Shown here one piece after another: positions 1 through 42,513 of a stretch of DNA of 42,513 nucleotides. The first letter of the stretch is position 1. The number at the start of each line of letters is the position of its first letter. A program made the translations under genes and the position numbers. The stretch is from positions 1-42,513 of the forward strand of contig CANQME010000013.1 in NCBI GenBank assembly GCA_947624815.1, read 5' to 3'. This DNA is from an uncultured Lachnospiraceae bacterium. Its GTDB lineage: Bacteria > Bacillota > Clostridia > Lachnospirales > Lachnospiraceae. Below the pieces are notes generated by a model that saw only the letters and a list, made by a program, of their open reading frames with translations, was not told the origin of the DNA and did no database searches.

Positions 1-308
1 GCTTAAGCTTTGAGACTCTGGCCGCCATCAAGGCGAAGACCGGCGATATGCCTCTGGTTCTTCACGGCGGCACCGGCATCCCGGCCGACATGATCCGCAA
101 GGCTATCGACCTGGGCGTTGCGAAGATCAACGTGAACACCGAGTGCCAGCTGTCCTTCGCGGCCGCGACCCGCAAGTATATCGAAGAGGGCAAGGACGAG
201 CAGGGCAAGGGCTACGACCCGAGAAAGCTTCTGGCTCCCGGCGCGGCAGCCATCAAGGAGACCGTCAAGGAGAAGATGGAACTGTTCGGATCCGTGGGCA
301 AGGCCTGA
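1..308 (+). CDS. fba: Class II fructose-1,6-bisphosphate aldolase, C-terminal part
   Basis: Only the last ~100 codons are present; the gene begins before the window and is open from its first base. The segment LVLHGGTGIP followed by GVAKINVNTECQ is the glycine-rich phosphate-binding loop and the NVNTE active-site strand of zinc-dependent class II aldolases, which cleave fructose-1,6-bisphosphate to DHAP and glyceraldehyde-3-phosphate in glycolysis. The C-terminus (KMELFGSVGKA) is typical of the family. The frame runs without interruption to a TGA at 306-308. The assignment is firm; the N-terminal zinc ligands lie outside the window. Confidence 0.93.
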   Translation, partial: LSFETLAAIKAKTGDMPLVLHGGTGIPADMIRKAIDLGVAKINVNTECQLSFAAATRKYIEEGKDEQGKGYDPRKLLAPGAAAIKETVKEKMELFGSVGKA

Positions 309-440
309 GATTGTCTGAATCGGTTCGGATAAGTACGGATGACTCCTCTTTCGGGCGGCGTTGGGCCGTCGGGGAAGCATCAAATATTTGTCTGTTGTGA
401 GAGTAAAAACTCTTACGCAAAAACTTTTAATAAAAAGTGC

Positions 441-469
441 TTGCATTTTCCCGAAAAAGGGAGTATCTT
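441..469 (+). promoter_or_regulatory. Candidate sigmaA promoter ahead of glnN
   Basis: TTGCAT (441-446), a 17-bp spacer and TATCTT (464-469) form a fair vegetative promoter in the fba-glnN gap. Transcription would start near 476, only ~12 nt before the hairpin/T-tract at 488-523. The promoter is either spurious or feeds a short attenuated leader. Confidence 0.4.
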
Positions 470-487
470 ATTGAAGTGAAGAACGAC

Positions 488-523
488 GGCGTTCTCCCTG
501 TTATGGGGAGGACGCCTTTTTTT
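488..523 (+). terminator. Intrinsic terminator between fba and glnN (possible attenuator)
   Basis: GGCGTTCTCCC (488-498) pairs with GGGGAGGACGCC (505-516) around a short loop and is followed by seven T residues. It can end the aldolase transcript. Because a promoter-like sequence lies just upstream, it could also attenuate a glnN leader. The remaining gap to 813 has further inverted repeats: GTCCCGT at 524 can pair with GCGGGAC at 601, and there is a GGCGG/CCGCC hairpin near 737-752. No gene was seen there. Confidence 0.7.
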
Positions 524-813
524 GTCCCGTGGGGAGACGGCGGAGATGTTATGTCATGCGTGCAGAAACACCGTGTCGCGTTTGAGGAATGCCGCGTCGC
601 GCGGGACAGAAGAGAATCAATATTATCGCTTCGGAGAGCCAAGCCAGAAATCCGTCATCCCGCGGCCGTCCATCGCAAAATCGCGGACTGCCGCAGACGA
701 AGAGGAGCGTCTGGGGATGACGCGGGACTGCCGGGCGGCGTAGTCCGCCGGGAAGTGTTTCGCAGGGGAAACTGCCGCCGGCCGGAGCAGAAAAAGGAGA
801 GGATGGAAAAACT

Positions 814-2931
814 ATGAGCGAAGTAGTAAATGTTGCAGAGATCTTCGGTAAGAACGTGTTCAATGAGACTGTCATGAAGGAACGTCTTCCCAAGAGCGTC
901 TTCAAGAAACTGAAGAGGACGATCGAGGACGGCACGGAACTGGATCCGTCCATCGCAGACGTGGTTGCCCATGCCATGAAGGATTGGGCGATCGAGCGGG
1001 GCGCGACCCATTATACCCACTGGTTCCAGCCGCTGACCGGAACCACGGCGGAGAAGCACGACTCCTTTATCTCCGCTCCCGACGCGGAGGGCAAGGTGAT
1101 CATGGAATTCTCCGGGAAGGAGCTGATCAAGGGCGAGCCGGACGCTTCCTCGTTCCCCTCCGGCGGTCTGCGGGCGACCTTCGAGGCCAGAGGCTATACG
1201 GCGTGGGACTGCACCTCGCCGGCGTTCCTTCGTGAGGACGCGGCAGGCGTGACGCTCTGCATTCCTACCGCTTTCTGTTCCTATAAGGGGGAAGCGCTTG
1301 ACCAGAAGACGCCGCTTCTGCGTTCCATGCAGGCAATCGACACCCAGGCGCTGCGTATCCTGCGGCTGTTCGGCAACACCACGTCTAAGCGCGTGGTTCC
1401 GTCCGTCGGCCCGGAGCAGGAGTATTTCATCGTAGACCGCGCCAAGTATCTGCAGAGAAAGGACCTGATCTACGCCGGCCGGACCCTGTTCGGCGCCATG
1501 CCGCCCAAGGGCCAGGAGCTGGAGGATCATTATTTCGGAGCTATCCGCGAGCGGATCGGTTCCTATATGAACGAAGTCAACCAGGAGCTGTGGAAGCTGG
1601 GCGTTACCGCCAAGACCCAGCACAATGAGGTGGCTCCGGCCCAGCATGAGCTGGCTCCGATCTACGATCAGGCCAACCTGGCGGTGGACCATAACCAGAT
1701 CGTCATGGAGACGCTGAAGAAGGTGGCCGGCCGTCACGGCCTGACCTGCCTGCTTCACGAGAAGCCCTTCGCCGGCGTCAACGGCTCCGGCAAGCACAAC
1801 AACTGGTCCCTGACTACCAACGACGGCATCAATATGCTGAATCCCGGAGATACGCCCCATGAGAACATCCAGTTCCTGCTGGTGCTGGGCTGCATCATGA
1901 AGGCTATCGATACCCACGCGGATCTGCTGCGCGAGGCGGCCTCCGACGTGGGCAACGATCACCGTCTGGGCGCCAACGAGGCGCCGCCCGCGATTATTTC
2001 CATCTTCGTGGGCGAGCAGCTGGAGGATGTGATCAATCAGCTGTGCGATACCGGCGCGGCCACCCATTCCAAGAGCGGCGGCAAGCTGTCGACCGGCGTC
2101 GCCACGCTGCCGGATCTGGACAAGGACGCCACCGACCGCAACCGCACGTCGCCGTTCGCGTTCACCGGCAACAAATTCGAATTCCGTATGGTGGGATCTT
2201 CCGATTCCATCGCTCCGGCCAACGTGGTGCTGAACACCATCGTCGCCGAGGCGTTCAAGGAAGCGGCGGACGAACTGGAGAAGGCGGAAGACTTCGATAT
2301 GGCCGTCCATGACATGATCAAGAAGCTGCTGTCAGACCACCAGAGGATCATTTTCAACGGCAACGGTTACTCCGACGAGTGGATTGCAGAGGCGGAGAAG
2401 CGCGGGCTGCCCAACATCCGTTCCATGGTGGATGCGATCCCCAGCCTGATCACCGACAAGGCCGTGAAGCTTTACGAGACCTTCGGCGTGTTTACGAAGG
2501 CGGAGCTGGAATCCCGCGTGGAGGTGGAGTACGAGGCTTACGCCAAGGCCATCAACATCGAGGCCCGCACCATGATCGATATGGCCGGCAAGCAGATCAT
2601 CCCGGCCGTGATCCGGTATACAGCGGCGCTTGCGGATTCGATCAATAAGGTGAAATCAGCCTGCCCGGATGCGGATGTGAGCGTCCAGACCGAGCTCCTG
2701 ACCGAGACCTCCGATCTGCTGAGCGAGATGAAGGCGGCGCTGTCCGATCTGCAGGCCATTACTGAGGAAAGCCTGGCGATCTCCGACGCCTGCGCCTGCG
2801 CCCACGCCTATCATGAGAAGGTGGTTCCGGCCATGGCGGCGCTTCGCGCGCCGGCGGATAAGCTGGAGATGATCGTGGATAAGGAGCTGTGGCCGTTCCC
2901 GAGCTACGGCGACCTGATCTTCGAGGTATAA
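814..2931 (+). CDS. glnN: Glutamine synthetase type III
   Basis: A 705-residue protein of the length typical of GSIII, the large dodecameric glutamine synthetase that makes glutamine from glutamate, ammonia and ATP in the cytoplasm. Visible motifs are [10 protein letters not shown] near residue 199 (metal/glutamate ligands), [12 protein letters not shown] near 271, the GSIII signature [17 protein letters not shown] near 317-333, and [14 protein letters not shown] near 450-463. The shorter GSI/GSII forms do not have this layout. The ATG is preceded by AAGGAG at about -15 after a ~500-bp non-coding gap. It is probably monocistronic: the next gene is on the other strand and a structured terminator follows. 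No truncation is seen. Confidence 0.97.
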
Positions 2932-3008
2932 GAGAACCGCGCAGCCACATGTCCGGGCTGGAAGGGAGACCGGCGTGCGGCAGGCGGACAAACGGTGTTA
3001 TAACTCTT

Positions 3009-3151
3009 CGGGGACCATGTTGGGGGGAAATATGGTTCCCCGAGGTACACCAAAGCCACTGATCATTCAGTGGGGGAGTGATAAATATAGAAAGGCCGCG
3101 ACAGGAGCGAGCGCTTCTGCCAGCGGTCTTTCTGCAGTTTGGCCTTTTTTT
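3009..3151 (+). ncRNA. Structured RNA / 3' UTR with terminator after glnN
   Basis: The gap between convergent glnN and glpK holds several consecutive stems on the plus strand. CGGGGACCAT (3009-3018) pairs with 3032-3042 with one bulge. CCACTGA (3056-3062) pairs perfectly with TCAGTGG (3067-3073) around a 4-nt loop. A branched structure is closed by GGCC near 3094-3097 and GGCC at 3141-3144, with inner stem AGGAGC/GCTTCT, and is followed by T7 (3145-3151). It is at least the glnN terminator. Its complexity suggests an sRNA or a processed 3' UTR. I do not recognise an RNA family. Confidence 0.45.
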
Positions 3152-3194
3152 GTCATTTTGGGGAGTCTGCGCCAGGCGAAATGCGCCGGCCAAA

Positions 3195-3228
3195 GCCCGT
3201 CTGCCGTTACATCTTCCGGCAGGCGGGC
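3195..3228 (-). terminator. Hairpin at the 3' end of glpK
   Basis: A 12-bp stem (3195-3206 with 3217-3228) has a 10-nt loop, placed 10 nt beyond the glpK stop on the minus strand. The downstream T-tract is weak, so this may stabilise the 3' end rather than terminate efficiently. In plus-strand RNA the stem is complete with one G-U pair. Confidence 0.45.
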
Positions 3229-3237
3229 CATTTCATC

Positions 3238-4734
3238 TTACGCATTCTCCGCCCAGACCAGCGCGCAGCGCACAGCCCGCTTCCAGCCCTTCTTCAGCTC
3301 TGTACGCCGCTCGGCGTCCATCTGCGGTTTGAATCTCTGATCGATCTGCCAGTTCCCGGCGATCTCGTCCCGATCCTTCCAGTAACCCACTGCCAGTCCG
3401 GCCAGATACGCGGCGCCCAGAGCCGTCGTCTCGATGCAGCGGGGCCGGACCACCGCCGCATTCAGGATATCCGCCTGGAACTGCATCAGGAAATTATTGG
3501 CCGACGCGCCGCCGTCCACCTTGAGGCTTGTCAGGCGTATGCCGGAGTCCTTCTCCATGGCCTCGATCACATCGCTGACCTGATAGGCCAGGGACTCCAC
3601 CGTAGCCCGGATAAAATGCTCCTTGGCAGCGCCGCGGGTCAGACCGACAATGGTGCCCCTGGCGTACTGCTGCCAGTAAGGGGCGCCCAGGCCCGCGAAA
3701 GCCGGCACTACATAGACGCCCGCTGTGTCCTCCACCGCCGTGCAGTACTGCTCCGACTGAGCCGCCGTCCTAAGCATCCGAAGCTCGTCCCTCAGCCACT
3801 GGATCGACGCGCCCGCCACGAAAATACTCCCCTCTACGGCATATTCCACCCGGTCGCCCACACTGGCCGCAATGGTGGTCAGCAGTCCGTTCTTCGAATG
3901 GACCGCGTCCGTGCCCGTATTCATCAGCAGGAAACAGCCGGTTCCGTATGTATTCTTCACCTCTCCGGGCTTAAAACAGCACTGGCCGAACAGCGCGGCC
4001 TGCTGGTCCCCCGCCACGCCGGCGATGGGAATCCTGCCGCCCATGATCTCTTCCGACGTATACCCGAAGATATGGCTGGACGGCTTCACCTCCGGCAGCA
4101 TCGCGGCCGGGATTCCGAAATAGTCCAGAATCTCCCGGTTCCACTCAAGCTTCCGGATATCATACAGCATGGTCCGGGACGCATTGGTATAGTCCGTCAC
4201 ATGGACCTGGCCCTTGGTCAGATTCCAGATCAGCCAGCTGTCCACGGTACCGAAGGCCAGCTCGCCCTTCTCGGCCCGCTCCCTGGCTCCCGGCACATGC
4301 TCAAGGATCCACGCGATCTTGCTTCCGGAAAAATAGGCGTCCGGGATCAGGCCGGTGATCTCCTGCACCTTCTCCGCCATGCCGTCAGCCTTCAGCTGCT
4401 CGATCCGGTCCGAGGTCCTGCGGCACTGCCAGACGATGGCATTGTAGACCGGGCGGCCGGTCTGCCGGTCCCAGACGATGGTCGTCTCCCTCTGATTCGT
4501 GATACCGATGGCCTCGATATCGGAAATCGCCGCGCCGACTCCGCTGACTGCCTCCATCATCACGCTCATCTGAGACGACCAGATCTCAAGCGGATCGTGC
4601 TCCACCCAGCCCGGCTGGGGATAGATCTGCCTGAATTCCTTCTGCGCTACGCTGACGATGCTGCCCGATTTGTCAAACAGGATACAGCGGGAGCTTGTGG
4701 TTCCCTGATCCAGCGCCATAATGTACTTTGCCAT
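3238..4734 (-). CDS. glpK: Glycerol kinase
   Basis: A 498-residue FGGY-family kinase that phosphorylates glycerol to sn-glycerol-3-phosphate with ATP. The N-terminus [16 protein letters not shown] carries the phosphate-1 loop. [40 protein letters not shown] and [19 protein letters not shown] are glycerol-kinase hallmarks that separate it from xylulokinases. I chose the ATG at 4734 because AAAGGAGGG lies 6-8 nt upstream; a longer frame to 4761 has no homologous N-terminus. It is preceded by a strong promoter and followed by a hairpin, so it is probably monocistronic. No glycerol facilitator or glpD lies beside it. Confidence 0.97.
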
Positions 4735-4830
4735 GGTGTGCCCTCCTTTATCCTTCCGCACCTGCGAATCGCTTTCCGAACATTTTTGTGATCCTGTCGA
4801 TGATTCACACTTTTTCGTTCCAATATAGCA

Positions 4831-4855
4831 ATTATACTAATTTATTATCATCTTA

Positions 4856-4859
<4 letters not shown>
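4831..4859 (-). promoter_or_regulatory. sigmaA promoter of glpK
   Basis: On the minus strand TTGATA (4859-4854), 17 bp and TATAAT (4836-4831) give a near-consensus promoter ~100 nt before the glpK start. It overlaps the last codons of the upstream ATPase gene, so glpK is transcribed independently. Confidence 0.75.
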
Positions 4860-7912
<3,053 letters not shown>

Positions 7913-7981
7913 TCCGGACGCCTCTGTATTCTCTCCCCTCATATCTATGCCAAAAGCGGCGGAGTCAGAAATAAAATGACA

Positions 7982-8022
7982 CAAAACAGACCTTACAGGA
8001 ATCCTCTTCCTGCAAGGTCTGT
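7982..8022 (-). terminator. Terminator of the Rpn-family gene
   Basis: ACAGACCTT/AAGGTCTGT (7986-7994 with 8014-8022), extended inward by CAGGA/TCCTG, forms a strong hairpin. On the minus strand it is followed by TTTTGTGTCATTTT. It lies between the Rpn-like gene and the ATPase gene, so the two are separate transcripts. Confidence 0.7.
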
Positions 8023-8096
8023 GAAACCATCCTTCTTTTCCCTTCTATCCTCTGACTACATTATTCCGAATACTCCCATCTGGTACTTTCTTCGAT

Positions 8097-8951
8097 TTAC
8101 CGTGATGCCGATATCCCGAGTACCCATTGCTCCACCACAGAAACACTGTACTGCACGATCTCCGCTATCTCCTCTACCGACATGCCTTTGCGGAACAGGT
8201 TGCATGACGTTTCCCGGGCTTTCTTCTCTTCGCCGTCACGCATACCTTCCTGCCACCACTTTTCCGTATAGCTGCTCAATTCTTTCGCGCCCCCTTCCTC
8301 ACACTTCAGAAAATGTACCCGTTTCGACAGATCCCCCTGGCTCATGTCCTTCGGATCGCTTCTCCGAAAATACTTCATCAGCTTTGACAATTCTGAGCCG
8401 TCATTGATCTCCGCGTTTACAAATGTCACATGATTTCCGTCGTCATAGGGGACAAACATATCCGCAGCCCCTTCTTTCCCCTTCGGCACCAGTGTCTTCA
8501 TCAGACAATATTCCGAAGTTTTTCCATGCCAAATATCCCCGCGGCTGATATACACCACATGCAGTTCCGGCATCTCATAGTATTCCGCGCCTTTCTCCAG
8601 AAATTCGCTGTCTACCATGGCGCTGTAGAACCTCACCCGCCGGCCATGATCAAGTGCTCCGTCCTGCTGAATTTCTGTAATATACAGTTCTTTTCCCACA
8701 TCTTCAGCCAATACATCTAGCACTGCGTCATGGGATGTGATCTTTGAAAGACGATACTGGGTGCGCACCGCTTTCACCGTCAGTTCCGGCCGGTTCAGAA
8801 GGATCCGAAGTACATGCTGGCATGCCAAAATATCGTTCATCGCCACGGACATAAACGCATTGTCCAACAGATTCATCTTCCGGATCTCTGCCAGCCGATT
8901 CTCGCGCGCTGCGATCCGGCTGGCAGATAACTCTTCATTCTTATTTACCAA
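8097..8951 (-). CDS. Rpn/PD-(D/E)XK nuclease family protein
   Basis: A 284-residue protein of the Rpn/'PD-(D/E)XK transposase-like' family common in Clostridia. The N-terminal part (NAFMSVAMNDILACQHVLRILL) and the core DAVLDVLAEDVGKELYITEIQ match the family, with Asp in the first strand and E-x-Q in the next strand as the putative nuclease residues. The C-terminal ~40 residues (RKGMSVEEIAEIVQYS) resemble the short helix-turn-helix-like repeat often ending these proteins. The start is TTG at 8951 with AGGAGG 4-5 nt upstream; no better ATG is near. Related proteins promote RecA-independent recombination and cleave DNA; the cellular role here is unknown. It has its own promoter and terminator. 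Confidence 0.85.
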   Translation of the reverse strand: MVNKNEELSASRIAARENRLAEIRKMNLLDNAFMSVAMNDILACQHVLRILLNRPELTVKAVRTQYRLSKITSHDAVLDVLAEDVGKELYITEIQQDGALDHGRRVRFYSAMVDSEFLEKGAEYYEMPELHVVYISRGDIWHGKTSEYCLMKTLVPKGKEGAADMFVPYDDGNHVTFVNAEINDGSELSKLMKYFRRSDPKDMSQGDLSKRVHFLKCEEGGAKELSSYTEKWWQEGMRDGEEKKARETSCNLFRKGMSVEEIAEIVQYSVSVVEQWVLGISASR

Positions 8952-9007
8952 TGTTCCTCCTATCCGCCTCTCTCCAAGTGCGCTTCAGAAGGAAGTTTCT
9001 ATCTCAT

Positions 9008-9036
9008 ATTATAAAAGGTTTCGCAGCGTCTTTCAA
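9008..9036 (-). promoter_or_regulatory. sigmaA promoter of the Rpn-family gene
   Basis: On the minus strand TTGAAA (9036-9031), 17 bp and TATAAT (9013-9008) lie ~57 nt upstream of the TTG start at 8951. This is a strong match to the vegetative consensus. Confidence 0.75.
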
Positions 9037-9064
9037 GAAGAATCCGAAGATTACCGGGCGGCAC

Positions 9065-9093
9065 TTGTATTTCCACGTAAAATATGCTATCAT
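9065..9093 (+). promoter_or_regulatory. Candidate promoter of queT
   Basis: TTGTAT (9065-9070), 17 bp and TATCAT (9088-9093) lie ~120 nt before queT, leaving room for a structured leader. The leader starts with an 8-bp stem CTGCGGAA (9110-9117) / TTCCGCAG (9147-9154). Confidence 0.5.
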
Positions 9094-9164
9094 AGCCTGC
9101 GTACCGTAACTGCGGAAGAACTGAATTTTAACTGCTGCTTCCGTATTTCCGCAGTTTCAGCATC

Positions 9165-9207
9165 GGTGAGTTCGAGACCTTCCTCACCTAAAACAAAACT
9201 AAAGGAG
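9165..9207 (+). promoter_or_regulatory. Candidate preQ1-I-like riboswitch
   Basis: A 6-bp stem GGTGAG (9165-9170) / CTCACC (9183-9188) encloses a 12-nt loop starting TTC. It is followed by an A-rich tail ending in AACTAA fused to the SD AAGGAG of queT. This is the layout of the class I preQ1 aptamer: short stem, A-rich tail that pairs back into the loop, and RBS occlusion. The gene controlled is a queuosine-precursor transporter, which fits. The loop-tail pairing (GAG with CTA) is imperfect and the ligand-pairing C is not in its exact place, so this may be a variant. Confidence 0.5.
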
Positions 9208-9215
9208 AACGTACC

Positions 9216-9719
9216 ATGAAAAAACAAACAAATGGGGCCGTGTACTACATGGCCGAGGCGGCGATGATCGCCGCCATCTATGTCGCGCTGACGGGACTTG
9301 TCGCGCCATTCGCCTTCGGGCCGGTGCAGTTCCGCGTGTCGGAGGCGCTCTGCGTGCTTCCCTACTTTACCGCGGCGGCGGTGCCGGGCGTTTCCATCGG
9401 CTGCCTGCTGTCCAACTTGCTTTTCGGCGCGGCGATACCGGATGTGATCTTCGGAACGCTGGCGACCCTCATCGGAGCGGTGATCTCCTACAGGATCCGG
9501 GAGTACAAGTGGCTTGTGTGTGTACCGCCGATCCTGTCGAACACGGTCATCATCCCCTGGGTGCTGCGATACGCCTACGGCTCCACGGATCTGATCCCCG
9601 TCATGATGATCACGGTCGGCATCGGCGAAGTTCTGGCCATCGGCGTAATCGGGAATCTCCTGCTGATGGCGCTCGATAAGTACCGCGGGATTATTTTCCG
9701 GAAACAGCCTGTGCAATAG
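9216..9719 (+). CDS. queT: QueT-family queuosine precursor transporter
   Basis: A 167-residue, very hydrophobic membrane protein with five to six predicted helices. It matches the QueT family (ECF-type substrate-binding S components for preQ1/preQ0/queuine): the N-terminal AAMIAAIYVALTGLVAP, the conserved QFRVSEALCVLPYFTAAAVPGVSIGCLLSN, and a C-terminal helix with GIGEVLAIGVIGNLLL. It imports precursors for the queuosine modification of tRNA anticodons. ATG 9216 follows AAGGAG by about 8 nt. No energising ECF module is nearby, so it would use a shared one. The preQ1-like leader strengthens the assignment. Confidence 0.9.
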   Translation: MKKQTNGAVYYMAEAAMIAAIYVALTGLVAPFAFGPVQFRVSEALCVLPYFTAAAVPGVSIGCLLSNLLFGAAIPDVIFGTLATLIGAVISYRIREYKWLVCVPPILSNTVIIPWVLRYAYGSTDLIPVMMITVGIGEVLAIGVIGNLLLMALDKYRGIIFRKQPVQ

Positions 9720-9746
9720 CCCATTTTAATACCCCGACACAACATG

Positions 9747-9799
9747 ATCCCCCGCACGAGCGGTCCCCGGCTTCGGCCGGGAATCTCCCGCCGGGGGAT
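9747..9799 (+). other. Strong hairpin in the queT-radical SAM gap
   Basis: ATCCCCCG (9747-9754) pairs perfectly with CGGGGGAT (9792-9799) and encloses an inner CCGGC-TTCG-GCCGG hairpin. There is no T-tract. It ends 17 nt before the following ATG, which has no recognisable SD. The inner CCGGCTTCGGCCGG palindrome recurs twice at 26.9-27.1 kb. Confidence 0.55.
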
Positions 9800-9816
9800 T
9801 CGCGTAATAATATCCA

Positions 9817-11874
9817 ATGAAGATCCTGTTAGTTGCTGTCAATGCAAAATATATCCATTCCAATCTGGCTGTACGAAGCCTGAAAATGTATGCGGAGCAG
9901 TACATCGTGGACGCCGCGGATCCGCCCCGCATCGACATCGCCGAGTATACCATCAACCAGCCGCTTGACCAGATCCTGCGGGACATCTATGCCCGCCGTC
10001 CGGATATGGTCTGTTTCTCATGCTATATCTGGAATATCCGGTATGTCCGGATGCTGGTCCGCGAGCTGAAAAAGGTACTGCCGCAGACCGCCCTATGGCT
10101 GGGAGGGCCGGAGGTGTCTTACGACGCAGGGAAGGTGCTGCGGGAGCTTCCTGAAGTATCAGGCGTGATGAGGGGGGAAGGAGAAGAAACATTTGCGGAG
10201 CTGGTGCAGGCGGGTATGGCGCTGAGGCAACAGGATGGCGCTTCCGGCATTCTCCCGGACGGCGTTTGCTGCACGAATGGCATGCCGGCTCTCCGCAACC
10301 GGCTTCTGAAGGCGATTCCCGGAATTACCTGGCGTGCTTATGACGTTCAGACTTCCGGAAAGCCCCGGCCCTCTTCCGATGTTCAGACTGCGGGCAAATA
10401 CCAAGCCGCTTCCGACAGTCAGCCTGCCGGAAATACTCCCGGCACCGCCGGCCGGATCATCGAGAATCCCTGGCGGCCTGCCATGGACATGAGCCTTCTT
10501 CCGTTCGTCTATAACGAGGCGGAAGACCTGTCCCACCGGATCATTTACTACGAGAGCAGCCGCGGATGCCCGTTTTCCTGCAGCTACTGCCTGTCGTCTG
10601 TGGATAAACAGCTGCGCTTCCGCGATATGGAACTGGTAAAGCGGGAGCTGCGCTTCTTCCTCGACCGGCGCGTACCCCAGGTGAAGTTCGTGGACCGCAC
10701 CTTCAACTGCGATCATCGCCGCGCCATGGAGATCTGGCAGTTCCTAAATGACAACGACAACGGCGTCACCAATTTCCATTTCGAGATCGCCGCGGACCTG
10801 CTGACGCCGGAAGAGATCGAGCTGATCGGGTCCATGCGGCCCGGTCTGATCCAACTGGAGATCGGCGTCCAATCCACGAATCCGGACACGATCCGCGAGA
10901 TCCGAAGAATGATGGATCTTGGCCGGCTGTCCGCCAACGTCCGAGTTGTCGCCGCGGCCGGCGACATTCATCAGCATCTAGACCTGATCGCCGGGCTTCC
11001 TTACGAGAATCTGGAAAGCTTCGCGCGTTCCTTCAACGATGTGTACGCGCTGCATCCCCAGCAGCTGCAGTTGGGATTCCTGAAGGTGCTGAAGGGTTCT
11101 TACATGGATGAGCGGCGCGATGCTTACGGCCTGATCTGCACAAGTGAACCGCCCTACGAGGTTCTGGCCACCAGATGGCTCTCTTTCGACGACATTATCC
11201 TCTTAAAAGGCGTCGAAGAGATGGTGGAAATGTACTACAACAGCGGCCAGTTCTCCCATACGATTCACGTACTGGAGCACGAATTCCCTTCCGCCTTCGA
11301 ACTGTACCGCGCACTGGCGGATTATTATAAGGAGCATGTCCCGGCAGGACTGAGCCAGGCGCGCGCAGCGCGGTATGAATTGCTGCTGAGATTTATTACA
11401 GAAACGGTTTCTACAGAACGCCCCGTCACAGAGCCCGAAGTCCTGCCTGCAAACACCGGAGCCATCCAGTCCCGGTCGACGCGATATAAACCAATTCCGG
11501 GATTTATGAAAGAGAGTATTTCGATTAACGGAGCTCTGCAAGCCGGACAGACAGATTCACTGCCGGAAGAACGGACAGCCGTCTTCCGCGAGCTTCTGAC
11601 CTGCGATTACTACCTCCGCGAGAACGCCAAAAGCCGGCCCGCTTTCGCAGGCGAACATCTGCCGGATAAGGACACCTTGCGCCTGTTTTACGAAAAAGAA
11701 GCTGTGCAGCATCATTTCCTGCCCGACTACGCCGGTTATGACAAAAACCAGCTGCGCCGGATGACCCATCTGGAAACATTCCCGCACCTGGGCAGGACGA
11801 TTCTGTTCGATTATGAGCACCGCGATCCGCTGACAGGCGACGCAGGAGTGCGCATCGTTGAAGCATCGTCGTAA
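9817..11874 (+). CDS. B12-binding-domain radical SAM protein (DUF4080 type)
   Basis: A 685-residue protein with an N-terminal cobalamin-binding-like domain (MKILLVAVNAKYIHSN start, LWLGGPEVSYD near residue 95), then a radical SAM core with GCPFSCSYC (Cys251, Cys255, Cys258 for the 4Fe-4S cluster), and a C-terminal region of the DUF4080 type. It would generate a 5'-deoxyadenosyl radical; the substrate is unknown. Two low-complexity insertions are visible: three 12-residue imperfect repeats (DVQTSGKPRPSS, DVQTAGKYQAAS, DSQPAGNTPGTA) at ~176-212 between the domains, and a Ser/Pro-rich stretch near 530-585. The ATG matches the usual family N-terminus but lacks a clear SD. Confidence 0.88.
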   Translation: MKILLVAVNAKYIHSNLAVRSLKMYAEQYIVDAADPPRIDIAEYTINQPLDQILRDIYARRPDMVCFSCYIWNIRYVRMLVRELKKVLPQTALWLGGPEVSYDAGKVLRELPEVSGVMRGEGEETFAELVQAGMALRQQDGASGILPDGVCCTNGMPALRNRLLKAIPGITWRAYDVQTSGKPRPSSDVQTAGKYQAASDSQPAGNTPGTAGRIIENPWRPAMDMSLLPFVYNEAEDLSHRIIYYESSRGCPFSCSYCLSSVDKQLRFRDMELVKRELRFFLDRRVPQVKFVDRTFNCDHRRAMEIWQFLNDNDNGVTNFHFEIAADLLTPEEIELIGSMRPGLIQLEIGVQSTNPDTIREIRRMMDLGRLSANVRVVAAAGDIHQHLDLIAGLPYENLESFARSFNDVYALHPQQLQLGFLKVLKGSYMDERRDAYGLICTSEPPYEVLATRWLSFDDIILLKGVEEMVEMYYNSGQFSHTIHVLEHEFPSAFELYRALADYYKEHVPAGLSQARAARYELLLRFITETVSTERPVTEPEVLPANTGAIQSRSTRYKPIPGFMKESISINGALQAGQTDSLPEERTAVFRELLTCDYYLRENAKSRPAFAGEHLPDKDTLRLFYEKEAVQHHFLPDYAGYDKNQLRRMTHLETFPHLGRTILFDYEHRDPLTGDAGVRIVEASS

Positions 11875-11915
11875 ACCGTATCCCTTTGAATACTTCTGAT
11901 ACCCGCTTCCAGGCA

Positions 11916-11964
11916 GACAGCAAGCCGGGATACTTGCTGCGGTAAATTGCTGTCTCGCATTTTT
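11916..11964 (+). terminator. Probable terminator after the radical SAM gene
   Basis: GACAGCAA (11916-11923) pairs perfectly with TTGCTGTC (11947-11954), followed by TCGCATTTTT. It lies between the radical SAM gene and luxS. An alternative shorter stem (AGCAA/TTGCT) exists inside. Confidence 0.5.
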
Positions 11965-12002
11965 AAACGGTATTTCACTTGATCCAGGAAAGGAGACCTC
12001 CC

Positions 12003-12482
12003 ATGGAAAAGATCACCAGCTTCACCATCAACCACTTAAAGCTTCTCCCCGGCATCTATGTATCCCGCAGGGATAAGGCCGGAGACGCCACCGTCACCAC
12101 CTTCGACATCCGCATGACCAGACCCAACTATGAGCCGGTCATGAATACCGCCGAGGTTCATACCATTGAGCATTTGGGCGCCACCTTCCTTCGAAATGAG
12201 CCGGACTGGAAGGACAAGGTCCTGTACTTCGGGCCCATGGGCTGCCGCACCGGTTTCTATCTGCTGCTGTCCGGCGACTATGAATCGAAGGATATCGTGA
12301 CGCTCATCGAGGAAATGTTCCTCTTCATCAGCGGTTATGAGGGCCCGGTTCCCGGCGCGGCTGCCCGCGACTGCGGCAATTATCTGGATATGAACCTTCC
12401 GATGGCCCAGTATTACGCCAAAAAATTCCTCCGCGAAGTCATGGACGACCTTACAGAGGAAAGACTGAACTATCCGGAATGA
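12003..12482 (+). CDS. luxS: S-ribosylhomocysteine lyase (AI-2 synthase)
   Basis: A 159-residue LuxS, the usual length. It splits S-ribosylhomocysteine into homocysteine and DPD, the precursor of autoinducer-2, in the activated methyl cycle. The metal ligands are visible as HTIEH (His53 and His57, with Glu56) and Cys124 in AARDCGNY. FGPMGCRTGFYLL carries the catalytic Cys region. The start at 12003 is chosen because AAAGGAG precedes it by 8 nt; an in-frame extension to 11979 lacks homology. It stands alone between the radical SAM gene and convergent DUF4230 genes; no pfs is next to it. Confidence 0.97.
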   Translation: MEKITSFTINHLKLLPGIYVSRRDKAGDATVTTFDIRMTRPNYEPVMNTAEVHTIEHLGATFLRNEPDWKDKVLYFGPMGCRTGFYLLLSGDYESKDIVTLIEEMFLFISGYEGPVPGAAARDCGNYLDMNLPMAQYYAKKFLREVMDDLTEERLNYPE

Positions 12483-12552
12483 GTTTGATCCGCCCGAAGC
12501 GGCCGGCGCCCCAGAATGAAATCATAGGGAATACGCTTCAGCCCATCTGGTT

Positions 12553-13206
12553 TCACGCCGCGCCTGTAGCCGAAGTTTCTGTCTGCGTCCCGTCGGCGTT
12601 GGTCTCTTCGGGCCTGCCATCCTCGTTAATGTAGATCCAGTTGATCTTATATACCTTGCCAACCACATCGCCAATATTATTTATGTAATCCTCCAAAAGC
12701 GTCTGAGCGCGCTGTTGGGCTTTGGCCAAAAGTGCCTTATCGTTTGTGGCGGTTTCTGCCAACCTCTTCTGTGCGTCAGCAAATGCAGTTTTCTCGTCCT
12801 CCGCCGTGATATCTGCCGATTTTTTATCCACGATGTATGAATCTTTCGTCAGGGAAGAAGAATCCACCTTACAGCTGAGAACCTTTGCCTCCGGCAGCGT
12901 GATCGTGATCTCATCGTCGTTCGATTCGATTTTCAGCGCCGATACGTCGATGCCGAACCGCACGACACCACTGTACTCGATCCAGAAATGCTTGTCCTTC
13001 TTCCAGAGCCAGAAGCCAGCCGCCTCCTCTTCCTTGTATTTCGCCACGTTATGATAATAGCAGTCCATCACGGCAAGTTCGCAGATAGCCTTCATCTGGG
13101 TTTCTTGCGGCTCGATGGAGATATCCACCGACTCTTCTGTCTTTTGGCAGGCCTCGCAGAGGATCATCATGAATACTATCAGTAATAACGCCATAATTCG
13201 TTTCAT
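12553..13206 (-). CDS. DUF4230 family lipoprotein
   Basis: A 217-residue protein starting MKRIMALLLIVFMMILCEACQKT, with a signal peptide and a possible lipobox (CEA|C). The rest looks like DUF4230: a beta-rich domain with VRFGIDVSALKIES and ITITLPEAKVLSCKVD, then an Ala/Lys/Gln-rich helical part (residues ~130-175). The C-terminal tail is rich in Thr and Ala. The start at 13206 is preferred: GAGGAGG lies 7 nt upstream, and its ATG overlaps the stop of the preceding gene (ATGA), meaning translational coupling. It is a diverged paralogue of that gene. The function of DUF4230 is unknown; location outside the membrane is inferred. Confidence 0.78.
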   Translation of the reverse strand: MKRIMALLLIVFMMILCEACQKTEESVDISIEPQETQMKAICELAVMDCYYHNVAKYKEEEAAGFWLWKKDKHFWIEYSGVVRFGIDVSALKIESNDDEITITLPEAKVLSCKVDSSSLTKDSYIVDKKSADITAEDEKTAFADAQKRLAETATNDKALLAKAQQRAQTLLEDYINNIGDVVGKVYKINWIYINEDGRPEETNADGTQTETSATGAA

Positions 13207-13817
13207 TTCCATGCCTCCTCGATCTCGATAGTATAACCAAGCGGTTCGACCACCGGGCGAACTAGCGCCGTGACGATATTTTCCGCGTTCTGTTTCGCAA
13301 GTTCAAAGATTTCCTCCTGCTCGGCGCTCTCATTCTTTACGTCCTCCTCACAAGCCTTGTACGCCTCCTGGGACACGGACACTGTGTTCGCCTTGTCATT
13401 CAAAAAAATGTAATCCAGCGATGCAATGTCTACCACGACATCCGTGATATTTACTTCCGGGATCGTCAGCCGAATGATCTTCTTCTCGTCATCCATAACG
13501 ATCCCGATCTTACTAAAATCGATGCCCACATCGACTCGCGCCTCATAGGATACGTAATAGTCCGTCTTCTCCTTGTTCATCACCTGCGCGACTCCGTTAT
13601 AAACCGCCGTAAATGTAGACAACTCGCTGACGTTGATAATCTCCTTCAACTGCGACTCCGTGACGATCTGCGGATGGCTATTGCCATTCTCCGATTTCTC
13701 TTGCCAAAGATAAAACATGATTCCTGCTGCAACAACGATTAAAAGAAATACAACTACAAGCACAAATCGTCCTTTGTGCCTTCTGCCCGATCTCCTCCTG
13801 TCTGTTCCTCTCGCCAT
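13203..13817 (-). CDS. DUF4230 family membrane protein
   Basis: A 204-residue protein with a basic N-terminus (RRRSGRRHKGR), one transmembrane helix (FVLVVVFLLIVVAAGIMFYLW, residues ~18-38) and an extracellular DUF4230 domain: VSELSTFTAVYNGVAQV, YYVSYEARVDVGIDFSKI, IIRLTIPEVNITDVVVD. AAGGAG lies 9 nt before the ATG. It overlaps the next gene by four bases, so the two paralogues form an operon with a shared topology (single anchor, outside domain). The role is unknown. A possible minus-strand promoter (TTGACG, 18 bp, TACTGT) lies at 13924-13895. Confidence 0.8.
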   Translation of the reverse strand: MARGTDRRRSGRRHKGRFVLVVVFLLIVVAAGIMFYLWQEKSENGNSHPQIVTESQLKEIINVSELSTFTAVYNGVAQVMNKEKTDYYVSYEARVDVGIDFSKIGIVMDDEKKIIRLTIPEVNITDVVVDIASLDYIFLNDKANTVSVSQEAYKACEEDVKNESAEQEEIFELAKQNAENIVTALVRPVVEPLGYTIEIEEAWK

Positions 13818-13995
13818 AAGTCAGCACTCCTTCTCTCCAGACAATTTATTCTGCCCTAGTCATGCAGCATCCGCGTTCATTCTGCCGCGCCTCCACAGTA
13901 GCCAGTGTTTTCATTATGCGTCAAAATGCTTTAAAATTCAACCATAAGTTCATGTGTGTTCATATGACTAATTAGCTTCGATTCCAAGAACACTC

Positions 13996-14024
13996 TTGTA
14001 TGATTCCCGATTTTATGCTATAAA
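13996..14024 (+). promoter_or_regulatory. sigmaA promoter of leuS
   Basis: TTGTAT (13996-14001), 17 bp and TATAAA (14019-14024) put the start near 14031. The ~90-nt leader has GC-rich inverted repeats but no T-box consensus and no terminator, so T-box control of leuS is not supported. The rest of the 13818-14120 gap is AT-rich with no gene. Confidence 0.7.
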
Positions 14025-14120
14025 TATATGTCAGAATCGGAAAATTCCGTCTTTCTTCCGGAGTCGCGGCGGGCAGGCGGATCGTTCCGGAATCATAGAA
14101 AAGACAGGCAGGAAAAGACA

Positions 14121-16520
14121 ATGAAGTATCAGTATAAGAAAATCGAAAAGAAATGGCAGAAGAAGTGGGAAGACGCCCAGATCTTCAAGGCGTCCGACGA
14201 TTTCACAAAGAAGAAGTTCTACGGCCTGGTGGAATTCCCCTATCCCAGCGGCGCGGGCATGCACGTGGGCCACATCAAGGCGTACACCGGCCTGGAGGTC
14301 GTCAGCCGCAAGCGCCGGATGCAGGGCTACAACGTCCTGTTCCCCATAGGCTTCGACGCTTTTGGACTGCCGGCAGAGAACTACGCGATCAAGACCAAGA
14401 CCCATCCGCGCGTCATTACCGACCAGAATATCCATCACTTCTCCGAGCAGCTGAAGAGCGTGGGATATTCCTTCGACTGGAGCCGCGTGGTGGATACAAC
14501 GGACGAGGATTTCTACCGCTGGACCCAGTGGATCTTCCTGAAAATGTTCGAGCACGGACTGGTGTTCCGCGATAAGGCGCTGGTCAATTACTGCCCGTCC
14601 TGCAAGGTGGTTCTCTCCAACGAGGACAGCCAGGGCGGCAAATGCGATATCTGCCACAGCGATGTGATCCAGAAGTCCAAGGACGTCTGGTACCTGCGGA
14701 TCACCCAGTATGCAGACAAGCTGCTGGAGGGCCTGGAGACGGTGGATTATCCGCCGAACATCAAGCTGCAGCAGCAGAACTGGATCGGCCGGTCCACCGG
14801 CGCGTTTGTGGATTTCGCCATCGACGGCATCGATGAGAAGCTGGAGATCTACACCACCCGCCCGGATACACTGTTCGGCGTTACCTTCATGGTCATCGCG
14901 CCGGAGCATCCGCTGATCGACAAGTACGCGGATAAGATCGGCAATCTGGACGAGATTAAGGCATACCGGGCCGAGTGCGCCAAGAAGAGCGAGTTTGAAC
15001 GGACCCAGCTGGTGAAGGACAAGACCGGCGTGAAGATCGACGGTCTGACGGCCGTGAATCCGGTCAACGGCGTGAAGATCCCGATCTTTATCGCGGATTA
15101 TGTCATGATGGGCTACGGCACCGGAGCCATTATGGCCGTGCCGGCACACGATCAGCGAGACTTTGAGTTCGCCACCAAGTTCGGCATCGACATCATCGAG
15201 GTCATCAAGGGCGGCGACATTACGAAGGAAGCATATACCGGCGACGGCGAGATGATCAATTCCGGCTATCTGAACGGATATACGAACAAGAAGGATTCCA
15301 TCGCCCGCATGATCAGGGAGCTGGAGGCCCGCGGCATCGGCCGTGCCGGCGTCCAGTACAAGATGAAGGACTGGGCCTTCAACCGCCAGCGTTACTGGGG
15401 CGAGCCGATCCCGATCATCCACTGCCCGAAGTGCGGCATGGTTCCCGTTCCCTATGAGGAGCTGCCGCTGAAGCTGCCGGAGGTGGAGAATTTCGAGCCC
15501 GGTACCGACGGCGAGTCGCCGCTGGCGAAGCTGGACTATTTCGTCCACTGCACCTGCCCGAAGTGCGGCGGGGCCGCGAAGCGGGAGACGGACACCATGC
15601 CCCAGTGGGCCGGTTCGTCCTGGTATTTCCTGCGCTACATTGACCCGCACAACACCGAGGCGCTGGCCGACCGGAAGAAGATGGAATATTGGATGCCGGT
15701 AGACTGGTACAACGGCGGCATGGAGCATGTGACCCGCCATATGATCTATTCCCGGTTCTGGCACCGGTTCCTCTACGACATCGGCGTGGTGAATACGCCG
15801 GAGCCCTACGCCAAGCGCAGCGCCCAGGGTCTGGTCCTGGGACCGGACGGCGACAAGATGAGCAAGTCCAAGGGCAATGTGGTGGATCCGCTGGATATCG
15901 TGGACGATTACGGCGCGGACACTCTGCGGACCTATGTAATGTTCATGGGCGATTACGGCGCGGCCGCTCCGTGGAACGATAACTCCGTGAAGGGCTGCAA
16001 GCGCTTCCTGGAGCGCGTGGCGGGCCTCACCGATCTCATGACGAAGGACGCGACGCCGGAGCTGGAGACGAAGCTTCATAAGACGATCAAGAAGGTCTCC
16101 TCCGATATCGAGGACATGAAGTTCAACACCGCCATCGCCAGTATGATGGCTCTGCTGAACGATATCTATGACAACGGGAAGATCAGCGAGGAGTACCTGG
16201 CCACATATCTTAAGCTGCTCTGCCCCTTTGCGCCGCATCTGTGCGAAGAGATGTGGGAGAGCATGGGACGGGAAGGATTCATTTCCCTGGCGGAGTGGCC
16301 GGAGTACGACGAGGCCAAGACCGTGGATCAGACCGTTGAGATTGGCGTCCAGGTGAACGGCAAGCTGCGCGGCACCGTGGCGGTGCCCACCGGCTGTGAC
16401 AAGGAGACCGCATTCGAGACCGCGAAGGCCAATGAGAAGGTGGTCCCGTTCCTGGAAGGCAAGACTCTGGTGAAGGAGATCTACGTGCCGAATAAGATCG
16501 TGAATTTCGTGGTAAGGTAG
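14121..16520 (+). CDS. leuS: Leucyl-tRNA synthetase
   Basis: A 799-residue class I synthetase that charges tRNA-Leu. The HIGH-like motif is in PYPSGAGMHVGHIKAYTGLE (residues ~40-55) and the KMSKS motif in DKMSKSKGNVVDP (~579). The CP1 editing domain between them includes TGAIMAVPAHDQRD. Cys pairs in CPSCKVV and CDIC, and in CPKCGMV and CPKCGG, mark zinc modules. The C-terminus (IVNFVVR) is standard for bacterial LeuRS. The start at 14121 is chosen because the longer frame begins at 14028, upstream of the predicted transcription start. Confidence 0.98.
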   Translation: MKYQYKKIEKKWQKKWEDAQIFKASDDFTKKKFYGLVEFPYPSGAGMHVGHIKAYTGLEVVSRKRRMQGYNVLFPIGFDAFGLPAENYAIKTKTHPRVITDQNIHHFSEQLKSVGYSFDWSRVVDTTDEDFYRWTQWIFLKMFEHGLVFRDKALVNYCPSCKVVLSNEDSQGGKCDICHSDVIQKSKDVWYLRITQYADKLLEGLETVDYPPNIKLQQQNWIGRSTGAFVDFAIDGIDEKLEIYTTRPDTLFGVTFMVIAPEHPLIDKYADKIGNLDEIKAYRAECAKKSEFERTQLVKDKTGVKIDGLTAVNPVNGVKIPIFIADYVMMGYGTGAIMAVPAHDQRDFEFATKFGIDIIEVIKGGDITKEAYTGDGEMINSGYLNGYTNKKDSIARMIRELEARGIGRAGVQYKMKDWAFNRQRYWGEPIPIIHCPKCGMVPVPYEELPLKLPEVENFEPGTDGESPLAKLDYFVHCTCPKCGGAAKRETDTMPQWAGSSWYFLRYIDPHNTEALADRKKMEYWMPVDWYNGGMEHVTRHMIYSRFWHRFLYDIGVVNTPEPYAKRSAQGLVLGPDGDKMSKSKGNVVDPLDIVDDYGADTLRTYVMFMGDYGAAAPWNDNSVKGCKRFLERVAGLTDLMTKDATPELETKLHKTIKKVSSDIEDMKFNTAIASMMALLNDIYDNGKISEEYLATYLKLLCPFAPHLCEEMWESMGREGFISLAEWPEYDEAKTVDQTVEIGVQVNGKLRGTVAVPTGCDKETAFETAKANEKVVPFLEGKTLVKEIYVPNKIVNFVVR

Positions 16521-16550
16521 TGGCGGACGGCGCCGTACCGTGCAATGTTC

Positions 16551-16583
16551 AAAGCCGCTTTCCGGAAGGAAGGCGGCTTTTTT
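16551..16583 (+). terminator. Intrinsic terminator of leuS
   Basis: A 12-bp stem AAGCCGCTTTCC / GGAAGGCGGCTT with a GGAA tetraloop is followed by T6. It lies 31 nt after the leuS stop. Opposite it the Xre gene ends on the minus strand. Confidence 0.88.
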
Positions 16584-16605
16584 CGAAGCTGTGGGCTGTC
16601 GGATG

Positions 16606-16830
16606 TCATTTTCCGGGATACCGGCTTATGATGTCGCTCGCGCCCGTGATATAGTCCATGGACACATTATAGAACCGCGCCAGGATCAGAAGGCTGTCTA
16701 CGGGGATTCTGGTCTTGCCGCTTTCATAGTCGGCATAGGTCCGCTGGCCGACATGCAGCAGATCGGCTACCTTCTGCTGTGTCAGGGAATGCGCCTGCCG
16801 GATCTCTCTTATCCGTTCATTGTATCTCAT
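16606..16830 (-). CDS. Xre-family helix-turn-helix regulator
   Basis: A 74-residue protein that is almost entirely an HTH_3 (Cro/C1) domain: IREIRQAHSLTQQKVADLL, then the recognition helix in VGQRTYADYESGKTRIPVDSLLILARFYNVSMDYI. It should bind DNA as a dimer. It is divergent from the gene at 17027; a perfect 17-bp palindrome sits inside that gene's promoter ~120 bp away and is the best candidate operator. AGGGTG lies ~7 nt before the ATG. It may be the repressor of a two-gene unit. Confidence 0.85.
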   Translation of the reverse strand: MRYNERIREIRQAHSLTQQKVADLLHVGQRTYADYESGKTRIPVDSLLILARFYNVSMDYITGASDIISRYPGK

Positions 16831-16938
16831 GTGTAATCACCCTGGGTATCGTAATCGTTGTTCACGCCGCTTCGCTCATCTGCGGCGGATCCTATTACAG
16901 ACATTATAGAAAAAATATAAAAGAAAAGCATAAAATTA

Positions 16939-16967
16939 TTGACATATAGAGTTATAAACTCTAAAAT
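16939..16967 (+). promoter_or_regulatory. Consensus promoter with palindromic operator
   Basis: TTGACA (16939-16944), 17 bp and TAAAAT (16962-16967) form a strong promoter. The perfect inverted repeat TAGAGTT-ATA-AACTCTA spans 16947-16963, filling the spacer and touching the -10 box. A dimeric regulator bound there would block RNA polymerase; the adjacent Xre protein is the obvious candidate (inference). Confidence 0.75.
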
Positions 16968-17026
16968 AGCAGACAGGATAGAAATTCAGATGAACAAAAA
17001 TGGGATGACGTTAAGGAGGAGGATAC

Positions 17027-17563
17027 ATGACAGGATCAAGATGCGGCCCGGACGGGGCCGCGGCGGACCGCGTTGCGGTAGGCGGAATCACGCCAGACAT
17101 GGCGGCAGAAAGAACCGTGACGGACATGACAGCAGCGGACAGAGCTGCGGCGGACAGGGCGAGGGTGTTTTGGCTTAGGGGAAGCGTCCTGAAGAACGGT
17201 GCCGTTGCCGGCCGGCTCCACCGGTTCTGCAGCGGGGAGAACGCCGCGTTTCACGGCCTGGATATGGCGGTGCTGATCATGAACGGCTGGCTGGAGGGAT
17301 GCCGCTTCGCGCCGCCGGGGACGGCGCTGAGGGTTTTCGGCGATCCGGGAAAGCGTTCGCGGACAGTGGAACCGGAAGGCGCGGGAAGCATAGCGCCTGA
17401 GAGCCGGAGAGAAGAATTATTAATCTGTGTGATCGACCGGAAGCATACCAGCTTGCAGGGAGAGATCCGATGGCGCGGCTGCCGGGCATATTTCCGAAGC
17501 GCCCTGGAACTGACGTCGCTGATCCGCTCTGCCCTGGAAGGAGAAGACTCTGTCGCGCCCTGA
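17027..17563 (+). CDS. Conserved hypothetical protein
   Basis: A 178-residue protein I do not recognise by function. The first ~45 residues are Ala/Asp-rich and look disordered. The middle (residues ~55-105) contains RFCSGENAAFHGLDMAVLIMNGWLEG. The C-terminal part (LLICVIDRKHTSLQGEIRWRGCRAYFRSALELTSLI) resembles a short protein type I recall from Lachnospiraceae with pattern 'RQ-ASWQG-I-W...FRSALEL' (from memory, not searched). The start is supported by AAGGAGGAGG 4 nt before the ATG and by the promoter at 16939. The 3' end runs into a tandem DNA repeat, and the stop falls in the second copy, so the C-terminus may have been altered by repeat expansion. Confidence 0.65.
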   Translation: MTGSRCGPDGAAADRVAVGGITPDMAAERTVTDMTAADRAAADRARVFWLRGSVLKNGAVAGRLHRFCSGENAAFHGLDMAVLIMNGWLEGCRFAPPGTALRVFGDPGKRSRTVEPEGAGSIAPESRREELLICVIDRKHTSLQGEIRWRGCRAYFRSALELTSLIRSALEGEDSVAP

Positions 17564-17660
17564 ACGGATGTCGCTGATCCGCTCCGCTCTGGAGGGAGAA
17601 GGCTCTGTCGCGCGCTGAACGGATATCGCTGCTCTGCTCCGCTCTGGAAGGAGAGAGCTT
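17500..17660 (+). repeat. Three tandem ~55-bp repeats at the gene's 3' end
   Basis: Copy 1 is 17500-17555 (56 bp), copy 2 is 17556-17610 (55 bp) and copy 3 starts at 17611 and degenerates near 17660. Shared words include GTCGCTGATCCGCTC, CTGGAAGGAGA and CTCTGTCG. Copy 1 encodes the last helix (SALELTSLIRSALEGE) of the upstream protein. The 1-bp length difference shifts the frame and gives the stop at 17563. Confidence 0.8.
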
Positions 17661-17730
17661 AGCCATATGAGGCGGCAGTACAAGCCAGGATAAACATACA
17701 TTTTCAGAGGAGGGTTTACACGGTCATCCG

Positions 17731-17763
17731 CAGAAAGAAAGGGTCTGCCGCATGGGCAGACCC
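17731..17763 (-). terminator. Terminator of the rubrerythrin gene
   Basis: GGGTCTGCC (17741-17749) pairs with GGCAGACCC (17755-17763). On the minus strand the stem is followed by TTTCTTTCTG. It lies ~40 nt after the rbr stop. It could also act on the plus strand for the 17027 gene, though the T-tract there is poor. Confidence 0.7.
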
Positions 17764-17803
17764 CTTATCCATTCAAAGGTATGTCAATCTACAGGCTCTT
17801 CGA

Positions 17804-18346
17804 TCAGCCAAAGTATCTGTTCAGAAGTCCCTGGAACGCCTTGCCATGACGGGCCTCATCGCGGGCCATCTCATGTACGGTGTCATGGATCGCGTCGAGG
17901 TTCAGCTCCTTGGCGCGCTTGGCCAGATCGAACTTGCCGGCGGTAGCGCCGTTCTCGGCGGCCACGCGCAGCTCCAGATTCTTCTTGGTGCTGTCGGTAA
18001 CGACCTCGCCCAGCAGCTCCGCGAACTTGGCGGCATGCTCGGCTTCCTCATGAGCGGCCTTCTCATAGTACAGACCGATCTCCGGATAGCCTTCTCTGTG
18101 GGCGACTCTCGCCATCGCCAGATACATACCGACCTCGGTGCACTCGCCTTCGAAATTCGCTCTCAGATCAGCGATGATGTCCTCACGGACGCCCTTCGCC
18201 ACGCCGATGGTGTGCTCGGCAGCCCAGACCAGCTCGCCCTTCTGCTCCTCAAACTTGTCGGCCGGCGCCTTGCAGACCGGGCAGAACTCCGGAGGGGTAT
18301 CCCCCTCATGTACATAACCACAAACCTTGCAAACCCATTTCTTCAT
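17804..18346 (-). CDS. rbr: Reverse rubrerythrin (rubredoxin-ferritin-like)
   Basis: A 180-residue protein with the reversed domain order of clostridial revRbr. An N-terminal rubredoxin iron site (Cys6, Cys9, Cys22, Cys25 in VCKVCGY and FCPVCKA) is followed by a four-helix ferritin-like di-iron domain with [22 protein letters not shown] and MARDEARHG. These proteins act in the cytoplasm as NADH-linked peroxidases and oxygen scavengers in anaerobes. It lies just downstream of a Fur/PerR-family gene on the same strand, with its own consensus promoter and a palindromic site at the start of transcription, so peroxide- or metal-dependent repression is likely (inference). Confidence 0.95.
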
Positions 18347-18416
18347 AGTGAATATCTCCTTTTCTTTTATAATGATTTACCTTGCCTTGCACGATTCCGG
18401 GTGTGGGTCGGAATCA

Positions 18417-18439
18417 ATAATAGGAATAATTCCTGTTAT
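18417..18439 (-). promoter_or_regulatory. Palindromic operator at the rbr transcription start
   Basis: ATAATAGGAAT-A-ATTCCTGTTAT is a 23-bp palindrome with one mismatched pair. It lies directly downstream of the rbr -10 box, covering the expected +1. Its 11-1-11 symmetry with AT-rich arms fits a Fur/PerR-type site, but the GGAAT/ATTCC core differs from the standard PerR box, so the binder is inferred only. Confidence 0.55.
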
Positions 18440-18440
18440 T

Positions 18441-18469
18441 ATATTATCATACCTGTATGCGCTTGTCAA
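18441..18469 (-). promoter_or_regulatory. sigmaA promoter of rbr
   Basis: On the minus strand TTGACA (18469-18464), 17 bp and TAATAT (18446-18441) lie ~95 nt upstream of the rbr ATG, in the 132-bp gap after the Fur-family gene. Confidence 0.8.
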
Positions 18470-18478
18470 CAGGATTTT

Positions 18479-18874
18479 TCAATTATTTGAAGCGGCCAGA
18501 CAGTCCCTGCATACGCCGTAAAAATAGGTGATATGGCTGTCGATTCTTCCGCCGCAGTGGGCCTGGGCCGCCTCATCCATCTGGGACAGGACGTCCATCG
18601 AAAGGTCCGCGACCTGTCCGCACTCCCGGCAGATGAAATGGTAGTGCGGGTGGGTGTCTCCGTCGAACCGCTCCGGACCGCTGCCGCAGTTCAGCCGGCG
18701 GATCTCGCCCAGGTCCGCTAAGAGATTCAGGTTCCGGTAGACGGTGCCCAGGCTTACATTGGGAAATTCTTCCTTTACGCTTAAATAGACCGCGTCAGCC
18801 GTGGGATGGTCGTGTCTCGCCATAAGGCATCTCATGATTGCGTCCCGCTGACGGCTGTGTTTCAATGTTTTCAT
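18479..18874 (-). CDS. Fur-family regulator (PerR/Fur type)
   Basis: A 131-residue winged-helix metal-dependent repressor. The N-terminal DNA-binding domain contains SRQRDAIMRCLMARHDHPTADAVY and VSLGTVYRNLNLLADLGEI. The dimerisation part has HPHYHFICRECGQV and a second CxxC in GVCRDCLA, the structural zinc site of Fur/PerR proteins. Start at 18874: GGAGG precedes it by 7 nt; an upstream extension to 18916 would enter the operator. PerR is favoured by the neighbouring peroxidase, Fur by the box in its own promoter; sequence alone does not decide. Confidence 0.9.
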   Translation of the reverse strand: MKTLKHSRQRDAIMRCLMARHDHPTADAVYLSVKEEFPNVSLGTVYRNLNLLADLGEIRRLNCGSGPERFDGDTHPHYHFICRECGQVADLSMDVLSQMDEAAQAHCGGRIDSHITYFYGVCRDCLAASNN

Positions 18875-18901
18875 GGCGGTTCCTCCATATATGCTACTTC
18901 T

Positions 18902-18920
18902 AATAATGATAACCATTACT
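18902..18920 (-). promoter_or_regulatory. Fur-like box (autoregulatory)
   Basis: The plus-strand segment 18902-18920 matches the classical 19-bp Fur box GATAATGATAATCATTATC at 15 of 19 positions (counted by eye). It lies immediately downstream of the -10 box of the Fur-family gene, an ideal place for autorepression. Confidence 0.7.
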
Positions 18921-18921
18921 A

Positions 18922-18950
18922 ATTATAATGGAGAAAACCGATTTTGTCAA
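18922..18950 (-). promoter_or_regulatory. Perfect consensus promoter of the Fur-family gene
   Basis: On the minus strand TTGACA (18950-18945), exactly 17 bp and TATAAT (18927-18922). Its -35 box overlaps the stop codon of the upstream LysR gene. Confidence 0.88.
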
Positions 18951-19900
18951 GCCTGGTATTTCTGAAGCTGTTCTTTGGCCATACGGATGAATTCCTGGGT
19001 AGCCCGCGACATATAGTGCCCCCTGTGGTATCCGATTCCCAGAATGCCGTGTGCCTTGGGGTGATTCAGGTGATACAGCCCGATACCGGAGGTCTCTCGC
19101 AGGATATTCCGCCATTCGTCGTTTTTCGTCATGAACATCTTCGGATAGAAGGTGGCTCCCATGCCCTTGATGGACAGAGCCAGGACGGTCTCGATATTCT
19201 CCGTCTCCAGAACCACCGGCGGCGATATCTGGGCGTCCGCGAACATCTCCTCCGCCAGCGACCGCACCCGGTTGCCGGGATTGATCAGCAGGAACGGACA
19301 GTCCGCAAGGAGGGTCAGATCTGCGGATTCCTCCAGGCCGGCCTTGATCTCCCCGACCCGGTCCGGATACAGCTTTTCCAGAAGGATATCGGGAACGACC
19401 AGAAGAATCTCCTCCGTGCAGAGAGGAACGGTATCAATGTTCTCGCCCTTGATCGGCAGCATCCCGATGATCAGGTCGACTTCGCCGTGAAGAAGCTCCG
19501 CGTCCAGCTCACGGGTATTGCCCTCCCGCAGGTGCAGCTCGATATTGGGGAACTGCTCCCGGTACAGCGGAAGGATTTCCGGAAGCACGCGGCGTCCTCT
19601 GGTGTGGGACATGCCGATGGTCAGTCTGCCCTTGGAGAAATCCTTGATATCGGCCAGCTCCCGGTAGGTCTCGTCCCGAAGGTGCAGGATCTCCCGGGCG
19701 TGCTTCTCCAGCATCCGGCCGGCGTAGGTCAGCGTCAGCGGCGTAGAGCGGTTGAACAGCGTGATGTCAAATTCCTTCTCCAGGTTGGCGATGTGGCTGC
19801 TCAGGGACTGCTGGGATATGTTGAGCCTCCTGGCGGCCTTCGTAATGCTGGATTCCTCCGCCGCCACGAGAAAGTATTCCAGGTTCAGAAAATTGATCAT
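18947..19900 (-). CDS. LysR-family transcriptional regulator
   Basis: A 317-residue LTTR. The N-terminal HTH is evident (LEYFLVAAEESSITKAARRLNISQQSLSSHI then LEKEFDITLFNRS). The effector-binding domain follows (KGRLTIGMSHTRGRRVLPEILPLY, VDLIIGMLPIK). GGAGG lies 5 nt before the ATG. It starts 28 bp after the PHP gene on the same strand, so the two are probably co-transcribed. The effector and targets cannot be told from the sequence. It is not divergent from its neighbour, unlike many LysR genes. Confidence 0.93.
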   Translation of the reverse strand: MINFLNLEYFLVAAEESSITKAARRLNISQQSLSSHIANLEKEFDITLFNRSTPLTLTYAGRMLEKHAREILHLRDETYRELADIKDFSKGRLTIGMSHTRGRRVLPEILPLYREQFPNIELHLREGNTRELDAELLHGEVDLIIGMLPIKGENIDTVPLCTEEILLVVPDILLEKLYPDRVGEIKAGLEESADLTLLADCPFLLINPGNRVRSLAEEMFADAQISPPVVLETENIETVLALSIKGMGATFYPKMFMTKNDEWRNILRETSGIGLYHLNHPKAHGILGIGYHRGHYMSRATQEFIRMAKEQLQKYQA

Positions 19901-19928
19901 AGGTTCCTCCGAATCAGCGGCGCGGCGC

Positions 19929-20672
19929 TCAGAAGCCCGCCTCGTGGGGGCCGTTGAGGGTCAGCGTCGGGATATAGGGGATCAGCTTCTCCACGGAGGT
20001 GTTGATGATCAGCTCCTCCGGGAAATGCAGCTCCTCCAAAAGGGCGATGCAGTCCGCGTGATTGCCCACGTCCGCCGCCACATGGGCGTCGCTGCCCATG
20101 ATGACCGGCGTCCCGTAATGAACGCACCGTTCGAGCAGGGCCGCGTAGTTGTCGCGGGCGCCCTTTCGGGAGGCGCGGGGATTCAGGGAGGAGTTGTTGA
20201 CCTCTAAAAGAACATGATGTTCCTTCGCCGCCGCCGCGACCGTGTCCGGATCGATGGGGAACCGGCTGTCATCCGGATGGCCGATGATCTTCACGTAGGG
20301 GTTCTTCATGGCGTTTACGATGGCAGCCGTGTTCTGGGCTACGGTGCCTGCGGTAAAGCAGGGCACATGGATACTGGCGATGGCGTAGTCCATTTTCTTT
20401 AAATGGTAGGGCAGCAGATCCACATGCCCTTCGTAGTCGAGGATATTCAGCTCACAGCCCATCAGAAGGCGGACGCCGTACAGCTCGTTGGGGATCACCT
20501 TGAAGTTGATGAAATACAGCTCGTGGGGAGCGCCTCCCATGCGCGGGCCGTGGTCTGTGGAGCCGAACAGCTCCAGCTTCCGTTCGGAAGCGGCGCCGGC
20601 CATCTCGTAGAGGGTGTTATAGGCGTGGCCGCTGGCCACTGTATGGGTGTGCAGATCCATGATATCTCGCAT
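19929..20672 (-). CDS. PHP-domain phosphoesterase (YcdX type)
   Basis: A 247-residue PHP-superfamily hydrolase. Metal-binding motifs are visible in order: DLHTHTVASGHAYNT (His7 and His9 region), GSTDHGP, ASIHVPCF, IIGHPDD, LLEVNNSS and IMGSDAHVAADVG, which fits the trinuclear zinc site of the YcdX/phosphatase group. Phosphatase activity on a small phosphoester is likely, with the substrate unknown. Start at 20672: AAGGA precedes it by 6 nt; an upstream frame to 20762 has no homologous N-terminus. It is the first gene of a probable operon with the LysR regulator. Confidence 0.88.
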   Translation of the reverse strand: MRDIMDLHTHTVASGHAYNTLYEMAGAASERKLELFGSTDHGPRMGGAPHELYFINFKVIPNELYGVRLLMGCELNILDYEGHVDLLPYHLKKMDYAIASIHVPCFTAGTVAQNTAAIVNAMKNPYVKIIGHPDDSRFPIDPDTVAAAAKEHHVLLEVNNSSLNPRASRKGARDNYAALLERCVHYGTPVIMGSDAHVAADVGNHADCIALLEELHFPEELIINTSVEKLIPYIPTLTLNGPHEAGF

Positions 20673-20815
20673 AAATGGTCCTTCTTTCTGGGCCGGACGG
20701 CCCGAAAAAGCCCTTTTGGGCCTGTTTGACGGGTGTAAATTGTACATTTTTAAATATATCACAAATTTTTTTATAAAACCACAAAAAAAATAAGGTAGAA
20801 ATCCGATTTTTATAG

Positions 20816-20821
20816 TATAAT
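20816..20821 (+). promoter_or_regulatory. Candidate -10 box for the S1-domain gene
   Basis: TATAAT at 20816-20821 lies ~75 nt before the ATG. No good -35 box is seen. The leader contains a stem-loop (ACGCC-GTCC ... GGAC ... GGCGT, 20830-20856). Confidence 0.35.
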
Positions 20822-20895
20822 AGATTCATACGCCGTCCATAGGACGAAAAGGGCGTGCATTCTGTTTAAATATGCAAGATGGAGGAGTTACAGAC

Positions 20896-21915
20896 ATGAG
20901 TGAAGAAATGCTGAAGGCGCAAACAGACAACAGCGCGGCCGCCGAGGAGACAGCCGCCGAGACCGCTGCCGCACCGGCCGCAGAACCTGCCGAGGCCGCC
21001 GCACCGGCTGCAGAGCCCGCCGCAGAGGCCGCACCGGCGGAAGAGCCTGCCGCAGAGGCCGCGCCGGCTGAGGAGCCTGCCGCGGAAGCCGCGCCGGCTG
21101 AGGAGCCTGCCGCGGAAGCCGCGCCGGCCGCGGAGCCTGCAGAGACCATGGAGGACTATAAGGAGGAGCTTGAGAAGTCCTACAAGGAGCATGCGAAGAA
21201 GCGCAGCCGCGGATTTGTGGAGGATGAGTCCCCCAACGCCGAGAAGTGGGAGGAGCTGCGCCAGATGATGGAAGATAAGACGGTCGTCAACGTAAAGGTC
21301 AAAGAGATCGTCAAGGGCGGAGCCATTGCGTTCGTGGATGATATGAAGGCGTTCATTCCGGCGTCCCAGATCGCTCTGAACTATGTGGAGAAGCTGGAGG
21401 AGTTCGTCGGCAAGCATATCGATACCTATATTATCACTGTGGATCCGGAGAAGAAGAGACTGGTCCTGTCCGCCAAGGAGCTGCTGCGTGAGCGCAGAGA
21501 CGCGGAGCGCAAGGCCAGGATGGAGAAGTACGTTCCCGGAGCCGTCGTAGAGGGCGTTGTAGAGAGCCTGAAGGACTACGGTGCATTTGTGAAGCTGGAG
21601 GACGGAGTCTCCGGTCTGCTGCATGTGTCCCAGATCAGCCGCCAGAGGATCAAGCATCCCGGCGTTGTGCTGCAGGAGGGACAGACCGTGAAGGTGAAGA
21701 TCCGCGATACGGCGAACGGCAAGATCAGCCTGAGCATGAGAGCTCTTGAGGAAGACGACGAGAAGCCCGCAAGGGAACCCCGCGAGCCCAGAGCGCCCCG
21801 TGAGGGCCGCGGCGAGCCGAGGGAAGGCCGCGACGAGAAGAGCGATTTCCATTATAAGAATTCCGCGCCGGTTACCACAGGACTGGGAGACCTGCTGAAA
21901 GGGCTGAAGTTATAA
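20896..21915 (+). CDS. S1 RNA-binding domain protein
   Basis: A 339-residue protein. An Ala/Glu/Pro-rich, probably disordered N-terminus (~residues 15-85) contains 10-residue repeats AAEAAPAEEP. Two S1-type OB folds follow: VVNVKVKEIVKGGAIAFVDDMKAFIPASQI (~133-200, a degenerate fold) and GAVVEGVVESLKDYGAFVKLEDGVSGLLHVSQIS (~215-285, a canonical fold). The tail is Arg/Glu/Pro-rich. Such proteins resemble shortened ribosomal protein S1 and bind RNA or ribosomes. ATG 20896 has AGGAG 8 nt upstream. Next is a (p)ppGpp synthetase 33 bp away, so co-transcription is likely. Confidence 0.88.
   Translation: MSEEMLKAQTDNSAAAEETAAETAAAPAAEPAEAAAPAAEPAAEAAPAEEPAAEAAPAEEPAAEAAPAEEPAAEAAPAAEPAETMEDYKEELEKSYKEHAKKRSRGFVEDESPNAEKWEELRQMMEDKTVVNVKVKEIVKGGAIAFVDDMKAFIPASQIALNYVEKLEEFVGKHIDTYIITVDPEKKRLVLSAKELLRERRDAERKARMEKYVPGAVVEGVVESLKDYGAFVKLEDGVSGLLHVSQISRQRIKHPGVVLQEGQTVKVKIRDTANGKISLSMRALEEDDEKPAREPREPRAPREGRGEPREGRDEKSDFHYKNSAPVTTGLGDLLKGLKL
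20985..21140 (+). repeat. 30-bp tandem repeats within the S1-protein gene
   Basis: Four to five near-identical 30-bp units encoding AAEAAPAEEP; two adjacent units (about 21061-21120) are almost the same at DNA level. Repeat number is likely to vary among strains without a frameshift, since the unit is a multiple of three. Confidence 0.75.
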
Positions 21916-21948
21916 GCAATACTACAACTTTAGTGAGGAGGGATACGC

Positions 21949-22623
21949 ATGACCTATATCCCCAAAACCTATGACCAGATCGACCAGTGGAATTCGCTGA
22001 TGTTCATTTACAATTCTGCCTTAAAGCAGATGAACGTGAAGATTGAGGTGCTGAACAGCGAGTTCGTACACATATACAGCTACACTCCCATCGAGCATGT
22101 GAAGTCCAGGCTCAAGACGCCGGAAAGCATTGTCAAGAAGCTGAAGCGCATGGGGTGCGAGGTGAATACCTTCAACATGACGGAGAAGCTTAACGACGTA
22201 GCCGGCGTCCGGATCATCTGCTCGTTTACATCGGATATCTACCAGATCGCGGACATGATCTCGCGGCAGGCCGATATCACGGTTCTGTACGTGAAGGACT
22301 ACATCAAGAACCCGAAGCCCAACGGCTATAAGAGTTATCATATGGTCGTGACGATCCCGGTCTATCTGACCGAGGGGCCGGTTGAGACAAAGGTGGAGAT
22401 CCAGATCCGGACGGTGGCTATGGATTTCTGGGCCAGCCTGGAGCATAAGATGTACTATAAGCTGGGCGGCGACGCGCCGGAGTTTCTGCAGAAGGAGCTG
22501 AAGGCATGCGCCGACGTGGTGGATATGCTGGATGCCAAGATGTATTCCCTGAACGAGGCGATCCTTCAATGGAACACCCGTGAGGAGAAGCAGAAGGCGG
22601 AGAGTGGCGAAGCGGAAGCATAA
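21949..22623 (+). CDS. relQ: Small alarmone synthetase (GTP pyrophosphokinase, RelQ/YjbM type)
   Basis: A 224-residue single-domain (p)ppGpp synthetase. Motifs: SIVKKLKRMG, LNDVAGVRIICSF, NPKPNGYKSYHMVV and VEIQIRTVAMDFWASLEHKMYYK, the nucleotide-binding and catalytic parts of the SYNTH fold. There is no HD hydrolase, TGS or ACT domain, so it can make but not degrade alarmone. GAGGAGGG lies 6 nt before the ATG. A 9-bp GC hairpin (22632-22659) follows the stop without a T-tract, so some read-through into dtd is likely. Confidence 0.93.
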   Translation: MTYIPKTYDQIDQWNSLMFIYNSALKQMNVKIEVLNSEFVHIYSYTPIEHVKSRLKTPESIVKKLKRMGCEVNTFNMTEKLNDVAGVRIICSFTSDIYQIADMISRQADITVLYVKDYIKNPKPNGYKSYHMVVTIPVYLTEGPVETKVEIQIRTVAMDFWASLEHKMYYKLGGDAPEFLQKELKACADVVDMLDAKMYSLNEAILQWNTREEKQKAESGEAEA

Positions 22624-22631
22624 CGTTGAGG

Positions 22632-22659
22632 GCGGCCCGGAAGGTCTCAGCCGGGCCGC
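22632..22659 (+). other. GC-rich hairpin between relQ and dtd
   Basis: GCGGCCCGG (22632-22640) pairs perfectly with CCGGGCCGC (22651-22659) around a 10-nt loop. There is no T-tract, so it may be a processing or stabilising structure rather than a terminator. Confidence 0.5.
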
Positions 22660-22730
22660 TTCACTTGTGTCCCGGCGAAGCGTCTGTGCGTACGCCGGGT
22701 ACATAGAAGAAAGGAAACGGATCGTTCGGA

Positions 22731-23189
22731 ATGAGAATCGTACTTCAGAGAGTGACAGAGGCCAGCGTTTCCATAGACGGAACGGTGGCGGGCGCCATCG
22801 GGCGCGGTTTTCTTCTGCTGGTGGGAGTCTCCGATCAGGATACTCCGGAGATCGCCGACAGAATGACGGACAAGATCTGCCGCCTGCGTATATTTGCCGA
22901 CGGGAACGGCAAGACGAATTTGTCCCTGGCGGATGTGGGCGGCGAGCTGCTGGTCGTCAGCCAGTTTACCCTTTATGCGGACTGCCGCAAGGGGAACCGG
23001 CCGGGCTTTACCGGAGCGGGAGCGCCGGACCTGGCCAACCGGCTCTACGAGCGGGTGATCGAGCGCTGCCGCAGCTATGCGGGCAGGGTGGAGCACGGCG
23101 TATTCGGCGCGGATATGGAGGTTCGTCTGGTCAATGACGGGCCGTTTACGCTGGTACTGGACAGCGAGGAGCTGGGAATCCGCGCGTGA
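22731..23189 (+). CDS. dtd: D-aminoacyl-tRNA deacylase
   Basis: A 152-residue DTD. It removes D-amino acids (and Gly from tRNA-Ala) wrongly attached to tRNA. The active-site signatures are present: [15 protein letters not shown] (~residues 79-93) and the cross-subunit Gly-cisPro motif in [12 protein letters not shown] (~136-147). The N-terminus [17 protein letters not shown] is typical. It sits in a plus-strand run between relQ and an M18 peptidase, with 52 bp to the next gene. Confidence 0.97.
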
Positions 23190-23241
23190 GAGAGCGCGGG
23201 GCCGCGGGATCCGCGGACAGACGGAAAGAGGAGAGGATACG

Positions 23242-24630
23242 ATGACAGGAAAAGAGTTACAGGAACAGCTGACATGGAAGATTCCGCATATTGCGGCGAA
23301 GGCTCCGGAGCAGATCGGGGATGCCGCCGCATTCTGCGAGGGATATAAAGAGTTTCTGGATTGCGGCAAGACGGAGCGGGAGTGTGTGAACGCCGCGGAG
23401 AAGCTTTTGAAGGCGGCGGGATATACGGTATTTGACGAGAAGAAGGAGTACCGGCCCGGCGATAAGGTCTACCGGATCAACCGGGGCAAGTCGATCCTTG
23501 CGACGACCTTTGGGACAAGGCCCATCGAGGAAGGCGTCCGCATCAACGGCGCCCACATCGATTCGCCGCGGCTGGATCTGAAGGCCAACCCGCTCTATGA
23601 GAAGGAAGGACTGGCGCTGTTTAAGACCCATTATTACGGCGGCATCCGCAAGTACCAGTGGGCGACGGTCCCGCTGGCCATGCACGGCGTCATGGTGAAG
23701 AAGGACGGCAGTACGGTGGAGTTCAGCGTCGGCGAGAATCCCGGCGATCCGGTATTCTGCGTGACGGACCTTCTGCCCCATCTGGCCGCCGAGCAGAACG
23801 AGAGGAAGCTAAAGGATGGGATCAAGGGCGAGGAGCTGAACATTGTGGTCGGATCCCTTCCTTATGAGGATGAAGAGATCAGGGAGCCGGTAAAGCTGAA
23901 GGTTCTTCAGCTGCTCCATGAGAAGTACGGCGTGGTAGAGGAGGATTTCGCCCGCGCGGAGGTCGAGTTCGTGCCGGCCGGGAAAGCGGCGGACGTGGGC
24001 TTCGACCACAGCATGATCGGCGCTTACGGGCAGGACGACCGGGTCTGCGGCTATACGGCGCTGATGGCGGAGATCGGGACGACGGCTCCGCTCCACACGA
24101 CGGTCACGGTGCTGACGGATAAGGAGGAGATCGGCTCCGAGGGCAATACCGGCATGAACGCTTCGTATTTCCAGGACTATGTAACGTATCTGGCGGAGCT
24201 GGAGGGAGCCAATCCCAAGACGGTATTCGCCAATTCATGCTGCCTCTCCGCGGATGTGAACGCGGCGTACGACCCCACGTTTCCACAGGTGTATGAGGTG
24301 AGGAATACCTGCAGCCTGAACAAGGGCTGCGTTCTGACCAAGTTCACAGGTTCCCGCGGCAAGAGCGGGGCCAATGACGCCAGCGCCGAGTATATGGCGA
24401 AGGTGATCGGGATCATGGAGAAGGCCGGCGTGTTCTGGCAGGTCGGCGAGATCGGGGCCGTGGATGCAGGCGGCGGCGGAACCATTGCCAAATTCATTTC
24501 CCGCCTGAATGTGGACGTGGTGGATCTGGGCGTTCCGATCCTCAGCATGCACGCGCCCTTCGAGCTGTCGTCCAAGCTGGACGTCTACAATACCTATCGG
24601 GCGTTTGCGGCGTTCTATCGGGAAAGCTGA
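23242..24630 (+). CDS. M18 family aminopeptidase
   Basis: A 462-residue zinc aminopeptidase of family M18 (aminopeptidase I type). It cleaves N-terminal residues, often acidic ones, in the cytoplasm. Metal/catalytic residues are in NGAHIDSPRLDLK (His and Asp), YGQDDRVCGYT (Asp), DKEEIGSEGNTG (two Glu) and SMHAPFELSSK (His). ATG 23242 follows GAGGAGAGG by 5 nt; a frame extending upstream to 23077 overlaps dtd and is not homologous. No terminator is seen after the stop. Confidence 0.95.
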   Translation: MTGKELQEQLTWKIPHIAAKAPEQIGDAAAFCEGYKEFLDCGKTERECVNAAEKLLKAAGYTVFDEKKEYRPGDKVYRINRGKSILATTFGTRPIEEGVRINGAHIDSPRLDLKANPLYEKEGLALFKTHYYGGIRKYQWATVPLAMHGVMVKKDGSTVEFSVGENPGDPVFCVTDLLPHLAAEQNERKLKDGIKGEELNIVVGSLPYEDEEIREPVKLKVLQLLHEKYGVVEEDFARAEVEFVPAGKAADVGFDHSMIGAYGQDDRVCGYTALMAEIGTTAPLHTTVTVLTDKEEIGSEGNTGMNASYFQDYVTYLAELEGANPKTVFANSCCLSADVNAAYDPTFPQVYEVRNTCSLNKGCVLTKFTGSRGKSGANDASAEYMAKVIGIMEKAGVFWQVGEIGAVDAGGGGTIAKFISRLNVDVVDLGVPILSMHAPFELSSKLDVYNTYRAFAAFYRES

Positions 24631-24701
24631 CGGAATTTTTAATATTTTGTGGATATTTTGTGAATTCGAAAGAAACGCTTTCCTTTAAGAAGAGGATATG
24701 G

Positions 24702-24707
24702 TAAAAT
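24702..24707 (+). promoter_or_regulatory. Extended -10 promoter candidate for the lipoprotein gene
   Basis: TGG-TAAAAT (24699-24707) fits an extended -10 element; the -35 position (TTTCCT at 24679) is poor. It lies ~85 nt before the lipoprotein ATG. Confidence 0.4.
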
Positions 24708-24793
24708 GTTCACGAACTAACGGGCGCTGAGACGCGGCTTTGCGGGAATTGGGAAGCGGGCCATATATTTTTAAGAAAGAAAAGGGAAGAGAT

Positions 24794-25819
24794 ATGAAGA
24801 AATATTTATGCATCTGTTTGTGCGGGATTCTGGCCGCGGCCCTGGCAGGCGGCTGTTCGAAGCAGGAGGACGGCGCCGGCAAGATGTCGTCGACCGTGAA
24901 GCTGGGCGAATATAAGGGAATCACCTACACCCCGATGTCTACCGAGGTGACGGACGAGGATGTGGACGCCGAGGTCCAGAGTCTTCTGGAGGCGCATCCG
25001 ACCTATACGTCCGTAGATCGCGCTGCGGCGGTCGGGGACACGGTGAATATCGACTATGTAGGCAAGATGGACGGCGAGGCGTTCGACGGCGGCACCGCTT
25101 ACGGTACGGATCTGGAGCTGGGCTCCGGGATGTTCATCGACGGGTTTGAGGACGGTCTGGTCGGCGCATCCAAGGGCGATCAGGTGGATTTAAACCTTAC
25201 GTTCCCGGATCCCTATACGAATAATCCGGATCTGGCCGGCAAGCCGGTGGTATTCGAGGTGACGGTCAATGACGTGAAGGAGTCGGCTCCGGCGGAGCTG
25301 AACGAGGAGTTCCTTGCCAGCTATACGGAATATACGTCCGTGGACGAGTTTATGGAAGGGACCCGCAAGCAGCTGGAGGAGTACGTCGCTTCCCAGGCGG
25401 AGAGCCAGAAGCAGTTCGATATCTTCACGAAGGTAATCAATAACGCCGAGATCAACGTCAGTGATGAGGACGTGCAGGCGTACTACGACGAGCTGTATGA
25501 TACCTATAAGAAGCAGGCGGAGACGATCGGCATCGATCTGGAGACCATGGTCGGCTACTACGGGATGGATCTGGCCACGTTCGAGGCGGGGCTGAAGACC
25601 CAGGCCGAGGAAGCGACGAAGCAGGACGCGGTGGTCCGGGCGATCGCGGCCGAGGAGAACATCACCGTTGAGGATGCGGATCGCGAGGCTCTGGCCGAGG
25701 ATTTCGGCTATGAGACCGTGGAAGCGATGGAAGAGGACGCCGGCGCGGACATGGTCGAGTCCTATATCCTGATGGAGAAGGTGCTGGATCTTCTCGTCGC
25801 CAACGCCGTGGCGGAATAA
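24794..25819 (+). CDS. Trigger-factor-like peptidyl-prolyl isomerase lipoprotein
   Basis: A 341-residue secreted relative of trigger factor. The lipoprotein signal is MKKYLCICLCGILAAALAGG|C with lipobox LAGGC. An FKBP-type isomerase domain follows (GDTVNIDYVGKMDGEAFDGG, FIDGFEDGLVGASKGDQ, ~residues 80-165). The rest is the helical C-terminal chaperone part (EEFLASYTEYTSVDEF to DLLVANAVAE). The ribosome-binding N-domain of true trigger factor is missing, replaced by the export signal. It probably assists folding of exported proteins at the outer face of the membrane. The start at 24794 has a GGGAAGAG SD and puts the signal peptide at the N-terminus. Confidence 0.9.
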   Translation: MKKYLCICLCGILAAALAGGCSKQEDGAGKMSSTVKLGEYKGITYTPMSTEVTDEDVDAEVQSLLEAHPTYTSVDRAAAVGDTVNIDYVGKMDGEAFDGGTAYGTDLELGSGMFIDGFEDGLVGASKGDQVDLNLTFPDPYTNNPDLAGKPVVFEVTVNDVKESAPAELNEEFLASYTEYTSVDEFMEGTRKQLEEYVASQAESQKQFDIFTKVINNAEINVSDEDVQAYYDELYDTYKKQAETIGIDLETMVGYYGMDLATFEAGLKTQAEEATKQDAVVRAIAAEENITVEDADREALAEDFGYETVEAMEEDAGADMVESYILMEKVLDLLVANAVAE

Positions 25820-25852
25820 GCGTCCGTATCGGACAGGAAGATTTGATTTACC

Positions 25853-25881
25853 GCGCGCACCGCGCTTCTGCCGGTGCGCGC
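25853..25881 (+). terminator. Hairpin after the lipoprotein gene
   Basis: GCGCGCACCG (25853-25862) pairs perfectly with CGGTGCGCGC (25872-25881) around a 9-nt loop. The T-tract is absent, so termination efficiency is uncertain. Confidence 0.5.
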
Positions 25882-25922
25882 TGCTATGTAAGAATGAAAG
25901 AAAGCAGGAGTGAACAGGAATT

Positions 25923-26639
25923 ATGCACCGCCAGAGTTATCGGAAGGGAATGCGGGATGGCATTCCCGTCATGCTGGGATATTTTGTTGTATCCATCACC
26001 ATCGGCATCGCCGCCAGGGGAGCGAACCTGACGGCGGCGCAAGCCACGGTCATGTCGCTGACCAATCTGACCAGCGCCGGACAGTTCGCGTCCTTTGCGA
26101 TCATTGCCGCCGGTGCGCCGTATCTGGAGCTTCTGATCTCCCAGGCGGTCATCAACCTGCGCTACTGCCTGATGTCCTGCGCCCTGTCGCAGAAGGTGGA
26201 TCATGGGATGCCGTTCTATCACCGGCTGTTCATGGCCTTCGGCATAACGGATGAGATATTCGGTCTGGCCATCGGCCAGAAGGGGAAGCTGGATCCCTGG
26301 TACATGTACGGAGCCATGAGCGTGGCGATCCCCGGCTGGACGCTAGGCACGCTTCTGGGGATCCTGTCGACGGGAATGCTTCCGCCTTCGATCCTCAACG
26401 CCATGAACATGGCCCTATACGGGATGTTTATCGCGATCTTCATGCCTGCGGCCCGGGAAAACAGGATCCTTCTGCCGATCATTTTCATCTCGATGGCGGC
26501 CAGCGCGGTGTTCCAGCTGCTGCCGGTGTTCGATTTCATTTCATCGGGGATGAAGATCATTATTCTGACCCTGGTCATTTCATTTGCTGCGGCCGTGCTG
26601 TTCCCGGTCGCGGAGGAAACGGAGGAACCCCAGTCATGA
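25923..26639 (+). CDS. azlC: AzlC family branched-chain amino acid exporter, large subunit
   Basis: A 238-residue membrane protein with about six to seven hydrophobic helices. RKGMRDGIPVMLGYFVVSITIGIAA and TNLTSAGQFASFAIIA are AzlC signatures (BrnF/YgaZ-like). With AzlD it exports branched-chain amino acids across the membrane. The stop overlaps the azlD start (ATGA), the standard arrangement for the two-subunit transporter. The SD is modest (AGGA just upstream of the ATG). Confidence 0.95.
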   Translation: MHRQSYRKGMRDGIPVMLGYFVVSITIGIAARGANLTAAQATVMSLTNLTSAGQFASFAIIAAGAPYLELLISQAVINLRYCLMSCALSQKVDHGMPFYHRLFMAFGITDEIFGLAIGQKGKLDPWYMYGAMSVAIPGWTLGTLLGILSTGMLPPSILNAMNMALYGMFIAIFMPAARENRILLPIIFISMAASAVFQLLPVFDFISSGMKIIILTLVISFAAAVLFPVAEETEEPQS

Positions 26640-26932
26640 GAAATTATATCTATATTCTGGTGATGGCGCTGACGACCTATTTCATCCGTGCGGTTCCGCT
26701 GACGCTTATGCGGAAGGAAATTACGAACCGGACGTTCCGGTCGTTTCTGACCTATGTGCCGTACGTGACGCTGGCCGTGATGACATTTCCGGCGATCCTT
26801 TCCATCACGGAGGAGTCCTGGATCGCGTGGGTCGGGTTCGCGGTCGCCATGGTGCTGGCATATAACAGGGTGAGCCTGTTTGTCGTATCACTGGGGTGCT
26901 GCGCGCTGGTTCTGGCTCTGCAGATGCTGTAG
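26636..26932 (+). CDS. azlD: AzlD family branched-chain amino acid exporter, small subunit
   Basis: A 98-residue, four-helix membrane protein (YIYILVMALTTYFIRAVPL, YVPYVTLAVMTFPAIL, IAWVGFAVAMVLAY, VSLFVVSLGCCALVLAL), the size and pattern of AzlD/BrnE. It overlaps azlC by four bases, so synthesis is coupled and the pair forms the transporter. Confidence 0.95.
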   Translation: MRNYIYILVMALTTYFIRAVPLTLMRKEITNRTFRSFLTYVPYVTLAVMTFPAILSITEESWIAWVGFAVAMVLAYNRVSLFVVSLGCCALVLALQML

Positions 26933-27085
26933 ACCGGGGGCGATCTGCGGGCGAGTCAGAACGTAAACCGGCTTCGGCCGGCGGATGTGCAGGGCCGATG
27001 CCCGGCTTTGGTTTGCGGAAGCAGCAAGCGAAGACCGGCGGCGATCTGCGGGCGGTATAGAACGTAAACCGGCTTCGGCCGGCGG
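26931..27085 (+). repeat. Pair of 54-bp direct repeats in the azlD-oxidoreductase gap
   Basis: Copies at 26931-26984 and 27032-27085 agree at about 49 of 54 positions, with a 47-bp spacer. Both contain GAACGTAAACCGGCTTCGGCCGGCGG, in which CCGGC-TTCG-GCCGG forms a tetraloop hairpin. The first copy begins in the azlD stop codon. They may be a small dispersed palindromic element or a duplicated processing hairpin. No T-tract follows either. Confidence 0.75.
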
Positions 27086-27135
27086 GAATATATAGGCCGC
27101 CGTAGCGGCGGTCAGGAGAAGGAGGTTGGCAAGTT

Positions 27136-28113
27136 ATGGGAACAAAAGTCGGTATTATCGGCGCGGGCGGCATCGCCGGGGTCATGGCGTCCACACTGGC
27201 GAGGATGGACGAAGCGGAGCGGTACGCCATCGCGTCACGCGACGCGGCGAAGGCGGAGCGCTTTGCGGAGAAGTACGGATTTCAGAAGGCGTATGGCTCC
27301 TATGAGGAGATGCTCTCCGATCCGGAGGTGGAGCTTGTCTACGTGGCGACGCCGCATTCTCACCATTATGAGCAGATGAAGCTGTGCCTGGAGCATGGAA
27401 AGCATGTGCTCTGCGAGAAGTCATTTACGGTAAATGAGAAGCAGGCGGCGGAGGTATTCGCCCTGGCGGAGCAAAAGGGGCTTCTGGTAACAGAGGCCAT
27501 ATGGCCCAGATATATCCCGATGCGGCGGACCCTGGATGAGGTGCTGGAAAGCGGCGCCATCGGGAAGGCGCATATGGTGACGGCCAATCTGTCCTATGTG
27601 ATCGACGGCGTGGAGCGGATCCGCAGACCGGAACTGGCTGGCGGGGCACTTCTGGATATCGGCGTCTATACGCTGAACTTCGCTTCCATGGTTTTCGGTG
27701 ACGATGTGGAGCAGATCCGCGGCCATGCGGTCAAAGGAGAGACCGGCGTGGATATGCAGCACAGCATTACGCTGATCTACCGGGACGGACGGATGGCGGT
27801 TCTCAACAGCAGCGCCAGAAGCTTAAGCGACCGCCGGGCGGTCATCTACGGGGACAAGGGCTATATCGAAGCAGAGAATGTGAACAACTGCGAGGAGATC
27901 CGGGTATATAACCTGCGGCGGGAGCTGACGGCTTCCTATCAGCCGCCGGCGGATCAGATCAGCGGTTACGAATATGAGGTGCGGGCGTGCATCGAAGCGA
28001 TCGCGGAGGGCCGCACCGAATGCCCTCAGATGCCCCACGCGGAATCGCTGCGGATGATGCGCTGGATGGATGAGCTGCGCAGGCAGTGGGGAATCGTGTA
28101 CCCGATGGAGTAG
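27136..28113 (+). CDS. Gfo/Idh/MocA family oxidoreductase
   Basis: A 325-residue NAD(P)-dependent dehydrogenase. The Rossmann fold opens with KVGIIGAGGIAGVMASTL. VELVYVATPHSHHYEQ and HVLCEKSFTVN (catalytic Lys in EKS) follow, and GGALLDIGVYTLNFAS marks the C-terminal sheet domain. It most resembles the trans-1,2-dihydrodiol/xylose dehydrogenase branch; the substrate is unknown. AAGGAGG lies ~10 nt before the ATG. Two strong terminators follow. Confidence 0.9.
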   Translation: MGTKVGIIGAGGIAGVMASTLARMDEAERYAIASRDAAKAERFAEKYGFQKAYGSYEEMLSDPEVELVYVATPHSHHYEQMKLCLEHGKHVLCEKSFTVNEKQAAEVFALAEQKGLLVTEAIWPRYIPMRRTLDEVLESGAIGKAHMVTANLSYVIDGVERIRRPELAGGALLDIGVYTLNFASMVFGDDVEQIRGHAVKGETGVDMQHSITLIYRDGRMAVLNSSARSLSDRRAVIYGDKGYIEAENVNNCEEIRVYNLRRELTASYQPPADQISGYEYEVRACIEAIAEGRTECPQMPHAESLRMMRWMDELRRQWGIVYPME

Positions 28114-28130
28114 AACGGAAACCAGAAGCG

Positions 28131-28157
28131 GGCCGCTGTGAAGCGGCCTCTTTTTTT
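28131..28157 (+). terminator. Intrinsic terminator 1 after the oxidoreductase
   Basis: GGCCGCT-GTGA-AGCGGCC followed by TC and seven T. It lies 18 nt after the stop codon. Confidence 0.9.
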
Positions 28158-28183
28158 CCTGAAAACGGACAATCCGCAGCAAC

Positions 28184-28224
28184 GGCAGACGGCCGGTTAG
28201 ATACCGGTTCGTCTGCCTTTTTTT
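28184..28224 (+). terminator. Intrinsic terminator 2
   Basis: GGCAGACG (28184-28191) pairs with CGTCTGCC (28210-28217) around an inner CCGG/CCGG stem and is followed by T7. Both terminators are followed by a similar segment (GAAAACGG..AATC.GCAGC), suggesting a local duplication. The rest of the gap to 28440 is AT-rich; TGA-TAGGAT near 28365-28373 could be an extended -10 for the surface-protein gene. Confidence 0.88.
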
Positions 28225-28440
28225 ACCCGAAAACGGGGCAATCTGCAGCGAGCAGCTGCAGCCGGAGGATAAAATAATACAATTTTCCTGGATGTAAATA
28301 CCAAAAAAGTCAAAAATGTTCCATTTTTTAGTCATGAAACTACCTAATCGGCAGAAACGGATTGTGATAGGATTAAGTTACCGGAAGGGAAGACACAAAA
28401 CAGATTCAGCCGGACGAAAAAATAATAAAGGAGATGAAAC

Positions 28441-31400
28441 ATGGTAAGAAGAGCAGGAAAAGGTTATCGGAAATTTATGGTGTTTGCATTGGTAGCGGTG
28501 ATGGGGGCCACAGGAATTGGGGGAGATGTCAGGATGGCGTCTGCATCAGAGAGGCCGGCTGGGTCTGGAAGTGTCATTGAGGAAGTTGTTTCCGATAATC
28601 AGTGGCAGTCCGGCGGCAATGAAGCTGAAGCGGGAGGGGCCGCGGAGAGCTACGGCAGGGAAGATGAAAGAGAAGCCGCAGGAATCGGCAGTGAGGCAGA
28701 GACCAGCGCTTCGGCGGAAGAGGATGGAGCGGAAGAAGAAAGCAAGGCCGCAGAGAGCGGCGGAGAGGAAACCGGCGACGCCGCGGAGAGCGAAAGCACC
28801 GAAGAGGAAAGCGACGCCGCAGGAAACGGCAGTGAGGAAGAAACCAGTGCAGCGGCGGAAGGCGACGGAGCGGAAGACGAGAGCGAAGCCGCAGAGAGCG
28901 GCAGCGCCGAGAAACGCAGGGGTGCGGATGAGACTTCAGGCAATAACGACAGTGAAGAAGAAAACGAAGCCGCAGGAAACGGAGAGACGGCAGCGAACTG
29001 GGCCGTGAAGAATGACAGCACGGAGAGTGAAAGCGGAGCTGTAAACAGTGACGGAAGGGAAGACGAAGCAGCGGCCGCAGGAAACGAGGCTTACGGAAGC
29101 GGGACAGCCGACGAGGGATCAGGGGTACAGAATACGGAGGCTGCAGGGAGAAAGCGGTCACGGAGAAAAGCGGCGATGGCGCCGCAGGGCGCAGATGCAC
29201 AGGAGGGTGCGCCGCAGGGAGATATGTCGCAGGGAAAAGAACCGGAGATCGCGTTGACGGCAGTCTACGAGGGACTGTTTGACGAGCCGTCTGTGGACAG
29301 GGTTCAGCAGGTATCCGTCAACGTCAGGGTTGAACGGAACCAGGAGTTGGTATACGTGGATCAGATTTCGATCACAGGGACGGAAAAGGACGGAGAAGTT
29401 GTATACGATTTCTATTATCCTCTTCCGGATGAATATACACGCTATGGGAGAGTCACAGTAACAGGAAGTTCCGGTTTTGCCCTGAGTTATCAGAATGGTG
29501 CCGTGTCCGGAATGGGACGGAATCTGGAAGACGGTGGGAGCTACAGCATTACGGTTTCGGTGACGGCGCAAACGATGCAGTACGGTGTCAAGCATGTTTT
29601 TCAGGGACTGAAAGAAACGGTGGTTGCGACGGCAGCCGTCGGGATCATAGGGATGATGACAGACGCTCAGCCGATAGAGCATGAAGGTTATGAGGTCGTA
29701 GAGATAGCGAATGAGATTCTGACAACCATAGGCCAGATCATTCAGATCACCTATGCACCCAAAGACGGAGCTGTGGATTCTCGTTATACTGTAAGATATA
29801 AGGATGCAGTGTCGGGAACGGAACTGGCGGATCCTGTGACCAGAATCGGCGCGGCGAATACGACGGTAACGGTAGAGGCAAGAGGATTCGAAGGTTATCT
29901 TGCAGATGCAGTCAGCAAATCTCTGCTGCTGCAGCCGGGTGAGAATGAGATCACATTCCTGTATACCAGGATCGCGGGACTGACCTACCGGGTTGAGTAC
30001 CGGCGCGGCGACGGAAGCGTGATCGAGGTAAGAAGCGGACAGCCGGTTCTGAGCTCCGGTTTCGTGGTGAATGCGAATCAGGATGTGGTTCGCGATCAGG
30101 CCAGGAAGGGCTACAGACTGGACGGAGATTCCCACCGGAATTTCTCCCCGGATCCCACAAAGGACGGAGACGCGCCTGAGAATACCGTAACATTTCAATT
30201 CGTTCCGGAGCAGTATCACATTTCCTATGAAGGTCTGGACGGAAGCGGATGGGAGAATATCAACCCGACAGACTATACGGTAGAGGACGAGATCAGGCTT
30301 GCAAATCCGGTAAGAGACGGATATGAGTTCGTAGGTTGGGCGCTTGGCAGCGGTACGACGGTAAAGGAAGCAGGCAGCGGCCATCAGGGGCTGGATGTAG
30401 TGATAGAGAAGGGAACGACAGGAAATCTGTCATTCCGGGCCGTCTGGCAGGAAAATGCGCCGTCCGAGAAGGACGATGAACCGAACGATCCTGGGAAGGA
30501 GCAGGGCAACCAGCCGAAAACGGAAAACGGAACCGAGACCGGCGGCAACGGAGCCGGCGGAAACCAGACCGAATCCGGTGGTGAAAACGAGAATACCGGG
30601 GACGAGACAGGTTCAGGCGGTGAGAATGAGAATACCGGAGACGAGACCGGTTCTGGCAGTGAGAACGGGAATACCGGAGACGAGACTGGTTCAGGCCATG
30701 AGAATGAGAACACCGGAGACGAGACCGGTTCTGGCAGTGAGAATGAGAATACCGGAGACGAGACCGGTTCTGGCAGTGAGAATGAGAATACCGGAGACGA
30801 GACTGGCTCGGGCGGTGAGAACGAGAATGTCGGAGATGAGACAGGTTCGGACAGTGAGAATGAGAATACCGGAGACGAGTCTGGCTCAGGAAATGAAAAC
30901 GAGAATACTGGGGATGAGACTGGCTCAGGCAGTGAGAATGAGAACACCGGAGACGAGACAGGTTCAGGCAGTGAGAATGAGAACGCCGGAGACGAGACAG
31001 GTTCAGGCAGTGAGAATGAGAGCACCGGAGACGAGACAGGTTCAGGCAGTGAGAATGAGAGCACCGGAGACGAGACAGGTTCGGACAGTGAGAATGAGAA
31101 CGCCGGAGACGAGACAGGTTCGGACAGTGAGAACGAGAATACCGGAGACGAGTCTGGCTCAGGAAATGAAAACGAGAATACAGGGGATGAGACTGGCTCA
31201 GGCAGTGAGAATGAGAACACCGGAGACGAGACCGGTTCAGGCAGTGAGAATGAGAACACCGGAGACGAGACAGGTTCGGACAGTGAGAATGAGAACGCCG
31301 GAGACGAGACCGGTTCGGACAGTGAGAATGAGAATACCGGAGACGAGTCTGGCTTGGGCGGTGAGAACGAGAATGTCGGAGACGAGACCGGTTCAGACAG

Positions 31401-32430
31401 TGAGAGCGAGAATGTTGGAAACCGGTCTGAGGCAGACGATGAGAACGAGGAATCTGAGAATAAGTCTGAGGTAGATGACGGGGGCGAGGAAGTTGAGAGC
31501 AAGTCCAAGGTAGATGATGATAGTCAGAACGTCGGAAGTAAATCCGAGGCAGACGATGAGAATGCGGATGCAGAGGGTAAGTCTGAGACGGGTGCCGAGA
31601 ACGAGGATTCTGAGAATAAGACTGAGGTTGCCAATGCGGGTCAGAATGTCGAGAATCAGCCCAGTGCAGGAAGTGGAAGCTCAGCTAGCGAAAGTGCAGG
31701 AAATGGAACTGCAGCCAGCGGAACCGCAGCCGGAGGAAACGCTGGCAGCAGAAGCCGTCTCAGAAGGAGCGTTGCCGGACCGAGTGCAGTCGCTGCCGTT
31801 CAGCCGCAGGGAAGCGATGCAGAAGAAGGCCAGCCCGCAGCCGTTCAGCCGCAGGGAAGCGGTGCAGAAGAAAGTCAGCCCGCAACCGGTCAGCCGCAGG
31901 AAAGCGCCGCGGAAGGAAGCCGGTCTGCAGCGGATATGCCGGCGGAGAGCCAGGCGGACAGCGCCGGGAGCGGATCCGTGTTCAGTTCTGGTCAGGAGCA
32001 GCAGAGGGCAGAGCGTTCGAAAAACGAAGCTCTGAGAAAGGAAGCGGAGAGCGAAGCGCCGAAGGAGTCGGAAGATGCGGAAGTGTCTGCAGAGCAGAGA
32101 GCGCAGGAAGCTTCGAAGAAAGCAGAATCTTCGCCCGAGTCCGCAAGCAAGAAAGAGGCGAAAGGACAGAATGCGCAGGAAGACGACAAGTCAGAACAGG
32201 AGGTGATTGTAAAAGCAGAAAACGGCGGAGATTATCGGAACGGTCAGAGCGGATCGGGAGCATCCTTCCGGATCGGCGGACCGGCCGGAATTGGCAGCAT
32301 CCAGCTTCTCAGGCTGTTCCGGGCGATTGCGGAATGGCTGCAGAAAGGGCTGATCATGGCAGCCGCGTCCGGCGCGCTGGTACTGGGATACTGGAAGTAC
32401 CGCCGGTATCGGGGGCTTCTGGGCAGATGA
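28441..32430 (+). CDS. Large repetitive acidic surface protein
   Basis: A 1329-residue exported protein. A signal peptide (GYRKFMVFALVAVMGATGIG, cleavage near ASA) is followed by a Glu/Ser/Ala-rich acidic region to ~260. Beta-rich domains cover ~265-680: a MucBP-like part (YTVRYKDAVSGTELADPV) and an InlB B-repeat-like part (DGYEFVGWALGSGTTV to LSFRAVW). Then come 21 tandem 13-residue units of the type GSENENTGDETGS (713-985), a long disordered Glu/Gln/Ala tail, and a C-terminal membrane helix (GLIMAAASGALVLGYW) with a basic end. There is no LPxTG motif, so a membrane anchor rather than sortase linkage is likely. The repeats resemble the SD-repeat stalks of MSCRAMM adhesins. AAAGGAG lies 6 nt before the ATG. 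An adhesin or stalk role is inferred. Confidence 0.85.
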   Translation: MVRRAGKGYRKFMVFALVAVMGATGIGGDVRMASASERPAGSGSVIEEVVSDNQWQSGGNEAEAGGAAESYGREDEREAAGIGSEAETSASAEEDGAEEESKAAESGGEETGDAAESESTEEESDAAGNGSEEETSAAAEGDGAEDESEAAESGSAEKRRGADETSGNNDSEEENEAAGNGETAANWAVKNDSTESESGAVNSDGREDEAAAAGNEAYGSGTADEGSGVQNTEAAGRKRSRRKAAMAPQGADAQEGAPQGDMSQGKEPEIALTAVYEGLFDEPSVDRVQQVSVNVRVERNQELVYVDQISITGTEKDGEVVYDFYYPLPDEYTRYGRVTVTGSSGFALSYQNGAVSGMGRNLEDGGSYSITVSVTAQTMQYGVKHVFQGLKETVVATAAVGIIGMMTDAQPIEHEGYEVVEIANEILTTIGQIIQITYAPKDGAVDSRYTVRYKDAVSGTELADPVTRIGAANTTVTVEARGFEGYLADAVSKSLLLQPGENEITFLYTRIAGLTYRVEYRRGDGSVIEVRSGQPVLSSGFVVNANQDVVRDQARKGYRLDGDSHRNFSPDPTKDGDAPENTVTFQFVPEQYHISYEGLDGSGWENINPTDYTVEDEIRLANPVRDGYEFVGWALGSGTTVKEAGSGHQGLDVVIEKGTTGNLSFRAVWQENAPSEKDDEPNDPGKEQGNQPKTENGTETGGNGAGGNQTESGGENENTGDETGSGGENENTGDETGSGSENGNTGDETGSGHENENTGDETGSGSENENTGDETGSGSENENTGDETGSGGENENVGDETGSDSENENTGDESGSGNENENTGDETGSGSENENTGDETGSGSENENAGDETGSGSENESTGDETGSGSENESTGDETGSDSENENAGDETGSDSENENTGDESGSGNENENTGDETGSGSENENTGDETGSGSENENTGDETGSDSENENAGDETGSDSENENTGDESGLGGENENVGDETGSDSESENVGNRSEADDENEESENKSEVDDGGEEVESKSKVDDDSQNVGSKSEADDENADAEGKSETGAENEDSENKTEVANAGQNVENQPSAGSGSSASESAGNGTAASGTAAGGNAGSRSRLRRSVAGPSAVAAVQPQGSDAEEGQPAAVQPQGSGAEESQPATGQPQESAAEGSRSAADMPAESQADSAGSGSVFSSGQEQQRAERSKNEALRKEAESEAPKESEDAEVSAEQRAQEASKKAESSPESASKKEAKGQNAQEDDKSEQEVIVKAENGGDYRNGQSGSGASFRIGGPAGIGSIQLLRLFRAIAEWLQKGLIMAAASGALVLGYWKYRRYRGLLGR
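30577..31434 (+). repeat. 21 tandem 39-bp coding repeats plus one degenerate unit
   Basis: Unit of 39 bp, 13 codons, consensus GSENENTGDETGS, in perfect register from 30577 to 31395; a 22nd unit to 31434 has decayed. Variants (DSENENTGDESGS, GNENENTGDETGS) recur in the same order at units 8-11 and 15-18, showing a second-order duplication of about seven units. All six frames are open here because the unit is a multiple of three. Confidence 0.95.
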
Positions 32431-32458
32431 TAGCAGACGATCAGACCGCCATCGCTGA

Positions 32459-32481
32459 AAGGCCGGGTTTCCCGGCCTTTT
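32459..32481 (+). terminator. Terminator of the surface-protein gene
   Basis: AAGGCCGGG-TTT-CCCGGCCTT followed by TT, 29 nt after the stop. The T-tract is short. Confidence 0.7.
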
Positions 32482-32492
32482 GGCTGTTTCGG

Positions 32493-32521
32493 TCATAACG
32501 TGCGCCGCTGTTTCATAAGAT
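32493..32521 (+). promoter_or_regulatory. sigmaE-like promoter of spoIIID
   Basis: TCATAAC (32493-32499), 14 bp and CATAAGAT (32514-32521) resemble the sigmaE consensus (kmATATT, 14-15 bp, CATACAnT), with the start expected ~19 nt before the TTG codon of spoIIID. In Bacillus spoIIID is sigmaE-dependent, which fits. Confidence 0.5.
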
Positions 32522-32546
32522 GTAAAAAACATTCTCGGGGGATACC

Positions 32547-32675
32547 TTGAAGGATTATATCGAAGAACGTGCGGTGGACATCGCCAATTACATCATAAAC
32601 CACAACGCGACGGTAAGGCAGACGGCGAAGAAATTCGGGATTTCAAAGTCAACGGTACATACAGTAATCTCATAA
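32547..32675 (+). CDS. spoIIID: SpoIIID N-terminal part, interrupted by the element
   Basis: Reads MKDYIEERAVDIANYIIN.. then ATVRQTAKKFGISKSTVH, the well-known SpoIIID N-terminus with its helix-turn-helix. SpoIIID is the mother-cell transcription factor that follows sigmaE. At residue ~39 the frame leaves SpoIIID exactly at the repeat ACGGTACATA and ends after four foreign codons (TVIS, TAA 32673-32675). The TTG start is the only one available in frame (a stop lies just upstream) and has GGGGG 5 nt before it. The remainder of the gene is at 36797-36967. As it stands a 42-residue product lacking the C-terminal DNA-binding segment would be made. Confidence 0.92.
   Translation: MKDYIEERAVDIANYIINHNATVRQTAKKFGISKSTVHTVIS
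32652..32661 (+). other. Left attachment core (attL)
   Basis: ACGGTACATA, identical to the copy at 36797. It lies inside the spoIIID codons for Thr-Val-His. Inside the element, 14 nt further on, CAGAACGGTT (32676-32685) is the exact inverse of AACCGTTCTG near the right end. Confidence 0.9.
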
Positions 32676-32789
32676 CAGAACGGTTTGCTGAGTTGCCCCT
32701 GCAGGCAAGGTGCCACGCTGTGACATACTGCAGCAGGATCCGTCCGGATACGCCCAGATGAGTCCGGGCCGGCTCTTTCATTGCCGTTA

Positions 32790-32818
32790 TTGTCTTTTGA
32801 AGAATAATATGGTACAAT
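32790..32818 (+). promoter_or_regulatory. sigmaA promoter of the motor-like gene pair
   Basis: TTGTCT (32790-32795), 17 bp and TACAAT (32813-32818) lie ~70 nt before the MotA-like ATG. The pair can therefore be expressed in vegetative cells from inside the element. The rest of the 32676-32888 gap shows only the att arm. Confidence 0.7.
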
Positions 32819-32888
32819 AATTCTGATAACACAAAGTACAGTTCTGTTTTGTCAGACTGGTGAGGATTACAAAGGAGGGGTCATTCAA

Positions 32889-34046
32889 ATGAGAAACAAG
32901 CTGTATGTTGTACTGTTTCCGCTGTATGTACTGGTATTCGGATTTATCCTGTATATCAACGGAGTCTTTTCGGGAACTGTGACATCGCCCAGTAATCTGA
33001 TCATCAATGTTGGATTTCTGATCGTCATCGGCATCCTTTTCGTGATTTCAGCCTCCTGCTTTATCCGGCTGAACCGGTGCAGCGACGCGCTCGTGGACGC
33101 TGCGGACCGGCTCTGGAAGGAGCAAAAGGAGAATGACGGCTCCCTTTGGGAGCTTTATGCAGACCGGAAGGATGTCTTCCGTAATTCCGTTCTTGACGAG
33201 GCGTTCAAGCGATTCCAGAAGCGCATGGCGCGGTGCCGCACGAAGACCGGCTATTCGGATCCCTGCGACCTGGAAGAGTATATCAATGAAGACCTGCTGG
33301 ACCGGGTTGCGTCCACCCATTATAATTCCGCCATCGCCGGGACGCTGACCGGTCTGGGAATTCTGGGAACCTTCCTCGGACTGTCCATGGGTCTGGCGTC
33401 CTTTAACGGCAACGACATTTACACGATCTCCGATAACGTGGGACCGCTTCTGGACGGCATGAAGGTCGCGTTCCATACCTCCGTATACGGGATCTTCTTC
33501 TCCCTGGTATTCAATTTCATTTACCGGAGCATCATGGCCGACGCCTATGAGAAGCTGGCCGAGTTTACGGAGCTTTTTCGGGAATACGCGGCGCCGGGCG
33601 TGAACCGCGCGGACGAAAACGGCCGTGCTATGCTGATCTACCAGGCGAACATGGCGAATTCCATGAAGGCCATTCAGGAGCTGCTGAGAGGGAACGCGGC
33701 GGAGCAGGTGAAGGGCGTGGACGCGATCGTGAAGAGGTTCGTGGGGCAGATGTCCCAGACCCTCGGAACTGATTTCGAAATGCTTGGCAGATCCTTAAAT
33801 TACGCCGGAACAAGCCAGGAACAGAGCGCCAGAGCCTATCGGGAAATGGAGACGGCCGCGCGGCAGCTTCAGGAGGCTAACCGGGCCACGCTGCGCAGCC
33901 TGGAGCAGCTGCTCAGGCGCCAGGAGGAGCTGGGGAAGAAGCTGGAAGAACAGGGGGAAAAGCTGGATGAAATGTCGGATTTTCTGAACGATGAGATCAC
34001 CAGCCAGTTGTATACATTTAATCAGATGAGGGAGACGTATGAATAA
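32889..34046 (+). CDS. MotA/TolQ/ExbB-family proton-channel protein (ZorA-like)
   Basis: A 385-residue membrane protein with the four-helix MotA/ExbB plan: helices at ~5-23 and ~36-58, a cytoplasmic loop, then TLTGLGILGTFLGLSMGL (~150-172, the conserved G-rich channel helix) and FHTSVYGIFFSLVFNFIY (~193-212). A ~170-residue cytoplasmic tail follows that is strongly coiled-coil (LEQLLRRQEELGKKLEEQGEKLDEM). This matches the ZorA/MotA-like superfamily: stator units that use ion flow to do work. AAAGGAGGGG lies 8 nt before the ATG. It overlaps the next gene by 8 nt, so the two form one complex. No zorC or zorD gene is present, so Zorya defence is not claimed. Confidence 0.85.
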   Translation: MRNKLYVVLFPLYVLVFGFILYINGVFSGTVTSPSNLIINVGFLIVIGILFVISASCFIRLNRCSDALVDAADRLWKEQKENDGSLWELYADRKDVFRNSVLDEAFKRFQKRMARCRTKTGYSDPCDLEEYINEDLLDRVASTHYNSAIAGTLTGLGILGTFLGLSMGLASFNGNDIYTISDNVGPLLDGMKVAFHTSVYGIFFSLVFNFIYRSIMADAYEKLAEFTELFREYAAPGVNRADENGRAMLIYQANMANSMKAIQELLRGNAAEQVKGVDAIVKRFVGQMSQTLGTDFEMLGRSLNYAGTSQEQSARAYREMETAARQLQEANRATLRSLEQLLRRQEELGKKLEEQGEKLDEMSDFLNDEITSQLYTFNQMRETYE

Positions 34047-34980
34047 TAACAGGAGAAGAAGGGCCGTCTTTGAGGAGCCCAGCTTTTGGCAGTCCTTTTC
34101 GGATATGATGTCCGCTCTGACGTTGGTATTCATTCTGATCATTGCCATTACGCTGGCGATCTACAGACAGAAAACGACGGATCTGGAGAATACCCAGACC
34201 GAACTGAACGCGGCCAAGCAGGAGCTGGATCTGGCCAGGCTGGATCTGGACCGTTCCAGGGAGGAGATCGAAGCGTCCAACCGGGAGCTGGCAGACTCGC
34301 TGGCCGAGCTGCAGGCGGCGTACGAGCAGGCCGCGCTGACACAGGAGGAACTGGATGCTGCGTACCAGCAGATCGACGAGGCTCAGCAGCAGATCCAGAC
34401 GGCGCAGCAGGAGCTGGAGGACACCAGAAGCGAGCTGCAGGATATCGTGGGAGTCCGGACCGATATTATCGGGGAGCTTCAGAGCCGGTTCAACAATTCG
34501 TCCATGCGGGTCGATCCGCAGACGGGTTCCATTACATTTTCCTCCGACGTGCTGTTTCGGTATAACAGCTCGGAGCTGACGGAGGAAAGCCAGAGCGTCC
34601 TGCGCGAGATCATTCCGATGTATCTCGGGGTATTGCTGCAGGACAATTATCTTCCGTACATAGCGGAGATCATTATCGAAGGACATACGGACACGGACGG
34701 AACCTACGACAGCAACATGACGCTGTCCTTCAACCGGGCCGATTCCGTCGCCAAGTTCTGCATGAATCCCGGCAACGGATTGGCGCAGGAGCAGATCGAC
34801 CGGTTCCAGCGGCTTCTTACGGTCAACGGAAGATCCTACAGCGATCCGATCTACGAGGCTCCTGACCGGGTGGATATGGCCTCGTCCAGGCGTGTAGAGA
34901 TCAAGTTCCGGCTGAAGGAGGACGAGATGATCGAAAGGATCGCCGAGATCCTTCGGGGACAGGAAGTTCCGGAAGAATGA
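34039..34980 (+). CDS. MotB/OmpA-family peptidoglycan-binding motor partner (ZorB-like)
   Basis: A 313-residue protein with one N-terminal membrane helix bearing the MotB-type acid (FWQSFSDMMSALTLVFILII; Asp at ~residue 21, the expected ion-binding site). A ~100-residue extracellular coiled coil rich in Glu/Gln follows (~50-145), then an OmpA-like peptidoglycan-binding domain with ITFSSDVLFRYNSSELTEES, IIIEGHTDTDGTYDSN and LSFNRADSVAKF (~155-300). Translation is coupled to the MotA-like gene. Together they look like a wall-anchored ion-driven motor. It is an unusual cargo for a sporulation intervening element. Confidence 0.88.
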   Translation: MNNNRRRRAVFEEPSFWQSFSDMMSALTLVFILIIAITLAIYRQKTTDLENTQTELNAAKQELDLARLDLDRSREEIEASNRELADSLAELQAAYEQAALTQEELDAAYQQIDEAQQQIQTAQQELEDTRSELQDIVGVRTDIIGELQSRFNNSSMRVDPQTGSITFSSDVLFRYNSSELTEESQSVLREIIPMYLGVLLQDNYLPYIAEIIIEGHTDTDGTYDSNMTLSFNRADSVAKFCMNPGNGLAQEQIDRFQRLLTVNGRSYSDPIYEAPDRVDMASSRRVEIKFRLKEDEMIERIAEILRGQEVPEE

Positions 34981-35007
34981 GTTTTGGCGGTAGTGCGGCC
35001 GTCCGGG

Positions 35008-35036
35008 GCATATTCTGAGAGCGTCCCACATAGGAT
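35008..35036 (+). promoter_or_regulatory. sigmaE-like promoter inside the element
   Basis: GCATATT (35008-35014, full match to the -35 consensus kmATATT), 14 bp and CATAGGAT (35029-35036; CATA and final T match) lie between the motor pair and the small ORF. The expected start is near 35043, 25 nt before the ATG at 35068. It has the same spacing and a similar -10 as the spoIIID promoter. It would place the recombinase unit under mother-cell control. Confidence 0.42.
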
Positions 35037-35067
35037 GGGACAAAAGCAGAAAGCGGGACAGGAATCG

Positions 35068-35238
35068 ATGGCAGAGCGAAAGCTGAAGTACCGGTTTTTT
35101 GATCCCAACCCCGAGGGAGAGACGGCCGACTACCTGTTAAAGCTGCTGATTGAAAAATATGCCGGCTCGGCTGCGGCAGAGATCAGAACGTATGGGCAGG
35201 ACCAGCCCGAAAAAATGGTCAGCCAGTCCCCCGTCTGA
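35068..35238 (+). CDS. Small recombinase-associated protein
   Basis: A 56-residue ORF (start MAERKLKYRFFDPNPEGET, then ADYLLKLLIEKYAGSAAAEI). I recall similar short proteins with a 'YRF..PNP...TADYLLK..IE' pattern near site-specific recombinase genes of Clostridia, but this is from memory and unchecked. It is acidic-basic mixed, soluble and without a clear DNA-binding motif. It lies 33 bp before the recombinase ATG, but a terminator overlaps its stop. A recombination directionality factor is an attractive but unproven role. An upstream ATG at 35035 lies within the predicted promoter. Confidence 0.6.
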   Translation: MAERKLKYRFFDPNPEGETADYLLKLLIEKYAGSAAAEIRTYGQDQPEKMVSQSPV

Positions 35239-35256
35239 GGAGGGACTGGTTTTTTT
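35223..35256 (+). terminator. Terminator/attenuator before the recombinase gene
   Basis: CCAGTCCC (35223-35230) pairs with GGGACTGG (35242-35249), followed by T7. It covers the stop of the small ORF and ends just before the recombinase SD (AGGAGGG at ~35259). Recombinase expression from upstream promoters must pass it. Confidence 0.85.
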
Positions 35257-35271
35257 CAGGAGGGACAGCGG

Positions 35272-36807
35272 ATGGATATTGCGGCGTACTGCAGAGTATC
35301 GACGGACAAGCAGGATCAGCTGAACAGTCTGAAGGCCCAGAAGGAGTTCTTCAGCGAGTACACCAGGCGTACAGGAGACCATCTTGTACGCCTGTACGCC
35401 GACGAGGGAATCTCCGGGACGAAGCTTAATCGCCGCAGGGAATTCCTGCGCATGATGGAGGACGCGGAGCGCGGCATGTTTCAGCTGGTGATCGTCAAGG
35501 ACATTTCCCGCTTTGCGCGGAATACGGTGGATCTGCTTCAGAGCATCCGGCGCCTGAAGGCTCTGGGCATAGAGACGCGGTTCCTGACCGCGGACATGAC
35601 CAGTATGGGGAACAGCGAGTTCGTGCTGACCATCTTCGGCGCGCTGGCGCAGGAGGAAAGCGCCGGCATCTCCAAGCGGGTGAAGTTCGGGAAGAGGCTG
35701 AACGCCGAAAAGGGACGCGTGCCCAATCTCGTGTATGGGTACAACAAGAGGAAGGGCGAGTATTTTGACATGACGGTCAATGAGGCGGAAGCCGCAGTCG
35801 TGCGCCAGATCTTTGCCTGGTATGTCCGCGAGGGCTGCGGCTGCGCGAAAATTGCGGCGCGGCTGAATGAGCGCGGCTTGCGGACGAAGCGGAATTTCCC
35901 GTGGAACCAGAAGGGCGTCTGCGGCATTCTCTCGAATCCGCTGTATACCGGGAAGATCATCAACGGGAAACAGGAAGTCGAGGACTTCCTGACCGGGCGC
36001 AGAGTGGAAAAGGACGAATCCGAGTGGCTGATCGTGGACAGGCCGGAACTACGGATCGTGGAACCGGAGCTGTTCGCGGAGGCGCAGTCCGTCCTTCGGT
36101 CGCGCAGGGACGCGTTCGGAGACGGAGACGGGCGGCCGGGCGGCCGGTATCTGTTTTCCACACTGATCCAGTGCCGGGACTGCGGCCGGTCCTTCCGGCG
36201 GACGGTCCGCACATACAGGAATACATACGTCCGCTGGGTCTGCTCCGGACATAACGCCGGGGGCGACGGGACCTGTTCCAATGCGGTGACCGTGGACGAA
36301 GCCGAGCTGACCGGCGTTCTGCAGGAGTATTTTACCGGCATTCTGAAGACCAAAAAGGACGCCGCCCGCTGTGCGGCCGCGGAGCTTCGGCGGATCTGGA
36401 AGGCCGCAAAGGACAGCGGCTGTTCGAAGAAGGAGATCAGGGCGCGGCTTTCCAGACTGCGGACCGCCAGACAGCGGTATATGGACATGTACACGGACGG
36501 TCTGATCTCCCGCGGGGAATTAAACGAGAGGATCGGAACCATGCGGGAGGAGATCGACCGGCTGGAGGAGGAGCTTAAGCAGGCGAATAGCCCGCTGCCG
36601 AAGGAGGAACAGCTGGAAACGGTTTTCAGGAACCTGTTCGGGACGGCGGACGGAGCTGTCTGCGTAAGCCGTCTGACGAATGCGGAGCTAAAGCGGATCA
36701 TCCGGAAGATCGAGGTGGACAGGGACGGGAACGTGGATATCCATCTGCGGCTGTTCCGGGATACTGGATCCGGCGGAACCGTTCTGACGGCAGGTTACGG
36801 TACATAA
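35272..36807 (+). CDS. Large serine recombinase of the spoIIID element
   Basis: A 511-residue site-specific recombinase. The catalytic domain opens with AAYCRVSTDKQDQ (nucleophile Ser10) and continues with DEGISGTKLNRR and VKDISRFARNTVDLL. A recombinase domain follows (VYGYNKRKGEYFDMT, GILSNPLYTGKIINGK), then a zinc ribbon (QCRDCGRSF with later CSGHN and TCSNAV) and a coiled coil (~residues 400-440). It reads toward the right end. Its TAA stop (36805-36807) uses the last two bases of the attR core and one spoIIID base. The SD AGGAGGG lies 6-7 nt before the ATG. All key residues are intact, so it is probably active. It is the functional counterpart of SpoIVCA of the sigK element. Confidence 0.95.
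   Translation: MDIAAYCRVSTDKQDQLNSLKAQKEFFSEYTRRTGDHLVRLYADEGISGTKLNRRREFLRMMEDAERGMFQLVIVKDISRFARNTVDLLQSIRRLKALGIETRFLTADMTSMGNSEFVLTIFGALAQEESAGISKRVKFGKRLNAEKGRVPNLVYGYNKRKGEYFDMTVNEAEAAVVRQIFAWYVREGCGCAKIAARLNERGLRTKRNFPWNQKGVCGILSNPLYTGKIINGKQEVEDFLTGRRVEKDESEWLIVDRPELRIVEPELFAEAQSVLRSRRDAFGDGDGRPGGRYLFSTLIQCRDCGRSFRRTVRTYRNTYVRWVCSGHNAGGDGTCSNAVTVDEAELTGVLQEYFTGILKTKKDAARCAAAELRRIWKAAKDSGCSKKEIRARLSRLRTARQRYMDMYTDGLISRGELNERIGTMREEIDRLEEELKQANSPLPKEEQLETVFRNLFGTADGAVCVSRLTNAELKRIIRKIEVDRDGNVDIHLRLFRDTGSGGTVLTAGYGT
36797..36806 (+). other. Right attachment core (attR)
   Basis: ACGGTACATA, identical to 32652-32661, at the end of the recombinase gene. The inward arm AACCGTTCTG (36777-36786) mirrors the left arm. 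It joins directly to the spoIIID 3' part. Confidence 0.9.
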
Positions 36808-36967
36808 AGACGTCACAGAGCGGCTGGAGCATATCAATCCGTCCCTGGCGGCCCGCGCGCGCATCGTCCTGGATGTGAACAAGTCGGAGCGCCATATCCG
36901 CGGCGGACTGGCGACGAGGGAGAAGTACCAGCACCGTCTTCAGATGTGCAGCAAAGAGGACGAGTGA
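36797..36967 (+). CDS. spoIIID: SpoIIID C-terminal part, separated by the element
   Basis: In frame from ACG-GTA-CAT the segment reads TVHKDVTERLEHINPSLAAR, then VLDVNKSERHIRGGLATREKY and ends ..CSKEDE with TGA 36965-36967. The C-terminal basic segment (SERHIRGGLATREKY) is the second DNA-contacting region of SpoIIID. It has no start codon or SD of its own. Joined to the 5' part by removal of 4,145 bp it gives a 91-residue SpoIIID, the normal size. Confidence 0.92.
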   Translation, partial: TVHKDVTERLEHINPSLAARARIVLDVNKSERHIRGGLATREKYQHRLQMCSKEDE

Positions 36968-37040
36968 GAACATTTGCTCATATCGGCCAGGCGTACCGGC
37001 ATACGATGGTAGAAATCAGACCATGAAAGGCTGAGACAGC

Positions 37041-37547
37041 ATGAATCGGACGGACAGATATGAAACGGGTACATACGCGGGACGGGAGGGAGGCTGCGGC
37101 GCCGGCTGTGGTAAGGGGAGGCGCCCCAGAGGCACCGGACGGGCCGCGGGGCTTTTTGCGGCGCTTCTGCTCCTCTCCGCGCTGCTTTTGCCGGCGTGTA
37201 CCCTGGATAAGGCGGACGACGGGAAGGTGCGCGATCTGGAATTTACGGTGATCGGAGAGGGGGACGCCCCGCAGGAGCTGCAGGAGCTCGTGACGCAGAA
37301 GAAGACGCAGCCCTTTAAGCTGACCTACAGCGACGACCAGAACCTGTATATCGTCGTCGGATACGGTCCGCAGAGCACCGGCGGCTACAGCATCACCGTG
37401 GAGGAGCTGTACCTGACGGAGAATTCCATTTTCATCGACACCGAGCTGAAAGGACCGGCCAAAGGAGAGACGGTGGCGCAGGAGACCTCGTATCCGCTGG
37501 TGATCGTGAAGACGGAATTTCTGGAAGATCCGGTCGTATTCGACTAG
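37041..37547 (+). CDS. PrcB C-terminal domain lipoprotein
   Basis: A 168-residue protein with a long basic Gly/Arg-rich N-terminus, a hydrophobic signal (GLFAALLLLSALLLPAC) with a lipobox, and a C-terminal domain resembling PrcB_C: LYIVVGYGPQSTGGYSITVEELYLTEN, FIDTELKGPAKGE, SYPLVIVK. The domain is named after a Treponema protease-complex subunit; the role in Firmicutes is unknown. AAAGG lies ~10 nt before the ATG. It follows the spoIIID 3' part by 73 bp, so when the element is absent it may belong to the spoIIID transcript. Confidence 0.75.
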   Translation: MNRTDRYETGTYAGREGGCGAGCGKGRRPRGTGRAAGLFAALLLLSALLLPACTLDKADDGKVRDLEFTVIGEGDAPQELQELVTQKKTQPFKLTYSDDQNLYIVVGYGPQSTGGYSITVEELYLTENSIFIDTELKGPAKGETVAQETSYPLVIVKTEFLEDPVVFD

Positions 37548-37612
37548 AGGGATCCGGGGCCGTGGCCTGGACGGCCGTGGAAGCGGCGGAAGGATGTTTC
37601 TTCGTCTGGTAC

Positions 37613-37642
37613 TTGTCAGGCGGTGCGGGAATATGATATACT
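37613..37642 (+). promoter_or_regulatory. Promoter of cysE
   Basis: TTGTCA (37613-37618), 18 bp and TATACT (37637-37642) with an extended -10 TGA. It lies ~45 nt before the cysE ATG. Confidence 0.6.
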
Positions 37643-37686
37643 GATGAAACGCATGGCGTTATGTACAGGTTAAGAGGGATGAAAGT

Positions 37687-38346
37687 ATGATTTTTAAGGA
37701 TATTTGGCTGGATGTCAAGGCTGTGCAGGAGCGGGATCCGGCGGCGCGCAGCGCGCTGGAGGTGCTTCTGCTGTATCAGGGCGTTCACGCGCTGATCTGG
37801 CACCGGTTCGCCCACTGGTTCTATAAGCACCATATGTTTTTTATTGCCAGGCTGATCTCCCAGATCGCCAGGTTCTTCACCCTGATCGAGATCCACCCGG
37901 GCGCCCAGCTGGGCCACGGGATCCTGATCGACCACGGCTGCGGCGTAGTCATCGGAGAGACCACGGTAGTGGGCGATAACTGTACCATCTACCAGGGCGT
38001 GACCCTGGGCGGCGTCGGTACCCAGAAGGGCAAGCGCCATCCGACCCTCGGCAACAACGTGACCGTAGGAGCCGGAGCGAAGATCCTGGGTTCCTTCGAG
38101 GTGGGAGATAACTGCACCATCGCGGCCAACGCGGTGCTTCTGAAGCCGCTGGAGAGCAATGTGACGGCAGTGGGCATCCCCGCCCGCCCGGTGAAGAAGG
38201 ACGGCGTGCGCCTGCCGTCCGGCAATCCGGAAGCCGTCTCCGCGGAGCGGTGCTGCCGGATGGAGGAGAGGCTGAAGGAGCTGGAGGCTCAGGTGGAAGA
38301 GCTGAAGGAACAGCTTCGGAAGGCGGAAGGGCGGCCGGAGGAATGA
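37687..38346 (+). CDS. cysE: Serine O-acetyltransferase
   Basis: A 219-residue SAT that makes O-acetylserine from serine and acetyl-CoA, the first step of cysteine synthesis. An N-terminal helical part (DIWLDVKAVQERDPAARSALEVLLLYQGVHAL) is followed by left-handed beta-helix hexapeptide repeats (IHPGAQLGHGILIDHGCGVVIGE and VTLGGVGTQKGKRHPTLG) carrying the catalytic His residues. The C-terminus adds a ~30-residue coiled coil (ERLKELEAQVEELKEQLRK), longer than usual. AGAGGG precedes the ATG. cysK is not adjacent. Confidence 0.95.
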   Translation: MIFKDIWLDVKAVQERDPAARSALEVLLLYQGVHALIWHRFAHWFYKHHMFFIARLISQIARFFTLIEIHPGAQLGHGILIDHGCGVVIGETTVVGDNCTIYQGVTLGGVGTQKGKRHPTLGNNVTVGAGAKILGSFEVGDNCTIAANAVLLKPLESNVTAVGIPARPVKKDGVRLPSGNPEAVSAERCCRMEERLKELEAQVEELKEQLRKAEGRPEE

Positions 38347-38386
38347 GAATAGCCCTCCGGACACGCCTCATTCGCGGATCGCGCCG

Positions 38387-39241
38387 TTACCAGGTGATCA
38401 GTTCATCCAGAAGCTCCTGCAGCTCCTTGCTGGATTTGGTCAGATAGATCCGCGTCGTTTCGATATTCTCGTGCCCCAGCAGGTCTGCCAGCAGGGAGAT
38501 ATCGTTGAATTTCGCCAGGAAATTGATGGCGAAGCGGTGACGGAAGGAATGGGGATACACCGTATCCTCGTTGATTCCGTACCGTCTGGCATAGTGCTTC
38601 AGCTGCCAGCGGATCCCGCGGCAGCTGATGGGACGGCCCTGCCGGTTGACGAAGAGGAAGCCGCTTTTCTGCTCCTTCGTCTCACACCAGGCCAGGGCTT
38701 CCTCAGCCAGGGCGTCTGGCAGGTAGATGCGGCGCAGCTTGCCGCCCTTGGAGTACAGATCCAGGTATCCCAACGCCAGATGCTCTACCTTGATCTGCGT
38801 CAGCTCGCTGACCCTGGCGCCGGTCGCGCCCAGGAAGCGCACCACGAAATACCACATGGTCTTCTTATCCTTCTTCAGCCGCCGTTTCAGGTACTCATAG
38901 TCCCGGTTGGATATGACGGCGTCGGAGAAGGATTTCTTCTGAATCTTGACGGACTGCAGGTGGAAGCCCTTAAGCGGCAGCCACATGTCTTCGTCGTATT
39001 CCACCAGAAAGCGTGTGAAACGGTTCATGGCGTGAATCCGCAGATTCACGGTAGAGGGACGGTACCTGCTGATCAGGTCGCTGCGGAAGCGGCTCAGGTT
39101 CTCGGTGCTCATGACCGGATAACGGGAATAAAAGAGCCGTACGCTGCCGGTGTAGGCAGTGACGGTATTGGGAGAGAGACTGTTCTTATTCAGCTGATCT
39201 TCGAATTCCTGAATCAGCCTTTTCTGTGCTGAAGTTATCAT
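38387..39241 (-). CDS. Tyrosine recombinase, second of a tandem pair
   Basis: A 284-residue XerC/D-like recombinase. An N-terminal SAM-like domain (SPNTVTAYTGSVRLFYSRY) is followed by a catalytic domain with the full set of residues: Arg in ATGARVSEL, Lys in YSKGGKLRR, HSFRHRF (His, Arg), LGHENIETT (His) and Tyr in TRIYL. It begins 6 bp after the stop of the first recombinase, so the pair is co-expressed. No inverted repeats marking an invertible segment are obvious beside it. Confidence 0.92.
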   Translation of the reverse strand: MITSAQKRLIQEFEDQLNKNSLSPNTVTAYTGSVRLFYSRYPVMSTENLSRFRSDLISRYRPSTVNLRIHAMNRFTRFLVEYDEDMWLPLKGFHLQSVKIQKKSFSDAVISNRDYEYLKRRLKKDKKTMWYFVVRFLGATGARVSELTQIKVEHLALGYLDLYSKGGKLRRIYLPDALAEEALAWCETKEQKSGFLFVNRQGRPISCRGIRWQLKHYARRYGINEDTVYPHSFRHRFAINFLAKFNDISLLADLLGHENIETTRIYLTKSSKELQELLDELITW

Positions 39242-39247
39242 ATGAAA

Positions 39248-40117
39248 TCACCATTTTACAATCTGGTTGACAAGCTTTTTCTGTTCGGTAGGACTTCGGT
39301 GCAGGTAGATCCGGGTAGTCTCGATATTCTCATGTCCCAGAATATCGGAGAGCATGGCCAGATCCCCGCTGACCTCGATGAATTTTTTGGCAAACAGATG
39401 CCGGAAGGCGTGGGGGTGCAGGACGGAGACGTCCAGACCGTACAGCGCCTCGAATTTGCGCATCTGATAGCGGATGCCGGACGGCGTGAGCGGGTCGCCG
39501 AAGCGGTTCAGGAAGACGAAGCCGCTTCGGCGCTTCTCATGGGAGAGCCAGGTCATGCACTCGCTGCGGACCCGCAGAGGGATATAGACCCGCCGGGATT
39601 TGTTCCCCTTCGAATAGACGTCCATATATCCGCGGCGCACATCCCCGACCTTCAGGCGTACAAGCTCGCTGATCCGCAGTCCGGTGGTGGCCATGATGCG
39701 GATAATGAAATAGTAAAGCCGGTTCCCGTCGCGCAGCAGACAGCGTTTCAGATACTCATAGTCTGCCTGGGAGATGACATTTTCCAGAAATGATCTCTGC
39801 TGGACATGGACCATGGCCATATGAAGGTCCGTCAGGTGGAGAAACTCCAGAAAACAGTTCATGGAGCGGATCCGGAGGTTGACGGTCTGGGGGCTGTAGT
39901 GCTCCAGAAGGTAGCATTTGTAGAGCCGGAGATTGTTGTAGTTAATGGTTCCGTACAGCTCAAGAAACTGTTCGGCGCCGTACAGGTAGGAGTGAACCGT
40001 GCTGTCCGCCAGCTGCCGCCGCGCCAGATAGCTGCGGAAATCGGCCAGCATCCGGTCGCGGGTGGAGCCGCCGTCCTCAGCGGGAGGCAGCCCGTGTCCG
40101 GTTTGTTTTTCTGTCAT
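39248..40117 (-). CDS. Tyrosine recombinase, first of a tandem pair
   Basis: A 289-residue recombinase, clearly paralogous to the next gene. Catalytic residues are in TTGLRISELVRL (Arg), YSKGNKSRR (Lys), HAFRHLF, LGHENIETT and RIYLHRS (Tyr). Start at 40117 (MTEKQTG) is chosen with AAGGA ~10 nt upstream; a frame to 40171 would run into the promoter. It is divergent from sipL. The shared 200-bp gap has a sigmaA promoter for this gene and three Spo0A-type boxes 17 bp upstream of its -35. Paired recombinases of this type can drive DNA inversion or act as a heteromeric unit; the target is not visible here. Confidence 0.92.
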   Translation of the reverse strand: MTEKQTGHGLPPAEDGGSTRDRMLADFRSYLARRQLADSTVHSYLYGAEQFLELYGTINYNNLRLYKCYLLEHYSPQTVNLRIRSMNCFLEFLHLTDLHMAMVHVQQRSFLENVISQADYEYLKRCLLRDGNRLYYFIIRIMATTGLRISELVRLKVGDVRRGYMDVYSKGNKSRRVYIPLRVRSECMTWLSHEKRRSGFVFLNRFGDPLTPSGIRYQMRKFEALYGLDVSVLHPHAFRHLFAKKFIEVSGDLAMLSDILGHENIETTRIYLHRSPTEQKKLVNQIVKW

Positions 40118-40158
40118 TTCAATCACGTCCTTTTGTTCGTTAAAAATATGTATTCTTA

Positions 40159-40187
40159 AGTTTATCCACATGAAAAATGAAAATCAA
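40159..40187 (-). promoter_or_regulatory. sigmaA promoter of the tyrosine recombinase pair
   Basis: On the minus strand TTGATT (40187-40182), 17 bp and TAAACT (40164-40159), ~42 nt before the ATG at 40117. Confidence 0.6.
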
Positions 40188-40203
40188 GATGATATACCGA
40201 AAA

Positions 40204-40230
40204 TGTCGAATTTTGTCGAAATTTGTCGAA
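40204..40230. promoter_or_regulatory. Three phased Spo0A-type boxes
   Basis: TGTCGAA occurs at 40204-40210, 40214-40220 and 40224-40230, exactly 10 bp apart, so on the same DNA face. It matches the 0A-box core TGNCGAA with T-rich/A-rich flanks. The cluster lies just upstream of the recombinase promoter, where Spo0A~P activators usually bind, and ~30 bp upstream of the sipL promoter on the other side. Confidence 0.8.
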
Positions 40231-40258
40231 AAGGGTCAGAAAATCAGCCGCACCGCCA

Positions 40259-40288
40259 GGAATAAGATAGACGGCCGTCTCATACATT
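40259..40288 (+). promoter_or_regulatory. sigmaE-like promoter of sipL
   Basis: GGAATAA (40259-40265), 15 bp and CATACATT (40281-40288). The -10 is a full match to the sigmaE consensus CATACAnT. Start expected near 40295, ~30 nt before the ATG. sipL is mother-cell-expressed in C. difficile. Confidence 0.6.
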
Positions 40289-40324
40289 GATAAAGAACAT
40301 GCGGAAAGACGGGTGGCGCGGACG

Positions 40325-41890
40325 ATGCTGGAGCTGATCAAAACCAATATTCATATGAACCGGTGGAAAAGGGATGCCGCCGTTCAGATCACGCTGGATG
40401 ACGATTTCATTGTGCCGGACACCATGGACGATGTGGGACAGGTGATCATGTCGTCAGGGGATATCCAGGTGGAATCGGTGAAAAATACAGGCGACAAGGT
40501 GACGGTAAAGGGGAAGCTGGCGTTTCAGATCCTGTACCGGAAGGAGGAGGGGGGCCTGCAGACGCTGGCGGGCTCGATCGCCTTTGAGGAGCCGGTGAAT
40601 GTGCCGGAGCTGGAGGAGAAGGACGCGGTCGGCGTATCCTGGGAGCTGGAGGATCTGAGCACCGGGCTGATCAATTCGCGCAAGCTGAGCGTGAAGGCGA
40701 TCGTGACGCTGCGGGTGAGGGCCGAGGCGCTTTGCGACGCGGAGGCGGCGGTGGATGTGGTGTCCGACGGCGAGGGAGCCGATCCGGAGGTAAGGAAGTG
40801 CCGGACGGAGGTGGCGGCCATCGCCGTGCGCCGTAAGGATACCTTCCGCATCCGGGAGGAGATCGCGCTGACCGGCAGCAGGCCCTGCATCGACCGGATC
40901 CTGTGGAGCGAGATCAAGACGCGGGGAGTAAGCACCAAGCCTCTGGACGGACAGGTCCATGTGGAAGGAAGCCTGCTGGTGTTTGTGATCTACGAGGGAG
41001 AGGGCGAGAATACGCCTGTCCAGTGGCTTGAGGAGTCGGTGCCGTTCTCCGGCGAGGTGGAGCTGGCCGAGTCGGTGGAAGGGATGGTGCCGTCGATCGC
41101 TGTGCGGCTGGTACATAAGGAGCTGGAGGCGAAGCCGGATTATGACGGGGAAATGCGTCAGCTGGATCTGGACGCCGTTCTGGAGCTGGATATGAAGCTT
41201 TATGAGGAGAAGCCCCTGGAGCTGGTCCGGGATCTGTACGCCGTGGACCGGGAGATCACGCCTCAGACCGGAGAGGTGGAGTTTGACCGGCTTCTGACCA
41301 AGAATATCGGGAAATGCAAGGTCACGGAGAAGATCGATCTGGGCGGAGGCGGCCGGATCCTGCAGATCTGTCACTATGACGCGGCGGTCCGGATCGACGA
41401 GGTGCAGGCGAGGGACGGAGCGGTGACGGTAAACGGGGTTCTTGATGTCTTCCTATTATATATGACTTCGGATGATACCGAGCCGGTGAAGTCGGTGACA
41501 GAGCCGGTGCCGTTTGAATATGCGGCGGAGGCGGAGGGCGCCGGCGAGGACAGCGTGTGCCAGCTGAACGCGGGACTGGAGCAGATCACGGTCGTGATGT
41601 TGGGAAGCGGGAACGTGGAGCTGAAGGCGGTGCTGAATCTGGATCTGCTCGTGCTGAAGCCGGTGCGGGAGACCGTGATCGAGAGCGTCTCGGAGGCGCC
41701 GCCGGATATGGAGAAGCTGAAGGCCATGCCGGGTATCGTGGGCTATATCGTACAGCCGGGGGACACACTGTGGGAGATCGCCAGGCGCTTTCACACCACG
41801 GGCGCCAACGTGAGGAAAATGAGCGGGCTTGAGCGGGAGGAGGTTCAGCCCGGCGACAGGCTGATCCTGGTGAAGGAAGTGGCGAATTAA
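40325..41890 (+). CDS. sipL: SipL-type SPOCS/LysM spore-coat morphogenesis protein
   Basis: A 521-residue protein. SPOCS (DUF3794) repeats fill most of it: QITLDDDFIVPDTMDDVGQ, VTVKGKLAFQILYRKEEGG, SRKLSVKAIVTLRVRAE, and a second and third copy at ~190-300 and ~330-440. It ends in a LysM domain (GYIVQPGDTLWEIARRFHTTG to VQPGDRLILVKE). This is the architecture of C. difficile SipL, which binds SpoIVA and anchors the coat around the forespore. Start: ATG 40325 (MLELIK) aligns with the family N-terminus; GTG 40313 is an in-frame alternative. No strong SD is seen. Confidence 0.88.
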   Translation: MLELIKTNIHMNRWKRDAAVQITLDDDFIVPDTMDDVGQVIMSSGDIQVESVKNTGDKVTVKGKLAFQILYRKEEGGLQTLAGSIAFEEPVNVPELEEKDAVGVSWELEDLSTGLINSRKLSVKAIVTLRVRAEALCDAEAAVDVVSDGEGADPEVRKCRTEVAAIAVRRKDTFRIREEIALTGSRPCIDRILWSEIKTRGVSTKPLDGQVHVEGSLLVFVIYEGEGENTPVQWLEESVPFSGEVELAESVEGMVPSIAVRLVHKELEAKPDYDGEMRQLDLDAVLELDMKLYEEKPLELVRDLYAVDREITPQTGEVEFDRLLTKNIGKCKVTEKIDLGGGGRILQICHYDAAVRIDEVQARDGAVTVNGVLDVFLLYMTSDDTEPVKSVTEPVPFEYAAEAEGAGEDSVCQLNAGLEQITVVMLGSGNVELKAVLNLDLLVLKPVRETVIESVSEAPPDMEKLKAMPGIVGYIVQPGDTLWEIARRFHTTGANVRKMSGLEREEVQPGDRLILVKEVAN

Positions 41891-41913
41891 ATTAAAAAAT
41901 GGATAAAGCTGGA

Positions 41914-41942
41914 TGCACAAAACGCGGTTTGCAGGATATAAT
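41914..41942 (+). promoter_or_regulatory. sigmaA promoter after sipL
   Basis: TGCACA (41914-41919), 17 bp and TATAAT (41937-41942). It drives the structured region and the GIY-YIG gene. Confidence 0.6.
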
Positions 41943-41948
41943 AGATTG

Positions 41949-42120
41949 TAGGGTTCAATGAATATCGGCTCGCCAGCCTATGTGCAGCTTCCCGGTCCGG
42001 TATGCGGGACGGGAGAAGGAACTGTAGACGAAAGCAGCGAAAACGCATCCAGCTGGTGCTTCAGATAGATCAGGGCAACCTGGGCGGCGCCGCGTCCTGC
42101 TAACGCGGCGGCGTCTACAT
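41949..42120 (+). ncRNA. Structured leader or small RNA
   Basis: About 170 nt of non-coding sequence starts just after a TATAAT promoter. Stems include CAGG-GCAA-CCTG (GNRA tetraloop, 42071-42082), GCCGCGT/ACGCGGC (42089-42109) and a CCCG..TCC/GGGA..CGGG hairpin near 41992-42012. There is no T-tract, so it may be the 5' leader of the GIY-YIG gene. I do not match it to tmRNA, SRP RNA, RNase P RNA or a known riboswitch. Confidence 0.4.
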
Positions 42121-42156
42121 AATGTGCGGGTCACTATGCGAAGGAAGAGGCGGAGG

Positions 42157-42402
42157 ATGAATTATACTTATCTGGTGAAATGTGCGGACGGGACGCTGTA
42201 TTGCGGGTGGACAAACCATCTGGATGAGAGGGTTGCCGCTCATAACAGTGGGAAGGGCGCGAAATATACGAAGAGCCGGAGGCCGGTGGAGCTGGTTTAT
42301 TATGAGGAGTTTGAAACGAAGGAGGAGGCCATGCGGCGGGAGGCGCAGATTAAGAGGATGAGGCGGGGGGAGAAGATGGAACTGGTTTTGCGGGGGCGGT
42401 GA
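42157..42402 (+). CDS. GIY-YIG domain protein (UPF0213/YhbQ type)
   Basis: An 81-residue single-domain GIY-YIG nuclease-fold protein: YTYLVKCADGTLYCGWTNHLDERV (the two motif strands, here Y-LV and Y-CGW), Arg in HLDERVAAHNSG, then YTKSRRPVELVYYEEFETKEEAMRREAQIKRM with the catalytic-type Glu. Family members are small proteins that can nick DNA; their physiological role is unclear. Start at 42157 agrees with the usual N-terminus; an extension to 42124 is Arg-rich and unlikely. Beyond it, 42403-42513 contains short GGTACGCGAAG-like repeats and no gene. Confidence 0.88.
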   Translation: MNYTYLVKCADGTLYCGWTNHLDERVAAHNSGKGAKYTKSRRPVELVYYEEFETKEEAMRREAQIKRMRRGEKMELVLRGR

Positions 42403-42513
42403 CGGTGGTGCTTGTTCGTGAGGGGTACGCGAAGGGGGCGCGAAGGGTACGCGAAAGATACGCGGTCGGAAGTCCCACCGTATGCGCTCATGGTTCCGGA
42501 GGGAAGAGTCTCT

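What the first reader, a model, noticed from the sequence alone, without database searches (positions are those of the whole stretch)
32547..36967. spoIIID is split by a 4.1-kb skin-like element that precise excision would repair
Seen: the 5' part of spoIIID ends and the 3' part begins at identical 10-bp repeats (ACGGTACATA, 32652 and 36797). Deleting the 4,145 bp between them restores one open frame of 91 codons reading SKSTVHKDVTERLEHINP across the joint, with no extra or missing base. Between the repeats lies an intact large serine recombinase. Known: sigK, and in other species spoVFB, gerE and spsM, are split by elements removed in the mother cell. SpoIIID acts in that same terminal cell, so loss of the element there costs no inheritance. 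I know of no described spoIIID case but could not search. Such an element would add a DNA-rearrangement checkpoint before sigK activation.
Basis: partly seen in the sequence, partly recalled or inferred. Interest (0 to 1): 0.97.

Follow-up and report, generated by a model that had tools for sequence, protein, structure and literature searches.

The report
Removable DNA element splits spoIIID gene
In this gut bacterium the only detected copy of spoIIID, a master gene of spore formation, is cut in two by a 4.1-kb mobile element carrying its own recombinase; the element is likely removed in the mother cell during spore formation, and the same cut recurs in dozens of other bacteria.

Summary
The halves of spoIIID meet 10-bp repeats at 32652 and 36797; removing the 4,145 bp between them gives one 91-codon frame, and no other spoIIID was found in the 87.8%-complete genome. 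It is one member of a large family. Of the best 80 recombinase relatives kept from a genome collection, 73 lie just before a spoIIID 3' half, and 75 of the 80 genomes have no spoIIID over the curated cut-off. In 62 genomes plus the window the halves meet at the same His codon (CA). A 56-codon gene is by far the most recurrent partner of the recombinase (62-66 of 80 loci; next gene 15); it carries a sigma-E-type promoter far more often than controls, the recombinase does not. I read it as the excision factor. A species pair sharing one insertion differs by 13 silent and 0 amino-acid changes in the split gene, so the halves still seem selected. A same-genus genome has the empty site; a 62-kb phage-like contig has the undivided attP. 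Excision itself was not observed. The mechanism is skin-like, one step above sigK; ten searches of an open library found no split spoIIID. Verdict: a real, recurrent new variant of a known kind.

The parts
32493..32521 (+). predicted sigma-E-type promoter of spoIIID, TCATAAC-N14-CATAAGAT
   Evidence: score 12.6; same place in G114 TCATAAC-N14-CATACAAT scores 16.0; predicted only
32547..32675 (+). 5' half of spoIIID (TTG start), running into a stop in the element after STVHTVIS
   Evidence: TIGR02844 positions 1-38
32652..32661 (.). left 10-bp repeat ACGGTACATA; likely crossover dinucleotide CA at 32658-32659
   Evidence: CA at this codon in 62 genomes plus the window
32676..32685 (.). right outer arm of the attP dyad, CAGAACGGTT, on the left end of the element
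   Evidence: sequence; attP symmetry around CA
32889..34046 (+). cargo: ZorA-like MotA/ExbB/TolQ membrane protein, 385 aa
   Evidence: Pfam MotA_ExbB; ZorA models below NCBIfam cut-offs; PADLOC E 6e-18
34039..34980 (+). cargo: ZorB-like OmpA-domain protein, 313 aa
   Evidence: Pfam OmpA; ZorB1 PADLOC E 3.8e-66; below NCBIfam cut-off
35008..35036 (+). predicted sigma-E-type promoter GCATATT-N14-CATAGGAT, 31 nt before the small gene
   Evidence: score 16.6; enriched at this gene across elements
35068..35238 (+). 56-codon small gene, candidate recombination directionality (excision) factor
   Evidence: family profile E 1.7e-12 here, profile found in 66 of 80 related loci; function inferred
35272..36807 (+). 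large serine recombinase, 511 aa; its stop codon TAA (36805-36807) starts right after the CA core, in spoIIID sequence
   Evidence: Pfam domains; stop in the same place in 50 of 63 pairs
36777..36786 (.). left outer arm of the attP dyad, AACCGTTCTG, on the right end of the element
   Evidence: sequence; attP symmetry
36797..36806 (.). right 10-bp repeat ACGGTACATA; likely crossover dinucleotide CA at 36803-36804
36803..36967 (+). 3' half of spoIIID, cut off from its own promoter and start codon
   Evidence: TIGR02844 positions 34-79; joined frame

Best explanation
spoIIID is split by a site-specific mobile element that is likely excised in the mother cell during sporulation, which would rejoin the gene at a CA dinucleotide. 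Shown from sequence: one recombinase family, with a small partner gene, sits at the same codon of spoIIID in dozens of genomes; joining the halves gives an open SpoIIID frame; a same-genus genome has the empty site. Predicted: the recombinase is made from a non-sporulation promoter and alone keeps the element integrated. Inferred: when sigma-E becomes active in the mother cell it drives the small gene, whose product acts as the excision factor; the element leaves as a circle, spoIIID (itself behind a sigma-E-type promoter) is restored, and SpoIIID then allows sigK transcription. The spore keeps the element, because only the dying mother cell would lose it.
For: (1) No second copy found in the genome. 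(2) 73 of the 80 best recombinase loci have the spoIIID 3' half within 700 nt downstream; a spoIIID over the cut-off in only 5 of the 80 genomes. (3) 62 genomes plus the window have CA at the same codon on both sides, and attP is a dyad centred there (mean symmetry 0.606, against 0.205-0.289 with the centre moved by 1-4 bases). (4) 61 joined genes plus the window have no stop in 78 codons. (5) Two species with one shared insertion (91.6% identical over a collinear 6.0 kb covering most of the element and its right flank): 13 differences in 78 codons, all silent (6e-9 under neutrality); 7 of 7 silent in the 3' half alone (6e-5). (6) spoIVA in 14 of 14 genomes with halves only, 106 of 109 intact, 13 of 75 with neither. 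(7) Sigma-E-type promoter before the small gene in 28 of 57 (shuffles 3.3), 23 of 45 after removing near-duplicates, against 48 of 823 other ORFs; recombinase not clearly enriched (11 of 78, shuffles 6.2, largest shuffle 11). Positive control: 55 of 63 spoIIID 5' halves pass the same threshold at their own promoter. (8) Small gene in 62 of 80 loci by clustering, next most common gene 15. (9) Empty site in G114. (10) Undivided attP in a phage-like contig with recombinase and small gene but no spoIIID. (11) Precedent: skin-Cd excision needs a constitutive recombinase plus the sigma-E-controlled factor CD1234 (PMC5025042 passages).
Against: No joined chromosome junction or circle of a spoIIID element was found: strict attP pattern 0 in viral contigs; in 397 family genomes the one hit was an attR; both patterns are insensitive (the window's own attP fits neither). 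The window's genome is incomplete, in 207 contigs. 5 of 80 related genomes have a spoIIID over the cut-off, and in the family sample G022, G024, G036, G086, G111 and G183 have an intact copy plus a half, so excision is not needed there. 29 of 57 small genes fall under the promoter threshold, and a relative beside a recombinase without spoIIID (L146) passes it (13.6), so the promoter is not proven specific. The second closest pair, G214/G229, has 2 amino-acid changes beside 13 silent ones, both in the 3' half. The 3' halves were found as open profile matches, and the join was anchored on a His/Gln codon, so decayed or odd ends are less likely to be counted; no pair failed the anchor. The small protein's role rests on position and conservation; its model is one helix, mean pLDDT 74.
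Confidence: 0.85

Rival explanations
1. A selfish mobile element simply uses spoIIID as its insertion site; it ends sporulation in carriers and leaves only at random, with no developmental control.
For: Elements move between hosts: G226 and G233 carry elements 92-96% identical over about 6 kb while their spoIIID genes differ at near-saturated silent sites (dS 2.08). Presence varies among close relatives: G114 (same genus) is empty, G000 is split, and G200, whose spoIIID is very close to G114's (dS 0.14), is split. One relative is phage-like.
Against: Silent-only change in both halves after a shared insertion; spoIVA kept in 14 of 14 genomes with halves only; sigma-E-type promoter on the small gene.
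Confidence: 0.1
2. The locus is an old insertion whose halves are decaying, and sporulation is lost or SpoIIID is dispensable.
For: A few loci look degenerate: the G183 (same genome as L113) 3' match runs over 5 in-frame stops, and that genome also has an intact copy.
Against: 0 of 62 joined coding regions has a stop, with the detection bias noted above; a spoIIID mutant of C. difficile drops from 9x10^5 to 3x10^2 spores per ml (PMC3789822 passage).
Confidence: 0.03
3. Assembly error or chimera.
For: The window comes from a fragmented genome of 207 contigs; reads could not be inspected.
Against: Same architecture in 73 of 80 other records, among them named strains on contigs of several Mb (Schaedlerella arabinosiphila DSM 106076, 6.3 Mb; Sporofaciens musculi, 5.4 Mb).
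Confidence: 0.01

Closest known systems
skin element of Clostridioides difficile (in sigK; recombinase CD1231, factor CD1234)
   Same: Element splits a mother-cell regulatory gene; large serine recombinase; small partner gene under sigma-E; recombinase expressed constitutively (PMC5025042 passages).
   Different: Target is sigK, not spoIIID. CD1234 also depends on SpoIIID; here SpoIIID would be the product of excision, so the factor could depend only on sigma-E. Sequence relation of the small proteins was not tested.
skin element of Bacillus subtilis (sigK, SpoIVCA)
   Same: Serine recombinase element inside a mother-cell gene, removed in sporulation.
   Different: There the recombinase itself is expressed specifically in sporulation (PMC5595907 passage); here the recombinase upstream region is not clearly enriched for the sigma-E motif.
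gin element in gerE of Bacillus cereus ATCC10987
   Same: Non-phage cargo; tiny regulatory gene split; 9-bp overlap; serine recombinase plus helper GirX.
   Different: 28.6 kb with three recombinases; here one recombinase in 4.1 kb. A second element type found in spoIIID of G076 and G171 does carry three recombinase-like genes in a row.
vfbin (spoVFB), SP-beta (spsM), yin (yabG)
   Same: Mobile elements in sporulation genes (listed in PMC10747680 passages).
   Different: Targets encode an enzyme subunit, a spore-surface gene and a protease; spoIIID encodes a regulator one step above sigK.

Membership tests
sporulation gene-intervening elements (skin type) | element lies inside a sporulation gene | tested here: met
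   both halves match TIGR02844
sporulation gene-intervening elements (skin type) | removal between short repeats restores the frame | tested here: met
   91-codon frame on joining; 61 relatives joined without stop in 78 codons
sporulation gene-intervening elements (skin type) | element encodes a serine recombinase | tested here: met
sporulation gene-intervening elements (skin type) | element encodes a directionality factor | tested here: inconclusive
   conserved small gene in 66 of 80 loci by profile, 62 by clustering; activity not testable here
sporulation gene-intervening elements (skin type) | excision controlled by sporulation in the mother cell | tested here: inconclusive
   sigma-E-type promoter enrichment; no expression data
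sporulation gene-intervening elements (skin type) | excised circle and joined gene detected in cells | not testable with these tools
   no reads; attP pattern scans found only a phage-like contig
large serine recombinases | Resolvase + Recombinase + zinc-ribbon domains | tested here: met
   all over Pfam cut-offs
large serine recombinases | 2-bp crossover core in a symmetric attP | tested here: met
   CA in 63 of 63 pairs examined, dyad centred on it and lost when the centre is moved; cleavage itself not tested
Zorya anti-phage system (cargo) | ZorA and ZorB with effector ZorC/ZorD or ZorE (recalled) | tested here: not met
   only ZorA- and ZorB-like genes in the element's ORF list, both below NCBIfam cut-offs

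The most novel reading that the evidence does not exclude
spoIIID is a recurrent DNA switch of gut Clostridia: phages and islands with at least two recombinase arrangements converge on the codons of its recognition helix, bring a sigma-E-driven excision factor, and thereby place a DNA-rearrangement checkpoint between sigma-E and sigma-K. Carriers would use one transcription factor (sigma-E) both to transcribe spoIIID and to rebuild it.
Probability: 0.72. Interest if true: 0.92.

Novelty: new variant of a known kind. Interest (0 to 1): 0.88.

Why it matters
Regulated gene splitting in sporulation is reported for sigK, spsM, spoVFB, gerE and yabG. Here a regulator above sigK is split, in 14 of 200 sampled genomes of one family and in most genomes that carry the close recombinases. 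If excision is confirmed, it adds a DNA checkpoint at a new level of the mother-cell cascade, and warns that a split spoIIID may be scored as missing when sporulation is predicted from annotation. It also offers a two-gene recombination module (recombinase plus a 56-codon partner) with a defined attP and attB, and a case of mobile elements keeping a host gene repairable.

Tried and rejected
Sigma-E promoter on the recombinase: not supported, 0 of 78 at the threshold of 14 and 11 of 78 at 12, where shuffles give 6.2 and at most 11. Phage origin of the window's own element: Pfam showed no phage structural gene; PHROGs was not run on it. Contig L086 ending exactly at the core was first thought to show the excised form; rejected, because the intact spoIIID of that genome has a different core sequence and the contig ends do not overlap. 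MT838016 (labelled a phage) holds an attR with the spoIIID 3' half, so it is integrated DNA, not a circle. Protein search with the small gene found only itself; a profile and clustering worked. The model of the small protein is a single helix and was not searched further. Counts and dropped rows: 66 of 80 genomes have both halves; 65 5' halves were fetched (G244 looks like G028 and was not refetched); G260, G263 and G265 were dropped because the script could not read one end; second 5' copies in G227, G240 and G243 were not counted; 62 remain plus the window. One was too short for the codon test, leaving 61 plus the window. Four pairs (G214, G222, G231, G256) were first joined out of register and re-anchored. 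In the spoIVA table I had counted G115 as split; its match runs across the breakpoint to a contig end, so it is taken out here (14 instead of 15); G044, a full-length match below cut-off, was also set aside. Of the 14, G003 and G171 show one half only. The 63 promoters of the positive control include second copies of G227 and G240 and assume the start codon position.
Full report
WHAT IS THERE. The 10-bp repeat ACGGTACATA lies at 32652 and 36797 and nowhere else in the window; removing the 4,145 bp between the copies gives one frame of 91 codons. In the genome of the window (87.8% complete) the SpoIIID profile matches only these two halves. The genome has a sigK-like gene as one open frame and spoIVA. 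The element holds, left to right, a ZorA-like and a ZorB-like membrane protein, a 56-codon gene, and an intact large serine recombinase. In the same-genus genome G114 the two flanks adjoin.

HOW COMMON. In 200 genomes of the family, 109 have a spoIIID over the curated cut-off; 14 have halves only (my sorting, recount; in G003 and G171 one half was seen); G022, G024, G036, G086, G111 and G183 have an intact copy and a half. The recombinase was found at E 1e-60 or better in 15 of the same 200, the window's genome included. For one of the 5, L125, both halves lie elsewhere on the contig (G260). Record titles include Lachnospiraceae, Oscillospiraceae and named strains of Blautia glucerasea, Agathobaculum butyriciproducens, Schaedlerella arabinosiphila and Sporofaciens musculi. 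Of the 80 genomes, 5 hold a spoIIID over the cut-off. Where both halves are on one contig their distance runs from about 3.5 kb (G055) to 75 kb (G106).

THE JOINT. In 62 genomes plus the window the halves meet at the same His codon, CA being on both sides. The script anchored on a His or Gln codon before the KD motif, so this agreement is partly built in, but no pair failed. An unanchored test agrees: the joined ends of the elements form an inverted repeat centred on that CA, mean symmetry 0.606 over 30 positions, against 0.205 to 0.289 when the centre is moved by 1 to 4 bases. This is the pattern of a serine recombinase attP with a 2-bp crossover; the codons lie in the recognition helix (recalled). 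In 50 of 63 pairs the stop codon of the recombinase starts right after the core, in spoIIID sequence; in the circle the recombinase would read on, by 14 codons in 26 of these 50 and by 33 in the window. A second type of element (G132, G076, G171) sits a few bases further on; in G076 and G171 three serine-recombinase-like genes stand in a row, recognised by eye.

IS THE SPLIT GENE USED? A precise join is expected of any such insertion, so it proves little alone. First, 0 of 62 joined coding regions (61 genomes plus the window) has a stop in 78 codons; 3' halves were found as open profile matches, so decayed ones would be under-counted. Second, L137 and L140 share one insertion: their loci are collinear, 91.6% identical over 6.0 kb covering most of the element and its right flank, yet the split gene shows 13 differences, all silent, 7 of them in the 3' half, which is cut off from its own promoter and start codon. 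The pair was chosen because it is among the two closest; the other, G214/G229, has 2 amino-acid changes and 13 silent ones and only partly collinear elements. Third, spoIVA, another mother-cell gene, is present in 14 of 14 genomes with halves only, 106 of 109 with an intact gene, and 13 of 75 with neither.

WHAT CONTROLS IT? Clustering 2,140 ORFs upstream of the recombinase in the 80 loci gives one family far ahead: the small gene in 62 loci; the next families reach 15. By pattern it was found in 58, by profile in 66; several of the rest have little upstream sequence, but L081, L109, L112, L115 and L118 have 6 kb without it (for L109, the same element in L051 has it further upstream). A sigma-E-type promoter stands before it in 28 of 57 loci at a score of 12 or more (shuffles 3.3) and in 17 at 14 or more (shuffles 0.7); after removing near-duplicates 23 of 45; other ORFs in the same loci 48 of 823. 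The consensus is recalled; PMC3789822 says C. difficile sigma-E promoters resemble those of B. subtilis with ATA in the -35 element (passage). The recombinase shows no clear enrichment (11 of 78 at 12, shuffles 6.2, largest 11; 0 at 14). The same score finds the promoter of spoIIID itself in 55 of 63 5' halves, a positive control. In the window the small gene scores 16.6. Against specificity, a relative of the small gene beside a recombinase without spoIIID (L146) scores 13.6. The arrangement is that of C. difficile skin, where the recombinase is constitutive and the sigma-E-controlled CD1234 allows excision (PMC5025042 passages). I infer that the small protein is the directionality factor; this is not shown.

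MOBILITY. G226 and G233 have elements 92 to 96% identical over about 6 kb, although their spoIIID genes are near-saturated at silent sites (dS 2.08), so elements move between hosts. One viral-collection contig of 62.4 kb has the recombinase (58% identity), the small gene with a sigma-E-type promoter score of 16.6, an undivided attP, and no spoIIID. In the 17.5 kb examined, PHROGs finds an endolysin and a DNA ligase, and weak tail-fibre matches. A relaxed attP pattern found only this contig in the viral collection; a strict one found none, and in 397 genomes the single match was an attR. Neither pattern fits the window's own attP, so these scans are insensitive.

KNOWN OR NEW. Searches of the open PubMed Central library (ten, the cap; two were about host species) listed no paper that I saw reporting a split spoIIID; six direct phrases gave 0 papers. 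Subscription papers and preprints are not in that library. Papers seen: passages of PMC10747680, PMC5595907, PMC3789822, PMC5025042 and PMC12888040; all others as listings only. PMC12888040 notes differences in spoIIID among other genes between two Anaerostipes hadrus strains with different sporulation outcomes; whether an element is involved was not checked.

VERDICT. Shown: the split, the site, the two-gene module, silent-only change in one shared insertion, the promoter enrichment. Inferred: excision in the mother cell, the role of the small protein, and the checkpoint before sigK.

Noticed in passing
window 32889-34980: ZorA/ZorB-like pair without a ZorC, ZorD or ZorE gene in the element; an orphan motor-like cargo, below NCBIfam cut-offs.
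   Followed up: partly
window 38387-40171 (- strand): Two tandem XerC/XerD-like tyrosine recombinases near the spoIIID locus, outside the repeats.
   Followed up: partly
window 28441-32430: 1,329-aa protein with a long run of GSENENTGDET-type repeats just upstream of spoIIID.
   Followed up: no
L063 (G111) and L042 (G022): A 5' half followed a few kb later by a complete spoIIID with its own start: the gene may have been repaired by a duplicated 5' part.
   Followed up: partly
G240 contig C52 (L318, L319, L354): Three spoIIID 5' matches in a row on one strand (one of them partial), as if several elements had inserted one after another.
   Followed up: no
L035, L041, L061, L062: Second element type a few bases away in spoIIID; consecutive serine-recombinase-like genes (three in G076 and G171) and, in G076, an inverted-repeat attP TATTATGACGCCA...TGGCGTCATAATA seen by eye.
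   Followed up: partly
recombinase 3' ends, e.g. window 36805-36807: The recombinase stop codon lies in host gene sequence, so excision would lengthen the protein (14 codons in 26 of 50 cases, 33 in the window).
   Followed up: partly
L066, L084: Close recombinase relatives (65-67%) whose right end joins a sequence other than spoIIID; alternative targets.
   Followed up: no
upstream ORFs of L065-L144: A two-gene pair (ATP/GTPase-like 419 aa with a 231-aa partner) recurs as cargo in 15 of 80 loci each.
   Followed up: no
G012, G107, G182, G192 and nine others: 13 genomes with spoIVA but no usable spoIIID match, some 97-99% complete; lost, too divergent, or cut in another way.
   Followed up: no
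L360 (MT838016.1): A 6.4-kb record labelled bacteriophage from human faeces carries this recombinase family and a spoIIID 3' half.
   Followed up: partly
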